Part shown: positions 1-64,000 of the stretch, piece after piece | Layout: each line of letters begins with the position of its first letter | Position numbering within the stretch: position 1 is the first letter of the stretch | DNA from: Pontibacter liquoris | Lineage (GTDB): Bacteria > Bacteroidota > Bacteroidia > Cytophagales > Hymenobacteraceae | DNA length: 64,000 nucleotides | Direction of reading: 5' to 3' | NCBI RefSeq assembly: GCF_022758235.1 | Contig: NZ_JALEBG010000001.1 | Coordinates: 2,108,001-2,172,000 of the forward strand | Translations under genes and position numbers: made by a program | The notes under the pieces: model-generated | What the model was told of the DNA's origin: nothing | Seen by the model: the letters and a program-made list of their open reading frames with translations, nothing else | The model's database searches: none

Positions 1-1077
1 TGTAACATCAACCGGTAAAAAGGACTGGAACAACTGCGGCAGGTAAAGCTGGATCAGGCTGCCTAAAATAGCCCCTGCCACAGACCCGATAAGCCCCATA
101 GCCATTACCTGGAAAAGGTAGATAAGAAAGGCCTGCCGGCCGCTTACACCCAGGCAGCGCAGCACCCCGATCGTAGCCAGCTTTTCGCGGATGTAGACAT
201 GCACGGCACTTGCCACACCAACACAACCCAATAAAAGGGCTACAAAGCCTACTAGCGCCAGGAAATGCGCCAGGTCTTCGTAGGCCTTGCCGGTGCTTTC
301 CTTGCGGCTGTTTACGGTATCATACCCGAAGCCGGCTTCTTCCAGCCGTGGCTTCAGTTTTTTCACCAGTGCATCAGCATCGGTTTTGGGCGCCAGTTTA
401 TAGTAAAAATAATAGCTGATGCGGCTGCCCTTCTGCAACAGGTGCGTGGCATCCAGGTACTCACGCGGTATGTAAACAGCTGGAGCTACCGTAGCCGTAA
501 TGGCCGTTTGCCCCGGGATTTTTTGCAGGGCGCCGGCAATCTCGAATGTCAGCTCTCCTACTTTGATCGAATCGCCGGGTCTGGAGTTGAACTGTAACAG
601 CAGCGTTTGATCGACCAGGGCTTTGCGGCCTCCCTGCCGGAAGCTGCGGCTTGCATTTGCCGGAAGGGCTTCTATCGCACCGAAATATGGAAAGCCGCCT
701 TCCAGCGCCCGCACCTGCACCAGGCGGGTGCCTTTTGAAGCCGGAAAGTATACCATCGATACAAAGCGCACTTCATCCGAGCGGTCGCCGCCAACAGCAA
801 TCGAATCGATCAGCTGCTGCATGGCGGGTTCCAGTTCTTTGTTGCTCGCAATCACCAAGTCCGCGCCGATCAGCGATTTAGCCTGGTTGTCGATGTCTGT
901 TTTTAGGTTTTCGCTGAACGAATTGATGGCGACCAGGGCGGCAATGCCCAGCACGATAGACGAGATGAAAAGCGCCAGTTTGCCCCGGTTGCGCCGGCTG
1001 TCGCGCCAGGCCATCTGCAGCAGCCAGCGTAAGTTCAGCTTATTTCTTTCGGAAGGAGGAAGGATGGTATCGGGCAA
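1..1077 (-). CDS. YbbP-like ABC transporter permease (FtsX family), 3' end cut by window edge
   Basis: Integral inner-membrane subunit of an ABC exporter paired with the ATPase encoded just upstream on the same strand. The reading frame is open from about 1107 down to position 1, so the C-terminus lies outside the window. Seen: a first membrane helix after the motif WRDSRRNRGK (LALFISSIVLGIAALVAIN), then a large periplasmic domain (NFSENLKTDIDNQ-like start), then a second membrane region near the window edge (FLALVGFVALLLGCVGVASA) that begins the FtsX core. No ATG precedes the conserved LRWLLQMAWRDSR block, so I chose TTG at 1077; ATG at 1014 is the alternative but would cut the conserved N-terminus. 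The pairing with a divergent TesA-like esterase matches the enterobacterial ybbAP-tesA locus. Substrate unknown; YbbAP-type exporters are thought to handle lipophilic substrates. Confidence 0.85.
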   Translation of the reverse strand, partial: MPDTILPPSERNKLNLRWLLQMAWRDSRRNRGKLALFISSIVLGIAALVAINSFSENLKTDIDNQAKSLIGADLVIASNKELEPAMQQLIDSIAVGGDRSDEVRFVSMVYFPASKGTRLVQVRALEGGFPYFGAIEALPANASRSFRQGGRKALVDQTLLLQFNSRPGDSIKVGELTFEIAGALQKIPGQTAITATVAPAVYIPREYLDATHLLQKGSRISYYFYYKLAPKTDADALVKKLKPRLEEAGFGYDTVNSRKESTGKAYEDLAHFLALVGFVALLLGCVGVASAVHVYIREKLATIGVLRCLGVSGRQAFLIYLFQVMAMGLIGSVAGAILGSLIQLYLPQLFQSFLPVDVT

Positions 1078-1132
1078 GGCCTTAAATTTTGAATTGAAGT
1101 ATAACAGTCAAACTGTATTCGAAGCAAACAAT

Positions 1133-1846
1133 TTATAGCTCCTCGTTGCGCGCCGGGACAGGAGCTGGTTCGCCGGTATCCGAGATCACCGCGCCGCCTT
1201 TCAGCCGGATGATGCGTTGTGTTTTCTCGGCCAGCTCCAGATCGTGTGTTACGAGCACGAGTGTGGTGCCGGCTTCGCGGTTCAGTTCGAACAGCAGTTT
1301 CTCTACGCGTTCTCCTGTTTCCTCGTCCAGGTTACCGGTGGGCTCATCAGCAAAAAGGATGGTGGGCCTATTAGAGAAGGCCCTGGCTAGGGAAACGCGC
1401 TGCTGTTCGCCGCCGGAAAGTTGCGTGGGATAATGATGGTGGCGTTCGCCCAGCCCCACGCGTTCCAGCAGCTCGCGGGCCTGCTGCTGCACATGGCGCT
1501 CCCCGCGGAGTTCCAGGGGCACCATCACGTTTTCCAGCGCTGTGAGCGTGGGTATGAGCTGGAAGTTCTGGAAGATAAAGCCGACATACTGGTTGCGTAC
1601 CTGAGCCCGCTCATCTTCCGAGAGGTTATCCAGGCGCACGCCATTCAGTATGACAGAGCCGGCAGAGGCTCGGTCCAGGCCGGCACAAAGGCCGAGCAGT
1701 GTGGTTTTGCCACTCCCCGAAGGGCCAACAATAGCACAGGTATCGCCGGTCTGCAACGAAAAGTTTATACCTTGCAACACCGTCAGGTGGCGATCGCCAC
1801 TGGTATAGGTTTTGCTCAGGTTCTGTATATCAAGTATAATCGACAC
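1133..1846 (-). CDS. ABC transporter ATP-binding protein (YbbA/LolD type)
   Basis: Cytoplasmic ATPase that powers the FtsX-type permease encoded 55 bp downstream. All ABC motifs are present: Walker A GPSGSGKT (41-48), Q-loop around IFQNF (91-95), signature LSGGEQQR (143-150), Walker B ILFADEPTGNLD (163-174) and the H-loop VTHD near 200. The length (237 aa) and the DEPTGNLD form are typical of the LolD/MacB/YbbA branch. Start is GTG at 1846 (residues MSIILDI). The gene is divergent from the TesA-like esterase at 1970, leaving a 123-bp AT-rich shared regulatory region. Because the permease partner carries the YbbP layout and the esterase is adjacent, YbbA is the best fit, but the sequence alone does not exclude a LolD-like role. 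Confidence 0.92.
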   Translation of the reverse strand: MSIILDIQNLSKTYTSGDRHLTVLQGINFSLQTGDTCAIVGPSGSGKTTLLGLCAGLDRASAGSVILNGVRLDNLSEDERAQVRNQYVGFIFQNFQLIPTLTALENVMVPLELRGERHVQQQARELLERVGLGERHHHYPTQLSGGEQQRVSLARAFSNRPTILFADEPTGNLDEETGERVEKLLFELNREAGTTLVLVTHDLELAEKTQRIIRLKGGAVISDTGEPAPVPARNEEL

Positions 1847-1969
1847 TGGAATAAGAATTAAGTACGTTTTGAAACCGGTATGAAATGGGCCGGACTGTTC
1901 AGATCAAATAACTAAAACACCTCGTTATAAGTTTTAATTGGGCAAGTATAAAATTAGCAAACAAATACG

Positions 1970-2692
1970 ATGATAAGTATAAAAAGAAGCATAAGCCTTA
2001 TTTTACTGGCCGTCTTTACCGGACTCGCCGGATGCGGGCAGGTAGAACAGGCAGAGCGGATCGGTACCCCGCCAAGCGAGAAAAATACTGCAAAGCAGGA
2101 TGCGGCCGCTCAGAAAAAAGAACGCACCCGCACCATCCTCTTCTTTGGCAACAGCCTCACGGCCGGCTATGGCCTGGAGCCTGACCAGGCTTTTCCGGCC
2201 CTTATTCAGCAGCGCATCGATTCGCTTGGTTTGCCTTACAAGGTGATCAATGCAGGAGTAAGTGGTGAAACAACGGCAGGTGGCAACAGCCGCATTGACT
2301 GGTTACTAAAGCAGCCGGTGGATATTTTTGTGCTCGAGCTGGGTGCCAACGATGGCTTGCGGGGCATTAACGTAACCGAATCCTATCAGAACCTGCAGAG
2401 CATCATTCGCAAGGTGCGCGCTAAATACCCCGAAGTAAAGATCGTGCTGGCAGGCATGCAGATCCCTCCCAACATGGGCCGCAAGTATGCGCAGGAGTTC
2501 CGCAATATCTATACGCGGCTTGAAAAAGAAGAAAATGTCACGCTTATTCCATTTCTGTTGGATAAGGTTGCCGGCATTCCGAAACTAAACCAGGCCGACG
2601 GCATTCATCCAACCATAGAAGGGCAGAAAATTGTAGCGACCAATGTATGGGAGATCATCGCCCCGCTGGTGACTTCTGACGAAAAGGCTTAA
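1970..2692 (+). CDS. TesA-like SGNH/GDSL esterase lipoprotein
   Basis: Predicted lipid-anchored arylesterase/lysophospholipase/thioesterase I-type hydrolase acting in the periplasm or at a membrane. The N-terminus is a lipoprotein signal with lipobox LAGC (Cys22). SGNH blocks are clear: block I FFGNSLTAGYGL with the nucleophile Ser62 (GNS in place of GDS), block III GANDGL (125-130) and block V DGIHP with Asp210 and His213. Length 240 aa; E. coli TesA is about 208 aa, and the extra residues are the signal and a charged linker (28-50). Divergent from the YbbA-like ATPase. A strong terminator follows about 120 bp downstream. The Asn in place of Asp in the GDSL block is a common variant and does not remove the catalytic Ser. 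Confidence 0.9.
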   Translation: MISIKRSISLILLAVFTGLAGCGQVEQAERIGTPPSEKNTAKQDAAAQKKERTRTILFFGNSLTAGYGLEPDQAFPALIQQRIDSLGLPYKVINAGVSGETTAGGNSRIDWLLKQPVDIFVLELGANDGLRGINVTESYQNLQSIIRKVRAKYPEVKIVLAGMQIPPNMGRKYAQEFRNIYTRLEKEENVTLIPFLLDKVAGIPKLNQADGIHPTIEGQKIVATNVWEIIAPLVTSDEKA

Positions 2693-2810
2693 AGCTGTAA
2701 AGAGCAGGGTTACAAAAAAATTGTATTTTTTTTGATAGGTAGAACAACCTTTTAAAACCATTGCGGTATATAAGTATGGCTAAAAGTTGAAATTTATTTC
2801 AAAACCAGCA

Positions 2811-2848
2811 AAAGGCTCCTTCAGAAATGCAGGAGCCTTTTCTGTTTT
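2811..2848 (+). terminator. Rho-independent terminator after the TesA-like gene
   Basis: Perfect 10-bp stem AAAGGCTCCT (2811-2820) / AGGAGCCTTT (2831-2840), 10-nt loop, followed by TCTGTTTT. It lies 118 bp after the esterase stop codon. Confidence 0.8.
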
Positions 2849-2946
2849 AATCCCTTCCCTCCTGCTTTATTCTTCTTATCCCTGCCACAAGTATAGCCCT
2901 TGCGCCCCCGCATGATTGTACTTTATTTTTTACAAGTGCAGCTTAC

Positions 2947-3003
2947 TGCCAAAGGCTTTGGCAACAAATTGTGTTGCTTAAATTTAACTATAGCAGTATA
3001 GTT
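2947..3003. promoter_or_regulatory. Cluster of three perfect palindromes (operator or hairpin candidates)
   Basis: Seen: TGCCAAAG-G-CTTTGGCA (2947-2963), directly followed by GCAACA-AATTG-TGTTGC (2961-2977), then AACTATA-GCAG-TATAGTT (2986-3003). All three are exact. As DNA they could be operators for dimeric regulators; as RNA each could form a small hairpin. They precede the nested stem-loop at 3072-3148 and the ECF sigma gene at 3360. Function is not known. Confidence 0.5.
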
Positions 3004-3071
3004 CAATGCCACTTTTATATGATAAGTAGCTATGCAATGCAGTCTACCGGACATTTCGGGATTTGTGGAAA

Positions 3072-3148
3072 ACCGCTACCCTGCGCTATGATTTATTGCC
3101 TAGGGTCAACGACCGGTAGGCTAGGAAATAGCCGCATCGCAGGGCGGT
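3072..3148. ncRNA. Nested imperfect stem-loop, candidate structured RNA
   Basis: Outer stem ACCG (3072-3075) with CGGT (3145-3148), a CTA bulge, then CCCTGCG (3079-3085) with CGCAGGG (3138-3144). Next CTAT (3086-3089) with ATAG (3128-3131). The tip is GCCTA (3098-3102) with TAGGC (3117-3121) and GGTC (3104-3107) with GACC (3111-3114) around an AAC loop. That makes 24 pairs in 77 nt, all Watson-Crick. It resembles no RNA family I recognise. The strand is undetermined because the pairing is symmetric. It may belong to an independent RNA or to the leader of the sigma factor operon. Confidence 0.4.
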
Positions 3149-3359
3149 ATAATACATTCTATATGGCTTATACTTCATATTTTTATAGCTGAATGCCAGA
3201 TATTTATAGTCGCCGGATAGGTCGGAAAGAAAAAATATAAGAAATTTATACTTCCTCAGGCAACCTTACATGCTGCTGCTGCATCTGGAAGGTAAAGAGC
3301 AACAGCAATGCTCCGAATAAAGCCAAAACCGACAGATTTGATTTAAACTTTTACGTAGC

Positions 3360-3893
3360 GTGACAGAAGCAGAACTGATAGCAGGATGCCAGCGGGCAGA
3401 AAGCAAGGCGCAAAAGCACCTGTACGAGCGGTTTGCTTCGCCAATGTACGGTGTGTGCCTGCGCTACCTTAAAAATCAAATGGATGCCGAAGAAGCGCTG
3501 CTGAACGGGTTTATGAAGATCTACCACAACATTGGCCAGTTCGAGAACAAAGGCAGTTTTGAAGGCTGGGTGCGCCGCATTATGGTGAACGAAGCGCTGG
3601 CTTTCCTGCGCAAAAAGGAGCCCCTGCACCTGGCCATTGAAGACAGCCATGTGCAGGTAGCCGGCACCGGCGGGGCCGATCAGGAACTGGCCGAAGGCGA
3701 ATTGCTGGAGTTGCTGGGCACCTTGCCAGCCGGTTACAGGGCCGTTTTTAACCTGTATGCCATCGAAGGCTACGCGCACAAAGAGATTGCAGACATGCTG
3801 GGCATTACGGAAGGCACTTCCAAGTCGCAGTTAAGTAAAGCCCGCGCCATGCTGCAGCGCCGCTTGTCCGATCAGGATGTTATCGCTGTTTAA
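3360..3893 (+). CDS. ECF-type RNA polymerase sigma factor
   Basis: Sigma-70 family factor of the extracytoplasmic-function class, which directs RNA polymerase to a stress or envelope regulon. Region 2 spans about residues 15-85 (LYERFASPMYGVCLRYL, then GSFEGWVRRIMVNEAL), and region 4 about 115-170 with the helix-turn-helix AHKEIADMLGITEGTSKSQL. Length 177 aa is normal. The start is GTG at 3360. It is the first gene of an apparent operon: the next gene begins 12 bp after its stop with a strong Shine-Dalgarno sequence. The following gene encodes a membrane protein with a cytoplasmic N-terminus, a common anti-sigma layout. Specific regulon unknown. Confidence 0.93.
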   Translation: MTEAELIAGCQRAESKAQKHLYERFASPMYGVCLRYLKNQMDAEEALLNGFMKIYHNIGQFENKGSFEGWVRRIMVNEALAFLRKKEPLHLAIEDSHVQVAGTGGADQELAEGELLELLGTLPAGYRAVFNLYAIEGYAHKEIADMLGITEGTSKSQLSKARAMLQRRLSDQDVIAV

Positions 3894-3894
3894 A

Positions 3895-3901
3895 AAGGAG
3901 G
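3895..3901 (+). promoter_or_regulatory. Strong Shine-Dalgarno sequence before the anti-sigma-like gene
   Basis: AAGGAGG ends 4 nt before ATG 3906 and starts 2 nt after the sigma stop codon. Canonical Shine-Dalgarno sites are rare in Bacteroidota, so this one suggests efficient translational coupling of the pair. Confidence 0.55.
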
Positions 3902-3905
3902 AATT

Positions 3906-4763
3906 ATGAAACCAGAAGACATTGATAAGTTATTTAAGGACCGCCTGGCAAACACGTCTCCTACGCCTTCTGCCGACCTCTGGAGCCGGCTGCAGGGCCG
4001 TATAGAAGAAGAAATGCCGGCAGCACAGCCACAGGAAAAGAAACGCAGCCTGATGTGGCTCTACAGCTCTATTGCCGCTTCTGTGATGCTTTTGCTGGCC
4101 ATTGGTCTGGTGCTTTATAACGGCAAGTCCGGCAAGCCGGAAGCTCGCATCGCACTGCAACAGCAGCCAGCAATGATAGAGCAGCCCGCCCGGCCTGAGG
4201 TGCAGGCGCCTGCTGCGTCCGTGTTAGACCCGGCAAGTATAGCCGCAGCGCCGGAAGCAGAAAAAAAAGAAATTAATTTACAACCACAGGCAACCTCGTC
4301 CGCACCAGCTGCATCTAACAGTTCAAAGGCCCTGGCCCATGTTACAAAAACACCGGCAAAACCTAGCACTGAGATGAAAAAAGCTACCACTCCGATTACA
4401 TCCGCTCCCTCGCCTCAGCTGGCCCTTGCGGAAAGCAAACTCAAGGCGCAGCCTGCTGCAGCAACTGCCCCCACGGAAGCACCGGAGACGACCGCTGTTT
4501 TTGCCTCTGCTACTGATGCTACTGCCGGCGCAGAACCTGTCGAGATCATCTTTAAACGTGCCGTAAATACCCAGCCTGCCCTAAGCGAAGAGCCCAGCGG
4601 CCGGGAAAAGAAAACACGCCTAGCCAAGAATATCTTTAAGCAGGTTCGTAACCTGAGCAACGGCGATCCGGTGGAGCTCTCCTCCCTGGGCATCCGGGCC
4701 GATAAGATCGCGCTGGAAACCAGGATCGGAAATCAGAAATTCTCTAAAGTAATCAATCTCTAA
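3906..4763 (+). CDS. Single-pass membrane protein, candidate anti-sigma factor
   Basis: Not matched to a named family. Seen: a cytoplasmic N-terminal segment of about 50 residues beginning MKPEDIDKLFKDRLAN, with a conserved-looking LWSRLQGRIEEEM helix; one transmembrane helix at about 51-70 (LMWLYSSIAASVMLLLAIG); then a long Ala/Pro/Thr/Lys-rich, probably disordered periplasmic stretch (about 75-220); and a basic C-terminal segment (KKTRLAKNIFKQVRNLSNG). The order after an ECF sigma gene and the short cytoplasmic domain fit a membrane anti-sigma factor that releases the sigma factor on an envelope signal; that function is inferred. The basic C-terminus might contact the envelope or the beta-barrel protein encoded 11 bp downstream. 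The low-complexity linker makes a homology search difficult. Confidence 0.75.
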   Translation: MKPEDIDKLFKDRLANTSPTPSADLWSRLQGRIEEEMPAAQPQEKKRSLMWLYSSIAASVMLLLAIGLVLYNGKSGKPEARIALQQQPAMIEQPARPEVQAPAASVLDPASIAAAPEAEKKEINLQPQATSSAPAASNSSKALAHVTKTPAKPSTEMKKATTPITSAPSPQLALAESKLKAQPAAATAPTEAPETTAVFASATDATAGAEPVEIIFKRAVNTQPALSEEPSGREKKTRLAKNIFKQVRNLSNGDPVELSSLGIRADKIALETRIGNQKFSKVINL

Positions 4764-4774
4764 CTCCCACTAAC

Positions 4775-5911
4775 ATGAAACGTTTACTACTCATTTCGGC
4801 CATTTTCATGGCTGCCGCTACCGGTGTGTTCGCAAAAGGCGGTCTTACTATTGGCCAGCGCCTCGGCGACCAGGATACTATCGTGATCAGAATGGCCAAT
4901 GGCGCCAAAATGACCCTGCTGCTACAGAACAAAGAACAACTAAAAGCCTTCCAGCACTACAGCCTCGATTCGCTGATGCGCAAACTAAACCTGTATGTGC
5001 AGCAGGTAGACAGCCTGGAGCAAACCAAAACCGACATGAACTCTAAGGAAATGACGGTAACCTTTAATGCCTCCGATTCTTCTGGAAATGATGCACAGGA
5101 AGAGATCACCATCACGGTGCAGGATTCAGGCAAACAAAGTGGCCAGAAAACAAAAGAGCGCCACGAGATCCGCATCAACAAAACATTTAAGATCGATGTG
5201 GAAGTAGAGGAAGATGGCGATGACACCAATGTGCATGTGAACGTGCCGGACAGGGCAGAACGCGACAGCACACGGGCCGCTTACAGGGAAGAGCATTATA
5301 AATCCACGCGGTTTAACTTTGATGTGGACCTGGGTCTGAACAACTTCGTGAACTCCGACCTGAACAACATGGTAGACCTCAAGCCACTGGGCTCCCGCTA
5401 TGTAGGTCTTAACCTGCACCTCAACTCCCAGATCGGCGGCCGCAAGAGCCCCTTCTACCTGGTATCCGGTCTGGAGTTCTCGTTCAACAACTACATGTTT
5501 GATGACAATGTGATCGTGGAAGACATCGAAAATTATACCTACTTCCATACTTCGCCTGACATCGATTACGACAAATCGAAACTGACGCACTCTGCCATTA
5601 ACGTGCCGCTGATGCCTATGCTGAAATTTAAGCGCGAAAATGGCAAAGACGGCTTCCAGATCGGAGCAGGTGGTTTTGTAGGCTACGGACTGGGCAGCCA
5701 CGCCAAGCTCAAGTATGACCAGGACGGTAAAACCCAGAAAGATAAAATCCGGGACAACTACAACCTCAGCGACTTTCAGTATGGCCTGGAAGGCGTGATC
5801 GGCTACGGCGATGTGGACCTGTTTGTGAAGTATAACATGAACGATCTGTTCAAGGATAATCGCGGGCCACAAACACAGGTCATCAGCTTCGGTCTGCGCC
5901 TGCTCAACTAA
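4775..5911 (+). CDS. Outer-membrane beta-barrel protein (PorT-like), sigma operon
   Basis: Exported protein with a typical signal peptide (MKRLLLISAIFMAAATGVFA, cleavage after about residue 20). Residues 50-170 are charged, with an acidic stretch (DVEVEEDGDDTNVHVN) and a likely coiled segment (SLMRKLNLYVQQVDSLEQ). The C-terminal half (about 180-378) has alternating amphipathic strands with aromatic girdles and ends in QVISFGLRLLN, as expected for a small outer-membrane beta-barrel of the outer membrane protein beta-barrel family. It is the third gene of the sigma/anti-sigma operon, so it may be the target or sensor of that regulon. It ends at a bidirectional terminator. Confidence 0.8.
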   Translation: MKRLLLISAIFMAAATGVFAKGGLTIGQRLGDQDTIVIRMANGAKMTLLLQNKEQLKAFQHYSLDSLMRKLNLYVQQVDSLEQTKTDMNSKEMTVTFNASDSSGNDAQEEITITVQDSGKQSGQKTKERHEIRINKTFKIDVEVEEDGDDTNVHVNVPDRAERDSTRAAYREEHYKSTRFNFDVDLGLNNFVNSDLNNMVDLKPLGSRYVGLNLHLNSQIGGRKSPFYLVSGLEFSFNNYMFDDNVIVEDIENYTYFHTSPDIDYDKSKLTHSAINVPLMPMLKFKRENGKDGFQIGAGGFVGYGLGSHAKLKYDQDGKTQKDKIRDNYNLSDFQYGLEGVIGYGDVDLFVKYNMNDLFKDNRGPQTQVISFGLRLLN

Positions 5912-5937
5912 GCATTGTTTCTTTTTAAGGTGAAAAT

Positions 5938-5969
5938 AAAAGGGGAGCCAGAAAAGCTCCCCTTTTTTA
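5938..5969. terminator. Bidirectional terminator between convergent genes
   Basis: AAAAGGGGAGC (5938-5948) pairs with GCTCCCCTTTT (5956-5966) around a 7-nt loop, with T runs on both strands. It serves the sigma operon (+) and the TrmH-family gene (-). Confidence 0.85.
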
Positions 5970-5975
5970 TGTGCT

Positions 5976-6722
5976 TTAAGCCGACCGTCTGAAATTATCG
6001 ATGATGATGGCTGTGGCGGTAGCGACATTCAGTGATTCTGCCTGGCCATAGGCCGGGATCTTCAGCAGCCTGTTTACCTGCTGCGCTACTTCCGGCCGGA
6101 TGCCATTAGCCTCGTTGCCCATCACCACAATACCCCGCGGCTCTAAGGGCATAGTATGGATGTTCTCGCCTGCCAAGGATGCTCCATAAATACTATAGTC
6201 CGGCCCCAGCTGCTGCAGCCAGTTTGCCAGGTCCTTAAAATAAACGTTCACCCGGGTAAAGGAACCCATGGTAGCGGCAATTACTTTGGGGTTATAAAAA
6301 TCGGCGCAGGCTTCGGAGCAAACCACTGTGCGGATGCCATACCAATCGGCAATGCGGATAATGGTGCCCATATTACCGGGGTCCCGGATATCGTCCAGGG
6401 CCAGCACCAGCTCTTCGGGTTGTACGGCCAGCGGCGGCAGCTGCCGCATACGGGCTACGGCCAGTGCTGCGTTATTAGAGGCGTAGGAGCCGGCGCGTAC
6501 CAGTTCCGCTTCTGTCACAATTTCAAAGGGAAACCCCTGGTCCAGCTGCCGGGCATGCGCTGCATAAAAGTCTTCGGTCACAAACAAGTACTCCAGCTGA
6601 AAATCAGCGCGTAGCAGCTCCAACACACTTTTGGCGCCCTCCACCACAAAGGCTTGGTGTTGGTTACGGTATTTTTTTACTTGCAGGGATTTGATGTACT
6701 TTACAACTGCTTTTGACAACAT
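5976..6722 (-). CDS. TrmH/SpoU family RNA 2'-O-methyltransferase
   Basis: SAM-dependent methyltransferase that 2'-O-methylates ribose in rRNA or tRNA. The N-terminal substrate-binding domain (KYIKSLQVKKYRNQHQAFVVEG) is followed by the SPOUT core with motif 1 (ALDDIRDPGNMGTIIRIADW), motif 2 (IVMGNEANGIRPEV) and motif 3 (IPAYGQAESLNVATATAI), which form the knotted SAM site. The frame opens further upstream to 6746, but ATG at 6722 (MLSKAVVKYIKS) matches the family start and keeps the gene clear of the divergent TamL gene whose TTG start is at 6737. Target nucleotide unknown. The two genes are divergent with only 14 bp between the chosen starts, so their promoters must overlap the coding regions. 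Confidence 0.9.
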   Translation of the reverse strand: MLSKAVVKYIKSLQVKKYRNQHQAFVVEGAKSVLELLRADFQLEYLFVTEDFYAAHARQLDQGFPFEIVTEAELVRAGSYASNNAALAVARMRQLPPLAVQPEELVLALDDIRDPGNMGTIIRIADWYGIRTVVCSEACADFYNPKVIAATMGSFTRVNVYFKDLANWLQQLGPDYSIYGASLAGENIHTMPLEPRGIVVMGNEANGIRPEVAQQVNRLLKIPAYGQAESLNVATATAIIIDNFRRSA

Positions 6723-6736
6723 AGCTGGAGAAACGT

Positions 6737-9181
6737 TTGAGACCACGATTATACATATCCGCCCTCATATTAACAATTTTATATTTGAGCGGCTGCGTGC
6801 CTACCAAAAACCTTGGGCCTAACGAACAGCTTTTAGTAGGTATACAGCCCCAGGGCCTCGAGCATATTGATCCGGCTGCTATTGAGGCGCTTTACCAGCA
6901 ACAACCCAACCGTTTAGTGCTGGGCACAGCACCATACTTATCGCTTTATTATTTCGGTAAAAAGTTTTACGATCCGCAGAAAATTCAGGAGCGTATAACG
7001 CGGCTCGATCAGAAAATAGCGGAGAAAGTGGCCAAGGTGGGCAACGATTCGACCAAAGCCCGCAAGATCCGCGACCGCATCAATAGCCGCATCGACAGGC
7101 TGCAGAAGAAAAAGAAAGAAGGTAATTTCCTGATGCAGGTGGGCGAGCCGCCGGCCATTTACGACTCTACGCTGATGGCCGCGACCATCGACCAGGTGGA
7201 TATCTACCTCAACTCCAAAGGCTATTTTAACCACACCGCTTCGTACCGGAAAGATGTCAAAAAAGACAAACTGGTCACTGTTACCCTGACAATCGACGAG
7301 AATGCTCCCTACCGCTACGCCAACTTCAGTTACCGCATTCCGGACCCGGGGGTGCTGCAGCTGATAAAGTCGGCAGAGCCGCGCTCGCTCCTTAAGCCCG
7401 GCGAGATTTATGACGAGGATGTGCTGACCCAGGAACGTGACCGGCTGTATGAGCTGCTCAAGAATAATGGCTATTATGATTTTGCCCGTGCCTTCATTGA
7501 ATTTGAGGTGGATACCAGCTATGCCGAAAATACGGCCCGCATTACTACGCTGGTAAAGAACCCGGAAACCGATTCGGCACACCATGCCTACAGCATCAAC
7601 AACGTATACTTTAAAACCGATAACGACCGCTTTGGCGTGGGCCGCGATACGCTCACCTATAACAACATCCGGTATATTTCTTACGATCTGCGCTACTCTC
7701 CCAAGGTGCTCGATAAGAAAGTGGACATCCTGCCCGGCCAGCTTTTCAGCCAGATGCGCACCAGCGTCACACAGCGCAAACTCGCCGACCTGGACGTGTT
7801 TCAGTTTAACAATATCTTATACAATAAAGTAAAACCCACCTCCGATACCACCAACCCATACCTGCTGGATGCCTATATCAATGCCGTACCTTCTAAAAAA
7901 TACCAGGAAACGACAGAACTGGGCCTGAACTTTACCGAGCGTCGGCCAGGGCCTTTTTCAAGTATAAACCTGCGGATTCGGAATATTTTTGGCGGCGCCG
8001 AGAACCTGGACATTGGCCTGCATGGCGGTTATGAAGGGCAGATCAGCCTGGCCACTCCCAACCAAACGGTGATGATCAAGGAGTATGGCGCCGATATCGC
8101 CCTTTCAATTCCCACGATCCTATTGCCCTTCGGGGGCCGCAACCTGCTGACGCCCTATTATCCCAGAACGCGCATCGTGGCCAGCTACGACAAAGTGGAC
8201 CGCCAGGAATACATCCGGTCCAACTACCAGCTCAACCTGGATTATATTTGGCAGAAGTCCCGCAGGGCCTTGCAGCCGCCTACGCTGCAGTTTATACTAT
8301 CGCCAGTAAACCTGAGCATCGTGCAGACAGATACCATCTCGCCGGAGTTTCAGGCCAGCCTGGAGAAGTATAGCCAGGGAAGCCGCTCGCTGATCAAGAG
8401 TTTTGAGAGCGCGTTTCTCACTTACATGTCTTTTAATGTGATCTACAACACGAATGACTTTACCCAGACGCGCAATGCCCGCTATATCCGGACGCTGGTA
8501 GAAGCAGGCGGCCTGACCCGGGAGTTGGGCCTCGATATCAAGCCGGGCGATCTGCAAACGTTCCAGTACGCCAAGTTTAACCCCGACTACAGACGGTATA
8601 TTCCGCTGGGTGGCGGCCAGTATTTTGTGTACCGGGTAAATGCCGGCGTTGCCTCGCCCCTGTTTGGTACCGGCGTACTGCCCTATGATAAATACTTTTT
8701 TGCCGGTGGTTCTTCCAGCGTGCGTGCCTGGCAATCCAGGCGGTTGGGGCCGGGCTCGTATGCCACCGAGAACGTGGTGTATGAAAATGGCCAGCTCGTA
8801 TCCAAACGCGATTTTGCAGTGGAGCAACCCGGCGAGGTGCTGCTGGAAGGCAGCGCGGAATACCGGTTCAATATTTTCAGTTTCCTCAATGGCGCCCTGT
8901 TTGTGGATGCCGGTAATGTGTGGTGGCTCAAAAAGGAAGAGACAAAGCCGGGGGCTGATTTTGCCTTCAACAGGTTTTACAAAGAGCTGGCTGTGGGCAC
9001 CGGCTTCGGCATCCGCTTCGATTTATCGGTGGTGGTGCTGCGCTTCGACCTGGCCACGAAAGTATATGATCCGGCAGGCATCAACGGCGAAAAATTTGTA
9101 TTGGACAACTTCCGGTTCTCCGAATTTTTTACCCGCAACAACCAAAGCTCGCTCAACATCGGAATCGGCTATCCATTCTAA
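6737..9181 (+). CDS. tamL: TamL, lipoprotein variant of the Omp85 protein TamA
   Basis: Omp85-superfamily outer-membrane protein of 814 aa. The N-terminus carries a lipoprotein signal with lipobox LSGC (Cys20), the feature that distinguishes the Bacteroidota TamL from TamA. Periplasmic POTRA-like domains occupy roughly residues 25-400 (for example the YLNSKGYFNHTASYRKDV repeat), and the C-terminal half is the 16-stranded barrel with the conserved loop motif GGSSSVRAWQSRRLGPGSY and the C-terminal FGIRFDLSVVVLRFDLA and NIGIGYPF strands. Established: TamA/TamL work with TamB in outer-membrane biogenesis. No tamB is adjacent. Start codon TTG at 6737. The neighbouring divergent TrmH-family gene is only 14 bp away. 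A strong terminator follows the stop codon. Confidence 0.9.
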   Translation: MRPRLYISALILTILYLSGCVPTKNLGPNEQLLVGIQPQGLEHIDPAAIEALYQQQPNRLVLGTAPYLSLYYFGKKFYDPQKIQERITRLDQKIAEKVAKVGNDSTKARKIRDRINSRIDRLQKKKKEGNFLMQVGEPPAIYDSTLMAATIDQVDIYLNSKGYFNHTASYRKDVKKDKLVTVTLTIDENAPYRYANFSYRIPDPGVLQLIKSAEPRSLLKPGEIYDEDVLTQERDRLYELLKNNGYYDFARAFIEFEVDTSYAENTARITTLVKNPETDSAHHAYSINNVYFKTDNDRFGVGRDTLTYNNIRYISYDLRYSPKVLDKKVDILPGQLFSQMRTSVTQRKLADLDVFQFNNILYNKVKPTSDTTNPYLLDAYINAVPSKKYQETTELGLNFTERRPGPFSSINLRIRNIFGGAENLDIGLHGGYEGQISLATPNQTVMIKEYGADIALSIPTILLPFGGRNLLTPYYPRTRIVASYDKVDRQEYIRSNYQLNLDYIWQKSRRALQPPTLQFILSPVNLSIVQTDTISPEFQASLEKYSQGSRSLIKSFESAFLTYMSFNVIYNTNDFTQTRNARYIRTLVEAGGLTRELGLDIKPGDLQTFQYAKFNPDYRRYIPLGGGQYFVYRVNAGVASPLFGTGVLPYDKYFFAGGSSSVRAWQSRRLGPGSYATENVVYENGQLVSKRDFAVEQPGEVLLEGSAEYRFNIFSFLNGALFVDAGNVWWLKKEETKPGADFAFNRFYKELAVGTGFGIRFDLSVVVLRFDLATKVYDPAGINGEKFVLDNFRFSEFFTRNNQSSLNIGIGYPF

Positions 9182-9199
9182 AATCTCTTAGCCTGACAT

Positions 9200-9238
9200 A
9201 AAAAAGGAGCCTTACCAATCTGGTAAGGCTCCTTTTTT
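9200..9238. terminator. Bidirectional terminator between TamL and E1 dehydrogenase genes
   Basis: AAAAAAGGAGCCTTACC (9200-9216) pairs with GGTAAGGCTCCTTTTTT (9222-9238): 17 bp, 5-nt loop, T runs on both strands. Confidence 0.9.
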
Positions 9239-9275
9239 ATACTTCTAAATTGGTTGAATCCGCGGAAAAGACTAC

Positions 9276-11354
9276 TTAATACTGTAGGAGCTCGGCTATA
9301 CTTGTAGCCACTTTCTCCGGATTAGGCAGCATCATTTTCTCTAGCTCCACATTCAGCGGAATGGCCGGCAGGTTGTCTGCTCCCAAAGTATAAATGGGGG
9401 CATCAAGCTGCTGGAAACAGTCTTTGGACAAGCGGCCCGCCAGCGACTCGGCAAAGGAGTTCATCAGCGGTTCCTCCGTCAGCACAAGCGCTTTGCCATG
9501 GCGCACCACCGAAGCGCGGACTGTCTCATAATCCAACGGGTTGAGGGTGCGCAGGTCCACAATTTCAATGCTTCCGGGGAATTGCTTTGCCGCAGTTTTG
9601 GCCCAGTACACGCCCATACCGTACGTGATCACAGTCAGGCTGTTTCCCAACCGCATTTGCTCTGCATCAGCTTGCTGCACAATATTAGCTTTGCCGAGCG
9701 GCAGGATATAATTCTGAGCGGGTTCCAGGGTTTTCGCATCCTCTGTGCCGGCCACCTTCGACCAGTAAATGCCTTTGTGCTCCAGCATCACCACCGGGTT
9801 AGGGTCCAGGAAAGCCGCTTTCATCAGGCCTTTCATATCGGCGGCGTTGCTCGGGAACACCACTTTGATGCCCCGGATGGTGAGCAGCGTGGATTCTATA
9901 CTTCCGGAGTGATACGGGCCGCCGCCGCCGTACGCGCCAATCGGCACCCGGATCAGCGCCTGCACCGGGAACTTACCATTAGACAGGTAGCAACTTTTCG
10001 AAAGCTCTTCCACCAGCTGGTTCATGCCCGGCCAGATATAATCGGCAAACTGGATCTCCACAATCGCTTTGGCTCCTACCGCCGACATGCCCGCCGTGGA
10101 ACCCACAATATACGCTTCCTGAATCGGGGTATTGAACACGCGGGCATCGCCATACTTCCTGGCCAGCAGCGCAGCCTCCCGGAACACACCACCCAGTTCG
10201 CCGCCCACATCCTGGCCGTAGAACAAGGCCTCCGGATAAGTGCGCAGAATATCATCCACTGCGTGCAGGGCAGCATCCACCATCGTGGTCCGTTCGGCGC
10301 CGGCCGGGCTTCGCTCCCCTTTTTCTTCGGTTACCGGTGTGGGTGCAAACTCATGCTGATTGTAAGTAGCCGGAGCAGGGTCCGGGGCATTCAACGCGCG
10401 CGTGTAGTCTTCGGCTACCGTTTGAATAGCTTCCTGCTCCAGCTGGGTTATCTTTTCTTCGGTAACATCGGCCTCCAGCAGCGCTTGCTTCATTTTGGGA
10501 AGCGGATCGTTTAGGGCATGCTGGTTCAGGTTGTCGCCACGGTACCACTCCCGGCGCACTCCCGAAGTATGATGGCCCAGCAAAGGCACTTTGGCGTGCA
10601 CCAGGATGGGTTTGCGGACCTGCCGCGCATACGCAAAGGCGACCCGCATGCCTTCATACGATTCAATAAAGTCGGAGCCGTCAACACGCAGGCGCTCCAT
10701 TCCTTTAAAGCCCGCAGCATACTCGTAGGCATCCATGGCACGCATTTCCTTGCCCGTGGCCGAAATACCCCAGTCGTTGTCCTGCACCAGGTATACAATG
10801 GGCAGGCCTTTGAGCACCGCCATCTGGAAAGCTTCCGCTACTTCGCCTTCAGTCACAGAACCATCGCCTAAGGAGCAAAGCACCACCGGTTTCTGGTCGT
10901 CCTTTAGCAATCCCTGGTTTTCGAGATACGCCACGCCGTGCGCCATACCTGTTGCCGGAATAGCCTGCATGCCCGTGGCCGAACTCTGGTGCGGGATGAT
11001 GGGGAAACCTTCGCGCTTTAAGGACGGATGCCCATAGTAGGTGCGACCGCCCGAGAACGGATCATCGGCCTTGGCCATGAGCTGCAGCATGAGTTCATAG
11101 GGCTGCAGGCCTAGGCCTAACAAAACGGATTCATCGCGGTAATAGAGCGAAGCATAATCGTAAGGCTGCAGCTGAAAGGCCGTGGCCAGCTGAATGGCCT
11201 CATGTCCCCGCGAGGTGCTGTGCACATACTTGCTGCAGATGGTTCTATTTTCTTCGTAGGTGTCTGCCATGGTTTTGGCAGTAAACATGAGCCGGTAAGC
11301 TTTTTGGAGCAGGGTGACGTCCAGCTTAACGGCTTCCAATATATCTTTAGACAT
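9276..11354 (-). CDS. Fused alpha/beta E1 component of a 2-oxoacid dehydrogenase complex (branched-chain type)
   Basis: Thiamine-diphosphate-dependent decarboxylase of a 2-oxoacid dehydrogenase complex; it decarboxylates branched-chain 2-oxoacids or pyruvate and passes the acyl group to a lipoylated E2. The alpha half (about 1-330) has the ThDP motif GDGSVTEGE (163-171) ending at Asn193 in VQDNDWGIS. A Pro/Thr-rich linker (about 335-350) leads into the beta half (about 355-692) with GQDVGGELGGVF, VGSTAGMSAVGAKAIVEIQFADY and the C-terminal transketolase domain GKALVLTEEPL. The single-polypeptide fusion is common in Bacteroidota. No E2 or E3 gene is adjacent. It is divergent from hemF; the 295-bp spacer holds a heptamer repeat element. 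The substrate cannot be decided from sequence alone. Confidence 0.9.
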   Translation of the reverse strand: MSKDILEAVKLDVTLLQKAYRLMFTAKTMADTYEENRTICSKYVHSTSRGHEAIQLATAFQLQPYDYASLYYRDESVLLGLGLQPYELMLQLMAKADDPFSGGRTYYGHPSLKREGFPIIPHQSSATGMQAIPATGMAHGVAYLENQGLLKDDQKPVVLCSLGDGSVTEGEVAEAFQMAVLKGLPIVYLVQDNDWGISATGKEMRAMDAYEYAAGFKGMERLRVDGSDFIESYEGMRVAFAYARQVRKPILVHAKVPLLGHHTSGVRREWYRGDNLNQHALNDPLPKMKQALLEADVTEEKITQLEQEAIQTVAEDYTRALNAPDPAPATYNQHEFAPTPVTEEKGERSPAGAERTTMVDAALHAVDDILRTYPEALFYGQDVGGELGGVFREAALLARKYGDARVFNTPIQEAYIVGSTAGMSAVGAKAIVEIQFADYIWPGMNQLVEELSKSCYLSNGKFPVQALIRVPIGAYGGGGPYHSGSIESTLLTIRGIKVVFPSNAADMKGLMKAAFLDPNPVVMLEHKGIYWSKVAGTEDAKTLEPAQNYILPLGKANIVQQADAEQMRLGNSLTVITYGMGVYWAKTAAKQFPGSIEIVDLRTLNPLDYETVRASVVRHGKALVLTEEPLMNSFAESLAGRLSKDCFQQLDAPIYTLGADNLPAIPLNVELEKMMLPNPEKVATSIAELLQY

Positions 11355-11441
11355 AAGTTCTGGTTCTTTTGGCCGAATTTACGAAATAATAGGCTTTTCC
11401 TAAAATACGAGAAGGGCTGCGGTAGAACGGGTATAATTCGG

Positions 11442-11449
11442 TAATTTTG
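11442..11449 (+). promoter_or_regulatory. Candidate promoter -7 box, hemF side
   Basis: TAATTTTG matches the Bacteroidota -7 consensus TAnnTTTG exactly. Transcription from here would give hemF a leader of about 195 nt containing the whole heptamer repeat element. No good -33 TTTG at 19-21 nt is visible. Confidence 0.4.
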
Positions 11450-11462
11450 CCCCTACTTAGCC

Positions 11463-11647
11463 AAAAGACACAGGACAAAGGACTTTCTGTTCCGGGCATT
11501 CGTTACGCTATACTTGCCTTTGCTCTTTTTGCTATGGCGTAAGATTTATCATAGCAATGAATGTTGCCTGAAACATACGAAAGCTGTTCTATTCTGAAGT
11601 CTTTGGTCATTTGTCTACTATCTAATGTCTAGCATCTAACGTCTAAA
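11463..11647. repeat. Facing heptamer repeat element A (between E1 dehydrogenase and hemF)
   Basis: Left array: three 7-bp units ending in GAC (AAAAGAC, ACAGGAC, AAAGGAC; 11463-11483). Right array: seven 7-bp units beginning RTC in exact register (GTCTTTG, GTCATTT, GTCTACT, ATCTAAT, GTCTAGC, ATCTAAC, GTCTAAA; 11599-11647), ending 2 nt before the hemF ATG. The arrays are mutually inverted (GAC versus GTC). The core holds an 8-bp inverted repeat TTGCTATG (11529-11536) / CATAGCAA (11550-11557). Two similar elements occur at 26933 and 57817. Confidence 0.75.
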
Positions 11648-11649
11648 AA

Positions 11650-12549
11650 ATGTTCAGAGAAGAAGTGGAGGCGTTTATGCGCCAGTTTCAATCCGATTTG
11701 TGCCAGGCGCTGGAGCGCTGCGATGGTGGCGCCACGTTCAGTACCGATACCTGGGAACATGCCGAAGAAGGCGGCGGCATCTCGCGTGTGATACAGGGCG
11801 GCAATGTACTTGAAAAAGGCGGCGTGAATTTCTCAGCCGTGAAAGGACAGCTTTCGCCCCAGTTTCTGAAGATGCTCGAAATGCCGGATGCCAACTACTT
11901 TGCAACAGGTGTTTCGGTGGTGCTGCACCCCCACAGCCCCATGGTGCCCATTACCCACATGAATGTGCGTTACTTTGAGGGCGGCAATGGCCAGGCCTGG
12001 TTTGGCGGGGGCATCGACCTGACCCCCATTTATGTTGACCTGGCGCAGGCACAGGCCTTTCACGAGCAAATGAAGGCAGTATGCGACCGGCATCATCCCA
12101 GCTATTATGCCGAGTTCAAGAAATGGGCGGATGATTATTTCTACAACCAGCACCGCGACGAAACCCGGGGTGTGGGCGGCATTTTCTTCGACCGCCTGAT
12201 GGCTACCGACGAGATAAGTATAGCCGAGCGCTTTGCCTTTGTGCGGGATGTAGCCTATGCCTTTGCTCCATTCTATACTTCGATCATGAACCAGAACCGC
12301 GATTTGCCTTATGGCGAGCGCGAAAAGCAGTGGCAGCTGATGCGCCGCGGCCGCTACGTGGAATTTAACCTGGTCTATGACCGGGGTACCAAGTTCGGGC
12401 TGCTCACCAAAGGACGCATCGAATCGATTCTGATGAGTTTGCCGAGTTTGGCTTCCTGGGAATACAATTTTATTCCGGAGCCCGGCAGCCCAGAAGAAAA
12501 AACGCAGCATTACCTCAAAAAGGAAATTGACTGGCTAAGGGTGCAGTAA
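11650..12549 (+). CDS. hemF: Oxygen-dependent coproporphyrinogen III oxidase
   Basis: Haem biosynthesis enzyme that uses O2 to convert coproporphyrinogen III to protoporphyrinogen IX; cytoplasmic homodimer. At 299 aa it is full length. Family signatures seen are WEHAEEGGGISRVIQGG, the block SPMVPITHMNVRYFE, WFGGGIDLTPIYV, RDETRGVGGIFFD and the C-terminal EFNLVYDRGTKFGL followed by RIESILMSLPSLASWEY. Presence of HemF indicates aerobic growth. The start at 11650 lies 2 nt after a 7-bp repeat array, so the ribosome-binding region is itself part of the repeat element. The PAP2 gene starts 2 bp after its stop codon, suggesting co-transcription with the genes downstream. Confidence 0.96.
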   Translation: MFREEVEAFMRQFQSDLCQALERCDGGATFSTDTWEHAEEGGGISRVIQGGNVLEKGGVNFSAVKGQLSPQFLKMLEMPDANYFATGVSVVLHPHSPMVPITHMNVRYFEGGNGQAWFGGGIDLTPIYVDLAQAQAFHEQMKAVCDRHHPSYYAEFKKWADDYFYNQHRDETRGVGGIFFDRLMATDEISIAERFAFVRDVAYAFAPFYTSIMNQNRDLPYGEREKQWQLMRRGRYVEFNLVYDRGTKFGLLTKGRIESILMSLPSLASWEYNFIPEPGSPEEKTQHYLKKEIDWLRVQ

Positions 12550-12551
12550 GC

Positions 12552-13127
12552 ATGGTGGAAGCATTGGAGAAGCTCGACAAGGAGCTGTTCATTTACATCA
12601 ATGGTCTGCACAGTACCTTCTGGGACGGCTTTATGATCTTTATGTCGGAGAAACTGGTCTGGATCCCGTTTTATCTGGCTATTATCGGGTACCTTGTTTT
12701 CCGCTACCGCCGGCAAAGCATTCCCATGCTGCTGCTGGTACTAACCGCTATCGGGCTTTCGGATTTTATTGCTTCCGGCATTTTCAAGCCATACTTTACC
12801 CGTCTGCGTCCCTGCCATGACCCCGAGCTGGCGGCTGTCATCAACATTGTAAAAGGCTGTGGCGGGCAGTTTGGCTTTATGTCCTCGCATGCGGCTACCA
12901 CGTTTGCTTTGGCCGTATTTTTTAATCTCGTGCTACCGGATCGTTACCTGCTTTTCAAGATCGTACTGGTTACCTGGGCGGTGCTGATCTGCTACAGCCG
13001 GGTATACCTGGGTGTCCATTACCCGACAGACGTACTTGCCGGCGCATTAGTGGGCACTTTGATGGCGTATCTGGCGGCGCTTGGCTATAGGTACCTGGTG
13101 AACAAATTTCCCTACTTTTACCGTTAA
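12552..13127 (+). CDS. PAP2-family membrane phosphatase
   Basis: Integral membrane acid phosphatase, probably acting on undecaprenyl pyrophosphate or lipid phosphates at the periplasmic face. The three PAP2 motifs are present: KPYFTRLRP (KxxxxxxRP), a SSHA block (MSSHAATTFALA) in place of PSGH, and SRVYLGVHYPTD (SRxxxxxHxxxD). Five or six hydrophobic helices are visible in 191 aa. The gene follows hemF by 2 bp and precedes the TonB receptor gene. An Ala follows the catalytic His (SSHA rather than SGH), a usual variant. Whether it is a UppP-type or lipid A phosphatase cannot be told. Confidence 0.9.
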   Translation: MVEALEKLDKELFIYINGLHSTFWDGFMIFMSEKLVWIPFYLAIIGYLVFRYRRQSIPMLLLVLTAIGLSDFIASGIFKPYFTRLRPCHDPELAAVINIVKGCGGQFGFMSSHAATTFALAVFFNLVLPDRYLLFKIVLVTWAVLICYSRVYLGVHYPTDVLAGALVGTLMAYLAALGYRYLVNKFPYFYR

Positions 13128-13163
13128 ACCTTTGGCAGCGAAAGCTGTTCTTTTCCTGTTTAT

Positions 13164-13170
13164 AAAGGAG
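13164..13170 (+). promoter_or_regulatory. Ribosome-binding site supporting the TTG start of the TonB receptor
   Basis: AAAGGAG lies 9 nt before TTG 13180. It favours that start over TTG 13132, which would put 16 extra residues before the signal peptide. Confidence 0.4.
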
Positions 13171-13179
13171 CGTTACGGT

Positions 13180-15561
13180 TTGCGCAAAAGCATCATCATA
13201 CCTTATTTATTCTTGATTTGCCTTGTACTGCTGCTGGCATGGCCGGCGGCAGCACAGGAGCGTTTCCGGCTGAGCGGGCACGTAACCGATGCATCTACCG
13301 GCGAAGCCCTGGCTGGCGCTGCCGTCGGGCTAAAGGAACTGCCCGGCACCGGTGCTGTAACCGATGTAAGCGGCAACTATACTTTTGTGGCACCGGCTGG
13401 CTCCTACACCCTCACGGCAAACTACATTGGCTATGCGCCCTGGCAGCAGCTGCTGCAATTGCAAAACGATCAGCAGCGCAATATCCGGCTCTCCGCCACA
13501 ACCTATGGCGTGCAGGAAGTGGAGGTAACTGCCACCCGCCAGCCGCCGCTCACCCAAACCGCTGCCATGGGGCAGCTGGAACTCCCCCTGGAGACCCTTA
13601 AAACCCTGCCCGTGCTTTTTGGTGAACAGGACATCCTTAAAACCGTGCAGCTGCTGCCCGGCGTAAAGGCAGGTGGTGAGGGCAGCACGGGCTTTTATGT
13701 GCGTGGCGGCGGCGCCGATCAGAATCTGGTGCTGCTGGATGGCGCTACTGTATACAACCCCGGGCACCTTCTAAATTTCTTTTCCGTCTTTAACGCAGAT
13801 GCGCTCGAAAGCACCACGCTCATCAAAGGAAGTATGCCTGCGAAATATGGTGGCCGCCTTTCGTCGGTGCTGGATATCGGCATGAAATCAGGCGACCTTT
13901 CGAAGTATAAAGCGGAAGGCGGCATTGGGCTGATTTCCTCGCGGCTGATCTTGCAGGGGCCAATCGTGAAAGAAAAAGCCGCCTTTCTGCTCTCCGGGCG
14001 CCGCACCTACATGGATGTGCTGTTTAACCCCTTCCTTAAAAATACCGAGCAGGGCGGCGTGCCCTTCTATTTTTATGACCTGAACGGAAAGCTGAGTTAT
14101 ACCCTCTCGCCTAAAGACCGTTTGTTTCTGAGCGGCTACTATGGGCGCGATGCCGGCAGCCTCAAACTGTCCGACGGCCGTTTCAGCTCCGACTTTTTCT
14201 GGGGCAATGGCACGGCTACGGCTCGCTGGAACCACCTGTTTTCGGATAAACTTTTCCTGAACCTGTCGGCTGTGCTGAGCAAGTATGATTTTCAGTTCGG
14301 CTGGGATTATGGCGGCTTCAATACTAAGGTGCAAACGGGCGTGCGCGATCAAAGCCTGCACCTGGACCTGAATTATACCCCGAATGTGCGGCACCACCTG
14401 CAGTATGGCTTGCAGTATACGTATCACCGGCTGCAACCCCGCACGGGCGAGGCACAAAATGAGCAGGGACAGAATTTCGCCACGGACCGGCTCGTCGCCA
14501 AGTATGGGCACGAAGCAGCCGTATATCTCTCAGATGAGTGGCATGTGACCGATAAGGTGCTGCTGAGCCTGGGGTTGCGCAACAGCTATTTCCGGCAGGC
14601 AGGCCCCTTTACCCTCTACCGCTTTAACGCAGAACAGCTCGTAACAGACTCTACCTCCTATGGCCGGGGCGAGAAAGTAAAGCAGTACCAGGCGCTGGAA
14701 CCACGCATCGCATTTAAATATGAACTAAGCAAGCAAGCTTCGCTGAAGGCTGGCTTTACACAATCTGCACAGTACGTGCACCTGGTCTCGAATGCTTATA
14801 CAACCCTGCCGCTGGATGTATGGGTGCCGAGTTCGGCGCTGGTGGCGCCGCAACGTGCAACGCAGTATGCGCTGGGCTATTTCCGGAGTATGAAAGAAAA
14901 CAGGTATGAGGGTTCGGTGGAAGTATACTATAAAACCATGAAAAGCCAGCTCGAGTACCGCGAGGGCTTTGTGCCCGGCCCCAGCAACCGCGACCTGGAG
15001 TATGAATTTGTGACCGGCCGTGGCCGCTCGTATGGCGTTGAGCTTTTTGTCCGTAAAAACCTTGGCGACCTGCAGGGCTGGCTGGGCTATACTCTGTCGC
15101 GCACCACCCGTACGTTTCCGGCGCTGAATGCGGGCAATACCTTCCCGGCGCGCTTCGACCGCCGCCACGACCTCTCGCTGGTGGCCAGTTACAAGTATAA
15201 CGCACATTGGACCTTTGGGGGCACCTTTGTGTATGGCACCGGCCAGGCCACCACGCTTCCCTCCCGCCGCTACCTGATAGAAGGCAATGTGGTATACCAG
15301 TACGGTGAGCGCAACAGCTTCCGGATGCAGCCATTTCACCGCCTGGACCTGGCTGCTACCCTGGCCGGCAAAGACCATAAATATTTTAAATCGAGCTGGA
15401 CCTTTTCTATTTACAACGTGTATGGCCGTCAGAATCCTTTTTTATACTACATCGATAGCGAAGGCGAACCTTACAGCGGCAGCATAAAGCTGCAGGCCAA
15501 AAAGGTGTCGATCATTCCTTTTCCGCTGCCCTCCGTTACCTGGAACTTTAACTGGCTGTAA
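13180..15561 (+). CDS. TonB-dependent outer-membrane receptor with CarboxypepD_reg-like domain
   Basis: Ligand-gated outer-membrane transporter driven by TonB. The signal peptide (KSIIIPYLFLICLVLLLAWPAAAQ) is followed by a carboxypeptidase-regulatory-like domain (about residues 30-110 of the mature region: HVTDASTGEALAGAAVGL), a plug domain (LPVLFGEQDILKTVQLLPG, VRGGGADQNLVLLDGATVYNP) and a 22-strand barrel ending in LPSVTWNFNWL. The reading frame extends to TTG 13132, but TTG 13180 gives a normal signal peptide and has a ribosome-binding site. The next gene, 2 bp downstream, encodes a DUF4249 lipoprotein, the standard partner of this receptor subclass. The ligand is unknown; there is no SusD, so it is not a classic polysaccharide utilisation pair. 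Confidence 0.92.
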   Translation: MRKSIIIPYLFLICLVLLLAWPAAAQERFRLSGHVTDASTGEALAGAAVGLKELPGTGAVTDVSGNYTFVAPAGSYTLTANYIGYAPWQQLLQLQNDQQRNIRLSATTYGVQEVEVTATRQPPLTQTAAMGQLELPLETLKTLPVLFGEQDILKTVQLLPGVKAGGEGSTGFYVRGGGADQNLVLLDGATVYNPGHLLNFFSVFNADALESTTLIKGSMPAKYGGRLSSVLDIGMKSGDLSKYKAEGGIGLISSRLILQGPIVKEKAAFLLSGRRTYMDVLFNPFLKNTEQGGVPFYFYDLNGKLSYTLSPKDRLFLSGYYGRDAGSLKLSDGRFSSDFFWGNGTATARWNHLFSDKLFLNLSAVLSKYDFQFGWDYGGFNTKVQTGVRDQSLHLDLNYTPNVRHHLQYGLQYTYHRLQPRTGEAQNEQGQNFATDRLVAKYGHEAAVYLSDEWHVTDKVLLSLGLRNSYFRQAGPFTLYRFNAEQLVTDSTSYGRGEKVKQYQALEPRIAFKYELSKQASLKAGFTQSAQYVHLVSNAYTTLPLDVWVPSSALVAPQRATQYALGYFRSMKENRYEGSVEVYYKTMKSQLEYREGFVPGPSNRDLEYEFVTGRGRSYGVELFVRKNLGDLQGWLGYTLSRTTRTFPALNAGNTFPARFDRRHDLSLVASYKYNAHWTFGGTFVYGTGQATTLPSRRYLIEGNVVYQYGERNSFRMQPFHRLDLAATLAGKDHKYFKSSWTFSIYNVYGRQNPFLYYIDSEGEPYSGSIKLQAKKVSIIPFPLPSVTWNFNWL

Positions 15562-15563
15562 CT

Positions 15564-16490
15564 ATGAAAATCTACCTTTCTCTCTTAGTGCTTTTGCTGT
15601 TGGCAGGCTGTGAGCAGAACTTAACGCTGACGTTACCCGAAGGAGAAGTGCAACTGGTGGTGGAAGGCCACATCGAGCAGAACGCGCCGCCGGTGGTGAT
15701 TCTGACGCGCTCAGTGCCGGTGTTTTCAACTATCTCGCCGGAAGAACTGCAAAAAAGCTTTGTGCATGATGCCCAGGTTGTCATCACCTCGCAGGGGCAG
15801 GATTATGTGCTGCAGGAAGTTTCTTCTGCTGCGTTCACTCCGGAGTTAATGCAGGCCGTATCGGCGCAACTGGGTATTCCGGCCGCTTTGCTCGGCAGCC
15901 AGAACGGCTTTTTATACTATGTCTATACCTCGGATGAGCTGAAAGGGCAGCTGGGTGGCAGCTACCAGCTGCGCATCAGCCAGGGAGGACACGTGCTCAC
16001 CGCTACAACCACCATTCCGCAACTCAATCCGCTGGACTCGCTCTGGACCGTGCCGCACCCCGATCCGGCGCAGGACAGCTTGGTGAATTTATACTACCGC
16101 TATACTGATCCGGATACGCTGGGCAACAGCATCCGCTATTTTACAAAACGCAACAGCGAGCCCTTTTATCCTGGCTACTTTTCGTCAGTTTTTAACGATG
16201 AACTGGTAAATGGCAGCAGCATCAGCTTTCCGCTGGACCGCGGTGAGCCAAAAGGACAAGTGAAATTAGACCAGGACCTCTACAGCTACTTCGGAAAAGG
16301 TGATACCATCATGGTGCGCTGGGCCGCCATCGATTTGCCCCATTACCGCTTCTGGAGCACGCTGGAGGCCGAGCAGAGCAACAACGGCAGCCCAGTCAGT
16401 TCACCCAACACCGTGCGCTCCAACATCACAGGTGGCTTTGGCATTTGGGGCGGTTATGCGGTGAGCTATTATACTTTGATCGTAAAATAA
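15564..16490 (+). CDS. DUF4249 family lipoprotein
   Basis: Predicted surface or periplasmic lipoprotein with signal MKIYLSLLVLLLLAGC (lipobox LAGC, Cys16). The body starts with an immunoglobulin-like strand pattern (LVVEGHIEQNAPPVVILTRS) and then a central domain (QLGGSYQLRISQGGHVLTATTTIPQL), as in DUF4249. The family is encoded after TonB receptors across the Bacteroidota and is thought to act as an accessory lipoprotein; its molecular role is not established. The start codon is 2 bp after the receptor stop, so the pair is one operon. It is convergent with the TetR gene 22 bp away, and no obvious terminator separates them. Confidence 0.85.
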   Translation: MKIYLSLLVLLLLAGCEQNLTLTLPEGEVQLVVEGHIEQNAPPVVILTRSVPVFSTISPEELQKSFVHDAQVVITSQGQDYVLQEVSSAAFTPELMQAVSAQLGIPAALLGSQNGFLYYVYTSDELKGQLGGSYQLRISQGGHVLTATTTIPQLNPLDSLWTVPHPDPAQDSLVNLYYRYTDPDTLGNSIRYFTKRNSEPFYPGYFSSVFNDELVNGSSISFPLDRGEPKGQVKLDQDLYSYFGKGDTIMVRWAAIDLPHYRFWSTLEAEQSNNGSPVSSPNTVRSNITGGFGIWGGYAVSYYTLIVK

Positions 16491-16512
16491 TACCTGTCTT
16501 TGCGGAAAGCGG

Positions 16513-17172
16513 TCAGGAGCGGTCTTCACTTGGGAGTGGCTGCACTAGCAGGGTTTTATCCAGCAGGCTACCCAAATACGTGCTGAGTTGCTTTTTAACC
16601 AGGACCAGGTAAGCCTCTTCGGTCATTTCCTGGGACTTATGCATGCTGCGGAAGTAGTTCAGGTTCAGGACATAGTGATTGATCGTGCCGGCTAGCGTGC
16701 TGATGAGCAGTGTCAGGTCTACATCGGGCTGAAAAACGCCTTTTTTCTGCCCTGCCCGCACAATGGTTTGCAGTAACCTGAAATTACGCTCCCGCAACGT
16801 ATTAAAATATTGTGTGATCTTACTATCGCGGCTCAGCAACTGTACCTGTATTAGCAAGGCATAGTAATACTTGTGCGTGGTCGCCCGGTCGATATATAGT
16901 TCGACCAGCTGGCTGATCTTCTCCGAAGGCGTGAGCTCCTGGTTCAGCACCTGGTCCAGAAACCGGGCCACATTGGAGGTGCGGTATTCCAGGATAGCTT
17001 CCATCAGCAGTTCTTTGGAACCGAAATAGTGGTAGATCATGGCCGAATTCACGCTTCCTTCGCGCGCAATATCCCGGATGGAAGTACCCGCATAGCCCTG
17101 AACGGCAAAGAGCCGCTCGGCTGTTTCGATCAGGTGGATCTGCTTTTCGTTGTAGAACTTGCTTTCGCTCAC
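16513..17172 (-). CDS. TetR/AcrR family transcriptional regulator
   Basis: Dimeric DNA-binding repressor. The N-terminal helix-turn-helix is clear (residues 10-57: IHLIETAERLFAVQGYAGTSIRDIAREGSVNSAMIYHYFGSKELL), followed by a helical ligand-binding domain of about 150 residues. At 219 aa it has normal length. It sits 26 bp downstream of the riboflavin synthase gene on the same strand, so both may share a transcript. Ligand and target genes are not evident; no efflux pump is adjacent. Confidence 0.92.
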   Translation of the reverse strand: MSESKFYNEKQIHLIETAERLFAVQGYAGTSIRDIAREGSVNSAMIYHYFGSKELLMEAILEYRTSNVARFLDQVLNQELTPSEKISQLVELYIDRATTHKYYYALLIQVQLLSRDSKITQYFNTLRERNFRLLQTIVRAGQKKGVFQPDVDLTLLISTLAGTINHYVLNLNYFRSMHKSQEMTEEAYLVLVKKQLSTYLGSLLDKTLLVQPLPSEDRS

Positions 17173-17198
17173 GTTTTACGGATAAGTTTAATCTTGCC

Positions 17199-17783
17199 TT
17201 ACTTGCGCAGCAGCCGCGCCACGTACTTGCCGATAATGTCGAACTCCAGGTTTACGCTGGTACCAGGCTTTACATGCTGCAGGTTGGTATGCTCGTACGT
17301 ATACGGAATGATGGCTACTGAAAAGCGGTCCTCCTGGGAGTTTACCACCGTCAAGCTGATGCCGTTTACGCAGATGGAGCCTTTCTCGACGGTAATATTG
17401 CCCGTGCCGGCATCATAACGAAAGGTAAAAAGCCAGCTGCCGTTCTCGTCAGTCACTGACTCGCATATGCCCGTCTGGTCCACATGGCCCTGCACCACAT
17501 GCCCGTCGAAGCGGCCGTTGGCCTGCATGCAGCGCTCAAGGTTCACCAGGTCACCGGCTTTCATGTCGTTCAGGTTGGTTTTTTGCAGCGTCTCAGCAAT
17601 GGCCGTTACTGTATAGATATCCCCTTCTAGCGCCACCACCGTCAGGCACACTCCATTATGGGCTACGCTCTGGTCTATCTGCAGCTGCTGCGTAAAGGGC
17701 GAGAGCACCGTAATATGCTTGTTGGTATGCTCTTCCCGAATAGCGGTTACCTGGCCCAAGGCCTCTATGATTCCTGTAAACAT
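17199..17783 (-). CDS. ribE: Riboflavin synthase, alpha subunit
   Basis: Catalyses dismutation of two 6,7-dimethyl-8-ribityllumazine molecules to riboflavin, the last step of riboflavin synthesis; homotrimer in the cytoplasm. Two tandem lumazine-binding barrels are visible: repeat 1 starts MFTGIIEALGQV and contains VAHNGVCLTVV, and repeat 2 contains DGHVVQGHVDQTG and KGSICVNGISLTVV. The MFTGIIE start and 194-aa length are standard. The other rib genes are not in the window. A TAnnTTTG box lies about 21 bp upstream. The TetR gene follows on the same strand. Confidence 0.96.
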   Translation of the reverse strand: MFTGIIEALGQVTAIREEHTNKHITVLSPFTQQLQIDQSVAHNGVCLTVVALEGDIYTVTAIAETLQKTNLNDMKAGDLVNLERCMQANGRFDGHVVQGHVDQTGICESVTDENGSWLFTFRYDAGTGNITVEKGSICVNGISLTVVNSQEDRFSVAIIPYTYEHTNLQHVKPGTSVNLEFDIIGKYVARLLRK

Positions 17784-17803
17784 GGCTTGTTGCTTTTGTT
17801 AGT

Positions 17804-17811
17804 CAAATTTA
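17804..17811 (-). promoter_or_regulatory. Candidate -7 promoter box of ribE
   Basis: TAAATTTG on the minus strand (CAAATTTA on plus) matches TAnnTTTG exactly, 20 nt before the ribE ATG, giving a very short leader and no FMN riboswitch. Confidence 0.5.
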
Positions 17812-17985
17812 ACAGCTTCTATACTTTATTTTGCCTTCCGGAATGTCTAAATTCAGAAATAGCAGGTTTTTTCAGTCTTCTATGCTTATTTTCGCAAAAC
17901 AACTACGGCAGAGCCGGCCATTTTACTAAGTATAAGTAGCTGGTCTTAGCTTGTTTCTGCCGGAACGTTAAAAAGTATAAAACAC

Positions 17986-18645
17986 ATGCAAACCGATTCG
18001 TACAGACACAAAGGTATGCGCCGGGCTCTGATCAAAGTGCTGCGCGACAAAGGCATTCGCGATGAGCGCGTTCTGGCGGCCATAGATGCTGTACCCCGGC
18101 ATTACTTCTTCGAGAAAGCCTTTCTGGAACAGGCTTATCAGGACAAAGCCTTCCCCATCGGCGAAGGGCAGACTATTTCGCAGCCTTACACGGTGGCCTT
18201 CCAGACCGAGTTGCTGCAGGTAAAATCCACCGACAAAGTGCTGGAGATCGGCACCGGCTCAGGTTACCAGTGCAGCGTGCTGCTGCAGCTCACGCCCCAC
18301 GTTTATACCATCGAGTATAACCGGGCCCTGTATGAAAAAGCGCTGGTGTTCTTCAAAAAGAATGGGCTCCGGCCTTATACTTTCCACGGCGACGGCTCAC
18401 AGGGTTTGCCGCAGCATGCACCCTATGATAAGATCATTGTCACGGCCGGGGCGCCGGGGGTGCCCAGAAGTCTGGTGCAGCAGCTAAATATAGGCGGTGT
18501 GCTGGTGATACCGGTAGGCAACGAGAAAAGCCAGAAGATGATGCGCATCACGCGCGTGGAGGAAAATGAATTTACGAAGGAGGCCTTCTCCGATTTCAAG
18601 TTTGTGCCCCTGCTTGGCAAATCTGGCTGGGACGCCGAACTATAG
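17986..18645 (+). CDS. pcm: Protein-L-isoaspartate O-methyltransferase
   Basis: Repairs damaged proteins by SAM-dependent methylation of L-isoaspartyl residues. Motifs seen: VPRHYFF, GEGQTISQPYTVAFQTELL (substrate-binding loop), SAM-binding motif I VLEIGTGSGYQCSVL and the post-motif HGDGSQGLPQHAPYDKIIVTAG. At 219 aa it is full length. It begins the group Pcm, hotdog thioesterase and HolD-like protein, though the thioesterase has its own promoter box. The intergenic region upstream (17784-17985) is shared with the divergent ribE gene. Confidence 0.95.
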   Translation: MQTDSYRHKGMRRALIKVLRDKGIRDERVLAAIDAVPRHYFFEKAFLEQAYQDKAFPIGEGQTISQPYTVAFQTELLQVKSTDKVLEIGTGSGYQCSVLLQLTPHVYTIEYNRALYEKALVFFKKNGLRPYTFHGDGSQGLPQHAPYDKIIVTAGAPGVPRSLVQQLNIGGVLVIPVGNEKSQKMMRITRVEENEFTKEAFSDFKFVPLLGKSGWDAEL

Positions 18646-18708
18646 CCCGGGATAAAGAATAAGTGCGCTTACTTTCAGGCAGCATTTTATCCTTTGGGTG
18701 CGGAGGCG

Positions 18709-18716
18709 TATCTTTG
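18709..18716 (+). promoter_or_regulatory. Candidate -7 promoter box of the thioesterase gene
   Basis: TATCTTTG matches TAnnTTTG, 23 nt before ATG 18740. A TTTG at 18693 is too close to be a normal -33 element. Confidence 0.45.
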
Positions 18717-18739
18717 TGCTATAATTATAGCTTAAAGAG

Positions 18740-19270
18740 ATGCGCAAGCAAAAAAAAGTAAAAGATTCTTATGTGATCATGACCGAGTTGGTGTTACCCA
18801 ACGACACCAACACCCTGCACAACCTGATGGGTGGCCGCATGATGCATTGGATGGATATTGTATCGGCCATTGCCGCACAGAAACACTCGAACCGCATTGT
18901 GGTTACGGCCTCCGTAGACAATGTTTCGTTTGCTGAAAGTATAAAACTGGGCAACGTGGTAACCCTGGAGGCAAAGGTTACACGCGCTTTCAACTCCTCG
19001 ATGGAAGTACATATTGTGGTGTATGCCGAAGACATTCCGAGCGGCAAGAAAGTGAAGTCGAACCAGGCCTACTTTACCTTTGTGGCAGTAGACCAGCTGG
19101 GCAACCCGATCGATGTGCCGGAAGCCGTGCCCGAATCAGCCGAAGAGATCGAGCATTATGAGGGCGCTATGCGCCGCCGCCAGCTGCGACTGGTACTGGC
19201 CGGCCGCATGAAACCGAGCGATGCCGACGAGCTGAAGACCTTTTTTGATATTACCGACGAAACATTATAA
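18740..19270 (+). CDS. Hotdog-fold acyl-CoA thioesterase (YciA/BACH-like)
   Basis: Hydrolyses acyl-CoA to free acid and CoA in the cytoplasm. Hotdog features: LVLPNDTNTLHNLMGGRMMHWMD (with the catalytic-region Asn/Asp and helix), then IVVTASVDNVSFAESIKLGNVVTLEAKVTRAFNSSMEVHIVVYAEDIPSG. The 176-aa length and a C-terminal basic region (YEGAMRRRQLRLVLAGRM) match single-domain BACH/YciA-type enzymes. The next gene starts 11 bp downstream, so it is probably co-transcribed. Chain-length preference is unknown. Confidence 0.92.
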   Translation: MRKQKKVKDSYVIMTELVLPNDTNTLHNLMGGRMMHWMDIVSAIAAQKHSNRIVVTASVDNVSFAESIKLGNVVTLEAKVTRAFNSSMEVHIVVYAEDIPSGKKVKSNQAYFTFVAVDQLGNPIDVPEAVPESAEEIEHYEGAMRRRQLRLVLAGRMKPSDADELKTFFDITDETL

Positions 19271-19281
19271 CTTCCACAGGT

Positions 19282-19920
19282 ATGGCAGGACTGCAGGCTG
19301 ACGAACTGAGCATCGATTTTCTGATGAATTTTCTGACCGAGACCTTATACCTGGTCCCGGTGGATGCTGCTGCTATGCCTACACCGCAAGCAGACAAACC
19401 TGTGGCTGTGGCTCCTTCTACTCCAACTGCCAGGGCAGCGCCTGCAGCACCGGTAAAAATCTCCGCCGAAAAGCCTGAAATTCCTGTGATACCGAAACTG
19501 CCGAAGCCGGAAACGGCAACGGTAGCCAAGCCATTGTTTGAAGTTTCGGGCGAGAACCAAAAAGGCGTGGTGGTGCTGGTTACGCTACCCGACGAGGCAT
19601 ACCGTAAATTGCCGCAGCTGGAGTTCCTGCAAAAGATCCTGTATGCCATTGGCCTTCAAAAAGCGGATGTAGCGTATGTGAATAATATTTCAGGGCAGGT
19701 AGCCCGCTTCGAGGACTTGCAGCAAAAGCTGGACGTAAAGTATGTCATCAGTTTTGCCAGCCGCCTCGATACCGAACAGCCGCACGACAAGTTCACGCTC
19801 TACAATCCGGTTAAGATCGGAACCGTACCTGTGGTCTTTTCCCAATCGCTGGCCATGCTCGAAAATGATGTGGAACATAAAAAGAACCTTTGGAATGCGC
19901 TGCGGCAGGTATTCCTTTAG
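19282..19920 (+). CDS. Conserved unknown protein with HolD (Pol III psi)-like C-terminal half
   Basis: Not a named family to me. Seen: an N-terminal helix region (LSIDFLMNFLTETLYLVP, about residues 8-26), an Ala/Pro/Lys-rich linker (28-80), then a compact alpha/beta domain of about 130 residues: strand VVVLVTLPDE, helix LEFLQKILYAIGLQKADVAYV, strand KYVISFAS, then VVFSQSLAMLENDVEHKKNLWNALRQVF. By eye, strand-helix-linker-strand-helix order and the ending 'ALW(x)xL' resemble the psi subunit (HolD) of the DNA polymerase III clamp loader, which ends with a similar helix. This is an unverified fold resemblance; no RimI gene, the usual HolD neighbour in enterobacteria, is nearby. Located 11 bp after the thioesterase gene and followed by a strong terminator. 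Confidence 0.6.
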   Translation: MAGLQADELSIDFLMNFLTETLYLVPVDAAAMPTPQADKPVAVAPSTPTARAAPAAPVKISAEKPEIPVIPKLPKPETATVAKPLFEVSGENQKGVVVLVTLPDEAYRKLPQLEFLQKILYAIGLQKADVAYVNNISGQVARFEDLQQKLDVKYVISFASRLDTEQPHDKFTLYNPVKIGTVPVVFSQSLAMLENDVEHKKNLWNALRQVFL

Positions 19921-19940
19921 GACTCAACAGAAGTACTGAA

Positions 19941-19982
19941 AACAAAAAAGCCTTTCCTGTATGGGAAAGGCTTTTTTGTTTT
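19941..19982. terminator. Bidirectional terminator between HolD-like and TlpA-like genes
   Basis: AACAAAAAAGCCTTTCC (19941-19957) pairs with GGAAAGGCTTTTTTGTT (19964-19980): 17 bp, 6-nt loop, T runs on both strands. Confidence 0.9.
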
Positions 19983-19997
19983 TATATCTGGCAGCTG

Positions 19998-21110
19998 CTA
20001 CTTGAGCAGGGTTGCCAGTTTTTGCTCCAGGTCTTCGCCACGCAATCCTTTGGCAATGATCTTGCCGTCCGGATCGATGAGCACGGTTTGTGGAATGGCA
20101 TCGACGTTGTAGAGCTGCGCCGCGCTGCTTTGCCAACCCTTCAGGTCCGACACATGCGGCCAGGTAAGCTGGTCATCGGCAATCGCTTTCAGCCATTTGT
20201 CTTTCGACTGGTCCAGCGACACGCCAAAGATCTCAAAACCTTTGCCTTTATACTTGTTATACATCTTCACCACGTTCGGGTTCTCTTTGCGGCACGGGCC
20301 ACACCAGCTTGCCCAGAAATCAACCAGCACATACTTGCCGCGCAGAGATGAGAGCGACTTTGTGCCGCCATCCGGCGTTGGCAACGAAATATCCGGGGCC
20401 AGCTGCCCGATAGCTGTGTTGCGGTATGGCTTCAGGCGCTCGTTTAGCAGCAGGGTATACTTTGAGTCGGGGATGTTCTTGTTGAGCAGTGTAGCCATAC
20501 TGTCGGCAAAAGCAAAATCATTCACCGGATCCACCAGCGTAGCTGTACCGAAGGCCGCTACCACCGATTTGGGATGCTGCGCGATAAAGTTTTTCACCTG
20601 CTTCTGCAACGCAGCGTACTCCTGCTGAATGGCTACCATCGAATCGGCCTGTCCGGCTTCTGAAGCCTGCTGGAAACGTTGCTCCAGCTTCATCTGCTGC
20701 ATTTTGGATTCGTTTACCAGCTTGTTGAGCTGCTGAAAAACAACCGACTCTTCCGATCCTTCGATTTTGGCCGTACCGTTGATGTCTTTGGCATCGGCAT
20801 CCAGCTTGATCTTTTCGTTGTCCAGTACCAGCATCAGGCCATTCTGTTGATCGAGGGTGATGCGGTACATGGTCGGCTCTTTCACCGTCCCCTCAAAAGT
20901 AAAGGAGCCATCCTTACCGATCTCCGCTGTGTCGCGGGCAATGAACTGCTGATCGCCCAGCTCCAGCAGGTATACTTTGTTTCCGGCCGCAGCATTCTGC
21001 AGGTGTCCCTGTACCGTATACCCGTCTTCGTTTGAAGTGGATTTATTACCCTGGCAAGCGGCCAGCAAGGCTGTGGCAGCGGCAAATGCGATAAACTTAG
21101 AATATTTCAT
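19998..21110 (-). CDS. TlpA-family thioredoxin lipoprotein with DUF4369 domain
   Basis: Envelope-anchored thiol-disulfide oxidoreductase. The lipoprotein signal is MKYSKFIAFAAATALLAAC (Cys19), so ATG at 21110 is the start; the frame opens 4 codons earlier at 21122, which would overlap the gatB stop. An N-terminal DUF4369 domain (about residues 28-130: GYTVQGHLQNAAAGNKVYLLE) is followed by a helical linker and a C-terminal thioredoxin fold (about 235-370) with the redox motif WASWCGPC (CGPC) and the cis-proline region VDAIPQTVLIDPDG. A role in cytochrome c or oxidative-stress thiol chemistry is typical but inferred. The gene is separated by 11 bp from gatB upstream and may share its transcript. 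Confidence 0.9.
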   Translation of the reverse strand: MKYSKFIAFAAATALLAACQGNKSTSNEDGYTVQGHLQNAAAGNKVYLLELGDQQFIARDTAEIGKDGSFTFEGTVKEPTMYRITLDQQNGLMLVLDNEKIKLDADAKDINGTAKIEGSEESVVFQQLNKLVNESKMQQMKLEQRFQQASEAGQADSMVAIQQEYAALQKQVKNFIAQHPKSVVAAFGTATLVDPVNDFAFADSMATLLNKNIPDSKYTLLLNERLKPYRNTAIGQLAPDISLPTPDGGTKSLSSLRGKYVLVDFWASWCGPCRKENPNVVKMYNKYKGKGFEIFGVSLDQSKDKWLKAIADDQLTWPHVSDLKGWQSSAAQLYNVDAIPQTVLIDPDGKIIAKGLRGEDLEQKLATLLK

Positions 21111-21121
21111 GTCTTTATACA

Positions 21122-22579
21122 TTAAGCGTTGAGGTACTCGCGCAACAATTTGTTTGCCCCTTTCGGATCGGCTTTCCCCTGCGTTTTTTTCATGATCTCG
21201 CCCATGAACATCCCCACCAGCGACTGTTTTCCAGCTTTATACTCCTCCACCTTGGCAGGGTTTTCGGCCAGCACGGCCTCCACAATCTGCGCCAGCTCGC
21301 CCGCATCAGATTGCTGCAGCAGGTTCTGCTGCTCGGCTACCTGCAGGGCATTCAGTTGCGGATGCTCCAGCAGGTACGGAAACACCTGTTTGGCCGCCAC
21401 CGAGTGGCTCACCTTGTTCTCGTCTACTAAAGCAATAAGGCCGGCAATTTGTTCCGGCTGTAGCGGAAAGTCGCGGATGTGCAGCTGCAATTCGTTCAGG
21501 TAGGATTTCACCTGGCCCATTATCCAGTTTGAGGCGGCTTTATAGTTGGTGGTATGCTTGCAAAGCTCCTCAAAGTATAAGGCAATCTCTTTGGCATCCG
21601 TCAGCACAGCGGCATCATAGGCCGGCAGGCCGTATACTTCCACAAAGCGCTTATACAGCTCTTGCGGCAGGCTTGGCATGGCGGCTTTTATACCTTCCAG
21701 CCATTCCTGCTCTATCACCAGCGGCGGCAGGTCGGGCTCCGGGAAGTAGCGGTAATCGTTCAGAGTTTCCTTGGAACGCATGGCCGTAGTATTACCCGTG
21801 TTGGCATCGAAGTTGCGGGTTTCGCCTTCCACTGTTCCGCCATTCTCCAGCACCATGATCTGGCGCTCGATCTCGTGCTCGATGGCGCGCTGCACGTTGC
21901 GGAAAGAGTTCATGTTCTTCACTTCCACTTTGGTGCCCCACAAGGAGGAGTCTTTCAGCATTACAGATACGTTGGCATCACAGCGCAGCGAGCCTTCTTC
22001 CATGTTGCCGTCACAGATGTCGAGGTATTTGACCAGGCGCTTGATCTCGGTCAGGTAATTGAACGCTTCTACCGAATCGCGGATATCGGGCTCCGATACG
22101 ATCTCGATCAGGGGCACGCCGGCGCGGTTGAAGTCCACGAGTGTTTCCGTTTCGCCAGGTAAGTGCATCGATTTGCCGGCATCTTCTTCCATGTGGATGC
22201 GCGTAATACCGATGCGTTTGTCGTTGCCGGCCGCGTCTTTTATGTCCAGGTGGCCAAAAGTACAGATCGGGGTTTTATCCTGCGTGATCTGGTAGCCTTT
22301 CGGAAGATCGGGGTAAAAGTAGTTTTTGCGGGCATAAATATTATGTCGGGTGATCTCGCAGTTCGTAGCCACGCCCATTTTCACGGCCATCTCCACTACC
22401 TTTTTATTCACCTTGGGCAAAGTGCCCGGGTGACCCAGGGTAATGGCGCTCAGGTTGGTATTAGGGAGCATGCCATACTCTGTCGAGTCAGAAGAATAGG
22501 CTTTGCTCTCTGTCAGGAGCTGGGCGTGCACTTCTAAGCCGATAATGGCCTGGTATTTATCTCTGATTGCTGAATCCAT
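21122..22579 (-). CDS. gatB: Asp-tRNA(Asn)/Glu-tRNA(Gln) amidotransferase subunit B
   Basis: Part of the GatCAB complex that amidates misacylated Glu-tRNA(Gln) or Asp-tRNA(Asn). The signatures are unmistakable: YQAIIGLEVHAQLLTESKAYS at the N-terminus, IRDSVEAFNYLTEIKRLVKYLDICDGNMEEGSLRCDANVSV, RNVQRAIEHEIERQ, and the C-terminal helical tail (FMGEIMKKTQGKADPKGANKLL). At 485 aa it is full length. gatA and gatC are not in the window, as is common in Bacteroidota. It sits 13 bp after the alaS stop on the same strand, pointing to a shared transcript. Confidence 0.97.
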   Translation of the reverse strand: MDSAIRDKYQAIIGLEVHAQLLTESKAYSSDSTEYGMLPNTNLSAITLGHPGTLPKVNKKVVEMAVKMGVATNCEITRHNIYARKNYFYPDLPKGYQITQDKTPICTFGHLDIKDAAGNDKRIGITRIHMEEDAGKSMHLPGETETLVDFNRAGVPLIEIVSEPDIRDSVEAFNYLTEIKRLVKYLDICDGNMEEGSLRCDANVSVMLKDSSLWGTKVEVKNMNSFRNVQRAIEHEIERQIMVLENGGTVEGETRNFDANTGNTTAMRSKETLNDYRYFPEPDLPPLVIEQEWLEGIKAAMPSLPQELYKRFVEVYGLPAYDAAVLTDAKEIALYFEELCKHTTNYKAASNWIMGQVKSYLNELQLHIRDFPLQPEQIAGLIALVDENKVSHSVAAKQVFPYLLEHPQLNALQVAEQQNLLQQSDAGELAQIVEAVLAENPAKVEEYKAGKQSLVGMFMGEIMKKTQGKADPKGANKLLREYLNA

Positions 22580-22592
22580 CTGCGTTAACAGC

Positions 22593-25229
22593 TTATGCTT
22601 TAAGTGTGTTTTTTACTAATTCCAGTGCTTTGGCTGGTATGGCCTGCAAACCGGCTGACTCTTTGCCGCCTGCCGTTGCATAAAAAGGCTGTCCGCCGCC
22701 GCCACCTTTAATCTCTTTGGCCAACTCGCGCACCAGCTGGCTGGCATTCAGGTTCTTTTCCGAAACCAGGTTATCCGACAGCATCACTGCGATTTGGGGC
22801 TTCCCGTCTATTTCAGCAGCCAGCACCAGCACCAGGTTTTGTACCGACTGGCGCAGGTCAAAGGCAAGCTTTTTCAGGTAATCGGCATTGCTGACGTCTA
22901 CTTTCTCTGCCACAAAGTTCACGCCATCCAATGGCTGCACTTTTTGTGCCAGGGTATCTTTCAGGCCTGTCAGTTGCTTCAGTTCATACTGCTCCAGTTG
23001 CTTTTGCAGGGCTTTGTTCTCGTCCTGAAGCTTTTGCACGGCTCCCGATACATTGCTCTGCGAGTTGAGTACTTCCTGCACGGCATTCAGTTCGTTGAGC
23101 TGCTGCTGCACAAAGTTCTCGGCCATACTTGCGGTAATGGCTTCGATGCGGCGCACGCCGGCAGCCACTGAGCTCTCCGATACAATTTTAAAGTAGCCGA
23201 TATTACCTGTGTTCAGCACATGAATGCCGCCACACAACTCGACCGAGTGTTCCCGGTCAAAGGCGATCACGCGCACAAACTCGCCATACTTCTCTCCAAA
23301 CAAGGCCATGGCGCCCATATTGCGGGCATCGCCGATGGCTACGTTGCGTTGCTCTTCTAGGGGAATAGCCTGGCGGATACGCTCATTTACGATATGCTCT
23401 ACCTCGCGCAACTGTGCCTCCTCAACTTTGGCAAAGTGCGAAAAGTCAAAGCGCAACAGCTTCTCGTTAACCAGAGAGCCGCGCTGCTGCACATGTTCAC
23501 CCAATACTTTGCGCAGGGCGGCATGCAGCAGGTGCGTGGCCGAGTGGTTCTTGCGGATCAGGTTACGACGGACAGCATCTACCTCGCTTTTAAATGTTCC
23601 TTCCACCTGCTGCGGCAGCTTGGCCGTGATATGCAGGATCAGGTCGTTTTCCTTTTTGGTGTCCAGCACCTCGATCTGTTCCGTGTCGGAAATCAGGTAA
23701 CCGGTATCACCTACCTGGCCGCCGCTTTCGGCGTAGAACGGTGTTTTGTCCAGCACCAGGTGGTACTCGCTCTTGTTCTTGGTTTTCACCTGGCGGTAGC
23801 GCACAATGTGGGATTCTGTTGATTCCACATCGTAACCAACAAATTCGTTGACCACCTCCGGCTGCAGGATCACCCAATCGGTCTGCTCAGTGGCGGAAGC
23901 ATTGCGGGAGCGGTTCTTCTGCTGCTCCATCTCCACATCAAAACCAGCTTCATCTACCTTCAACCCTTTTTCACGGGCGATAAGTGCCGTCAGATCCAGT
24001 GGGAAGCCAAAGGTATCATAGAGTTCGAAAGCCGTGCGGCCATCTATGGTATTGTTATTTTTCCTGAAGGTCTCCTCCAGGGCATCCAGGCGTTTAAGAC
24101 CATTTTCGAGTGTTCGCAAAAAGGCGTTTTCCTCTTCTTCGATCACGCGCTGTACAAAGCTCAGCTGCTGCAGCAGCTCGGGGAACACGTGCGCCATCTG
24201 GTCGGCCAGTACGGCAGCCAGTTTATAGAGGAAAGGCTTTTTGAAGTCGAGGAACGTAAACCCGTACCGCACTGCGCGGCGCAGGATACGGCGGATCACA
24301 TAGCCCGCCTTGTTGTTGGACGGCAACTGGCCGTCGGCAATGGTAAAGGCAATAGCCCGGATATGATCCGAAATCACCCGGATGGCAATGTCCGTCTTTT
24401 CATTGGCGCCATACGTTACGCCGGCTTCCTTTGCCACAAACTGGATAAGGGGCTGGAACACATCGGTATCGTAGTTAGAGCGCTTGCCCTGGATGGCCAT
24501 GCACAAACGCTCAAAGCCCATGCCGGTATCTACGTGCTGCGCAGGTAGTTTTACCAGCGAACCATCGGCCAGGCGGTTGAATTCCATGAACACGTTGTTC
24601 CAGATCTCCACTACCTGCGGGTGGTCGTTGTTCACCAGCGATTTACCATCCACCTGCGCGCGTTCTTCATCCGTACGCAAATCAACGTGAATCTCAGAGC
24701 ACGGACCGCACGGACCGGTATCGCCCATTTCCCAGAAGTTATCCTTCTTATTACCCATTAGGATACGGTCTTCCGCGATCATAGACTTCCAGATATCGAA
24801 CGCATCCTGATCCAACGGCAGGTTATCCTTTTCATCACCCTGGAAAACTGACACATACAGCCTGTCTTTTGGCAGCTTGTATACTTGGGTCAGCAACTCC
24901 CACGACCATTCCAGCGCATCCTTTTTAAAGTAATCCCCAAACGACCAGTTACCCAGCATCTCGAACATCGTATGGTGGTAGGTATCGTAGCCTACTTCTT
25001 CCAGGTCGTTGTGCTTGCCGCTCACGCGCAGGCATTTCTGGGTGTCGGCAACGCGCTTGTAAGGAGCCGGCTTATTGCCCAGAAAATAATCTTTGAAGGG
25101 AGCCATGCCCGAGTTGATAAACATCAGGGTAGGGTCATCTTTTACTACAATTGGCGCAGAGGGCACGATCTGGTGCTGTTTGGAAGCAAAGAAGTCCAGG
25201 AACTTTTGTCTAATCTCAGCTGAGTTCAT
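22593..25229 (-). CDS. alaS: Alanyl-tRNA synthetase
   Basis: Class II synthetase of 878 aa that charges tRNA-Ala. Seen: catalytic domain starting EIRQKFLDFFASKQHQIVPSAPIV with motif region PTLMFINSGMAPFKDYFLG, the editing domain with HSATHLLHAALR (HxxxH) and CGGIHVLNTG (CxxxH) zinc-site residues, a coiled-coil region (QLNELNAVQEVLNSQSNVS onward), and the C-terminal DHHA1-like domain (GGGGGQPFYATAGGK). It leads a minus-strand group with gatB and the TlpA-like lipoprotein gene. Its promoter must lie between 25230 and about 25400, which contains a TATACTT motif but no perfect TAnnTTTG. Confidence 0.98.
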   Translation of the reverse strand: MNSAEIRQKFLDFFASKQHQIVPSAPIVVKDDPTLMFINSGMAPFKDYFLGNKPAPYKRVADTQKCLRVSGKHNDLEEVGYDTYHHTMFEMLGNWSFGDYFKKDALEWSWELLTQVYKLPKDRLYVSVFQGDEKDNLPLDQDAFDIWKSMIAEDRILMGNKKDNFWEMGDTGPCGPCSEIHVDLRTDEERAQVDGKSLVNNDHPQVVEIWNNVFMEFNRLADGSLVKLPAQHVDTGMGFERLCMAIQGKRSNYDTDVFQPLIQFVAKEAGVTYGANEKTDIAIRVISDHIRAIAFTIADGQLPSNNKAGYVIRRILRRAVRYGFTFLDFKKPFLYKLAAVLADQMAHVFPELLQQLSFVQRVIEEEENAFLRTLENGLKRLDALEETFRKNNNTIDGRTAFELYDTFGFPLDLTALIAREKGLKVDEAGFDVEMEQQKNRSRNASATEQTDWVILQPEVVNEFVGYDVESTESHIVRYRQVKTKNKSEYHLVLDKTPFYAESGGQVGDTGYLISDTEQIEVLDTKKENDLILHITAKLPQQVEGTFKSEVDAVRRNLIRKNHSATHLLHAALRKVLGEHVQQRGSLVNEKLLRFDFSHFAKVEEAQLREVEHIVNERIRQAIPLEEQRNVAIGDARNMGAMALFGEKYGEFVRVIAFDREHSVELCGGIHVLNTGNIGYFKIVSESSVAAGVRRIEAITASMAENFVQQQLNELNAVQEVLNSQSNVSGAVQKLQDENKALQKQLEQYELKQLTGLKDTLAQKVQPLDGVNFVAEKVDVSNADYLKKLAFDLRQSVQNLVLVLAAEIDGKPQIAVMLSDNLVSEKNLNASQLVRELAKEIKGGGGGQPFYATAGGKESAGLQAIPAKALELVKNTLKA

Positions 25230-25433
25230 GTATGAGTGTTAAGCATTTAGATACTAAGTGCTATACTTGTTGTTTAAGAACAAAAAATATAGAATTTTTG
25301 CCTTTCAGAAACACACTGTTTTCGCGGGGTCTGAGGCGCTCAATAGAGACAAAAGTAGCATATTTTAGCCGTAATCAGTAGCATCGCCCCCGAAAATTAG
25401 TAGTTGTGCCTGCCATACAATAGACTTAACACT

Positions 25434-25781
25434 ATGCCTTATAAAGAAAGAGAAATAGAAAAGCAGTACTACACCATCGGGGAAGTGGCTGCCATGTTTG
25501 AAGTTGCCCCCTCGCTGATCCGCTTCTGGGAAACCGAGTTTGAGCAACTGAGCCCTAAAAAGAGTAAAAAAGGGAACCGCCAGTACACGCCAAAGGATAT
25601 TGAGATGCTGCGCACGGTATACCACCTGGTAAAAGAGCGCGGCTATACGATACAAGGCGCCCGCGAGATGCTCAAGAACAAAGGGGTGCAGACCAAGGAC
25701 AAGATCGAAATTATCCAGTCGCTGGAGAAAGTGCGCGCGTTCCTGGTGGGCATCAAAGACCAGCTGAACACCAAAGCTTGA
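25434..25781 (+). CDS. MerR family transcriptional regulator
   Basis: Small DNA-binding protein of 115 aa. The MerR winged helix-turn-helix runs from about residue 10 to 80 (QYYTIGEVAAMFEVAPSLIRFWETEF, then RQYTPKDIEMLRTVYHLVKERGYTIQGAREML) with a short C-terminal helix (KDKIEIIQSLEKVRAFLVGIKDQL). No ligand-binding domain follows, as in the short MerR proteins widespread in Bacteroidota. The frame opens 10 codons earlier (25404), but ATG at 25434 fits the family start. It lies 22 bp before dprA and may be co-transcribed with it. Target unknown. Confidence 0.93.
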   Translation: MPYKEREIEKQYYTIGEVAAMFEVAPSLIRFWETEFEQLSPKKSKKGNRQYTPKDIEMLRTVYHLVKERGYTIQGAREMLKNKGVQTKDKIEIIQSLEKVRAFLVGIKDQLNTKA

Positions 25782-25803
25782 AAGTTCCGTACAGGATTAG
25801 CCT

Positions 25804-26925
25804 ATGGTAGAAGAGCAGAACCTGTACGAAATAGCCCTGACGAAATTGCCCGGGGTGGGCGGGCAACTGGCCCGCTTACTCGTGAGCTACTGCGGCTCGC
25901 CGCAGGCTGTTTTTACCTCGCCGGCCGGCAAACTGCTCAAAGTGCCGGGCATTGGTAACAAGCTGGTGCAAAGTATAACTGCGGGTGGCCGGGCGGCTTT
26001 GCTGCAGGCAGAAGATATCCTGAAACAGGCCCAGGAGCAGGATGTGCAGGTGCTGTTTTATACTTCCGAAAAGTACCCGGATCGCCTCAAACAACTACCC
26101 GACGCGCCGATCCTGTTATACTTTAAAGGCAACGGTAACCTGAACACGCGCCGCATCATCAGCATGGTGGGTACGCGCCAGATCACCAGCTATGGCCAGG
26201 CTATTACCGAACAGATCATAGCCGATCTGGTGCCTTATAATGTGCTGGTGGTAAGCGGCCTGGCGTATGGCGTGGATATTGTAGCGCACCGGGCGGCACT
26301 GCAGGCCGGCTTATCGACGATTGGCGTCATGGCCAGCGGCCCGGATGTGATCTATCCGGCTGTACACCGCAAGTATGCAGAACGCATGCTGACGCAGGGT
26401 GGGCTACTGACGGAAAACCCGTTTGGCACCAAGCCCGATGCCCCGCGCTTTCCGGCCCGCAACCGCATCATTGCCGGCATGTCGGATTGCACCATCGTGG
26501 TGGAAGCTGCCCTGAAAAGCGGCACCCTGATCACAGCTGACATTGCCCACAGCTACGACAAGGAAGTAATGGCGGTGCCGGGCAACCTGACCTCGCCGGT
26601 ATCGGAAGGCACCAATTACCTAATTAAGACTAACAAGGCGGCTGTGTATACTTCAGTGCAGGACCTGGTAGAGTTGCTGAACTGGGATCTGGAAGATGCG
26701 GCGGCAGCCAAAAAGCAGGCAAAGCAGCTTTTTCAGCCGGACGATTTTACAGCCGAAGAATGGAAAGTTGTTGACGTCTTGCTGCAGTCGCGGGAAGAGC
26801 ACATGGATAACCTGAGTTGGAAGGCGCAGCTGCCTGTCAGCCTCCTGGCTTCTGTGCTGTTAGGGCTGGAGTTTAAAGGAGTCATCAAAGCCAAACCCGG
26901 TAAGAAGTTCGCCCTCATCCGATAA
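25804..26925 (+). CDS. dprA: DNA-processing protein DprA (Smf)
   Basis: Binds incoming single-stranded DNA and loads RecA during natural transformation; widely kept even in non-competent bacteria. The N-terminal HhH-like segment (LPGVGGQLARLLVSYCGSPQAVF) is followed by the Rossmann-like DprA core with SMVGTRQITSYG, SGLAYGVDIVAHRAALQAG, PARNRIIAGMSDCTIVVEAALKSGTLITA and YDKEVMAVPGNL, then a C-terminal winged-helix (about 305-373). Length 373 aa is standard. It follows the MerR regulator by 22 bp. Downstream is heptamer repeat element B. Confidence 0.96.
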   Translation: MVEEQNLYEIALTKLPGVGGQLARLLVSYCGSPQAVFTSPAGKLLKVPGIGNKLVQSITAGGRAALLQAEDILKQAQEQDVQVLFYTSEKYPDRLKQLPDAPILLYFKGNGNLNTRRIISMVGTRQITSYGQAITEQIIADLVPYNVLVVSGLAYGVDIVAHRAALQAGLSTIGVMASGPDVIYPAVHRKYAERMLTQGGLLTENPFGTKPDAPRFPARNRIIAGMSDCTIVVEAALKSGTLITADIAHSYDKEVMAVPGNLTSPVSEGTNYLIKTNKAAVYTSVQDLVELLNWDLEDAAAAKKQAKQLFQPDDFTAEEWKVVDVLLQSREEHMDNLSWKAQLPVSLLASVLLGLEFKGVIKAKPGKKFALIR

Positions 26926-26932
26926 GGGTTGG

Positions 26933-27067
26933 GAGTTCTGAGTCTTGAGTGCTGAGTCCTGAGTTGAAAAAACTGTGTTCCTTCACTCTTATGCATTAAC
27001 TCATACCTAGCCTATACTTTATACTTGCTGCCAATTCTTAATTCCTAATTCAGAACTCAGAACTCTA
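26933..27067. repeat. Facing heptamer repeat element B (between dprA and the PabC-like gene)
   Basis: Left array: five tandem 7-bp units of the form GAGTNNN (GAGTTCT, GAGTCTT, GAGTGCT, GAGTCCT, GAGTTGA; 26933-26967). Right array: five tandem units of the form AAYTCNN (AATTCTT, AATTCCT, AATTCAG, AACTCAG, AACTCTA; 27033-27067), the reverse complement pattern, ending 3 nt before ATG 27071. The core of 65 bp contains overlapping TATACTT motifs. The left array starts 7 nt after the dprA stop. In RNA the arrays could fold into one long imperfect hairpin. Confidence 0.8.
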
Positions 27068-27070
27068 CAC

Positions 27071-27886
27071 ATGTTACTTTACAATGGCCATTTGATGCAG
27101 GAGCAGGCGCTTCGGCTGCCACTCTCAAACCGGGCTTTTCAGTACAACGACGGATTTTTTGAAACGCTGATCGTGCAGCAAGGGCGCATCCGTTTCTGGC
27201 AGCACCATGTGGCGCGGATGCAGGACGCGGCTGCAGCCCTGCAGATCAGGTTATTTGATCAGCTTGCACCTGCTGCCCTGGAGCAGCAACTGCTCACGCT
27301 GGCCGGGCAGAACAAGGCTGAAAAGTATGGCCGCCTCAAACTGAAAGTATGGCGGGACGGAGCGGGCTTGTATACGCCCCAAACAGATGAAGCTGCCTGG
27401 CTGGCTACCGCCGAAGCTACAACACCAGCCGATGTAAGCCCTTTGCAGGTGGGCCTGTGTAGGCGCACCACGACATTACCCTCATCGTTCTCTCACTTTA
27501 AAGGCCCCAATGCGCTGGTATACGTGCAGGCTGCCCGCGAAAAAGCAGGTACAACCTATAACGACATGCTGCTGCTCTCACCCGAAGGCGCAGTGGCGGA
27601 ACTGATCTCGTCCAATATTTTCTGGCTGCAGCAAAACACGCTTTTCACGCCTTCGCTTACAACGGGCTGCGTCAATGGCATCCTGCGGCGGGCTATCATG
27701 CAATGGGCTTCTGAAAAAAGGGTTGATGTGGTGGAATGCCAGATAGGATTGGCAGAACTCAGTGAAGAGGCAACTGTTTTTGCGGCTAATGTAACCGGCT
27801 TCAGGTGGGTGCCAGCTATCAGCGGGCAGGCATACGGGCAGCAGCACCCGTTGTTAGACCAACTGCAGCAGGACTTGTTCCAATAA
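27071..27886 (+). CDS. Class IV aminotransferase-fold enzyme, PabC (aminodeoxychorismate lyase)-like
   Basis: Pyridoxal-phosphate enzyme of fold type IV. The PLP lysine is in SHFKGPNALVYVQAA. The N-terminal block RAFQYNDGFFETLIVQQGRI and the C-terminal LTTGCVNGILRRAIMQWA / EEATVFAANVTGFRWV are typical. At 271 aa it fits aminodeoxychorismate lyase (PabC), which makes p-aminobenzoate for folate, or a D-amino-acid/branched-chain aminotransferase. PabC is favoured because the length and the GFFETL motif match and because a PabB-like gene is in the same window (63749), but it is not adjacent. The ATG is 3 nt after the heptamer array B. Confidence 0.8.
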   Translation: MLLYNGHLMQEQALRLPLSNRAFQYNDGFFETLIVQQGRIRFWQHHVARMQDAAAALQIRLFDQLAPAALEQQLLTLAGQNKAEKYGRLKLKVWRDGAGLYTPQTDEAAWLATAEATTPADVSPLQVGLCRRTTTLPSSFSHFKGPNALVYVQAAREKAGTTYNDMLLLSPEGAVAELISSNIFWLQQNTLFTPSLTTGCVNGILRRAIMQWASEKRVDVVECQIGLAELSEEATVFAANVTGFRWVPAISGQAYGQQHPLLDQLQQDLFQ

Positions 27887-27921
27887 AAACAGTTTTGATA
27901 AGGGAAATTTTTGCTTAAAAG

Positions 27922-28479
27922 CTAACCGGCAGCAGCATGTTCGGCCGCTTGATAGTTTCCATAGTTTCGCAGCATTTCTTCCAGTACCTCCTGCGGCACC
28001 GAATCACTGAAGATCTCGCGAAATTTGCTTTTCATGATCTGCAGCCAGCTTTTCTGGCCTAAAATATTGAGTAGCGCTTTCAGTTCTTCCACCTCTTTCA
28101 GAAATTCTACCGCAGGTATACTTGGCCCATATTCGGACTGAAGCATGCGCATGGTAAACTCGTCCATCTGGTGCCGCAGTAACTCCCGCTGCAAAGGTAA
28201 AATCCGGTCTTTGGGGATATAGGTGCTTTCGTTAAAGAAATTACTTTCCTCCAAGAACTCGACACCATCTGCTGTGATCTGAGCCAGGAACTTATCTCCA
28301 ATGGCAATCGATCTGATCAGGCCGTCCTTTGTGAGCGTATCTACTATTTCTTTTGCTTCTACCTGTACAATTTCTAAATGATGGGACGTAAATAAATCTG
28401 CTACGTCGTACCATTTTCCATCATACTTTTTCTCGTAGAGCGCCAAAAGCAGGAACCGGATGTTTACTGCTACTTCCAT
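27922..28479 (-). CDS. Conserved unknown protein with winged-helix-like N-terminus
   Basis: I do not recognise the family. 185 aa, no signal peptide or membrane helix, so probably cytoplasmic. Residues 1-75 look like a small winged-helix (FLLLALYEKKYDGKWYDVADLF, then EAKEIVDTLTKDGLIRSIAIGDKFLAQIT), followed by a helical region (residues 95-170) rich in Glu/Leu/Lys (LPLQRELLRHQMDEFTMRML, VEELKALLNILGQK). It is convergent with the PabC-like gene. A DNA-binding or adaptor role is a guess. Start ATG 28479 gives MEVAVNIRFLLLALYE. Confidence 0.65.
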   Translation of the reverse strand: MEVAVNIRFLLLALYEKKYDGKWYDVADLFTSHHLEIVQVEAKEIVDTLTKDGLIRSIAIGDKFLAQITADGVEFLEESNFFNESTYIPKDRILPLQRELLRHQMDEFTMRMLQSEYGPSIPAVEFLKEVEELKALLNILGQKSWLQIMKSKFREIFSDSVPQEVLEEMLRNYGNYQAAEHAAAG

Positions 28480-28569
28480 AAAAAATTCTCTACTTACTTA
28501 TAGAGGGAACAAAATTATCCAATGATAATTTCCGCAGAAGGGTTTAAGTAAGTGAGCCAAGCTAGAAGT

Positions 28570-28610
28570 CGGGCAGAGACATCCTTTAAATTGGTAGATA
28601 CCTCTGCCCG
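28570..28610. other. Inverted repeat downstream of the hexosaminidase gene
   Basis: CGGGCAGAG (28570-28578) and CTCTGCCCG (28602-28610) form a perfect 9-bp stem with a 23-nt loop, just past the hexosaminidase stop. It lacks a T run, so it may be a Rho-dependent or weak terminator, or an RNA 3' stabiliser. Confidence 0.45.
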
Positions 28611-28617
28611 TCTAATC

Positions 28618-31161
28618 CTATTTTTTGGTATTTACTATTGTCACTTTTCCGCCGCGGCCGGTGGTCGTAAACGCTCTCAGTTTTACAGTACCGTTGGCGG
28701 TGATCGGAGCTTTGTATTCCGGACTTTTTGCGGAAGGTTCCGTGCCATCGGTGGTATAGCGAATTGTCAGGCCGGGTAACTGCTGGTTAGCATGTACCTT
28801 GCCGTCTGCAACCATTGCTCCTGGTGCCGGTATGCGGTAATTGAAACCACCTGCATACTTGTCCAGGCGCGGAAGCTCGCGTTTGCCCACTACATTCACA
28901 AACTCAGACCAGGCTGTGCCATACAGGGCATTGCTTTTCGCTTCGTCGGATTCGGTGGCCCAGGCCGGGTCGCTGGCCCAGGCTCTTTCGGCCAGACCAA
29001 GCAGTTTAGGTAGGATCATGAACTCCAGCCGTTCGTTGTTCCGTACTGTTTCGCTCCACAACGGCGCCTGAATACCCACAATATTTGCTTTTCCTGCTTC
29101 TGTGAGCCGCACTTTGTCTTTGAAAATAGCGCGATCAACAGGTTCACCCCTGCTGTCCTCTTTCGTGTTTTTCAGGTAATCGTAAGGGATAAAATAAAAG
29201 GGCTTGTCTACATCCACATAGCCGCCCCAATACAGACCCGGCTCGTCATAATCCTTCTGAGAGGCCAGGTCGAAGTATAAATTGGTCACGTTGGTGAGCA
29301 CCACTTTGTAACCGGCATTGGCTAGCTTATAGGCCAGGTCTTCCGCTCCGGTCAGGTTGTTCCATACATCCACATGGAAGTTTTCATTAGCAAACTGCGG
29401 GTTGGGCACATACACTGTGCGGCCATTTTCCTTCACTTTTTTCAGGCCGATCTCTTCCCAGCCCGACAAGTATAAGTTGCGTTTCTTAAGCATGTCGTTT
29501 ACGTTGCCGTAAAAGTAGAACCACAGGTCATCAGTATTTTTAACCTTAGGGTTGCTTTTGATCAGGGCCTGCACGGCCGGCGACTTCTGCCACACACCGC
29601 CCGGCACTTCATCGCCTCCAAAGTGAATTGTCTGGATCGGAGCACCGGCCTCTTTATACATTTTCAGGATCTCATCTACTACCGTTTCCAGGAAGTTGTA
29701 GGTAGAAGGCTGTGCAACGTCAATCACGTTGTCGTTCCAGTTCTGCACAGATTTGTAGACTGATTTATCATTCAGGTCACGTAGCAGATAGCGTTCTGCC
29801 TCCGCTTTCTTTCCTTCCTTCATCAGGCGGTCATAACGCGCATCCATGGCTTTGATGGCAGCGCGGGCGTGTCCTGGCGTTTCTATTTCAGGGATTACCC
29901 GGATATGGCGGTCGTTGGCATACTTGAGTATTTCGATGAAATCTGCTTTGCTAAAGTAGCCACTGCCGGATTTATTATCGCCCGATGGACCTGAACCATA
30001 GGAAGGCTGCAGAAATTGTTTGTTGTCTAATGTATGACCACGCTTGGCACCTACTTGGGTCAGTTCCGGCAAAGCAGGAATTTCCAGGCGCCAGCCTTCA
30101 TCATCGCTCATATGGAAGTGAAACACGTTGAGCTTATACAAGGCCATCAGATCGAGCAATTTAAGCACCTCCTGCTTGGGATGAAAGTTGCGGGCCACAT
30201 CTAGCATAAAGGCGCGGTGCCCGAAACGGGGTGCATCCTGAACGCTCACACCGGCAATGGCTACAGACTGCTGGGGGCTGGCCAGCGCAGCAGGAGGAAT
30301 AAGTGTTTTAAGGGATTGGATGCCGTAAAAAATACCGGCGGGTGTCGTTCCTGAGATCGTGATCGCATCGGCAGTTACCTTGAGCTCATAGGCTTCAGGT
30401 CCCAGGCCTTCCTTTTTCTCCAGGCGAACAGCTTTGCCCGTGCCTGTGGTTTGTACAGCCGGTTTTTTGCCGAAGACTGTTTCCAGGTAATTTGCCAGCA
30501 AGGTTGCTTCGCCTTTAAAGGCAGCCTCCGCAACAATAGGCACAGCAGCCGTTAAGGCAAAGCTTTTACCAGTTTCGGAATAGCTGGTAGGTGTCGGGAA
30601 AACTTTGGGTAATTTTTCAAGCGGGATGTCTTCAATGGTTTTATTCTGCTCATACAGCGCCTGGGCTGATTTCCAGAGAACGGCATTTTTCTCCCGGTCC
30701 GGCGTAGTATAGACCGTCGCCGGTAAGGCGATTCCCTTGGAAGGGTTGCTGTCCCAAACCAGGTAAAAGCCTTCAGGGGTATCGTTGGTATTGAGTACCT
30801 GCCTGCGGCTTACAAATTCAAGCCGACGGGATTCTCCGGCAGGAAGGCTCTTAAAAGAAGCGGTGGGCACCATTTTTAAAAGATCGCCATTTACGGCCAT
30901 CACATTTACCTGGCCGTCTTTCGATTTAGCTGATCCGCTTCCGTGAAAGTATAAGCTCCAGCCTGAGGCCGGCAGCGCCTGTTTGCCTGTGTTGGCCAGC
31001 GTCAGAGCGGAAACGGTTTGCTCCGGGCTGCTGTTATCCACTAATTCCCAGGTGATTTTCAGGGTAGCGGGGTCGAAGGTGGAGGCTGCTTTTTTTGTCT
31101 GAGCCTGTAGTAGCGTACCAAAACTGACAAATAGCAGGATTACTAGCAAGAGGTGCTTCAT
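28618..31161 (-). CDS. Secreted beta-N-acetylhexosaminidase, GH20
   Basis: Exported glycoside hydrolase that removes terminal GlcNAc/GalNAc by substrate-assisted catalysis. Signal peptide MKHLLLVILLFVSFGTLLQAQ. Order: an N-terminal carbohydrate-binding CHB_HEX-like domain (about 25-160, ITWELVDNSSPEQTVSALTL), the GH20b domain (about 185-320), the GH20 TIM barrel (about 325-760) with the catalytic pair in IHFGGDEVPGGVW (Asp-Glu), and a C-terminal CHB_HEX_C domain (GLTIRYTTDGTEPSAKSPEY). At 847 aa it matches the chitobiase architecture. Likely used for chitin or peptidoglycan/glycan oligomers. It is followed by a 9-bp inverted repeat. Confidence 0.95.
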   Translation of the reverse strand: MKHLLLVILLFVSFGTLLQAQTKKAASTFDPATLKITWELVDNSSPEQTVSALTLANTGKQALPASGWSLYFHGSGSAKSKDGQVNVMAVNGDLLKMVPTASFKSLPAGESRRLEFVSRRQVLNTNDTPEGFYLVWDSNPSKGIALPATVYTTPDREKNAVLWKSAQALYEQNKTIEDIPLEKLPKVFPTPTSYSETGKSFALTAAVPIVAEAAFKGEATLLANYLETVFGKKPAVQTTGTGKAVRLEKKEGLGPEAYELKVTADAITISGTTPAGIFYGIQSLKTLIPPAALASPQQSVAIAGVSVQDAPRFGHRAFMLDVARNFHPKQEVLKLLDLMALYKLNVFHFHMSDDEGWRLEIPALPELTQVGAKRGHTLDNKQFLQPSYGSGPSGDNKSGSGYFSKADFIEILKYANDRHIRVIPEIETPGHARAAIKAMDARYDRLMKEGKKAEAERYLLRDLNDKSVYKSVQNWNDNVIDVAQPSTYNFLETVVDEILKMYKEAGAPIQTIHFGGDEVPGGVWQKSPAVQALIKSNPKVKNTDDLWFYFYGNVNDMLKKRNLYLSGWEEIGLKKVKENGRTVYVPNPQFANENFHVDVWNNLTGAEDLAYKLANAGYKVVLTNVTNLYFDLASQKDYDEPGLYWGGYVDVDKPFYFIPYDYLKNTKEDSRGEPVDRAIFKDKVRLTEAGKANIVGIQAPLWSETVRNNERLEFMILPKLLGLAERAWASDPAWATESDEAKSNALYGTAWSEFVNVVGKRELPRLDKYAGGFNYRIPAPGAMVADGKVHANQQLPGLTIRYTTDGTEPSAKSPEYKAPITANGTVKLRAFTTTGRGGKVTIVNTKK

Positions 31162-31391
31162 GTGTTTGCCTTGAAGGTGAAGTGTTTGTTAAATTTGCTT
31201 AAGATAGCCATTATATCTGAGCAATCATAGCGGCCTTGCTATACTTGTACAACCTGGCCCGAAAGTCAGTATGCTCTAACTCTCCATCCCTGAACAGGTT
31301 GTTGAGCAGTGGCTTATACGGAAAAGCAGCTGCAGGGATAACCGAAGTATGGTATATACCGCTTTTTAATTTTATCCTGCTTTGCAACCGC

Positions 31392-32582
31392 TTACTTGTT
31401 GCGGCGCAGAAAGCGCACGTGCACCAGCAGCGCCAGCACCGAAAAGAGCAGCCCTACCCCCACTACACCCGTCCAGTGCCAGCGGAGCCACGCCTGGCTA
31501 GCCAGCCAGGTGCCGGCCGCCCCTCCTATAAAGTATGTTACCATGTAGACGGTGTTCAGGCGATTGCGCGCCTCAGGCCGCAGCGAGAAGATAAGTGTTT
31601 GGTTCGAAATATGCGTGGCCTGCACGCCTAGATCCATTACAATAACGCCCACCACTAACCCCATAATACTATGGCTCGACAGCCCGAAGATCACATAGGA
31701 GAGGATCACTAAGGCAATGCTGAAGGTCGTAACACGGAAGCCGTTTCCTTTGTCGCTCAGTTTGCCCATAAACGAGGCGGCCAATGCACCGAAAGCGCCG
31801 ATCAAGCCGAAAGCACCCGCCACATCGCTGCCGGCGTTAAACTGCGGCTCCTGCAGCAGAAAAACCAGCGTTGTCCAGAAAGCGCCAAAACAGGCATAGC
31901 ACAGGGCGCCCCGCACGGCGGCAAGCCGCAGCAGCGGCTCTTCCCGGGCCAGATGCACCAATGACGCCATCAACTCCCGATAAGTGCCTTTGTAGTCGGG
32001 GTGCACTTCTGGCAACAGAAAGTATAACGCCAGCCACAGCACCACCATCATGCCGGCCCCGATCAAAAACATAGCCCGCCAGCCCAGGTGCTCGCCCACA
32101 AAACCGCTCAGCGTACGCGACAGCAGGATGCCGATCAACAGACCACTCATGACAAAACCTACGGTGCGGCCCCGCTCCTCCGGCTTGGCCAAGTGCGCAG
32201 CCATGGGCACCAGCAGCTGCGGCACCACCGACGTAGCCCCGATCAGGAAGCTGGCCAGCAGCAGCATGTTAATGTCTTTTGCAAAAGCCGCCAGCAGCAA
32301 ACTGGCCACAATGAGCACAAAATCAACCATGATCAGTTGCTTGCGCCGCAGCATGTCGCCCAACGGGATGATGAACAGCATGCCCACGGCATAGCCGATC
32401 TGGGTAAGCATGGAAATAGCGCCCGCCTTTGCCTCAGTTACGCCAAATTCAGCGGAGATCTTGCCCAGCAGCGGCTGGTTATAGTATAAATTGGCTACTA
32501 CCAATCCTGTGGCAACGGTCATGACCCAAAGGTTTAGCCGGGTAAGCGGCGGGGTAGTTGTGGCGGAAAGAGATGATTCCAT
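31392..32582 (-). CDS. Major facilitator superfamily transporter (efflux type)
   Basis: Inner-membrane transporter of 396 aa with about 12 hydrophobic helices. The MFS loop-2 motif is recognisable (IIPLGDMLRRKQLIMVDFVL, residues about 70-90), and the central cytoplasmic loop (HPDYKGTYRELMASLVHLAREEP, about 195-215) splits two halves. N-terminus MESSLSATTTPPLTRLNLWVMTVATGLVVANLYYNQP has the ANLYYNQPL motif typical of the YtbD/AraJ-like efflux group. Substrate unknown. A -7 box at 32629 lies 47 bp upstream. The gene is divergent from the YdgJ-like oxidoreductase. Confidence 0.92.
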   Translation of the reverse strand: MESSLSATTTPPLTRLNLWVMTVATGLVVANLYYNQPLLGKISAEFGVTEAKAGAISMLTQIGYAVGMLFIIPLGDMLRRKQLIMVDFVLIVASLLLAAFAKDINMLLLASFLIGATSVVPQLLVPMAAHLAKPEERGRTVGFVMSGLLIGILLSRTLSGFVGEHLGWRAMFLIGAGMMVVLWLALYFLLPEVHPDYKGTYRELMASLVHLAREEPLLRLAAVRGALCYACFGAFWTTLVFLLQEPQFNAGSDVAGAFGLIGAFGALAASFMGKLSDKGNGFRVTTFSIALVILSYVIFGLSSHSIMGLVVGVIVMDLGVQATHISNQTLIFSLRPEARNRLNTVYMVTYFIGGAAGTWLASQAWLRWHWTGVVGVGLLFSVLALLVHVRFLRRNK

Positions 32583-32628
32583 ATGTAAATAAACTGTAAC
32601 TTGTAAGCGCGTTATACTTGCCGAAGAT

Positions 32629-32636
32629 CAAAGATA
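32629..32636 (-). promoter_or_regulatory. Candidate -7 promoter box of the MFS gene
   Basis: TATCTTTG on the minus strand (CAAAGATA on plus) matches TAnnTTTG, 46 nt before the MFS start codon at 32582. Confidence 0.45.
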
Positions 32637-32739
32637 CGTATAAGCGGAAATCAGGAAGGCGTGTTTATGTTAATCTGAACACAAAACCTGCTAATCCTTT
32701 TGCCCGATCTGAAGCAGCACATCCCTAAACCAAGTTTTT

Positions 32740-33807
32740 ATGAGCGAACCTATTAACGTCGGCCTTCTTGGCTTTGGTCTTTCCGGCCGCGTCTTTCATG
32801 CGCCTTTTATTTCAAGCATTCAGGGCCTGCGCCTGAAAAAGATCCGCGAAACCCGCGAAGAGCCCATCCACCACGCAAAGCAAAGCTATCCTGAAGCGGA
32901 GATCGTAGCGGAGGCTCGTGATATTTTCAGGGATGAAAGTATAGACCTTGTGATCGTTGCTACGTCCAACACCTCGCATGTGCCGCTGGCCACAGAAGCC
33001 CTGCTGGCTGGCAAGCATGTGGTGGTCGAAAAGCCTTTTACCATTACCTCGGCAGAGGCCGACGAGCTGATCGTGCTGGCCCGCAAGCAGCAGCGTCTCC
33101 TGACTGTGTACCACAACAGGCGCTGGGATAGTGATTTCAAAACCGTCAGGAAAGTACTGGAAAGCAAGCTACTGGGCAACGTGGTGGAGTATGAAGCGCA
33201 TTTCGACCGGTTCCGTAACGAGATCAAACCCAACACCTGGAAAGAAGAAAACCTGCCCGGCTCCGGCATTCTCTATGACCTCGGCGCCCACCTGATCGAC
33301 CAGGCCTTGTGCCTGTTCGGGCTTCCGGCAAGTATAACCGCTGAGGTGGGTACACAGCGGCAGCACTCCCATGTGATCGATCATTTTGACCTGCGACTGC
33401 ATTACGAAGGGTTAAAAGTGACGCTGAAAGCCGGCATGCTGGTAAAGGAAGTGGGACCGCATTTTATACTGCATGGCGACCGGGGGAGCTTTGTAAAGTA
33501 TGGCATGGATGTGCAGGAGGCCGCCCTGAAAGCCGGAGGAATGCCCGCTGAAAACCCGGCTTGGGGCGATGAGCCACAGCAGCTTTGGGGCACGCTCAAC
33601 ACCAGCTACAAAGACCTGGAACTGCATGGCAAAATAAAAAGCGAGATTGGCGACTACCGGGGATTTTACGAAAATGTGCTGCAGGCCATTCGTGGAGAGG
33701 GTGCGCTGGAAGTGCAGCCCGAACAGGCCCGGAATGTGATCCGCATCATCGAGCTGGCCATGCAAAGTGCCGAAGAAAAACGAACCGTGCCTTTCAGCGA
33801 AAGATAA
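32740..33807 (+). CDS. Gfo/Idh/MocA family oxidoreductase (YdgJ-like)
   Basis: NAD(P)-dependent dehydrogenase of 355 aa. Seen: a Rossmann N-terminus (VGLLGFGLSGRVFHAPFI), the EKPFTITSAEADELI signature, and the C-terminal alpha/beta domain with FDRFRNEIKPNTWKEENLPGSGILYDLGAHLIDQA, which contains the catalytic-region His/Asp. The pattern VFHAPFI, HNRRWDSDF and YDLGAHLIDQAL is that of the E. coli YdgJ/YhhX branch. Substrate is probably an inositol or sugar-related polyol but unproven. ATG at 32740. It is divergent from the MFS transporter gene and 54 bp upstream of the prephenate dehydrogenase gene, perhaps one transcript. Confidence 0.9.
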   Translation: MSEPINVGLLGFGLSGRVFHAPFISSIQGLRLKKIRETREEPIHHAKQSYPEAEIVAEARDIFRDESIDLVIVATSNTSHVPLATEALLAGKHVVVEKPFTITSAEADELIVLARKQQRLLTVYHNRRWDSDFKTVRKVLESKLLGNVVEYEAHFDRFRNEIKPNTWKEENLPGSGILYDLGAHLIDQALCLFGLPASITAEVGTQRQHSHVIDHFDLRLHYEGLKVTLKAGMLVKEVGPHFILHGDRGSFVKYGMDVQEAALKAGGMPAENPAWGDEPQQLWGTLNTSYKDLELHGKIKSEIGDYRGFYENVLQAIRGEGALEVQPEQARNVIRIIELAMQSAEEKRTVPFSER

Positions 33808-33861
33808 GCCGGGTGTGCGTGTTCGTATCAACAGAAAAATGACTATTATTTATACAGAAGT

Positions 33862-34704
33862 ATGAAGTTGTGCATCATCGGGTTGGGTTTGTTGGGAGGA
33901 TCGTTTGGACTTGCCGTGAAAGCAGCCCGCAGTAATACGCAGGTAACTGGCGTAGAAAATGATTTGCAGCATGCGCAAAAGGCGCTGTCTTTGAAATTGG
34001 TGGATGCGGTTATGCCCCTCGAAGAAGCTGTTACAAATGCCGACCTGGTCGTCCTGGCCGTACCGGTGAATGCCATTGCCGCGCTGTTGCAGCCGGTCCT
34101 GGATCTGCTTCCCTCCGGCGCCACGCTAGTAGATTTCGGATCCACGAAAGAGCAGATTTGCCAGATAGCCGACAAGCACCCGAAACGAGGACAGTTTGTC
34201 GCGGCCCACCCCATTGCCGGTACTGAATACTCGGGCCCCGAAGCTGCCTTTGAAAGCCTGCTGGCGCAGAAGACCATGATCATCTGCGACAAAGAGAAAA
34301 GCGCGCCGGCATCGCTGGCGTTGGTCGAGCAACTTTGCAGCGAGCTGCACATGCCGCTGCGCTACATGGCCGCCGCCGATCATGACCTGCACCTGGCTTA
34401 TGTTTCACACCTGAGCCACATCAGCTCGTTTGCCCTGGGCCTCACGGTGCTGGACAAAGAGCAGGACGCAAAAAACATTTTCGATATGGCCGGGAGCGGC
34501 TTCTCCTCCACGGTGCGCCTGGCCAAAAGCTCTCCCCAGATGTGGGCACCCATTTTCACGCAGAACAGGCAGAATGTCTCCGAAGCCCTGGACAGCTACA
34601 TCACCCAACTGCAGCAATTCAAAGCCCTTATTGCAGCGCAGGACGAAGAAAAGTCCCGGGCGCTGATGGCCAAAGCCAATGATATCCGCCGCATTCTTGG
34701 ATGA
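33862..34704 (+). CDS. tyrA: Prephenate dehydrogenase
   Basis: Converts prephenate to 4-hydroxyphenylpyruvate in tyrosine synthesis using NAD. The N-terminus MKLCIIGLGLLGGSFGLAVKA is a Rossmann nucleotide site; AAHPIAGTEYSGPEAAF contains the conserved prephenate-binding HPIAGTE; DHDLHLAYVSHLSHISSFALG and AGSGFSSTVRLAKSSPQMW carry the second-domain signatures. At 280 aa there is no chorismate mutase or ACT domain. It follows the YdgJ-like gene by 54 bp. Other aromatic amino acid genes are not in the window except the PabB-like start at the far end. Confidence 0.95.
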   Translation: MKLCIIGLGLLGGSFGLAVKAARSNTQVTGVENDLQHAQKALSLKLVDAVMPLEEAVTNADLVVLAVPVNAIAALLQPVLDLLPSGATLVDFGSTKEQICQIADKHPKRGQFVAAHPIAGTEYSGPEAAFESLLAQKTMIICDKEKSAPASLALVEQLCSELHMPLRYMAAADHDLHLAYVSHLSHISSFALGLTVLDKEQDAKNIFDMAGSGFSSTVRLAKSSPQMWAPIFTQNRQNVSEALDSYITQLQQFKALIAAQDEEKSRALMAKANDIRRILG

Positions 34705-34811
34705 GTTTACACGATGTATAGCCTAGCCTTTTAGCGGCTGTATCCCCCTTCTTTTATACTTGTATGGGAAAGGAGAAGGCAGTGCATGCGGCCTGCAGTT
34801 TGATTTCTTCG

Positions 34812-34819
34812 TATATTTG
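34812..34819 (+). promoter_or_regulatory. Candidate -7 promoter box of the SDR gene
   Basis: TATATTTG matches TAnnTTTG, 28 nt before ATG 34848, giving the SDR gene its own promoter. Confidence 0.5.
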
Positions 34820-34847
34820 TAGCAACAAATTTTAACAAGATAACAGG

Positions 34848-35564
34848 ATGGAAACATTAACCGGAAAGAAAGCCCTTGTAACAGGCGCCGGCAAAGGCCT
34901 GGGGCGTGCCATTGCCATTGCCTTGGCGAAAGAAGGCGTGGACGTAGCTTTACTGGCCCGCACTGAAAGCCAGCTGCAGGAAGTAGCTGAACAGGTAAGA
35001 AAGCAGGGCGTTAAAGCAACGGTGGTAGTGGCAGACGTAGCCGACATGGAAGCCGTGAATGCCGCCGTTGCGCAGGCCAAAAGCGAATTAGGCCCTATCG
35101 ATATATTGATCAACAATGCGGGGATCGCCTCTTTTGGCAAGTTCATGGAGCTGGAGCCAGCCGAGTGGGAAAACATCCTGCGGGTTAATGTACTGGGTGT
35201 ATACTTTGTAACGCGTGCTTTGCTCCCCGACATGATCGAACGCCAGACTGGCGATATTATCAATATATCGTCGACGGCGGGAAAGGGCGGCAATGCCGTT
35301 ACCAGCGCTTACAGTGCTTCTAAGTTTGCGCTCATCGGGTTGTCGGAATCGCTGATGCAAGAAGTGCGCAAGCACAATATCCGCGTGAGCACCCTTGTGC
35401 CCAGCACTGTGGCTACCGACCTCTCCATTGACCTGAAATTAACCGATGGCAACCCGGATAAAGTAATGCAGCCCGACGATTTTGCTGAATTTATCATTGC
35501 CCAGCTCAAACTGAACCGCCGTGTCTTTATCAAAGAAGCCGGCATGTGGTCTACTAATCCCTAA
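34848..35564 (+). CDS. Short-chain dehydrogenase/reductase, FabG-like (3-oxoacyl-ACP reductase family)
   Basis: NAD(P)H-dependent oxidoreductase of 238 aa. Motifs: cofactor loop [16 protein letters not shown] (TGxxxGxG), NNAG in [11 protein letters not shown], catalytic Ser in INISSTAG and the YxxxK pair in AYSASKFAL. Annotated as 3-oxoacyl-ACP reductase in many Bacteroidota, but it is not in a fatty-acid cluster here, so the substrate is uncertain. Its own -7 box lies 28 nt upstream and a strong terminator follows, so it is likely a single-gene transcript. Confidence 0.93.
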
Positions 35565-35586
35565 GTATAACAGGTATAGCAAGTAT

Positions 35587-35632
35587 AAAAGCACCCGGGT
35601 TGAAGTTTAGCTTTGGCCCGGGTGCTTTTTTC
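35587..35632 (+). terminator. Terminator after the SDR gene
   Basis: AAAAGCACCCGGG (35587-35599) pairs with CCCGGGTGCTTTT (35617-35629), 17-nt loop, ending in six T. Confidence 0.85.
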
Positions 35633-35655
35633 CTGAAGTCTGATTTTATACTTTA

Positions 35656-35695
35656 GGCAAGTATAAGCACCTATTTATGGCTGCCTATACTTGCC
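35656..35695. repeat. Inverted repeat built on the AAGTATA motif
   Basis: GGCAAGTATA (35656-35665) and TATACTTGCC (35686-35695) form a perfect 10-bp inverted repeat with a 20-bp spacer, upstream of the Tat-exported Gfo/Idh gene. Three further AAGTATA-type copies lie within the next 125 bp (35766, 35805, 35813). Confidence 0.55.
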
Positions 35696-35852
35696 TTCTT
35701 TATTTGAATCTCCCGCAGCGTGTCCAGCAACCCTTCCCGATTTGGCGCGCTCCTACTCCATTCGTTATACTTTCCTGCCTCTCAGAACCAACCTTTTTGC
35801 CGGCTATACTTATATACTTTTTAATTGCTTCTCTGATCTTAAAGCACTTACC

Positions 35853-37010
35853 ATGAAAAATGATGATCATCTGCCAGGCCACAGCCGGCGTGACTTTATC
35901 AAAGGATTTTCGCTGCTGCTTGGTTCGGCAGCCTTGGGTGCCCCTTACCTGGCACAAGGACTGGATAGGTTAACTAGACCGGGAGAGCACCAATTCTTCT
36001 CAGGAGACCGTGCCAAGAAGAAACTGGGGATTGCGCTGGTTGGGCTGGGCAGCTACAGCACCCACCAGCTGGCACCGGCGCTGGCCGAAACAGAAAACTG
36101 CTACCTGGCAGGCATCGTAACGGGCACGCCCGCCAAGGCAGAAACCTGGAAAAAGAAGTATAACATCCCCGATAAGAATATTTATACTTACAAAACCTTC
36201 GATCAGATCAAGGATAACCCGGCCATTGATATTGTGTATGTAGTGCTGCCCAACGCCATGCACGCTGAATATACGATACGGGCAGCGCAGGCAGGCAAGC
36301 ACGTGATCTCGGAGAAACCAATGGCCACCTCGGTGGCCGACGCAGAACGTATGATAGCGGCCTGCAAAGCGCATCAGGTCAGTTTATCGGTTGGTTACCG
36401 GTTGCATTACGAACCACACAACCTGCGGGCTATGGAACTGGGACAAAAACAGGTATATGGTAAGGTGAAAACGATCAAAACAGAGAATGGCTTTGTGATG
36501 AATAACGCCGGTAGCTGGCGCCTGAACAAAGAACTGGCCGGCGGCGGGCCGCTGATGGACATGGGCATTTACTGCGTACAGGGCGCCTGCTATACGGTGG
36601 GCCAGACGCCGGTGGCAGTGACGGCAAAATTCGGAGAAGTTACCCGCCCCAGGGTGTTTGATGAAGTGGAGCAGTCGATTGATTGGCAGCTGGAATTCCC
36701 GAATGGCGCCTTGGCAAGCTGTGGCTCCAGCTATAACGAAAATGTTAGTTACCTGCATGCTGAGGCCGAAAAGGGCTGGTGGCACCTGGAGCCCGCCTAT
36801 GGCTACGGGGGGATTACGGGCAAAACCAGCGAGGGGCCCATGCACCTGCCCCAGGTAAACCAGCAGGCCCTGCAAATGGATGGCATCGCGCAGAGCATCC
36901 TCGAAAACAAAGCCTCCCGGGTGCCCGGCGAAATGGGGCTGCGCGATGTGAAGATCCTGATGGCTATTTATGAAGCGGCCAGAACCGGTAAAAAGGTCCG
37001 GATCGCCTAA
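35853..37010 (+). CDS. Tat-exported Gfo/Idh/MocA oxidoreductase (glucose-fructose oxidoreductase-like)
   Basis: NAD(P)-binding oxidoreductase sent to the periplasm. The start at ATG 35853 is chosen because it gives a clean twin-arginine signal, HSRRDFIKGFSLLLGSAALG. The mature protein has a Rossmann N-terminus (LGIALVGLGSYSTHQLAPAL), EKPMATSVADAERMIAACK, and the C-terminal domain with LAGGGPLMDMGIYCVQGACY. At 385 aa it resembles glucose-fructose oxidoreductase family enzymes that hold a tightly bound NADP. The frame opens upstream to 35691 but that segment lacks any homology pattern. Substrate unknown, probably a sugar. Followed by a long bidirectional terminator. Confidence 0.92.
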   Translation: MKNDDHLPGHSRRDFIKGFSLLLGSAALGAPYLAQGLDRLTRPGEHQFFSGDRAKKKLGIALVGLGSYSTHQLAPALAETENCYLAGIVTGTPAKAETWKKKYNIPDKNIYTYKTFDQIKDNPAIDIVYVVLPNAMHAEYTIRAAQAGKHVISEKPMATSVADAERMIAACKAHQVSLSVGYRLHYEPHNLRAMELGQKQVYGKVKTIKTENGFVMNNAGSWRLNKELAGGGPLMDMGIYCVQGACYTVGQTPVAVTAKFGEVTRPRVFDEVEQSIDWQLEFPNGALASCGSSYNENVSYLHAEAEKGWWHLEPAYGYGGITGKTSEGPMHLPQVNQQALQMDGIAQSILENKASRVPGEMGLRDVKILMAIYEAARTGKKVRIA

Positions 37011-37033
37011 GCCTTTCGTGTTAGAGTATAACC

Positions 37034-37081
37034 GCTCAAACAAAAATGCCCGGACAAGTGCCCGGGCCTTTTTGTTTGAGC
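37034..37081. terminator. Long bidirectional terminator between Gfo/Idh and MBL genes
   Basis: GCTCAAACAAAAA (37034-37046) pairs with TTTTTGTTTGAGC (37069-37081), then one mismatch, then GCCCGG (37048-37053) with CCGGGC (37062-37067). Nineteen pairs, 8-nt loop, T runs on both strands. Confidence 0.9.
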
Positions 37082-37091
37082 ATACTTGCTG

Positions 37092-37865
37092 CTATTGTTT
37101 TGTTGCCTTATCCGGGTACCAGGTCAGCAGGCGCACTGCTATATTTTTGTTCTTGCTTTCTACTGCTTTCTTAAACGCTTCTACATCGCTAAACCCATTC
37201 TGTCCGCGGTAATGATACGGGTACACCACTTTTGGTTTAAAAGCCAGCACACCACTGGCTGCCTGGTTTATGTCCATGGTATAAGGCAGATTCATGGGCA
37301 CAAAAGCGACATCAATATGCTGGAGGGCACGCATTTCCGGGATGTCTTCTGTATCGCCGGCTATATAGACGCGCTTATCTCCCAGCTGCAGAATGTAGCC
37401 ATTTCCCCGGCCTTTCGGGTGCTTTGCATCGGCTGTTTCCGGTAAATTATACATGGCAACCGCTTGGATCGGAATGTTCAACTGCGTGGAATTCTGACCA
37501 TTTTTCATGACCACCACCTGCGCTTTATACTTGCTGGGCAGTTTGTCGGCTACTGCCTGTGGCACCACCAGCACAGCACTGTCCAGTTTAATTGAATCGA
37601 GTGTAGCCACATCCAGGTGGTCGCCGTGGATGTCGGTGATCAGCACCAGGTCCGGCGCTTTTGTCCCCGCATAGGCTTTGGCACCACCGGTCGGATCTAC
37701 GTAGATCGTTTTATTATCCCAGGTCAGCACCATGGAAGCATGCTGAATGGGCTGGATGACAAGCGGCCCTTTGCTGGTTTCAATCTTATCGTAAGTGGCA
37801 ATCTGCGCCTGTGCCTGCCACAAGGCTAAACTCAAAAAGAGGGTAAACAGAGCTTTTAATTTCAT
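37092..37865 (-). CDS. Secreted MBL-fold metallo-hydrolase (UPF0173-like)
   Basis: Metallo-beta-lactamase-fold protein of 257 aa with a signal peptide (MKLKALFTLFLSLALWQAQAQ), so periplasmic. The fold is seen in IQPIQHASMVLTWDNKTIYVDP, the metal loop, KRVYIAGDTEDIPEM (second metal region) and VVYPYHYRGQN. The metal motif reads T-DIHGDHLD (residues 77-84): the first His of HxHxDH is Asp78. The remaining ligands (His80, Asp82, His83, His of YHYR) are present, so one metal site may be altered. UPF0173 proteins are poorly characterised hydrolases. Possible phosphodiesterase or lactonase activity is not shown by sequence. Confidence 0.88.
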   Translation of the reverse strand: MKLKALFTLFLSLALWQAQAQIATYDKIETSKGPLVIQPIQHASMVLTWDNKTIYVDPTGGAKAYAGTKAPDLVLITDIHGDHLDVATLDSIKLDSAVLVVPQAVADKLPSKYKAQVVVMKNGQNSTQLNIPIQAVAMYNLPETADAKHPKGRGNGYILQLGDKRVYIAGDTEDIPEMRALQHIDVAFVPMNLPYTMDINQAASGVLAFKPKVVYPYHYRGQNGFSDVEAFKKAVESKNKNIAVRLLTWYPDKATKQ

Positions 37866-38284
37866 AGGTTTATAGGTTAGAGTGATGTTTTAAAAGGAAT
37901 TTCAGGTCAGCAGTCAACAAATAGCAGCAGCATTGATCCGGATTAAGGGAATTTACAGCTTACGCCGCTCACTTTCATCCTCTACTTTTCGGCCGCGTGC
38001 AAACCAATCGATCTGCAATAACTATACTATAAAACAAGGGAGTAGTTGCTGCTGTAAGGCAACCATAACGGCAACAGAATGTTTAGCTGGGTGGCGATAA
38101 CTATCTATACAAGTATAGCTTACGCGGCTGCTAAAGTATAGAAAGCCCGTGGATTTAGCGATTAAGCTTAGCATAATGAGAATCGGAAGAATACATCAGC
38201 CCTGCCGGGATCAAATTTAACGGCTATACTTGCAGGAACCTCTAGCTGCTTTTTTGGTATATTGCTTAAAAGAAGGGTAAAAAC
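37866..38284. other. Gene-free region between MBL hydrolase and DAC-like protein
   Basis: 419 bp with no convincing coding frame, tRNA or terminator. It holds three AAGTATA-type motifs (38111, 38134, 38225), one inside the near-palindrome CTATACAAGTATAG (38105-38118), and a small inverted repeat GTTGC/GCAAC near 38047-38064. It must contain promoters for both divergent genes, but I see no exact TAnnTTTG. Confidence 0.5.
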
Positions 38285-39433
38285 ATGAGCCTGATCCGTG
38301 AAACAACTTACCTGGCAGCCCAGGCCGTAGCCGACACGATAGAAGAGCATTTTTTGCAGCACCTGCAATCCGCCCGCGAGCAGGGCGGCGAGGCGCTGGC
38401 CTCTAAGCCTTCTGCCCGGATCATAGCGGCCATAATCGATACGGCTTTTTGGGCAAGTCTGCGCCGCGAAGAAGGATACGCTACCCGCATTTCATTGGCC
38501 TACATGCCGCCGGAGCAAACAGACCTGCCGCTGTTGTTCGAGCGGCGGCTCCCCTTCTCTTCCACTTTTCTAACCAAAATATCGCCGGCCGTGGAGCGAC
38601 CGGGCATTCACCTGGGGGTGTGGCACGAAGGCGATGAGCTGTATATCTGGGGCGCCACGCAACACGTTCCAGGCCTGTGCTTTGTGCTGGATGTCTCGGA
38701 ACCCGGCTTGCTGGTCGTGAAGCATCGCCGGGTAGGCGGCGTAGGCAAGTTTGCCAATGTGGCCATTCTGAAAGGCGATCAGGTGAAAATTGTGGATGAG
38801 CAAAGCGGCAGCCTCCCCGATTGCCCGACGCTAGTGTCTACGCTGCTTCGCTTCTCGGCCCCTGCCCCCGTTGATGATGCGGTGAATGTGCTCGTGCAGC
38901 TGGCCGTCTCCATGCGCGCGCACAAACGCGGCGGCCTGCTCCTGGTGGTGCCACCGCAGTCCATGGCCTGGCATGAATCCATCATCCATCCTATCCTGTA
39001 TGCCGTAACCCCGGCTTTTTCCGTGCTGGCCGATCTCATGCGCCAGGATATAAGCGAGCAGCGCCAAAGCATCTGGCAGGGTGCTTTGCATACCGCTGTG
39101 GAAACGTTGGCCGGGCTGACGGCCGTAGATGGCGCCACGGTAATAGACGAGAACTATGAGCTGCTGGCCTTCGGGGCAAAGATCGGGCGCAAGAAGGGCG
39201 CAAGCCCCGTGGAGCAAATCCTTTTTACTGAGCCCATCAAAGGCAATGAAGTCAGTATACTTTCTCCGGCGCAAAGCGGCGGCACCCGGCACCTGGCAGC
39301 AGCGCAATTCGTACACGACCAGCAGGATGCCCTGGCCTTTGTCGCCTCCCAGGACGGCAATTTCACCATCTTTGCCTGGTCGCCCTGCGATGGGATGGTG
39401 CATGCCCACCGCGTCGACACCCTTTTACTTTGA
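38285..39433 (+). CDS. DACNV-DAC-like protein: putative sensor fused to a diadenylate-cyclase-type domain
   Basis: Predicted soluble two-domain protein of 382 aa. The C-terminal ~180 residues match the order of the DisA_N (DAC) cyclase fold: a strand RGGLLLVVPP (215-224), a helix ETLAGLTAVDG, the DGA signature at 282-284 (DGATVIDENYELLAFGAKI), and GGTRHLAAAQF (332-342), equivalent to the GTRHR motif of DisA/CdaA that binds ATP and metal. The final Arg of GTRHR is Leu337 here. Residues ~1-200 would be the sensor domain (DACNV type, known from comparative genomics); it holds an amphipathic N-terminal helix and WASLRREEGYATRISLAYMPP. Established: DAC domains make c-di-AMP. Inference: this makes or senses a dinucleotide; the altered RHR could change product or kill catalysis. 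It is a single-gene unit between convergent and divergent neighbours. Confidence 0.72.
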   Translation: MSLIRETTYLAAQAVADTIEEHFLQHLQSAREQGGEALASKPSARIIAAIIDTAFWASLRREEGYATRISLAYMPPEQTDLPLLFERRLPFSSTFLTKISPAVERPGIHLGVWHEGDELYIWGATQHVPGLCFVLDVSEPGLLVVKHRRVGGVGKFANVAILKGDQVKIVDEQSGSLPDCPTLVSTLLRFSAPAPVDDAVNVLVQLAVSMRAHKRGGLLLVVPPQSMAWHESIIHPILYAVTPAFSVLADLMRQDISEQRQSIWQGALHTAVETLAGLTAVDGATVIDENYELLAFGAKIGRKKGASPVEQILFTEPIKGNEVSILSPAQSGGTRHLAAAQFVHDQQDALAFVASQDGNFTIFAWSPCDGMVHAHRVDTLLL

Positions 39434-39463
39434 GGATTACCAGGGTCTGTTGCTGCAGGAACT

Positions 39464-40891
39464 TCAATTCAAGCCTACGATACCTTGTACCGATTCAAAG
39501 ATCTTGGGCGCATCAAACCCGACGCCATTTTTAAAGACAATCTCGGTTTGTCTGATCTGTTTAATATCTTTTGACAGGTCTCCGTTTATCAGCACCAGGT
39601 CTGCCTTTTTTCCTTTTTCGATGGTGCCGATCTCTTTTTCGCGGCCCAGGTAAATGGCTCCGTTAAGCGAGCAGATCTTGATGGCTTCGGCTGGCGTAAA
39701 GCCCCCTTCCACCAGCAACTCAACCTGCCGGTGATTGGCATATCCCGCAATGGTGCGACCCGCGCCTGTAGGGTCAGTGCCGGCTACCAGCAGGCCTCCG
39801 GCATCATAGAACTGTTTTTCCCAGGCCAGCTCTTTCTGAAACAACGCTGCGCTGGCTGAGTCTTTATGCTGGGCCGCCTGCCAGTTGGCAACGATCTTCT
39901 TTCTAACTTCCGGCACCAGCGCAGCTTCGCCCCCACCCAGCACGGCTTCGCGATTGGTATAAGGCTCAAACACAGGCAATGTAGAGGTTACCGCCACGCC
40001 TTTGCTGATCAGCAACTGCTGCAGTTCTTTCATTTCGGGGCTGTTTACGGCCAGGTTCTGCAGCGATTTACGGGCATTGGCCGGGCAATCATCTTCCTTT
40101 TTGTTTTCTGCAAAATCGGTGCTGGCCAGAAAGCCATGTTCCAGGTTATCAATTCCCAGATCGGCAGCTTCGCGGTAGGTGATGGCGCACAGATGGCCGG
40201 TTACTTTCATGTGCCGCTGATGCGCTTCCCGCACCACCGCAGCCAGGTCCGCTTTGGTGGCATGCATGTACATTTTAAAGGAGGTGCAGCCTTTATCGGC
40301 CCAGAAATTTACGCTCCGGGCAGCATCTTCCGGCCCCTGGATGGTGTTGAGCGCCGGAATATCTAGGGCTGCTTCTTCGATGTAGGGTGCTGTTACGTCC
40401 ATATCCGGCCCGATCAGTTTGCCTTCCTGTATCATGCGCTTGAGAGCCAGGTCCGTTTGGGGTTCGATACTTCCGGCAGTGCGGATGGTGGTGGCGCCGC
40501 CCGCCAGGTATAACTTCGGAAAGGTGCCCGGCATTTGGGCAATGTTGAAGTAATTGTCCAGCGGCTTGGTATAGTATAAATGTTCATGCAGCATCACCAG
40601 GCCCGGAATCAGGGTCTTACCCGTGCAATTGATCACCTCCGCCTCCTTTGGCAGCTTTATCTTTTTCGCATTGCCTACCTGCTCGATCCGGCCATTCCGA
40701 AGGATAACGGTTTGATGCTGGCGCGCCGGCGCACCGGAACCATCCAGCACCGTAGCATCGGTCAGCGCAATAACGTTGGCTTTAACCTTGATGAATTCGT
40801 TTACCTTCGGGGTAAAGTTTTGTGCCTTGCCTGCGCTTAGGCCACCACAGAAAGCAAGCGCCGCAAGCACGGCAGGAAGCGATTTGAACAT
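39464..40891 (-). CDS. Secreted amidohydrolase-family protein
   Basis: Metal-dependent hydrolase of the amidohydrolase superfamily, exported (signal MFKSLPAVLAALAFCGGLSAGKAQ; start ATG 40891). Seen: beta-sandwich N-terminus with KVNEFIKVKANVIALTDATVLDG, first metal motif MLHEHLYYT (HxH), MKVTGHLCAITYREAADLGIDNLEHGF with metal-ligand His, and GTDPTGAGRTIAGYANHRQVELLVEGGFTPAEAIKICSLNGA (Asp and family C-terminal motif). At 475 aa it fits the imidazolonepropionase-like/prolidase-like group. The substrate is unknown. The frame extends to 41002, but the extra N-terminal residues overlap another gene and are not needed. It may be in an operon with thyA and the small membrane protein. Confidence 0.9.
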   Translation of the reverse strand: MFKSLPAVLAALAFCGGLSAGKAQNFTPKVNEFIKVKANVIALTDATVLDGSGAPARQHQTVILRNGRIEQVGNAKKIKLPKEAEVINCTGKTLIPGLVMLHEHLYYTKPLDNYFNIAQMPGTFPKLYLAGGATTIRTAGSIEPQTDLALKRMIQEGKLIGPDMDVTAPYIEEAALDIPALNTIQGPEDAARSVNFWADKGCTSFKMYMHATKADLAAVVREAHQRHMKVTGHLCAITYREAADLGIDNLEHGFLASTDFAENKKEDDCPANARKSLQNLAVNSPEMKELQQLLISKGVAVTSTLPVFEPYTNREAVLGGGEAALVPEVRKKIVANWQAAQHKDSASAALFQKELAWEKQFYDAGGLLVAGTDPTGAGRTIAGYANHRQVELLVEGGFTPAEAIKICSLNGAIYLGREKEIGTIEKGKKADLVLINGDLSKDIKQIRQTEIVFKNGVGFDAPKIFESVQGIVGLN

Positions 40892-40941
40892 AAAGATGCG
40901 GTAAGATATAGGTACCGATGAATGATTTAACAGGTCAGTTC

Positions 40942-41103
40942 TTATGCAAAGGCCATCACCGTATAGATCAGCGAGACAAGGCCATACACGATCAGGATCC
41001 ATTTAATGACCTTCTTCCTGTTAATGGCACTTTTAAGAAAAGGGTAAAAAAGAAAGTAGATCAAGACCGCTGCTGCCAGCAGATACTGAATTCCTTTAAA
41101 CAT
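40942..41103 (-). CDS. Small two-helix membrane protein (53 aa)
   Basis: Short ORF reading MFKGIQYLLAAAVLIYFLFY and continuing, after a basic loop SAINRKKVIKW, into a second hydrophobic segment ILIVYGLVSLIYTVMAFA. It starts ATG 41103, 33 bp after the thyA stop, and ends 50 bp before the amidohydrolase start, on the same strand, so it sits in the middle of a likely transcript. Two membrane helices joined by a positive cytoplasmic loop; no family recognised. The clean membrane-protein composition and the spacing make it more than a chance frame. Confidence 0.6.
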   Translation of the reverse strand: MFKGIQYLLAAAVLIYFLFYPFLKSAINRKKVIKWILIVYGLVSLIYTVMAFA

Positions 41104-41136
41104 AATGTAAGTATGACCGCTGCCGGAGGTTGTTTG

Positions 41137-41931
41137 TTATACTGCTACCGGCGCTTTTATGCCCGGATGCGGATTATAGTTCACCAGTTCGAAATCTTCG
41201 AAGGTAAAATCAAAGATGTTCTTCACCTCGGGGTTCAGCTGCATTGTGGGCAATTCGCGGGGCTCACGCAAAAGCTGCTTTTGCGCCTGCTCCAGGTGGT
41301 TGAGGTATAAATGCGTATCGCCGCCGGTCCAGATAAACTCGCCGGGCTGCAGGCCCGTTACCTGCGCCATCATTTGCAGCAGCAAGGCATAGGAGGCAAT
41401 GTTGAACGGTACGCCCAAAAACACATCGGCGGAGCGCTGGTATAGCTGGCAGCTCAGTTTACCCTCGGCCACATAAAACTGGAAGAAAGCATGGCAGGGC
41501 GGCAACTTCATCTGCTCGATCTCTCCCACGTTCCAGGCGCTCACGATGATGCGGCGCGAATCAGGGTTATGTTTCAGTTGCTGCACCACTTGCGTGATCT
41601 GGTCAATGTGGCGGCCATCAGGCGTAGGCCAGTTGCGCCATTGGGAGCCATACACAGGCCCGAGTTCACCGTTTTCATCGGCCCACTCGTCCCAGATGCT
41701 GACACCATTCTCTTTGAGGTAGGCAATATTGGTTTCTCCTTTCAGAAACCAGAGCAACTCATGTATGATCGATTTAAGGTGCACTTTTTTAGTGGTGACC
41801 ATCGGAAAACCATCGGCCAGGTTAAAGCGCATCTGGTAGCCGAAAACACTTAGGGTGCCTGTTCCGGTCCGGTCTTCTTTCTTCACCCCGGTAGCGAGGA
41901 TGTGCTGCATCAGGTCCAAATATTGCTTCAT
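41137..41931 (-). CDS. thyA: Thymidylate synthase
   Basis: Methylates dUMP to dTMP using 5,10-methylene-tetrahydrofolate. At 264 aa it is the standard length. Seen: [35 protein letters not shown], the active-site block [13 protein letters not shown] with the catalytic Cys, [26 protein letters not shown] and the substrate-binding [17 protein letters not shown]. dihydrofolate reductase, often adjacent, is not here. Likely heads a transcript with the small membrane protein and amidohydrolase. A near-consensus TATCTTTA lies upstream on the minus strand. Confidence 0.98.
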
Positions 41932-42093
41932 GCGGGTCGTGTCTTTTTCGGTTACAGGTCAAAAGCTAAAGATAGTATTTTTGTTTTTACGCAGGTATGA
42001 AAATGTGCCTGCAACCAGAATTTAAGTATGTATACCTGCTACAGCAGAGGCAGCCGGTCCTGCTTGGCTGATCAACAGCTTGCAGTAAACAGA

Positions 42094-42125
42094 AAGAGGC
42101 CTTCTGCACGCGCAAAAGGCCTCTT
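42094..42125 (-). terminator. Terminator of the small Cys-rich protein gene
   Basis: AAGAGGCCTT (42094-42103) and AAGGCCTCTT (42116-42125) pair over 10 bp with a 12-nt loop. On the minus strand the stem is followed by TCTGTTT. Confidence 0.7.
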
Positions 42126-42141
42126 CTCAAAAACACCTGCT

Positions 42142-42390
42142 TTATTGCTGGGCTTTCGTTTCTTTTTCGGTTTTAGTTACTTCGGCCTTGGCAGTAGCAT
42201 TTTTCTTGCAGCAGGCATGCGCGTCTGCTGTTTTGCTTAGCGTCGTTTTTGCCGATTTCTTCTCTTTTTTGGCTTTGCCGGCATCTGTGCAGTTTTCTTT
42301 GGTGCACTTGCCTCCCTCGCAGGCCATGGCTGGGGTGGCAGCAGCTCCGATTAAACCGGATAAAGCAAGAACTAGAACAATTTTCTTCAT
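42142..42390 (-). CDS. Small secreted Cys- and Lys-rich protein
   Basis: 82 aa from ATG 42390, with a signal peptide MKKIVLVLALSGLIGAAATPAMA. The mature part has five or six Cys in CEGGKCTKENC and HACCKKN and is otherwise Lys/Ala/Thr/Glu-rich, without a fold I recognise. The cysteine spacing could bind a metal or form disulfides in the periplasm. The reading frame extends upstream to 42420, but that lacks the signal. Single-gene transcript ending at a terminator on the minus strand and divergent from the RND exporter gene, 116 bp away. Metal homeostasis is a speculation. Confidence 0.65.
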   Translation of the reverse strand: MKKIVLVLALSGLIGAAATPAMACEGGKCTKENCTDAGKAKKEKKSAKTTLSKTADAHACCKKNATAKAEVTKTEKETKAQQ

Positions 42391-42505
42391 GATGCTTTTG
42401 ATTTTGAGCGTTCCGAACAAAACGCCTGTTTAGTGGTTGTATGTTGCGTAAAGTTAAAAACTCCGTCCAAAGTATAAAATCATTTAAGCTCCTTTTCTGA
42501 CCTCC

Positions 42506-44776
42506 TTGAACTACCGCAAAATTAGTTACCTGGTGCTGCTGTTGATCGCCCTGCTTACAGTGGCGAGCGTATACTTTGCTTCGCGCCTTCGCTTCGATTA
42601 TAATTTCGATAATTTCTTCCCGAAAGGCGACCCGGAATTGGCCTATTATTTTAAGTACCGGAATACGTTTGGCAACGACAACGATTACCTGCTCATTGGG
42701 CTTGAAAATGAAAAATCCCTTTTCGATAAACAGTTCCTAACCCGGGTCGACAGCCTGACGCGTTATTTACAACGGCAGCCACACGTCGAGGCGGTGCTCT
42801 CTCCTACCACGGTTAAAAGCCCGGTGCTGGAAACGTTCGGCTATTTTGAAATACCATACCTGCATCCTGCCGAGCCGGAACGCTATACCCAGGATTCTTC
42901 CCTGGTATACAGCACCCCCGAACTGGTGGGTACCCTTTTCTCTGAAGATGCCACGGCCGTTTCCCTATTTGTTCAAACGTCGGATAACTTGGAAAAACCT
43001 GCCGCCGATACGCTCATGGCCTCGCTGACATCAGAACTGGCACAGCTGGGACTTACACCCCATCATATAGCAGGCAAGGCCCTGGCACAATCGGTATTTG
43101 TAGACAAGATGAAGGTGGAGTTGGCCATTTTTATGACGGCCTCTATCCTGCTTGTCATCCTGGTGCTCTGGATCACTTTCCGAACATTGTGGGGCGTGCT
43201 GATCCCGCTGATCGTCGTGGTGCTGTCTGTGCTTTGGGGTATGGGCGTGATGGGTATTTTTAACAAGCCGCTGGATGTGATGACGGTATTACTCCCTACC
43301 ATTATGTTTGTGGTAGGCATGTCGGATGTGATCCACATTCTCTCCCGTTATCTCACTGAAATCGGGCAGGGAACAGAAAAGCTGAAAGCGATTAAAATTA
43401 CATTGCGCGAGATCGGGCTGGCCACGTTCCTCACTTCGCTCACAACTGCTGTCGGGTTCCTGACCTTGCTGACCACTACCATAGAGCCGATCCGCAAGTT
43501 CGGCCTCTATACGGCCATAGCAGTGGCACTGGCCTATGTGCTGGCCTTTACGCTGCTACCGGCGCTGCTGGTGCTCGTGAAAAAGCCTAAACCAGTGCAG
43601 GCCAGACATGCGCACCATACCTGGCCTATTCTGCTGCGCCGCATGCTGCGCTTCATCCTCAACTACCCCAAATTTATACTTGGTAGCAGCGCCCTTATCA
43701 CCCTTGTCTCGCTTATCGGTATAGCGCAGGTAAAGGTAGACACGACGCTGCTGGAAGACCTGGGCGACAGTGACCCCATTGTGCAGGACTTCAAATACTT
43801 TGAAAAGAAATTCTCAGGTGTCCGCCCCTTTGAAATGCACCTGCAGGCAGCTTCCGGCCATACCTTGTACGACTATGACGTGCTGCACGAGATTAATAAG
43901 CTGGAAAACTACCTCCTCCACCAGTATGGCCTTAACTTTATTTCGTCGCCGGCCACCCTGGTTAAAACGCTGAACCGGGCGCAGAATGGTGGTTTAAACG
44001 AATATTATAAACTACCTGAATCCAGCAGCGGCTTGCAGCCCATCCGACAGCGGCTGCAGGCTTACCGGAACCGCAGCGAACTACGGGCCGTGGTAACGCC
44101 CGATGCCCTGCAGGGGCGGCTAAGTGGCAAGATGTCGGATATTGGCAGTGCTGCGGCTTCAGCCCTAAATGATTCGCTCAATGCCTTTATAAAGCAGCAC
44201 ATCAATCCGACTTATTTACAAACGCGCCTGACGGGCAGCGCCCTGCTGCTGGACCGCAACAACGAATATGTGGTGACTAACATGCTGCAGGGATTAATGA
44301 TTGCTTTTTTAGTCATTGCCACCATAGTGGGGCTCATTTACCGTTCGCTCCGCATGGTGGTGCTTTCCCTTATTCCTAATATCATACCGCTGCTGATGAT
44401 CGGCGGGATCATGGGTTTTCTGCACATCAACATGACCGTTTCCATGTCCATCATCTTTACCATCGCATTCGGCATTGCCGTAGACGATACCATCCACTTC
44501 CTGAGCAAACTGCGCCTGGAGCTGCGGGCCGGAAAATCACTCCCCTATGCGGTGAAGCGCACATTTATTTCTACGGGTAAAGCCATCATCATTACCTCCT
44601 GCATACTCGTTGCAGGCTTCCTGACGCTTATCTTCTCTACCTTTGATGCCACCTTTTATGTGGGGCTCTTTGTAAGCCTGACCTTGTTCTTTGCCGTGAT
44701 CGGCGACCTGTACCTGCTGCCCGTGCTGATACTCGTATTTTACAGGTCTCCTGAAAAGTTTTTAAAGCGCTTTTGA
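42506..44776 (+). CDS. RND/MMPL-family membrane exporter
   Basis: Large inner-membrane protein of 756 aa with two repeats, each a membrane helix, a large periplasmic loop and a five-helix bundle. Seen: first helix YLVLLLIALLTVASVYFASRL, loop with DYNFDNFFPKGDPELAYY, helices from about residue 205, the sterol-sensing-like motif HILSRYLTEIGQG, and the second repeat with ITFRTLWGVLIPL and a duplicated DDTIHFLSKLRLEL. This is the two-domain MMPL/HpnN-like class that exports lipids or hydrophobic compounds using the proton gradient. Start is TTG 42506. The substrate is not known. The following gene starts 49 bp downstream. Confidence 0.9.
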   Translation: MNYRKISYLVLLLIALLTVASVYFASRLRFDYNFDNFFPKGDPELAYYFKYRNTFGNDNDYLLIGLENEKSLFDKQFLTRVDSLTRYLQRQPHVEAVLSPTTVKSPVLETFGYFEIPYLHPAEPERYTQDSSLVYSTPELVGTLFSEDATAVSLFVQTSDNLEKPAADTLMASLTSELAQLGLTPHHIAGKALAQSVFVDKMKVELAIFMTASILLVILVLWITFRTLWGVLIPLIVVVLSVLWGMGVMGIFNKPLDVMTVLLPTIMFVVGMSDVIHILSRYLTEIGQGTEKLKAIKITLREIGLATFLTSLTTAVGFLTLLTTTIEPIRKFGLYTAIAVALAYVLAFTLLPALLVLVKKPKPVQARHAHHTWPILLRRMLRFILNYPKFILGSSALITLVSLIGIAQVKVDTTLLEDLGDSDPIVQDFKYFEKKFSGVRPFEMHLQAASGHTLYDYDVLHEINKLENYLLHQYGLNFISSPATLVKTLNRAQNGGLNEYYKLPESSSGLQPIRQRLQAYRNRSELRAVVTPDALQGRLSGKMSDIGSAAASALNDSLNAFIKQHINPTYLQTRLTGSALLLDRNNEYVVTNMLQGLMIAFLVIATIVGLIYRSLRMVVLSLIPNIIPLLMIGGIMGFLHINMTVSMSIIFTIAFGIAVDDTIHFLSKLRLELRAGKSLPYAVKRTFISTGKAIIITSCILVAGFLTLIFSTFDATFYVGLFVSLTLFFAVIGDLYLLPVLILVFYRSPEKFLKRF

Positions 44777-44825
44777 ATAAGGTTAGCCATATTTGCAGGA
44801 TGTTCTAACAAAACCGGCAGAAGAG

Positions 44826-45395
44826 ATGAGATCGATATTATGCGCACTGGCCTTGTTATGCCTCACCACCTTCCGGGTGCAGGCGCAGGATGACAGGCTG
44901 ACGACCCTGATGAACGAGCGGGAGCAGCTGGTGCTGGAGTACCAGTTTTATAACCAGCAGAACAGCAGTTTTTGGGGCAAGAAATCCAAAAAGGACCTGA
45001 TCAATATCCTGGAAACGCTCAAGAAGATTATTAACAAAGACTCGGAGCTGATCGGGGCTATAAAAGTGGCCAGCATTAAAAAAATAGCTGAAAGCACGGT
45101 GGAGAATCAGCGCGAAGGCAAGATCACGGTAGAGGACCAGCGGATCGTAAATGCCCGGATCGCGGACCTGCAAAGCCAGATAAAAGTGCTGCAGGTAAAC
45201 GTAAAAAAACGCGAGCGCACGATACACGAACTGCAGGAGCAGCTTAAAAGCAAGGATGATCTGCGCTATGGCAAAGACCGCGTGATTGCTATTCTGGCTG
45301 GAGCGGCGGTGCTGTTTCTGCTCTATGCCGTGTTTCTGCAGGTGCGCCTGAACAAGGTGCACGCTAAAGGAAAAAAGAAGAAAGTTGTGAAATAA
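44826..45395 (+). CDS. Unknown secreted coiled-coil protein with C-terminal membrane anchor
   Basis: I do not recognise a family. 189 aa from ATG 44826 with a signal peptide (MRSILCALALLCLTTFRVQAQ). Residues about 25-160 are strongly helical and charged (LTTLMNEREQLVLEYQFYNQ, KIAESTVENQREGKITVEDQRIVNARI, LQSQIKVLQVNVKKRERTIHELQEQL), then a membrane helix (VIAILAGAAVLFLLYAVFLQV) and a basic tail HAKGKKKKVVK. It has the look of a periplasmic coiled coil held in the inner membrane. It follows the RND exporter gene by 49 bp and might work with it, but that rests only on spacing. Confidence 0.7.
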   Translation: MRSILCALALLCLTTFRVQAQDDRLTTLMNEREQLVLEYQFYNQQNSSFWGKKSKKDLINILETLKKIINKDSELIGAIKVASIKKIAESTVENQREGKITVEDQRIVNARIADLQSQIKVLQVNVKKRERTIHELQEQLKSKDDLRYGKDRVIAILAGAAVLFLLYAVFLQVRLNKVHAKGKKKKVVK

Positions 45396-45508
45396 ATTTA
45401 ACTGTTTCAGCTAAGTATAAGTATAGCGAAAGGAGTTATTTTGGCACAGGTTATGTTATACTTTGCTGACATAACAGCAAGAAAAAACAGCTAAACATAA
45501 AATTTATA

Positions 45509-45540
45509 AAGGGCTGGCTTTACCTCCAGCCCTTCTTTTT
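45509..45540 (+). terminator. Terminator-like hairpin just before the helicase start codon
   Basis: AAGGGCTGG (45509-45517) pairs with CCAGCCCTT (45526-45534) over 9 bp with an 8-nt loop, followed by CTTTTT. It ends 7 nt before ATG 45548. It can end transcription of the upstream gene or act as an attenuator in the helicase leader. Confidence 0.7.
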
Positions 45541-45547
45541 GATATAC

Positions 45548-47491
45548 ATGAGCGAAATTTTGTATGAACTCAAGCAGGTCCAGGAACTGCTCAAAATTGA
45601 ACAGGAAGAGGACCGGCAGCAGTATAAGATCAAAAGCCAGAAAAGCACAATTGCCGAGCGCAAGGCCATGGGTTTTTGCTGGTACCCCGTTACCATCACC
45701 AAAGAAGAAATAGGATTCGGCAGCAAAGTGGTGCTCGAACTCGAGCGCACCAAAGACCGCGATCAGCTGCACCTCTTCCAGACTGGCAAAACAGCCGCGC
45801 TGTTCAGCAACAATGGCGAGCGCCAGAACCTGAGCGGCGTCATCGTAGGCCTCAAGCGCAATAAGATCCTGCTGGCCACCAACAAGGAAGACTTACCCGA
45901 TTGGGTGGAAGATGGCCGCCTGGGCATCGACCTGACCTTCGATGAGATGAGCTACCGTGAGATGGAGATCGCCATGAAAAAGGTGATCGAAGCCTATAAA
46001 ACCCGGTTGGCTGAGCTACGGGATGTGTTGCTGGGCGATGTAGCTCCCCGCTTCACAGACGAAAAGATGGACGATATCGCGGTACTCAATCCTTCGCAGA
46101 ACGAGGCGGTTCGCAAGATCGTGCAGGCCAAAGATGTCGCCATTATCCATGGTCCTCCGGGCACAGGCAAAACGACTACACTGGTGCAGGCCATCCTTAA
46201 AACCCTGGAAACGCAAAAGCGGCTGCTGGTAACTGCCCCCTCTAACACGGCTGTGGACCTGCTGACCGAAAAACTGGCCATAGCAGGTATTAACGTGATC
46301 CGGATCGGGAACCCGTCGCGGGTATCGGATGTGCTGCTCGACCATACGCTGGATGCCCAGATCATGAATCACCGCTCGTTCAAGAACCTGAAAGAATACC
46401 GGAAAACAGCGGAAGAATACCGGCGCATGGCCTTCCAGTACAAACGCAAGTTTGGGCATGAGGAGCGGGCGCAGCGCCAGTTCTTCAAAGCTGAAAGCCA
46501 CCGTTTGCTCGAGGAAGCCGACCGCGTGGAAGATTATATCACCGAAGACCTCCTTGACCAGGTGCAGGTGATTACGTGCACGCTCGTAGGAGCTGCCAAT
46601 AAAGCCATCCGCCACCTGGAGTATGATACCGTGTTTATAGATGAGGCCGCCCAGGCGCTGGAGCCTGCCTGTTGGATCCCGATCTCACGCGCCAAACGGG
46701 TGGTACTGGCCGGCGACCACCGTCAGCTGCCGCCTACCATAAAATCCTTTGAAGCCGAAAAAGGTGGCCTGGGAAAAACGCTTTTTGAGAAATGCATTGA
46801 GCGCCAGCCGGAGGTGGCCGTGATGCTGAAAACGCAGTATCGCATGCACCACCAGATCATGGCTTTCTCGAACCAGCAGTTTTATAAGGGAGAATTAGAA
46901 GCGCACGAAAGTGTGCACAGCAGCGATCTGCACCAGTTCAACCCAGCCTTTGCGCCAGGCCTTGCTGTAGAGTTTGTGGATACGGCCGGTTGCGGTTTTA
47001 ACGAGATGGAAACGCCCGAAAGCGCCAGCTCGGCCAACCCTGATGAAGCTAACCTGCTGCTCAACCACCTCGTGCACCTGCTCAAAAATCACAGCCCTGC
47101 CGATGAGGATACGGAGCCCCTGCGCATCGGGGTTATTGCTCCCTATAGGGCACAGATCAACTACCTGCAGGACCGTGTGGAGCACATGCCCCTGTTGCAC
47201 GACCTGCGTCAGAAACGGGAACTGACTGTAGGGACGGTCGACAGCTTTCAGGGGCAGGAGCGCGATATTATTTACATCAGTATGACGCGCAGCAACGACA
47301 AAGGCGAAATAGGCTTTTTGAGCGATATGCGCCGCATGAACGTAGCCATGACCCGGGCCAAAAAGAAACTGGTGATTGTGGGCGACAGCGCCACGTTGAG
47401 CCACCACCCGTTCTATGCTGACTTTTTAGCGTATGTAGAAAGTATAAATGCTTACCGAAGCGCCTGGGAGCTTAGCGAGTGCAGGCCTTAA
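45548..47491 (+). CDS. Upf1/IGHMBP2-like superfamily 1 DNA/RNA helicase (AAA domain)
   Basis: Cytoplasmic SF1B-type helicase of 647 aa. A beta-barrel region near residues 45-110 (KVVLELERTKDRDQLHLFQTGK) is typical of the SMUBP-2/Upf1 group. RecA1: motif I GPPGTGKTTT (about 205-213), motif Ia LLVTAPSNTAVDLL, motif II VFIDEAAQALEP (DEAA). RecA2: motif III AGDHRQLPPTI, motif IV region RIGVIAPYRAQINYL, motif V TVDSFQGQERDIIYISMTRSN, motif VI MNVAMTRAKKKLVIVGD. The substrate is RNA or DNA with single-stranded ends. A frame from TTG 45539 adds only three residues. It is preceded by a terminator-like hairpin 7 nt upstream of ATG. Confidence 0.93.
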   Translation: MSEILYELKQVQELLKIEQEEDRQQYKIKSQKSTIAERKAMGFCWYPVTITKEEIGFGSKVVLELERTKDRDQLHLFQTGKTAALFSNNGERQNLSGVIVGLKRNKILLATNKEDLPDWVEDGRLGIDLTFDEMSYREMEIAMKKVIEAYKTRLAELRDVLLGDVAPRFTDEKMDDIAVLNPSQNEAVRKIVQAKDVAIIHGPPGTGKTTTLVQAILKTLETQKRLLVTAPSNTAVDLLTEKLAIAGINVIRIGNPSRVSDVLLDHTLDAQIMNHRSFKNLKEYRKTAEEYRRMAFQYKRKFGHEERAQRQFFKAESHRLLEEADRVEDYITEDLLDQVQVITCTLVGAANKAIRHLEYDTVFIDEAAQALEPACWIPISRAKRVVLAGDHRQLPPTIKSFEAEKGGLGKTLFEKCIERQPEVAVMLKTQYRMHHQIMAFSNQQFYKGELEAHESVHSSDLHQFNPAFAPGLAVEFVDTAGCGFNEMETPESASSANPDEANLLLNHLVHLLKNHSPADEDTEPLRIGVIAPYRAQINYLQDRVEHMPLLHDLRQKRELTVGTVDSFQGQERDIIYISMTRSNDKGEIGFLSDMRRMNVAMTRAKKKLVIVGDSATLSHHPFYADFLAYVESINAYRSAWELSECRP

Positions 47492-47577
47492 ATAGCGTGC
47501 GACAAAGACGGAAGCGATAATGGAAAGAAGCGCTTATACTTAGCCTTAATAACTTGTGAAATTATAACCTGTGAATT

Positions 47578-48090
47578 ATGAAAATTGAGAAAAACCGAGT
47601 GGTGACGCTCACCTACGAACTCCGCATTACAGACGAAAACGGAGAGCCAAACCTTGTCGAGACGGCCAACCAGGAGCATCCGATGGTCTTTATCTACGGC
47701 ATGAGCGGCCTGCCCGATCAGTTCGAAGACAAACTGGAAGGACTGAACGTAGGCGATACGTTTGATTTTAAATTGGCGGCAGAAGAAGGTTATGGCGACT
47801 TTGATGAAAATGCGCTGGTAGACCTGCCTATGAACGTATTTGAAGTAGAAGGAAGCGTACCTGCCGACATGCTGGAGCAAGGCAACTATATCCCGATGTC
47901 CGACAGCGAAGGTAACCAGCTGCAGGGCCGCGTAGTGGAAGTAACCGCCGACACGGTGAAGATGGACTTTAACCACCCGCTGGCCGGCAAGGAGCTTGCC
48001 TTTAAGGGCAAAGTAGAGAATGTGCGCGAAGCAACCGAAGAAGAACTTGCCCACGGCCACGTGCACGGCGAAGGCGGCCATCACCACTAA
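47578..48090 (+). CDS. FKBP-type peptidyl-prolyl isomerase, SlyD-like
   Basis: Peptidyl-prolyl cis-trans isomerase of 170 aa. The FKBP half starts MKIEKNRVVTLTYELRITDENG, an insert-in-flap domain (NALVDLPMNVFEVEG region) follows, and the protein closes with a His-rich tail HGHVHGEGGHHH, which in SlyD binds nickel or other metals. FHPLAGKEL-type signature occurs as MDFNHPLAGKELAFKGKV. This combines proline isomerisation with metallochaperone ability in known homologs. Cytoplasmic (no signal). A strong terminator follows immediately. It lies downstream of the helicase gene, 86 bp away. Confidence 0.93.
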   Translation: MKIEKNRVVTLTYELRITDENGEPNLVETANQEHPMVFIYGMSGLPDQFEDKLEGLNVGDTFDFKLAAEEGYGDFDENALVDLPMNVFEVEGSVPADMLEQGNYIPMSDSEGNQLQGRVVEVTADTVKMDFNHPLAGKELAFKGKVENVREATEEELAHGHVHGEGGHHH

Positions 48091-48110
48091 GCCTGAAATT
48101 ATATTTAATA

Positions 48111-48147
48111 AACAAAAAGGAGCAGCCGCAAGCTGCTCCTTTTTGTT
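48111..48147 (+). terminator. Terminator after slyD-like gene
   Basis: AACAAAAAGGAGCAGC (48111-48126) pairs with GCTGCTCCTTTTTGTT (48132-48147), 5-nt loop, followed by further T. Confidence 0.9.
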
Positions 48148-48207
48148 TTATGCATTTATGCAGAGCCTAAGTATAACCGGAATATAAATTCGAAGTAGTT
48201 TACTTTC

Positions 48208-48315
48208 CTGGCGCAAGCGTCCGCTTGTGCCTACACAGTTGGACGCATGAGCATTTAAGGTCCCTTCCTAAAATATGACTACAAACGTGCGGACACAAGC
48301 GGACGCTTGCGCCAG
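48208..48315. repeat. 108-bp element with perfect 22-bp terminal inverted repeats (REP/MITE-like)
   Basis: Left arm 48208-48229 (starts CTGGCGCAAGCG, ends GCTTGTG) is the exact reverse complement of the right arm 48294-48315 (starts CACAAGC, ends GCGCCAG). The 64-bp interior has no coding frame. No target-site duplication is obvious in the immediate flanks. It resembles intergenic inverted-repeat elements that occur as families in Bacteroidota genomes, possibly mobilised by a REP-associated transposase in trans; no transposase is in this window. Confidence 0.85.
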
Positions 48316-48333
48316 ATATGGTTTGTTCAGAAA

Positions 48334-48367
48334 GTAAGTATAGCTGTTTTGTAAGTATAGCTGTTTT
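48334..48367. repeat. Perfect tandem duplication of a 17-bp unit containing AAGTATA
   Basis: The unit GTAAGTATAGCTGTTTT occurs at 48334-48350 and again at 48351-48367 without a mismatch, 18 bp after the 108-bp inverted-repeat element. Confidence 0.9.
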
Positions 48368-48410
48368 GGACATCCTTGCCCGCGTAATACCGGCAATAGA
48401 AGACCTGATA

Positions 48411-48446
48411 AAAAAGAGCGGCACCCAAACAGGCGCCGCTCTTTTA
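48411..48446 (-). terminator. Terminator of glnA (minus strand)
   Basis: AAAAGAGCGGC (48412-48422) pairs with GCCGCTCTTTT (48435-48445), 12-nt loop. On the minus strand the stem ends in a run of six T, 18 bp after the glnA stop. Confidence 0.85.
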
Positions 48447-48463
48447 CTAGCTCAAATAAAAGC

Positions 48464-50656
48464 TTATTTGCGGAACAACAACTCACGGTACTTGATCAGT
48501 GGCCAGTCTTCGTCGTTCACCATCAGTTCCAACTTATCTACGCTGTAACGGATCGTGTCGAAGAAGCTAAGCACTTTCTCGTTGTAAAGGATCGCACGTT
48601 CGCGGGCATCTTCCACTTTATTGGCCACTTTACGGGCTTCTATCATCTGGTCTACACTCTTTTGAATGGTGGAGATGTGGCGCGACATTTTCTTGATCCC
48701 TTCAATAGTCGATTGCGTGTACTCGTCCTCCAGGCCCAACTCTTTCAGGCCGCGGAAGTTCTGTATCAGCTTATTCTGATAAGCAATCGCCGTTGGAACC
48801 ACGTGGTTCATGGCCAGGTCACCCATAATGCGCGACTCGATCTGGATCTTTTTGATATAATCCTCCAGCAAGATCTCGTGGCGGGCGCAAAGCTCCACTT
48901 CCGTAAAAATGCCATGGCGGATAAAGAGTTCCTTCACTGCTTCGTGCTCATACACATCCAGCGCCAGCGGCGTAGCTTTGATGTTGGACAACCCACGTGT
49001 CGCTGCCTCATCTTCCCACTCCTTCGAGTAGCCGTTTCCTTCAAAACGAATAGCTTTGGATTCGGCAACATACTCGCGGAGCACCTGGATAATGGCCAGC
49101 TCTTTTTTCATGCCTTTCTGCTCGATCAGCTCATCCACGGTATTGCGGAAATTGTTCAGCTGATCTGCTACGATGGTGTTGAGTACCGTCATAGGCGAAG
49201 ATGAATTGGCAGAAGAACCTACGGCGCGGAACTCGAACTTATTTCCTGTAAAGGCAAACGGCGAGGTACGGTTACGGTCGGTATTATCACGCAGGATCTC
49301 GGGGATCTTATCGATACCTAACTTGAGGTACATGTTATCGCCTTTTTCCATCGGCACTTTGGCCGTACGCTCCAACTCATCCAGCACTGCGGTGAGTTGC
49401 TGGCCCACAAACACGGACATGATGGCCGGAGGCGCTTCGTTGGCACCCAGGCGATGGTCGTTGCTGGCCGAAGCAATGCTGCCACGCAGCAGGTCGGCAT
49501 ACGTATAAACCGCCTTGATGGTGTTGATGAAGAAGGTCAGGAACTGGAGGTTCTCTTTTGGCCGCTTGCCCGGTGCCAGCAGGTTAACACCGGTGTTGGT
49601 GCTCAGAGCCCAGTTATTGTGTTTGCCGCTGCCGTTTACGCCTTTAAAAGGCTTCTCATGCAGCAGTACTTTAAAGTTATGGCGCTCAGCCACCCGGTCC
49701 ATAATATCCATCAACAGCTGGTTATGGTCTACTGCCAGGTTAGCGTCCTCAAAAGTAGGGGCACATTCAAACTGGTTTGGAGCTACTTCGTTGTGGCGGG
49801 TGCGCAACGGAATGCCCAGGCGCAGGGCTGTGTTTTCAAAATCAACCATAAAGGCGTGTACGCGGCTCGGGATGCTGCCAAAATAATGGTCTTCGAGCTG
49901 CTGGCCCTTGGCAGGCGCATGGCCAAACAAAGTACGGCCGGTCAGCACCAGGTCCGGGCGGGCATCAAACAAGGCACGATCCACCAGGAAGTATTCCTGC
50001 TCGATCCCCAGTGTGGTATTTACTTTGGTTACGTCTTTGTCGAAATACTGGCAAACCGGCACAGCGGCGTCGTTCAGCAGTTTCAGCGACTTGAGCAAAG
50101 GTGTTTTATAATCCAGCGCCTCGCCCGTGTACGACACGAAAATAGTGGGAATACAAAGCGTTTTGGTGCCGGCATTTTCGATCAGGAAAGCCGGGGAAGA
50201 AGGATCCCAGGCGCTATAACCGCGGGCTTCGAAGGTGTTACGAATGCCGCCGCTCGGGAACGAAGACGCATCCGGCTCCTGCTGCACTAGCGAGTTACCT
50301 TTAAAGCTTTCGATCGCATCGCCATCTGAGGTAAGGTCGAAGAAAGAATCATGTTTTTCGGCAGTTGAGCCGGTCAGCGGCTGGAACCAGTGCGTATAGT
50401 GGGTAGCCCCTTTGCTCATGGCCCAGGTTTTCATGGCAGATGCTACGGCATCGGCCAGGTTGCGGTCCACTTTCTCGCCACGTTCAATGGCTTTGCGCAA
50501 GCGCTTGAAATAATCAGAAGACATGGTGGCGCGCATGGCTTCGAGCCCAAACACATTCTCACCAAAAAAATCAGAAATCTTCTCTGCAGGAAGAACTACC
50601 TTCCCTGGTTTACGCTTGTTTACGAGTTCAAGCGCTTTAAAACGAAGTACAGCCAT
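48464..50656 (-). CDS. glnN: Type III glutamine synthetase (GlnN)
   Basis: ATP-dependent glutamine synthetase of 730 aa, the long hexameric/dodecameric class III form used by Bacteroidota. Seen: N-terminal KVVLPAEKISDFFGENVFGLEAM, THWFQPLTGSTAEKHDSFFDL, catalytic block QEYFLVDRALFDARPDLVLTGRT, HNEVAPNQFECAPTFEDANLA, the ATP-site VNGSGKHNNWALSTNTGVNL and ANEAPPAIMSVFVGQ. The class III-specific C-terminal domain (LFIRHGIFTEVELCARHEIL through the helical tail) is complete. It is a single-gene unit on the minus strand with its own terminator. No PII gene is adjacent; a near-match to TAnnTTTG (TATCTTTC) lies upstream. Confidence 0.97.
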   Translation of the reverse strand: MAVLRFKALELVNKRKPGKVVLPAEKISDFFGENVFGLEAMRATMSSDYFKRLRKAIERGEKVDRNLADAVASAMKTWAMSKGATHYTHWFQPLTGSTAEKHDSFFDLTSDGDAIESFKGNSLVQQEPDASSFPSGGIRNTFEARGYSAWDPSSPAFLIENAGTKTLCIPTIFVSYTGEALDYKTPLLKSLKLLNDAAVPVCQYFDKDVTKVNTTLGIEQEYFLVDRALFDARPDLVLTGRTLFGHAPAKGQQLEDHYFGSIPSRVHAFMVDFENTALRLGIPLRTRHNEVAPNQFECAPTFEDANLAVDHNQLLMDIMDRVAERHNFKVLLHEKPFKGVNGSGKHNNWALSTNTGVNLLAPGKRPKENLQFLTFFINTIKAVYTYADLLRGSIASASNDHRLGANEAPPAIMSVFVGQQLTAVLDELERTAKVPMEKGDNMYLKLGIDKIPEILRDNTDRNRTSPFAFTGNKFEFRAVGSSANSSSPMTVLNTIVADQLNNFRNTVDELIEQKGMKKELAIIQVLREYVAESKAIRFEGNGYSKEWEDEAATRGLSNIKATPLALDVYEHEAVKELFIRHGIFTEVELCARHEILLEDYIKKIQIESRIMGDLAMNHVVPTAIAYQNKLIQNFRGLKELGLEDEYTQSTIEGIKKMSRHISTIQKSVDQMIEARKVANKVEDARERAILYNEKVLSFFDTIRYSVDKLELMVNDEDWPLIKYRELLFRK

Positions 50657-50911
50657 AGGTTCTGGAAACGGTTGGGTTTATTTTCACGAAAGATAAAGAG
50701 AAAATTTCACCTGCAAATCATCAGGGTGTATTTTTTAAAGGCACTTTCTGAAAATAATCTATTACCAGGAACATACCCCCATTAAAAACACCCCTACTTC
50801 TGCATGAATGATGTAGCTTCTGGAAAACACCCCTCATTTAATAAAGGCCTTTTCTAAATAGTATGAAATTGCCTCTTCCCTGCTTTAGTAGGCAGGACCT
50901 ACCTTATGCAT

Positions 50912-50919
50912 TATATTTG
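50912..50919 (+). promoter_or_regulatory. Candidate -7 promoter box of the LTA-synthase-like gene (leaderless?)
   Basis: TATATTTG matches TAnnTTTG and ends exactly 4 nt before GTG 50924, so transcription could begin at or near the start codon. ATG 50906 lies inside or upstream of this box and would be outside the transcript. Confidence 0.5.
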
Positions 50920-50923
50920 TGTT

Positions 50924-52762
50924 GTGAAACGACGCATCTATTTTCAACCGCTATACTTCCTGTTCTGGCTGCTATACTTTATGATGGCCCGGGCGGCTTT
51001 CCTGCTCTTCCACCTCGACCGCACCCGGCAGCTGAGCTTTGGGGATATTGCTAAGACTTTCTTTTATGGCCTGCGCCTGGATATGTCATTTACAGCTTAC
51101 CTGTGTGCCCTGCCTTTTCTGATACTGCTGGTACAGGCCGTGTGGCCCCGGCTTCAGGTGGGGGTATTTCTCCGTATCTATACCATCTTGCTTCTGGTGG
51201 TGCTCTCGCTGCTGCTAACCGCGGACCTGGAGCTTTATACCTTCTGGGGATTCCGGCTGGATGCCACACCCCTGCAATACCTTAACACGCCCGGCGAAAT
51301 GATGGCTTCTGCCGCCGCAGCCCCGGTCTTGTTGCTCACACTTATTGCCTTTATACTTAGCGCTAGCTTTGTGCTGCTCTATACTTTATACATCGATCTG
51401 AAGCATTTTCAAAAGCTGGCCGTAAAATGTGCGTTGGCTGCTGCAAGCGTGGGGTTCCTGGTGCTGCTGGTGCTGCCCATGCGCGGAGGCTGGCAACAGA
51501 TTCCCATCAACCAGAGTGCGGCCTATTTTTCGGAGAAGCCTTTTGCCAACCATGCCGGCTTGAACATGCCCTGGAATTTGATGCATGCGCTGCTTCGCTA
51601 CAACAAAACAAGTAAAAACCCTTACCACTTTATGGCAGACACGGCCGCGGCCCATAGAGTGGCTGCGCTCTACGCTCCTGCTTCGGATTCAACAGTTCAC
51701 TATGTGACGCAGCCAAAGCCCAATGTACTATTCATTATACTTGAGAGCTACACGGCTAAATTTATAGCGAGCCTGGGCGGCGAAAAAGGCGTTACCCCGA
51801 ACCTGGACAGTCTGGCAGCAGAAGGCATCAACTTTACCAATATGTACGCCAGCGGCGACCGCAGCGAAAAAGGGATGGTGGCGCTGCTGAGCGGCTACCC
51901 GGTGCAAACCATCACTTCCATCATCAAGTTTCCGCAGAAAACAGCCAAACTCCCCCAACTCAGCAGTGTATTTGCCGGGCAGGGCTATCGTACCAGCTAT
52001 TATTATGGCGGCGAGCTGGAATTTGCTAACATCAAATCCTATCTGCTTAACGGCGGCTATCACCGGTTGATCGACAAGTATGATTTCCCGAGCGAAAGCT
52101 ATAACTCCAAATGGGGCGCCCATGACCATATATTGTTCGAGCGCGTGCTCCACGATCTGAACCAGGAAAAGCAGCCCTTCTTCAGCACCGTGTATACGTT
52201 AAGCAGCCACGAGCCGTACGAGATCCCGATTCCGGCAAAATTCCCGGGAACCGATAACGAAGCTAAATTCCGAAATAGCGTCTACTACACCGACTGGGCG
52301 TTGGGCAGGTTTATTGCGCAGGCAAAAAAACAGCCATGGTGGCAACACACGCTGGTGGTACTGGTTGCAGACCACGGGCACCCGCTCCCCGGCAACGATC
52401 CGAACCACGCGCCCAGCAAGTTTCATATTCCGTTTATACTAACCGGCGGAGCACTGGAAACTAGCGGCAAACAAATCGCCACCATCGGCGACCAAACCGA
52501 TATTGCCACTACGCTACTGGCGCAGCTTGGCCTGCCTCACGCGCAGTTTACGTGGGGTCATAACCTGCTGGCACCAGCCCGGCACCCGTTTGCCTTTTAT
52601 GTGTTTAATGATGGTTTCGGGTTTATCACCCCGCAGGGCAAGGTGGCCTTTGACAATGTCGCCGGGCAGCCGATCCTGCGGGAAGGCACAGTAACAGACG
52701 AGCAGCTTGAGAATGGAAAGGCCTTAATGCAATACTCTTACAGCGATTTCATCAAAAAATAA
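50924..52762 (+). CDS. LTA synthase/phosphoglycerol transferase-like membrane sulfatase-fold enzyme
   Basis: Membrane enzyme of the alkaline phosphatase superfamily. Five N-terminal membrane helices (about residues 10-190) are followed by a periplasmic catalytic domain of about 400 residues (PNVLFIILESYTAKFIASLGG, SGDRSEKGMVALLSGYP with the presumed nucleophile Ser in place of the Thr of LtaS, then KWGAHDHILFERV, DHGHPLPGN). This matches bacterial LTA-synthase-like/phosphoethanolamine transferase-like proteins found in Gram-negatives, which transfer phosphate-containing groups to envelope glycans; the exact substrate is unknown. GTG 50924 is preferred over ATG 50906 because the promoter box overlaps the latter. 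The Ser in the nucleophile position is shared by related Bacteroidota proteins. Confidence 0.85.
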   Translation: MKRRIYFQPLYFLFWLLYFMMARAAFLLFHLDRTRQLSFGDIAKTFFYGLRLDMSFTAYLCALPFLILLVQAVWPRLQVGVFLRIYTILLLVVLSLLLTADLELYTFWGFRLDATPLQYLNTPGEMMASAAAAPVLLLTLIAFILSASFVLLYTLYIDLKHFQKLAVKCALAAASVGFLVLLVLPMRGGWQQIPINQSAAYFSEKPFANHAGLNMPWNLMHALLRYNKTSKNPYHFMADTAAAHRVAALYAPASDSTVHYVTQPKPNVLFIILESYTAKFIASLGGEKGVTPNLDSLAAEGINFTNMYASGDRSEKGMVALLSGYPVQTITSIIKFPQKTAKLPQLSSVFAGQGYRTSYYYGGELEFANIKSYLLNGGYHRLIDKYDFPSESYNSKWGAHDHILFERVLHDLNQEKQPFFSTVYTLSSHEPYEIPIPAKFPGTDNEAKFRNSVYYTDWALGRFIAQAKKQPWWQHTLVVLVADHGHPLPGNDPNHAPSKFHIPFILTGGALETSGKQIATIGDQTDIATTLLAQLGLPHAQFTWGHNLLAPARHPFAFYVFNDGFGFITPQGKVAFDNVAGQPILREGTVTDEQLENGKALMQYSYSDFIKK

Positions 52763-52877
52763 GTCCTTTGATGCGTGCTTAATAGCATGAGTGACAGGCT
52801 GGAACATAGTAAACAAGTATACCAAAGCAATAGAAAGTATGCGGGGCAATTATTCGGTCTTTGATTATTAGATTTCG

Positions 52878-52885
52878 TACCTTTG
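52878..52885 (+). promoter_or_regulatory. Candidate -7 promoter box of mtaB
   Basis: TACCTTTG matches TAnnTTTG, 8 nt before ATG 52894; any leader would be only 0-3 nt. Confidence 0.45.
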
Positions 52886-52893
52886 CCCTGATT

Positions 52894-54213
52894 ATGAAAA
52901 AAGTCGCGTTTTATACTTTAGGTTGTAAGCTCAACTACTCGGAAACCAGCACCATCGGGCGCATTTTCCAGGAGCGGGGCTTTGAGAAGGTGGAGTTTAC
53001 CGACAAGCCGGATATCTATGTCATCAACACTTGTTCGGTAACGGATAATGCCGACAAGAAATGTCGTAAAATAGTGAAAGAGGCCCTCAAGCATTCGCCG
53101 GATGCCTTCATTACCATCCTGGGCTGCTACGCCCAGCTTAAACCAAAAGAAATTTCTGAAATACCGGGGGTGGACGCTGTGCTGGGTGCTGCCGAAAAAT
53201 TTCAGCTGGTAGATATTCTGGAAGGCTTTGTAAAGAAAGACAAGCCCTCCATCCATGCCAGCCCTATTTCTGAAGCCCACACCTTCCATAACTCCTACTC
53301 GTTTGGCGACCGCACCCGCACCTTTCTGAAAGTGCAGGATGGCTGCGATTATTCCTGCTCGTTCTGCACCATTCCGCTGGCCCGTGGCAACAGCCGCTCC
53401 GATACCATTGAAAATGTGGTAAAATCAGCGCTAGAAATTGCTGAATCAGGCGTGAAAGAGATCGTGCTGACAGGTGTCAATACGGGCGACTTCGGGTTGC
53501 AGGACGGCAAACGCGTGGAGACATTTTACCAGTTGGTGCAGCAGCTCGACCAGGTAGAGACCATCGAACGCTTCCGCATCTCTTCCATTGAGCCCAACCT
53601 GCTGACCAACGAGATCATCTCATTTGTGAGCAGCAGCAACCGCTTTATGCCACACTTTCATGTGCCGCTGCAATCGGGCTCGAATAAGATCCTTAAACTG
53701 ATGCGCCGCCGTTACCAGCGCGAGCTGTATGCCGAGCGCGTTGCCGCCATCAAAGCGCTGATGCCGCACTGCTGCATTGGGGTGGATGTGATTGTCGGCT
53801 TCCCGGGCGAGACCGAGGAGGATTTCCTGGAAACCTATAACTTCCTCAACGAGCTGGATGTGAGCTACCTACATGTGTTCCCTTACTCGGAGCGAGAAAA
53901 CACGCTGGCTCCGGCTATGCCTGGCAAGGTGAGCATCAAAGAGCGTAACCGCCGGGCCGACATGCTGCGCATCCTGTCAGAAAAGAAAAAGCGTCATTTT
54001 TACGAACAGAACATCGGGCGTGAATTTACGGTGCTGTTTGAAGACGATGTGCACGAAGGAATGATGGAAGGCTGGACCGAAAATTACGTGCGCGTAGCGG
54101 TAAAGTATGATCCGGTGCTGGTAAACGAAACCAAACACGTACGCCTGACCGGACTAGACGCCCGGGGTCTGATGGAAGCGGAAGAAACGTACGTGGAAGT
54201 ACTGAAACATTAA
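52894..54213 (+). CDS. mtaB: tRNA t6A37 methylthiotransferase MtaB
   Basis: Radical-SAM enzyme that adds a methylthio group to t6A37 (ms2t6A) in tRNAs decoding ANN codons. The N-terminal UPF0004 domain has the three auxiliary-cluster Cys (C11 in TLGCKLNYSE, C47 in INTCSV, C81 in LGCYAQ). The radical SAM motif is in DGCDYSCSFCTIPL (CxxxCxxC). A C-terminal TRAM domain follows (about 375-439). At 439 aa it is standard; ATG 52894 is preferred to the upstream frame start (52861), which would include the promoter. With MiaE and GatB it makes this a region of several tRNA-modification functions, but not one operon. Confidence 0.95.
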   Translation: MKKVAFYTLGCKLNYSETSTIGRIFQERGFEKVEFTDKPDIYVINTCSVTDNADKKCRKIVKEALKHSPDAFITILGCYAQLKPKEISEIPGVDAVLGAAEKFQLVDILEGFVKKDKPSIHASPISEAHTFHNSYSFGDRTRTFLKVQDGCDYSCSFCTIPLARGNSRSDTIENVVKSALEIAESGVKEIVLTGVNTGDFGLQDGKRVETFYQLVQQLDQVETIERFRISSIEPNLLTNEIISFVSSSNRFMPHFHVPLQSGSNKILKLMRRRYQRELYAERVAAIKALMPHCCIGVDVIVGFPGETEEDFLETYNFLNELDVSYLHVFPYSERENTLAPAMPGKVSIKERNRRADMLRILSEKKKRHFYEQNIGREFTVLFEDDVHEGMMEGWTENYVRVAVKYDPVLVNETKHVRLTGLDARGLMEAEETYVEVLKH

Positions 54214-54304
54214 TAGCCCGGAATATTCTGCTTCTAAAGTAAAATACCTTTATATTTAAGTTTCCAATAGCTTATTTACCACCTTTAAAGGATAACGAAC
54301 GAAA

Positions 54305-54928
54305 GTGAAAGTAACCAAAATCGTACTGGGAGTAGCCGTTGCTGCTGCCTTCTTCACGGCCTGTAACCAGGAGCAAAAGCCAAAGGCAGGGGCCACTACT
54401 GCAGCCACAACATCCAACGACTCAACAGTAGCCGCAGGCGAGAAAATTGTGTATGTTAATTCCGATTCGCTGCTGGCCAACTATGGCTATTTTAAAGATG
54501 TGCGCACCCGCCTGGAAGGCAAAAGCAAAAAAGCAGAAGCGGACCTTCGTTCCAAAGCAGAGGCATTTCAGCAGGAAGTGGGCCGCTACCAGCAAACCGG
54601 CCAGGGTATGACCAACGAGCAGCGTGCCAGCACAGAGCAGCGCCTGGCGCAGAAGCAACAGCAGTTGCAGGCCCTGAACCAAAGCACCAGTTCGGCCTTA
54701 GCCAATGAGGAATCGGAAGAAATGAAAAAGATCTACGACAACGTAGAGACTTACCTCAAAAAGCTGAGCGAAGAGAAAGGCTATAAAATGGTGCTCACCT
54801 ACTCAAGAGGCAACAGCGCGATCCTGTACGGCGATAACTCCCTGGATATTACACACGAAGTTCTAGCTGCCCTGAACGAGCAGTATAAAACTGAAAAAGC
54901 AGATACGACCAAAGCGAAGAAGAAGTAA
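54305..54928 (+). CDS. OmpH/Skp-family lipoprotein
   Basis: Periplasmic chaperone-like protein of 207 aa. The signal VKVTKIVLGVAVAAAFFTAC ends in lipobox FTAC (Cys20), so it is probably a lipoprotein, unlike soluble Skp. Residues about 45-190 match OmpH: start KIVYVNSDSLLANYGYFKDV, then the long coiled coil LEGKSKKAEADLRSKAEAFQQEV and KQQQLQALNQSTSSALA, ending EEKGYKMVLTYSRGNSAILYG. Skp chaperones handle unfolded outer-membrane proteins. The start is GTG 54305. A terminator follows. No bamA gene is adjacent, but the window carries tamL. Confidence 0.9.
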   Translation: MKVTKIVLGVAVAAAFFTACNQEQKPKAGATTAATTSNDSTVAAGEKIVYVNSDSLLANYGYFKDVRTRLEGKSKKAEADLRSKAEAFQQEVGRYQQTGQGMTNEQRASTEQRLAQKQQQLQALNQSTSSALANEESEEMKKIYDNVETYLKKLSEEKGYKMVLTYSRGNSAILYGDNSLDITHEVLAALNEQYKTEKADTTKAKKK

Positions 54929-54956
54929 GCTTCTGATCATACTTGCTAGAGAATAG

Positions 54957-54985
54957 AAAAAGGCGGGAGTTGATCCCGCCTTTTT
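54957..54985 (+). terminator. Terminator after the OmpH-like gene
   Basis: AAAAAGGCGGGA (54957-54968) pairs with TCCCGCCTTTTT (54974-54985) around a 5-nt loop. Confidence 0.9.
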
Positions 54986-55169
54986 ATTTTAACTGGTAAT
55001 ATAGATTCTTCAAAGGGATCTAAGCTGTCACGCGAAAAGCCATACTTTACTATAGCTAACTAGGGTAGCTTCGTGGCTGTTAGTAGTCGATTTAATACTT
55101 GTATCTATCCAAGCGATAGACTTTCGCAAACGCCAGAGACCGCAGCAATCAAGTATAAGTATAAGCCGC

Positions 55170-56414
55170 TTATTCGTAGCGCAATGACTCGATAGGATCG
55201 AGTTTGGATGCTTTAAAGGCCGGGTAATATCCCGATACCACGCCCACAAAAACGCAGATGGCAAGTCCGGTAAACACCCACAGCCAAGGCACAATAAAAC
55301 CGCCGTCACCAATGAGCGCGGCAATGCTGTTGCCGATCACTACGCCTAGCAAAATGCCCAGTAAGCCGCCTAAAATGCAGATCACGATCGCTTCGATAAG
55401 GAATTGCTGGCGGATCTGGTGCGCGGTGGCGCCTAAGGCTTTCCGGACGCCGATCTCACGGGTACGCTCGTTCACCGAAACCATCATGATGTTCATCAGC
55501 CCCACCGATGCGCCCAGCAAAGTAATAAACCCGATCACAAAGCCTCCCACTTTCAGGTAGCCCGTAATTTCGCCCAGGCTCTGCAGCAGCGAGTCACTGC
55601 GCCGGATCTCGAACGATTCCTCCCGCCCTAGCGCATCGTGGCGTACGTTGCGCATAATGCCGGTTGCCTCGCCCATTACATAGTTCAGCTCTTCGGGCTT
55701 CGGAATAGCCGTTTTGATATCATAATTCAGTTCGGAATTACCCTGACGCGGAATCTGACGGCCGGTTTCCAGCGGGATGATAATGCGGCGATCGCCGCCG
55801 TTGCCGCCCATGCTACTGCCTTCTTTTTCCAATTGCCCAATAATTTTAAAGCGCCTGCCAAGGAAGGTTACATATTGGCCGATGGGGTTAACTTTCGGAA
55901 ACAGGTTGTCCACCAGTTCGCTGCCCACAATGGCTACATTCGTGCCCGTTTCCTGCTCCACAGTCGAAAAGCCTCTTCCTCTTGCCAGATTCAGGTTCTC
56001 GTTCTGCAGGTAGTTCTCATCTCCGGCAATGATGGTGATGTTGGGGTTTGTTTTCTCGGTTTCGCTTTTTACAATAGTGGCCCCTGAAATGAAAGCCGAT
56101 AAGCTCACCATTGCATTGTCAGACATGAGGCTCTTATACTGGGAGGCTTCCTCATAGGAGATCTCCGGATACTCTTTTTCTGTTCTACCCTGCCGCCGGC
56201 CACCGTTATTGGCGCCCTTGCGCTCGATATCGAAGGAGTTAGCACCCAAGCTTGAAAAAGTTTGGTCGAGGGAGTGCTTCACCCCGTCCACGGCAGTGAG
56301 TATGCCTACCAGCGACATAATGCCGATCGAAATGATTAGCCCCGTCAGCACCGTCCGCAGCAGATTGCTTTGTATGGCGCGAAGCCCTTCACGAATATTC
56401 TCAAGCAGGTTCAT
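55170..56414 (-). CDS. MacB-type ABC transporter permease (FtsX domain)
   Basis: Inner-membrane subunit of a mechanotransmission-type ABC exporter, 414 aa. An N-terminal membrane helix (LLRTVLTGLIISIGIMSLVGIL) is followed by a periplasmic domain of about 250 residues (MacB_PCD-like, KHSLDQTFSSLGANSFDIERKG onward) and the C-terminal FtsX core with three helices and the signature VSVNERTREIGVRKALGATAHQIRQQFLIEAIVICILGG. The ATPase (MacA/MacB-like partners) is not adjacent, so it must be encoded elsewhere or shared. It likely exports toxic compounds or lipoproteins. Its promoter lies between 56415 and 56548, shared with the divergent gene at 56549. Confidence 0.9.
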   Translation of the reverse strand: MNLLENIREGLRAIQSNLLRTVLTGLIISIGIMSLVGILTAVDGVKHSLDQTFSSLGANSFDIERKGANNGGRRQGRTEKEYPEISYEEASQYKSLMSDNAMVSLSAFISGATIVKSETEKTNPNITIIAGDENYLQNENLNLARGRGFSTVEQETGTNVAIVGSELVDNLFPKVNPIGQYVTFLGRRFKIIGQLEKEGSSMGGNGGDRRIIIPLETGRQIPRQGNSELNYDIKTAIPKPEELNYVMGEATGIMRNVRHDALGREESFEIRRSDSLLQSLGEITGYLKVGGFVIGFITLLGASVGLMNIMMVSVNERTREIGVRKALGATAHQIRQQFLIEAIVICILGGLLGILLGVVIGNSIAALIGDGGFIVPWLWVFTGLAICVFVGVVSGYYPAFKASKLDPIESLRYE

Positions 56415-56517
56415 CCTTCAGAATTTATGTATGCGCCTCACACTTTTTTACGTTAAGTATAAAACCGCGGCAGCGCTTCTAAGATAAAGCATTTTCTTAA
56501 ACATTGATCTGATTTTA

Positions 56518-56525
56518 TACATTTG
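56518..56525 (+). promoter_or_regulatory. Candidate -7 promoter box of the AsnB-misnamed gene
   Basis: TACATTTG matches TAnnTTTG, 23 nt before ATG 56549. Confidence 0.5.
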
Positions 56526-56548
56526 TAAGGATTATCAAGACGAAACCC

Positions 56549-57814
56549 ATGTTTTTCCGTACCGCCACGCTCCTGCTTTGCCTGCTGCTGTTCGCCTTCC
56601 GAAGTATGGCCAGCACGATCCTGATCCCGATGGATGAGACGCAGAAAGATCATTTAAAATCGTATGGCATAGCTTACTGGGCGCTCACCAAGCATATTCC
56701 GGTAGACTGGCTGCTCAATTACCGCGGCGGTAGTTTTGCCTTTCAGCACGCCCCACAGCTGGAAAATGAGTTGGTTGTGCGGGGCATCAGTTACCAAGTG
56801 ATCTCAGATGCGCAGTATAACAGCGTGCTGCAGGAGGTGTCGGCTCCTGATGCCAACATGGATGTGGTAAAACTGGAGAAAGCCCCCAAAGTAGCCGTTT
56901 ACTCGCCTAAGACCAAAATGCCCTGGGACGATGCCGTAACGCTGGTGCTTACCTATGCCGAGATTCCGTATGATGTGCTCTATGACGAGGAGATCATGAA
57001 AGGCGACCTGCCCAAGTATGACTGGCTGCACCTGCATCACGAGGATTTTACTGGCCAGTATGGCAAGTTTTATGCAAGCTACCGCAACTATCCCTGGTAC
57101 CAGGAGCAGCAGGCGGAATCAGAAGCGATGGCCAGCAAACTGGGTTTTAAGAAAGTTTCGCAACTGAAGCTGGCTGTAGTAAATAAGATTAAGGATTTTT
57201 GTGCCGGGGGCGGCTTTCTGTTTGCCATGTGCTCAGCCACCGACACCTACGACATTGCCTTGGCAGCTGAAGGGGTGGATATTGTAGAAGCCATGTTCGA
57301 CGGCGATGGGGCTGATCCGCAGGCGCAACAGAAACTGGATTTTACCAAAACCTTTGCTTTCCGCGATTTCCAGATCTCCCGCAACCCGCTGGAGTATGAA
57401 TACTCCAATATTGATATGCAGCCACAGGAGCGGCCGGTTACAGAAGACAATGACTATTTCCAGCTGTTTACCTTCTCGGCAAAGTATGACCCTATCCCAA
57501 CCATGCTCACGCAGAACCACGAGAAGACCATCAAAGGCTTTATGGGCCAGACCACCGCGTTCCGCAAAAGCCTGGTAAAACCGGAAGTAGTGGTGATGGG
57601 CGAGAACAAGGAACTTGGAGAGATTCGTTACATGCACGGTACCTACGCGCGCGGCACCTGGACCTTTTATGGCGGCCACGACCCCGAGGATTACCAGCAC
57701 CTGGTAGGCGAAGACCCCACCGACCTGGCCCTGCATCCTAACTCGCCCGGCTACCGGCTTATACTTAACAACATCCTTTTCCCGGCTGCCAAAAAGAAAA
57801 AGCAGAAAACTTAA
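56549..57814 (+). CDS. Secreted protein commonly mislabelled 'asparagine synthetase B'; GATase-like fold suspected
   Basis: Exported protein of 421 aa with a signal peptide (MFFRTATLLLCLLLFAFRSMA). It has none of the asparagine synthetase domains (no N-terminal glutaminase Cys, no ATP-pyrophosphatase domain), although relatives carry that name in databases (from memory). Seen: a strand-rich N-terminus (STILIPMDETQKDHLKSYGI), KVAVYSPKTKMPWDDAVTLVLTYAEIPY, an acidic-His stretch (YDWLHLHHEDFTGQ) and GGGFLFAMCSATDTYDIALAAEGVD with Cys228, which resembles a class I glutamine amidotransferase-like nucleophile elbow. The C-terminus is basic (KKKKQKT). Function unknown; possibly a peptidase- or amidotransferase-fold protein in the envelope. 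Heptamer repeat element C begins right after its stop codon. Confidence 0.7.
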   Translation: MFFRTATLLLCLLLFAFRSMASTILIPMDETQKDHLKSYGIAYWALTKHIPVDWLLNYRGGSFAFQHAPQLENELVVRGISYQVISDAQYNSVLQEVSAPDANMDVVKLEKAPKVAVYSPKTKMPWDDAVTLVLTYAEIPYDVLYDEEIMKGDLPKYDWLHLHHEDFTGQYGKFYASYRNYPWYQEQQAESEAMASKLGFKKVSQLKLAVVNKIKDFCAGGGFLFAMCSATDTYDIALAAEGVDIVEAMFDGDGADPQAQQKLDFTKTFAFRDFQISRNPLEYEYSNIDMQPQERPVTEDNDYFQLFTFSAKYDPIPTMLTQNHEKTIKGFMGQTTAFRKSLVKPEVVVMGENKELGEIRYMHGTYARGTWTFYGGHDPEDYQHLVGEDPTDLALHPNSPGYRLILNNILFPAAKKKKQKT

Positions 57815-57816
57815 GG

Positions 57817-57900
57817 GAGTGCTGAGTAACGAGTTCAGAGTCCTGAGTTTAAGTATAGATTAATACTCGAGACTCAGAACTCGTTACTCAGAACTTACTT
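57817..57900. repeat. Facing heptamer repeat element C (between AsnB-misnamed gene and miaE)
   Basis: Twelve consecutive 7-bp units in register. Left: GAGTGCT, GAGTAAC, GAGTTCA, GAGTCCT, GAGTTTA (57817-57851). Centre: AGTATAG, ATTAATA (57852-57865). Right: CTCGAGA, CTCAGAA, CTCGTTA, CTCAGAA, CTTACTT (57866-57900). The right array is close to the reverse complement of the left, forming a near-perfect ~32-bp hairpin. It fills the space between two convergent genes; the last unit reaches into the miaE stop codon. A possible terminator-like role has no T run to support it. Confidence 0.85.
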
Positions 57901-58516
57901 AGTGCATCCGGTCGGCACGGGGCTGCAAGGCGGCAATGATGTCGGCTTCAATGGCCAGTAATTCTTTCAGGCGGGCATCAACCACATCGGCGGGCATGTA
58001 TTCTTTTGCCAGTTTGATAAAGCTCACATAATGCCCTGCTTCTGATACCATCAGCTCGTAATAGAATTTCTGCAGGTCCTCGTCCTGAATATTTTTCCAG
58101 AGCAACTTAAAGCGCTCGCAACTGCGGGCTTCGATCAAGGCATTGATAAGCAGGTGGTCCATGAGTTGGCGCTCCCGTTTGTCGCCTTTGCGGATGTGCT
58201 TGGAGAGCGCCACCACATACTCGTCCGTTCGGTTGCGTCCCAGGGCAAAGCCACGCTTCTTCAGCTCGGCAAGCACCCGCTCAAAATGGCTCCACTCCTC
58301 GGCTACCAGGTCCGTGAGTTCCTCTACCAGGCGGGTTTTATCCGGATACTTCACGATGAGCGAAATAGCCGATGATGCTGCTTTCTGCTCGCAGTAGGCA
58401 TGGTCCACCAGAATATCTTCGATGTTCTTTTCTGCAATATTAGCCCAACGGGGGTCAGTGGGCAGTTGCAGCCGAAGGATGGTTTTGGTGGGTTGGGAGG
58501 GCATTTCGTTCGTCAT
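57899..58516 (-). CDS. miaE: tRNA-(ms2io6A)-hydroxylase MiaE
   Basis: Di-iron monooxygenase that hydroxylates the isopentenyl side chain of the modified A37 in tRNA. From ATG 58516 (205 aa): ILVDHAYCEQKAASSAISLIV, the ligand motif VAEEWSHFERVLAELKKRGF (E-x-x-H), QLMDHLLINALIEARSCERFKLLW with the second Glu, and SEAGHYVSFIKLA (E-x-x-H) complete the ferritin-like four-helix bundle. The frame opens upstream to 58660 but that segment overlaps the porin gene. The stop codon is part of heptamer element C. It is transcribed with the porin and lpxK genes on the minus strand. A second start candidate is ATG 58504. Confidence 0.92.
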   Translation of the reverse strand: MTNEMPSQPTKTILRLQLPTDPRWANIAEKNIEDILVDHAYCEQKAASSAISLIVKYPDKTRLVEELTDLVAEEWSHFERVLAELKKRGFALGRNRTDEYVVALSKHIRKGDKRERQLMDHLLINALIEARSCERFKLLWKNIQDEDLQKFYYELMVSEAGHYVSFIKLAKEYMPADVVDARLKELLAIEADIIAALQPRADRMH

Positions 58517-58572
58517 ACGTTTTTCACCTTTCTTTTCCTGCGCTTGGCAAGCAGGTGTGTTGCTGTTGTGGG

Positions 58573-60480
58573 TTAGTCGAAGAACATCCATTTGATGCCA
58601 AATATAAAGCTGCGCCGCATGCCCGGGTAATATGGTGTGGCAAAGTAGCCGGGCTGCCACAGGTCAAAGTTGGCATGGCTCATTTTCAGGAACACATTCA
58701 CATTCTTGATATCGGCTGTCAGAAATACATCAATCACAGGGTAAGTATCCAGCTTAAAATCATTCTGTAAATAGAACTGCTGGGTTACCGGCATGTAGGC
58801 ATCGGCGTAATACCCGGTTGGCATGGTGGCCTGCACCCCAAACTGGCCATCGAGCGCCTTTTTAAACAAGGGGCCCTGGAAGTATAACTTGGAATCGAGT
58901 AGCCATTCCGGCACCCGCACGTAGGCTGCCTCATCGGTGTTGGTGTAGGCTACAAAGTTTTCGAAGTGAACAGGCCCGAAGCGGATATGATGTGCCAACT
59001 CAGCTCCCCAGAGCCGCTGGTTTCCGCTCAGTTGTTGTGGCAGTGCTGTTTCATCGAAATAAATATAGCGCTTGATGCTTGTATAATTACCTGTCAGGCG
59101 CACAAACTGGCGCGCACCCAGCTTTCCTTCATAGCGCACTTCGCCGTGGTCGGTCACGTTGCTCTTAAAGCTGGTGTTGTTCCAGAGAAACTGGTTGCTC
59201 AGTAAATACTCCTCGGTAACAGAGGGCGATCGCAACACGCGCTGCAGGGAAGCACTTAACCCTGCAAACCGTGCCACGCCCCGCACCTGGTAATCGTTGG
59301 ATAGCTGAAACTCACCGTCTACGGCCAGTTCTGCTTTGTTTTCATAAAATAGGCGCAGTTGGCCGCCTACAAACAATTGGTTATAGGCTTTGTCTGCCAG
59401 TATACGCTGTTCTGCAGTGGTGTCTGTTTTAGCTGTTTCGAGGGTGCTGTAGTTTACTTTGGCATTCCGGAGCTTGGCGTAGGCTTTGTACGAGGAGACC
59501 TTGTTGTTTCCTGTCAGTCCGAACACGTTCTGCAGCTCTTTATACTCGGCTACATCATCGGTCTTTTTCTGGTTATACAACCCGATCGGATAATAAAAAC
59601 CCACTGCCGATTTGCCCGGCTGCAAGGCATCGTCTTCATACGCTTCCTGCTGCACGTGCCCGTCCAGCATATGATAAAACTTGAGGTTTTCCTGAGCCAG
59701 CTTGTAGATCTGTAACAGGTGGAGGTGATTGCGTTTTTCGTTCGTAGCGGCTTGTTCCAGGTTTACCGCCTGCGACTGGAAGTTGAACAGGCTCTCACGG
59801 GTGGTCGTATCGGAAGGTACTAGCACCCCTCCCTGTTCGATCTGTTCTGTTTTAAATAAAGTAAAGTTCACGAACAGGTCATACTTCTTGTTAATGGAAG
59901 CATAATGGCTGAAGGCCTTAAAGCCCTGCTGGTTCACAATCCTATCACTTGCCCTGGCGCTCACGCTGTTGCTGTTGAGCTGCTTCTGTGCGGCCAGCAA
60001 CTGGTAAGCCACTCCTATGTTCCAGCGGGGTGTAATGTTGCGGGCATAAATGGCTTCAAAGACCTGCTCGCCACGCCCACCCTGGATATACATGAGGTGC
60101 GAGTAGGGCGAACGGGTATCGTAATAATTCAGATTGTAAGGATCATAGGCATAACGGTTGAATGCGTTTCGGCCAAACCGCACCCCGATGGTAGTGGGCA
60201 CTCTGAAAAGCAGCGGCTGGGAGGCCGTGCCGATATTGCCCAGGTGCTGGTAATAGGCCGTATCCTGGTACCAGTAACGCTCGTTATTGAAATTGTTGAT
60301 GGTGGTATCGATGCGCTCTTCTACATAACGGCCCTCCAGCACATCCTTTTCAAAAAGCTGCAGCGTAGTTTTGGGGCTGAAAATAACTTTTGTAGAGTCG
60401 TCGACAATCTGCGCCTGCGCCGTCCGGACAGACACCAGGCCAAGGAAAAATATAACAGCGACTAGTAATTTTCTTTTCAC
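58573..60480 (-). CDS. Putative porin (Porin_10 family)
   Basis: Large outer-membrane beta-barrel protein of 635 aa with a signal peptide (MKRKLLVAVIFFLGLVSVRTAQA). The family is the 'putative porin' of Bacteroidota. Seen: DDSTKVIFSPKTTLQLFEKDVLEGRYVEERIDTTINNF, GVRFGRNAFNRYAYDPYNLNYYDTRSPYSHLMYIQGGRGEQ, then many amphipathic strands and the C-terminal RRSFIFGIKWMFFD, a proper outer-membrane sorting signal with terminal aromatic residues. Start GTG 60480; a perfect -7 box ends 4 nt upstream, so the transcript may be leaderless. The lpxK gene is 94 bp upstream and miaE 56 bp downstream on the same strand. Substrate unknown. Confidence 0.9.
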   Translation of the reverse strand: MKRKLLVAVIFFLGLVSVRTAQAQIVDDSTKVIFSPKTTLQLFEKDVLEGRYVEERIDTTINNFNNERYWYQDTAYYQHLGNIGTASQPLLFRVPTTIGVRFGRNAFNRYAYDPYNLNYYDTRSPYSHLMYIQGGRGEQVFEAIYARNITPRWNIGVAYQLLAAQKQLNSNSVSARASDRIVNQQGFKAFSHYASINKKYDLFVNFTLFKTEQIEQGGVLVPSDTTTRESLFNFQSQAVNLEQAATNEKRNHLHLLQIYKLAQENLKFYHMLDGHVQQEAYEDDALQPGKSAVGFYYPIGLYNQKKTDDVAEYKELQNVFGLTGNNKVSSYKAYAKLRNAKVNYSTLETAKTDTTAEQRILADKAYNQLFVGGQLRLFYENKAELAVDGEFQLSNDYQVRGVARFAGLSASLQRVLRSPSVTEEYLLSNQFLWNNTSFKSNVTDHGEVRYEGKLGARQFVRLTGNYTSIKRYIYFDETALPQQLSGNQRLWGAELAHHIRFGPVHFENFVAYTNTDEAAYVRVPEWLLDSKLYFQGPLFKKALDGQFGVQATMPTGYYADAYMPVTQQFYLQNDFKLDTYPVIDVFLTADIKNVNVFLKMSHANFDLWQPGYFATPYYPGMRRSFIFGIKWMFFD

Positions 60481-60484
60481 ACTT

Positions 60485-60492
60485 CAAAATTA
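60485..60492 (-). promoter_or_regulatory. Candidate -7 promoter box of the porin gene (leaderless?)
   Basis: TAATTTTG on the minus strand (CAAAATTA on plus) matches TAnnTTTG and ends 4 nt before GTG 60480, the same spacing as at 50912-50924. Confidence 0.5.
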
Positions 60493-60574
60493 GTAGAATT
60501 TAGCAGAACTCCGCCCATTAAGCCCGGTGCAGGGCCGCCTCCCAGGCAGGTCTTCTATACGGGAAACGGCCTTT

Positions 60575-61624
60575 TCATGAAACAAACTGTCGCACATGCT
60601 GCAATATCAGCTTGTCGAACTTGTCTTTCTCGTCAATAAAGGTCACTTCCACCGGAATATAAAAGAGTGGCAACGTATGGGTAAGCTCCTGCAGGGCTTC
60701 GCCCGCCAGCTTCACAGCATCTTTGCGGGTAGTCAGCACCGAGGCGCCCCGGAAGAGATCCTTTTGCAGCATTTCCTTCATTTTATGCATATCCTGCAAG
60801 GTATAGCTATGATGATCGGGATAGGCGGCATGATGCAGGATGGTATATCCCTGCTTTTGAAGATAACGTACCAGCGTCACCGGATTGGCAATGCCGGTAA
60901 GCAACACCAGTTTATTTGCCAGCCTGGCAGCCTGACCGAGGGGTACCGGCTGGCCATACGTAAACGTGGAAAAGAACACCGGCGCCTTTTTGCGGCTATA
61001 CATCCGGATGGCAGCCTTTATCTCGTGCTGCCGCTGCAGGGGCAGCATCTCCGGGCATTTGCTTACAATAATGGCATCGGCCCGGGCAGCCCCGCTCCGG
61101 GGTTCCCGCAGCATACCGGCCGGCAACACCAGGTCGTGGTAAAAAGGGCGGCCATACTCGGTGATGAGCAAATTGAGTGAAGGGTGAACGGGGCGGTGCT
61201 GCATGGCATCATCAAGCACAATGACCTGCAGGTCGGGAACGGCCTGCTGCAGCCGTTGCAGGCCCAGCACGCGGTCTTCGGCCACCGCCACTGTCACTTC
61301 CGGGAAATCGCGGTGATATTGATAAGGTTCATCTCCCAAGCGCTCGGCAGTAGCTTCTCCGTCGGCCAGCAGAAAGCCTTTTGTTTTGCGCTTATAGCCG
61401 CGACTCAGCGTAGCAATTTTATACTTGTGCAGCAGGCGCAACAGGTATTCTACGTGCGGGGTTTTGCCTGTGCCCCCCACCGTTAGGTTGCCGACGGCAA
61501 TAACGGGTACCTGAAAACGCGCTGAGGCCAGGGTGCCGGTATCATACAGGGCATTGCGCACCTGCATCACCCCGCCGTATACCAGCGAGAAGGGCCAAAG
61601 CAGCATTTTCAGATATTTAACCAT
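60575..61624 (-). CDS. lpxK: Tetraacyldisaccharide 4'-kinase
   Basis: Lipid A biosynthesis kinase that phosphorylates the 4' position of the tetraacyldisaccharide-1-phosphate; inner membrane-associated. P-loop near residue 50 (GNLTVGGTGKTPHVEYLLRLL), RGYKRKTKGF, VAVAEDRVLGLQRLQQ and VLLTGIANPVTLVRYL signatures. At 349 aa it is full length. Start ATG 61624. A divergent promoter pair separates it from the Nif3-like gene. Shows the organism makes lipid A. Confidence 0.96.
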   Translation of the reverse strand: MVKYLKMLLWPFSLVYGGVMQVRNALYDTGTLASARFQVPVIAVGNLTVGGTGKTPHVEYLLRLLHKYKIATLSRGYKRKTKGFLLADGEATAERLGDEPYQYHRDFPEVTVAVAEDRVLGLQRLQQAVPDLQVIVLDDAMQHRPVHPSLNLLITEYGRPFYHDLVLPAGMLREPRSGAARADAIIVSKCPEMLPLQRQHEIKAAIRMYSRKKAPVFFSTFTYGQPVPLGQAARLANKLVLLTGIANPVTLVRYLQKQGYTILHHAAYPDHHSYTLQDMHKMKEMLQKDLFRGASVLTTRKDAVKLAGEALQELTHTLPLFYIPVEVTFIDEKDKFDKLILQHVRQFVS

Positions 61625-61648
61625 AATTTTGTTTCGGGAACAAAATTA
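61624..61648. promoter_or_regulatory. Back-to-back -7 boxes forming a perfect 10-bp inverted repeat
   Basis: Plus-strand TAATTTTG (61624-61631) and minus-strand TAATTTTG (CAAAATTA at 61641-61648) are both exact TAnnTTTG boxes. The two form the inverted repeat TAATTTTGTT / AACAAAATTA with a 5-bp spacer. The minus box lies 16 nt before lpxK ATG 61624; the plus box is 63 nt before the Nif3-like ATG 61695. Confidence 0.55.
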
Positions 61649-61694
61649 AAATTATTTTAACGCCCCACATCAATTTATACGAAAGAGCTACCAT

Positions 61695-62795
61695 ATGGCA
61701 ACTATAAAAGAGGTAATAGAAAAAATAGAACAGCTAGCACCACTCCCTTACCAGGAAAGCTATGATAATGCCGGCCTGCAGACGGGCAACCCGGCCACCG
61801 ACGTATCGGGTGTCCTAGTAACGCTCGACTGTAACGAAGCCGTATTGGAAGAAGCTCTAAAAAAAGGCTGCAATCTGGTGGTCGCCCATCACCCGGTGAT
61901 CTTTAAAGGGATCAAGCAGCTTACCGGCGGTAACTATGTAGAGCGCACTATTATACAGGCTATTCAAAACAACATTGCCATTTATGCCGCGCATACCAAC
62001 CTGGACAATGTGGTGCAGGGCGTAAACACCAAAATTGCCGATAAAATGGGCCTGCAACAGCAGCGCATCCTGGTAAATAAACCGCAAACCCTGATGCAGC
62101 TGGTTACCTTTGTGCCCGTTTCCAGTACCGAACAGGTGCTACAGGCCCTGCACCAGGCGGGCGCAGGCAATATCGGGGAGTACAGCAACTGCAGTTTTCA
62201 GGTGCAGGGCACCGGCCGGTTTTTGCCTTCCGAGCAGGCAAACCCCACGATCGGCAAGCCCGGCAAAGCAGAGGAAGTAGCTGAAAACCGACTGGAAGTC
62301 ATCTTCCCCGCCCACCGGCAGCATGCTGTGATGGCTGCTCTGAAAAAGGCCCACCCTTACGAGGAAGTGGCCCATTACCTGTATGCGCTCGAAAACCAGA
62401 ACCAGGAAGCAGGCATCGGGGTGTTGGGCGAATTGCCGAAAGCTTTATCGGAAGAGGCGTTCTTGGCGTATCTGAAATCGAAAATGCAGCTGCAGGGCAT
62501 GCGCTATACTTCGGTGGGTGCCCGTCCGATTAAAAAAATAGCGGTTTGCGGCGGCGCGGGTAGCTTCCTCATCAAAGATGCCATCCGGCAGGGCGCTGAT
62601 GCGCTGGTGACGGGTGATGTGAAATACCACGAGTTTTTTGATGCGGACAGCAAAATCATGGTTGCTGACATTGGCCATTATGAGAGCGAGGTATTTACAA
62701 AGGAGATATTTTATGACGTTATTTCAAAAAACTTTCCTAATTTTGCAGTCTATTTATCGGAAGTAAATACTAACCCTATCAGATACACCTTTTAA
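61695..62795 (+). CDS. Nif3-like dinuclear metal-centre protein
   Basis: Ring-hexamer protein of the NIF3 family (366 aa), carrying two metal sites per subunit. Metal ligands are visible in VAHHPVIFK (HHxxxF), IYAAHTNLDNVVQGVNTK (H and D), and VTGDVKYHEFFDA and VADIGHYESEVF near the C-terminus. A central insert (about residues 130-230, with HPYEEVAHYLYAL) is the PII-like CutA domain typical of longer Nif3 proteins such as Bacillus YqfO. The function is not settled; GTP cyclohydrolase-like roles were proposed from fold. The next gene starts 3 bp downstream, forming a two-gene operon. Confidence 0.92.
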   Translation: MATIKEVIEKIEQLAPLPYQESYDNAGLQTGNPATDVSGVLVTLDCNEAVLEEALKKGCNLVVAHHPVIFKGIKQLTGGNYVERTIIQAIQNNIAIYAAHTNLDNVVQGVNTKIADKMGLQQQRILVNKPQTLMQLVTFVPVSSTEQVLQALHQAGAGNIGEYSNCSFQVQGTGRFLPSEQANPTIGKPGKAEEVAENRLEVIFPAHRQHAVMAALKKAHPYEEVAHYLYALENQNQEAGIGVLGELPKALSEEAFLAYLKSKMQLQGMRYTSVGARPIKKIAVCGGAGSFLIKDAIRQGADALVTGDVKYHEFFDADSKIMVADIGHYESEVFTKEIFYDVISKNFPNFAVYLSEVNTNPIRYTF

Positions 62796-62798
62796 TAC

Positions 62799-63530
62799 AT
62801 GGAAAGTACTGTAGCCAGCAAATTAGAAGCTTTAATGACGCTTCAAAGCATCGATTCGCAGCTTGATGAAATTAGACGCGTTCGGGGAGACTTACCCGAA
62901 GAGGTTCAGGACCTGGAAGATGAGATTGAAGGTTATGAAGTAAGGGTTCGTAAATTTGATGACGAGGTTGCCGGGCTCAACGAGTCTATTGCACAACGCA
63001 AGCAGTCTATCAAGGATGCTGAAACGCTGATCCGCAAGTATGAGGACCAGCAGCAGAACGTACGCAATAACCGCGAATACGACGCCATCACCAAAGAGAT
63101 CGAACTTCAGAAACTGGAGATCCAGATAGCAGAGAAAAAGATCAAGGAGGCGCACTACCAGATCGAGCAGAAAATCAACGAGATCGAAGGCACCAAAGGC
63201 CGCCTCGAAGAACGCCGCAAGGACCTGGACAACAAGAAGCACGAACTGGGCCAGATCGTAGCTGAAAGCGAAGAAGAAGAGCAGAAACTGGAGCATGACC
63301 GCGAATCAGCAGCCAGCAACATCGAAGATCGCTTGTTGAGCGCTTATTCAAGAATCCGCAAAAACGTACGCAACGGCCTGGCTGTTGTATCGGTAAAGCG
63401 TGATGCCTGCGGTGGTTGCTTTAACACCGTACCTCCTCAGCGCCAGGCAGATATTGCCGCTCAGAAGAAAGTAATCGTTTGCGAGCACTGTGGCCGTATT
63501 CTGGCTGGTGTGGAGCAGCGCGTTTTCTAG
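62799..63530 (+). CDS. Coiled-coil C4 zinc-ribbon protein (zf-RING_7 family)
   Basis: Cytoplasmic protein of 243 aa. Long coiled coil from about residue 10 to 180 (LEDEIEGYEVRVRKFDDEVAGL, KLEIQIAEKKIKEAHYQIEQKI) and a C-terminal zinc ribbon CGGCFNTVPPQRQADI and CEHCGRIL (two CxxC pairs). The family is widespread and found in operon with Nif3-like proteins in many genomes; the molecular role is unknown. Transcribed with the Nif3-like gene (3 bp gap). A terminator follows 37 bp after the stop. Confidence 0.92.
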   Translation: MESTVASKLEALMTLQSIDSQLDEIRRVRGDLPEEVQDLEDEIEGYEVRVRKFDDEVAGLNESIAQRKQSIKDAETLIRKYEDQQQNVRNNREYDAITKEIELQKLEIQIAEKKIKEAHYQIEQKINEIEGTKGRLEERRKDLDNKKHELGQIVAESEEEEQKLEHDRESAASNIEDRLLSAYSRIRKNVRNGLAVVSVKRDACGGCFNTVPPQRQADIAAQKKVIVCEHCGRILAGVEQRVF

Positions 63531-63566
63531 ATCACCTGCGGCAACACCCGCTGGCAGAACAGATTT

Positions 63567-63596
63567 AAAAGGATGGCTAAACCCCATCCTTTTTTT
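63567..63596 (+). terminator. Terminator after zinc-ribbon gene
   Basis: AAAAGGATGG (63567-63576) pairs with CCATCCTTTT (63584-63593), 7-nt loop, followed by a T run. Confidence 0.9.
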
Positions 63597-63748
63597 ATGC
63601 CGCTGCCCTGCTCCGGCTACCACGCTGCTGACCGGGAAACATCTAGCCGGACACCATTTTATACTATACGCCCTTACACTAAGTATAAACACGGGGCATA
63701 TGCCGGAAATTGCCTTCCAAAAACATACATCGTTTATTGCGCATACGG

Positions 63749-64000
63749 ATGCATGCTGTAGAAATCACTGCGGATACCTTACCTGTTTCGCTTGCCGAGT
63801 TCCGCCTGCGGGCACTTACCTGGGCCAGCCAGTATACGCTGGTTGCCTATTATAATTCGAATCAGATCGCTTACCCCCATCACGGCTTTGAACACCTTCT
63901 GGCCGTATCAAACAACCGCCCACTGGAGCTGGATAGGGAAAATAGCTTTGAGGCATTGCGCCGGCACCTGCAGCAGCACCCCAGCCTGCTCTGCGGTTAC
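63749..64000 (+). CDS. PabB-like chorismate-binding enzyme, 5' end (3' end outside window)
   Basis: Partial gene. From ATG 63749 the frame MHAVEITADTLPVSLAEFRL then WASQYTLVAYYNSNQI, YPHHGFEHLLAVSNN, SFEALRRHLQQHPSLLCGY runs to the window edge without a stop. This is the N-terminal pattern of component I of p-aminobenzoate/anthranilate synthase (PabB/TrpE). It matches Bacteroidota PabB N-termini, with the expected hydrophobic FG Y-type ending. Only 84 residues are present, so PabB versus TrpE cannot be settled. A PabC-like gene lies at 27071. Confidence 0.7.
   Translation, partial: MHAVEITADTLPVSLAEFRLRALTWASQYTLVAYYNSNQIAYPHHGFEHLLAVSNNRPLELDRENSFEALRRHLQQHPSLLCGY

Follow-up and report, generated by a model that had tools for sequence, protein, structure and literature searches.

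The window analysed here, a 64,000-nucleotide stretch of the Pontibacter liquoris genome, codes for a protein of the DACNV-DAC kind, a known, little-studied family in which an N-terminal DACNV domain precedes a C-terminal domain with the fold of diadenylate cyclases (DACs) (Table 1). The protein is most readily understood as a soluble, sensor-gated second nucleotide cyclase that acts beside the canonical CdaA of the same genome and probably makes c-di-AMP, a reading to which we assign a probability of about 0.6.

Table 1. Features of the DACNV-DAC gene and its product, with positions in the window
Feature	Position	Strand	Evidence or remark
DACNV-DAC protein gene	38285..39433	+	ATG to TGA, 382 aa, soluble
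Divergent intergenic region, 419 bp	37866..38284	.	Rfam: nothing above the gathering score; sigma-70 consensus: no match
DACNV probable sensor domain, aa 37-125	38393..38659	+	PF21751, E 1.6e-32, 112 bits (cut-off 27)
Beta-rich extension of sensor region, aa 126-170	38660..38794	+	strands in both models; outside the Pfam match
Linker, about aa 171-198	38795..38878	+	low confidence, poorly conserved
DAC (DisA_N-like) domain, aa 199-382	38879..39430	+	Foldseek, hhalign; PF02457 only 17.4 bits
GALI-like strand RGGLLLVV, aa 215-222	38927..38950	+	GGLL placed by eye; G216, G217 invariant
DGA, aa 282-284	39128..39136	+	79/79 distinct class-A proteins
GGTRHL, aa 332-337, RHR-motif equivalent, third Arg = Leu	39278..39295	+	R335, H336 79/79
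SQDG, aa 355-358, SEE-motif equivalent	39347..39358	+	S355, D357 79/79; Q356 77/79, G358 76/79; aligned with SEE/SEDG

The reading frame and its DGA and GGTRHL motifs lie where the original prediction had placed them, and the gene does stand alone, as had been proposed: 419 bp separate it from a divergent MBL-fold gene starting at 37865, and 30 bp from a convergent amidohydrolase ORF beginning at 39464 (both named by Pfam). A Pfam scan of eight proteins in the 33.9-44.8 kb part of the window named, as further neighbours, a prephenate dehydrogenase, an SDR, a Gfo/Idh/MocA protein, a thymidylate synthase and an MMPL transporter, and left one small protein without a match; judged by these names, the neighbours look metabolic or transport-related, and neither CBASS nor other defence genes are among them. 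At the limits used, the protein itself matched nothing in PADLOC, which was run on this protein alone, or in NCBIfam. A role in defence or on a mobile element was considered and dropped, since such Pfam neighbours and plasmid or phage matches are lacking and 46 of the 50 Pontibacter genomes have a match. A search against Rfam at E<=1 gave four matches in the upstream region, all of them far from the gathering score. No membrane anchor is evident either, as had been predicted, the highest 19-residue Kyte-Doolittle mean being only 1.5.

A feature of the window at large is the heptamer AAGTATA, which occurs 97 times (mean 4.6, maximum 13 in 100 shuffles), with 42 of the copies lying within about 9 kb devoid of long ORFs. 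The heptamer is common in other loci of this genome as well and in some Pontibacter loci (for example L016, 3.6 per kb; L104, 4.1 per kb), is absent from others such as L103 and L106, and has densities of 0-0.61 per kb where the locus comes from another genus. It could be a word of the iterated or uptake-like type.

The N-terminus had been thought to be a sensor of a novel type. Its sensor character is supported by the match to PF21751, and its novelty is not, the domain being the known Pfam DACNV. Beyond the Pfam match, 34 class-A rows agree on 12 of the 45 residues in the beta-rich extension and on only 1 of 28 in the linker, which has pLDDT below 50 at residues 173-199. A model of the sensor region (aa 1-172; 41 sequences) is confident (pLDDT 93.9, pTM 0.90), and no PDB chain matches it at E 0.001.

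The DAC fold proposed for the C-terminus is upheld by both structure and profile comparisons. A full-length AlphaFold2 model built from 36 sequences (pLDDT 81.2, pTM 0.79) was compared with the PDB by Foldseek, and among the best 50 of 252 matches all 46 chains at E<=0.001 are diadenylate cyclases, namely CdaA/DacA from several species, CdaM and DisA, with a best E of 1.7e-5. TM-scores normalised to the target are 0.42-0.58 among the single-domain chains at E<=0.001 and 0.28 for DisA, modest values that an insertion and the second domain may explain; the Foldseek rmsd values are 5.8-11.6. At the sequence level, the PF02457 match covers only aa 330-359 and stays below the Pfam cut-off (17.4 vs 27 bits). 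Hhalign comparisons with CdaA were weak for the full alignment (probability 7.6%, E 0.0046) and for the RHR-bearing relatives L077 and L078 (7.4%), and the match became clear only once a C-terminal profile of 76 rows was used. This profile scored 33.5 against CdaA (probability 63%; none of 60 column shuffles as high, maximum 18.1) and 37.1 against a DAC of the DACNG/H type (probability 80%; none of 60, maximum 15.7).

These alignments place GTRHL on GLRHR of CdaA and GARYN of the DACNG/H-type DAC, and SQDG on SEET and SEDG, respectively. The direct alignment to CdaA covers GTRH and SQD; the DGA region of CdaA, however, falls out of register on GAK (aa 297-299; against GAV). The comparison with the DACNG/H-type DAC sets TAVDGA against TSIDGA, and the DGA of that DAC in turn falls on that of CdaA, so that D282 can be equated with the Asp of CdaA by using the DACNG/H-type DAC as a bridge. 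As the DGA match rests also on this bridge and on the fold, the register problem leaves the odds of the main reading as they were.

From the protein's own composition, DGA would be expected 0.15 times by chance, which makes it weak evidence on its own, and GGTRH 0.0002 times. Both DGA and GG[T/S]RH occur without exception in the first alignment of 46 full-length relatives, a count that omits one locus whose open frame breaks off (L049) and one fragment (L053), and in all 79 distinct class-A proteins. The latter set was drawn from 102 rows sharing 4-mers with the window protein, merged where the last 250 residues were identical, and by construction leaves out distant DACNV members, which were read apart. 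Invariant throughout the 79 are G216, G217, D282, G283, A284, E316, G333, R335, H336, S355 and D357, while position 334 is T in 75 and S in 4. Position 337 is L in 65, F in 6, M in 3, I in 2, V in 2 and Y in 1, and never R: the predicted RHR-like motif is thus real, and the full RHR is missing, a hydrophobic residue holding its third position in 79/79. The (V/I)SEE motif is also absent, ASQD standing in its place with the Ser kept and the metal ligand E124 changed to Asp. The loop before GGTRH, which carries E316, is longer in the alignments than in CdaA and DACNG/H-type DACs, and a counterpart of CdaA's adenine-stacking Tyr was not located in the window protein. Among 23 DACNV proteins with identities to the window protein down to 19%, 15 columns are invariant, 10 of them in DAC motifs (G216, G217, D282, G283, G333, R335, H336, S355, Q356 and D357).

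The roles that these residues may play can be predicted by alignment with CdaA and the DACNG/H-type DACs. In a review, the side-chain ligands of ATP and metal in CdaA are given as L31, D71, T102, R103, H104, S122 and E124, and the main-chain ligands as L88, G101 and E123 (PMC7288161). Each polar ligand of that list has an aligned counterpart in the window protein, with E124 as Asp. The third Arg of RHR does not appear in the list as given there, and its loss alone is therefore no argument for a dead enzyme. In Leptospira CdaA, D172A and R203A abolish activity and S222A leaves 47.5% conversion (PMC12974146), R203 being, by its spacing, the probable first Arg of RHR, and RHR-to-AAA triple mutants of M. 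tuberculosis DacA (PMC3328451) and M. bovis CdaM (PMC13022847) are dead. Because all three residues were changed, the triple mutants cannot single out the third Arg, and no single mutant of it was found in the sections searched.

Relatives of the window protein are patchily distributed. Searches of the class and of Pontibacter gave matches in 10 of 295 and in 46 of 50 genomes, respectively, the protein's own genome included in both counts; in one genome of the genus (G716) the only copy found, G716:C1:1411103-1412250, is broken near the N-terminus, and P. pamirensis (G708) has a broken copy (L053) besides two intact ones. When 84,980 species genomes were scanned with a pattern, 38 loci emerged, one of them a fragment, in Pontibacter (the P. 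vulgaris match being L016, G730:C5:185788-186927), Rufibacter, Dyadobacter, Chitinophaga, Mucilaginibacter and two Acidobacteriota MAGs, among others. No match was found in plasmid and phage records at E 1e-5. For the DACNV family as a whole, the counts are 11 of 395 genomes in the phylum and 21 of 297 in the Acidobacteriota, the phylum of the Pyrinomonadaceae MAG G655.

Eight distant DACNV proteins share SQDG, of which L077, L078, L129, L134, L135 and the partial L133 carry RHR, L130 RHS and L132 RHQ; SQDG is thus not tied to loss of RHR. In a tree computed with the position-337 column left out (76 of 86 rows after thinning of near-copies, without the partial L133), the 69 rows with a hydrophobic residue at 337, 52 from Bacteroidota and 17 from Acidobacteriota, group together in a single supported clade (SH-aLRT 97), and the three states of this position can be accounted for by two changes. 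The branching order of the distant rows is unsure owing to long branches, a quick method and midpoint rooting. One row from a Pyrinomonadaceae MAG (L026) sits among Bacteroidota, which may reflect transfer or a MAG error. L077 (G231:C1:140256) and L078 (G080:C1:206423) are each a second DACNV protein in their genomes, 441 and 445 aa long by the first start, and with DGV, GTRHR and SQDG they offer an RHR-bearing paralogue for comparison.

The separate CdaA that had been anticipated is present: the genome encodes one canonical DAC, CdaA-like, at 145.6 bits with HDGA, GLRHRAA and SEETG, whose CdaA_N match on a truncated reading reaches 18.6 bits against a cut-off of 23.8. Two DHH proteins are also encoded, and no PgpH-type 7TM domain was found in the genome. 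All but one of the 47 searched genomes with a window-type protein also have a DAC above the cut-off, the exception (G648) being a MAG; by genome content, this co-presence shows a predicted second DAC, not linkage. Across genera, no partner gene holds a fixed place in the 45 of 47 records that were usable (L046 and L086 were lost to ORF picking). Families recurring nearby at varied places, defined as single-linkage clusters and named by eye, include a kinase-led cluster at 13 loci and clusters led by an ABC-F-like ATPase, a receiver protein and a pseudouridine-synthase-like protein at 10 loci each. Nine Chitinophaga-group loci, as well as L033, have genes of kinases and regulators upstream; in L033 (2881-5531, Mucilaginibacter galii) they are, as named by eye, a phytochrome-like kinase and a response regulator on the same strand.

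The mechanism that we infer, including ATP binding, catalysis, product, gating and signal, would run as follows. The DACNV region would bind a cytoplasmic cue or a partner and control how two C-terminal DAC domains pair face to face. Each of these would bind a nucleoside triphosphate, most likely ATP, via D282, T334, R335, H336 and S355, with a metal held at D357, and the paired domains would make a cyclic dinucleotide, most likely c-di-AMP.

Counted against this reading are the replacement of the third Arg in 79/79, the change of SEE to SQD and the sub-threshold PF02457 score, along with the modest TM-scores, the DGA register relative to CdaA and the adenine-stacking Tyr that was not located. 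The residue conservation itself would also fit a non-catalytic nucleotide-binding protein, and a pseudo-cyclase, also raised by the original prediction, is the strongest competitor, although we hold it to be rather unlikely. Its DAC domain would bind ATP or c-di-AMP without catalysis, as a receptor or as a partner tuning the housekeeping CdaA, which would suit the altered motifs, the low Pfam score and the over-cut-off DAC found in nearly all genomes with such a protein. Against it stand the polar ligands of the review's list, all kept (the Glu as Asp), and the full RHR found together with the same SQDG in distant DACNV proteins. Since these ligands are kept and the clade's change affects a residue absent from that list, a working cyclase is favoured over a pseudo-enzyme; of the original alternatives, the second, sensor-linked DAC is the preferred one and the pseudo-cyclase is weakened.

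A more doubtful proposal takes the DACNV sensor for a decayed DAC fold, so that a dead, nucleotide-sensing DAC would precede a live one with a rebuilt phosphate-binding motif (RH-hydrophobic, SQDG), giving a cyclase that senses its own nucleotide and whose product is possibly altered. The tandem-DAC part draws its only support from structure: when the sensor model was compared with the PDB, the top two of 111 matches were the two chains of one DAC entry, CdaM 8ofj (E 0.12 and 0.19, probability 0.57-0.60, TM 0.30-0.39, below any usual threshold), the third having E 1.7. Sequence gives none: the profile match of the sensor to its own DAC is equalled or exceeded by 42 of 100 column shuffles, and that to CdaA by 31 of 60; homology of DACNV with DACNH is also unsupported by profile (25 of 60 shuffles as high). 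Improbable, too, is an active enzyme with another product, cyclic or linear, for which one could cite the clade-specific changes at 337, Q356 and D357 and the longer loop before GGTRH with its invariant E316; the fold and, by the review's ligand list, the phosphate-binding residues are nevertheless those of c-di-AMP makers. Least likely is a chance resemblance to DACs, as might be read from the PF02457 score, from a single-sequence phmmer search of the PDB at E<=1 that found no DAC and one chance match (CdnG, E 0.75), and from the A1 profile (34 of the 46 aligned full-length relatives with L077 and L078), which matched no PDB chain, for the matches of the model to DAC enzymes speak strongly against it, and the profile alignments with their shuffle tests and the invariant columns of the 23 DACNV proteins also count against it.

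The window protein belongs among the DACNV-containing DACs (PF21751), which it resembles in its N-terminal DACNV, its C-terminal DAC-like domain and its solubility; the family reportedly stems from Galperin's 'All DACs in a row' (J Bacteriol, 2023). A search of a library of open-access papers found neither the word DACNV nor 'diadenylate cyclase' together with 'Pontibacter'. Of the two DAC types compared by profile, the DACNG-DACNH-DAC proteins (PF21752, PF21750) are closer than CdaA; they keep DGA and have SEDG in place of SEETG, but differ in their sensor domains and in GARYNSA or GSRYNSA where the window protein has GTRHLSA. One genome (G058) holds two such genes (L075, 921-2555; L076, 1477-2928) together with DACNV and CdaA, i.e. 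four DAC-type genes. CdaA/DacA shares the DAC fold, DGA and RH with the window protein and has an N-terminal membrane part as well as HDGA, RHR and SEETG, whereas the window protein has VDGA, RHL and SQDG, no membrane segment and neither a CdaA_N match nor N-terminal membrane helices. DisA likewise shares the fold (9y4s, E 3.9e-4); unlike in DisA, the DAC of the window protein is C-terminal, with no domain after it. DACs are also gaining weight in phage defence, as in system DS-2, where the predicted catalytic residues of a DAC encoded next to CBASS are reported to be required (PMC13092281); the window gene is not in such a setting.

Most work on c-di-AMP concerns CdaA, DisA, CdaS, CdaM and DacZ of archaea. 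If the preferred reading is true, the window protein would provide a second, separately regulated c-di-AMP input in organisms in which this nucleotide is little studied, through a soluble DAC with its own sensor that is patchy, yet common to Bacteroidota and Acidobacteriota. Within the known DACNV-DAC kind, what sets it apart is its predicted clade-specific active-site variant, which places it in the RH-hydrophobic clade as opposed to the RHR-keeping proteins L077, L078, L129, L133, L134 and L135. Such natural variation at the third RHR position would let one test directly which part of the textbook motif is required.
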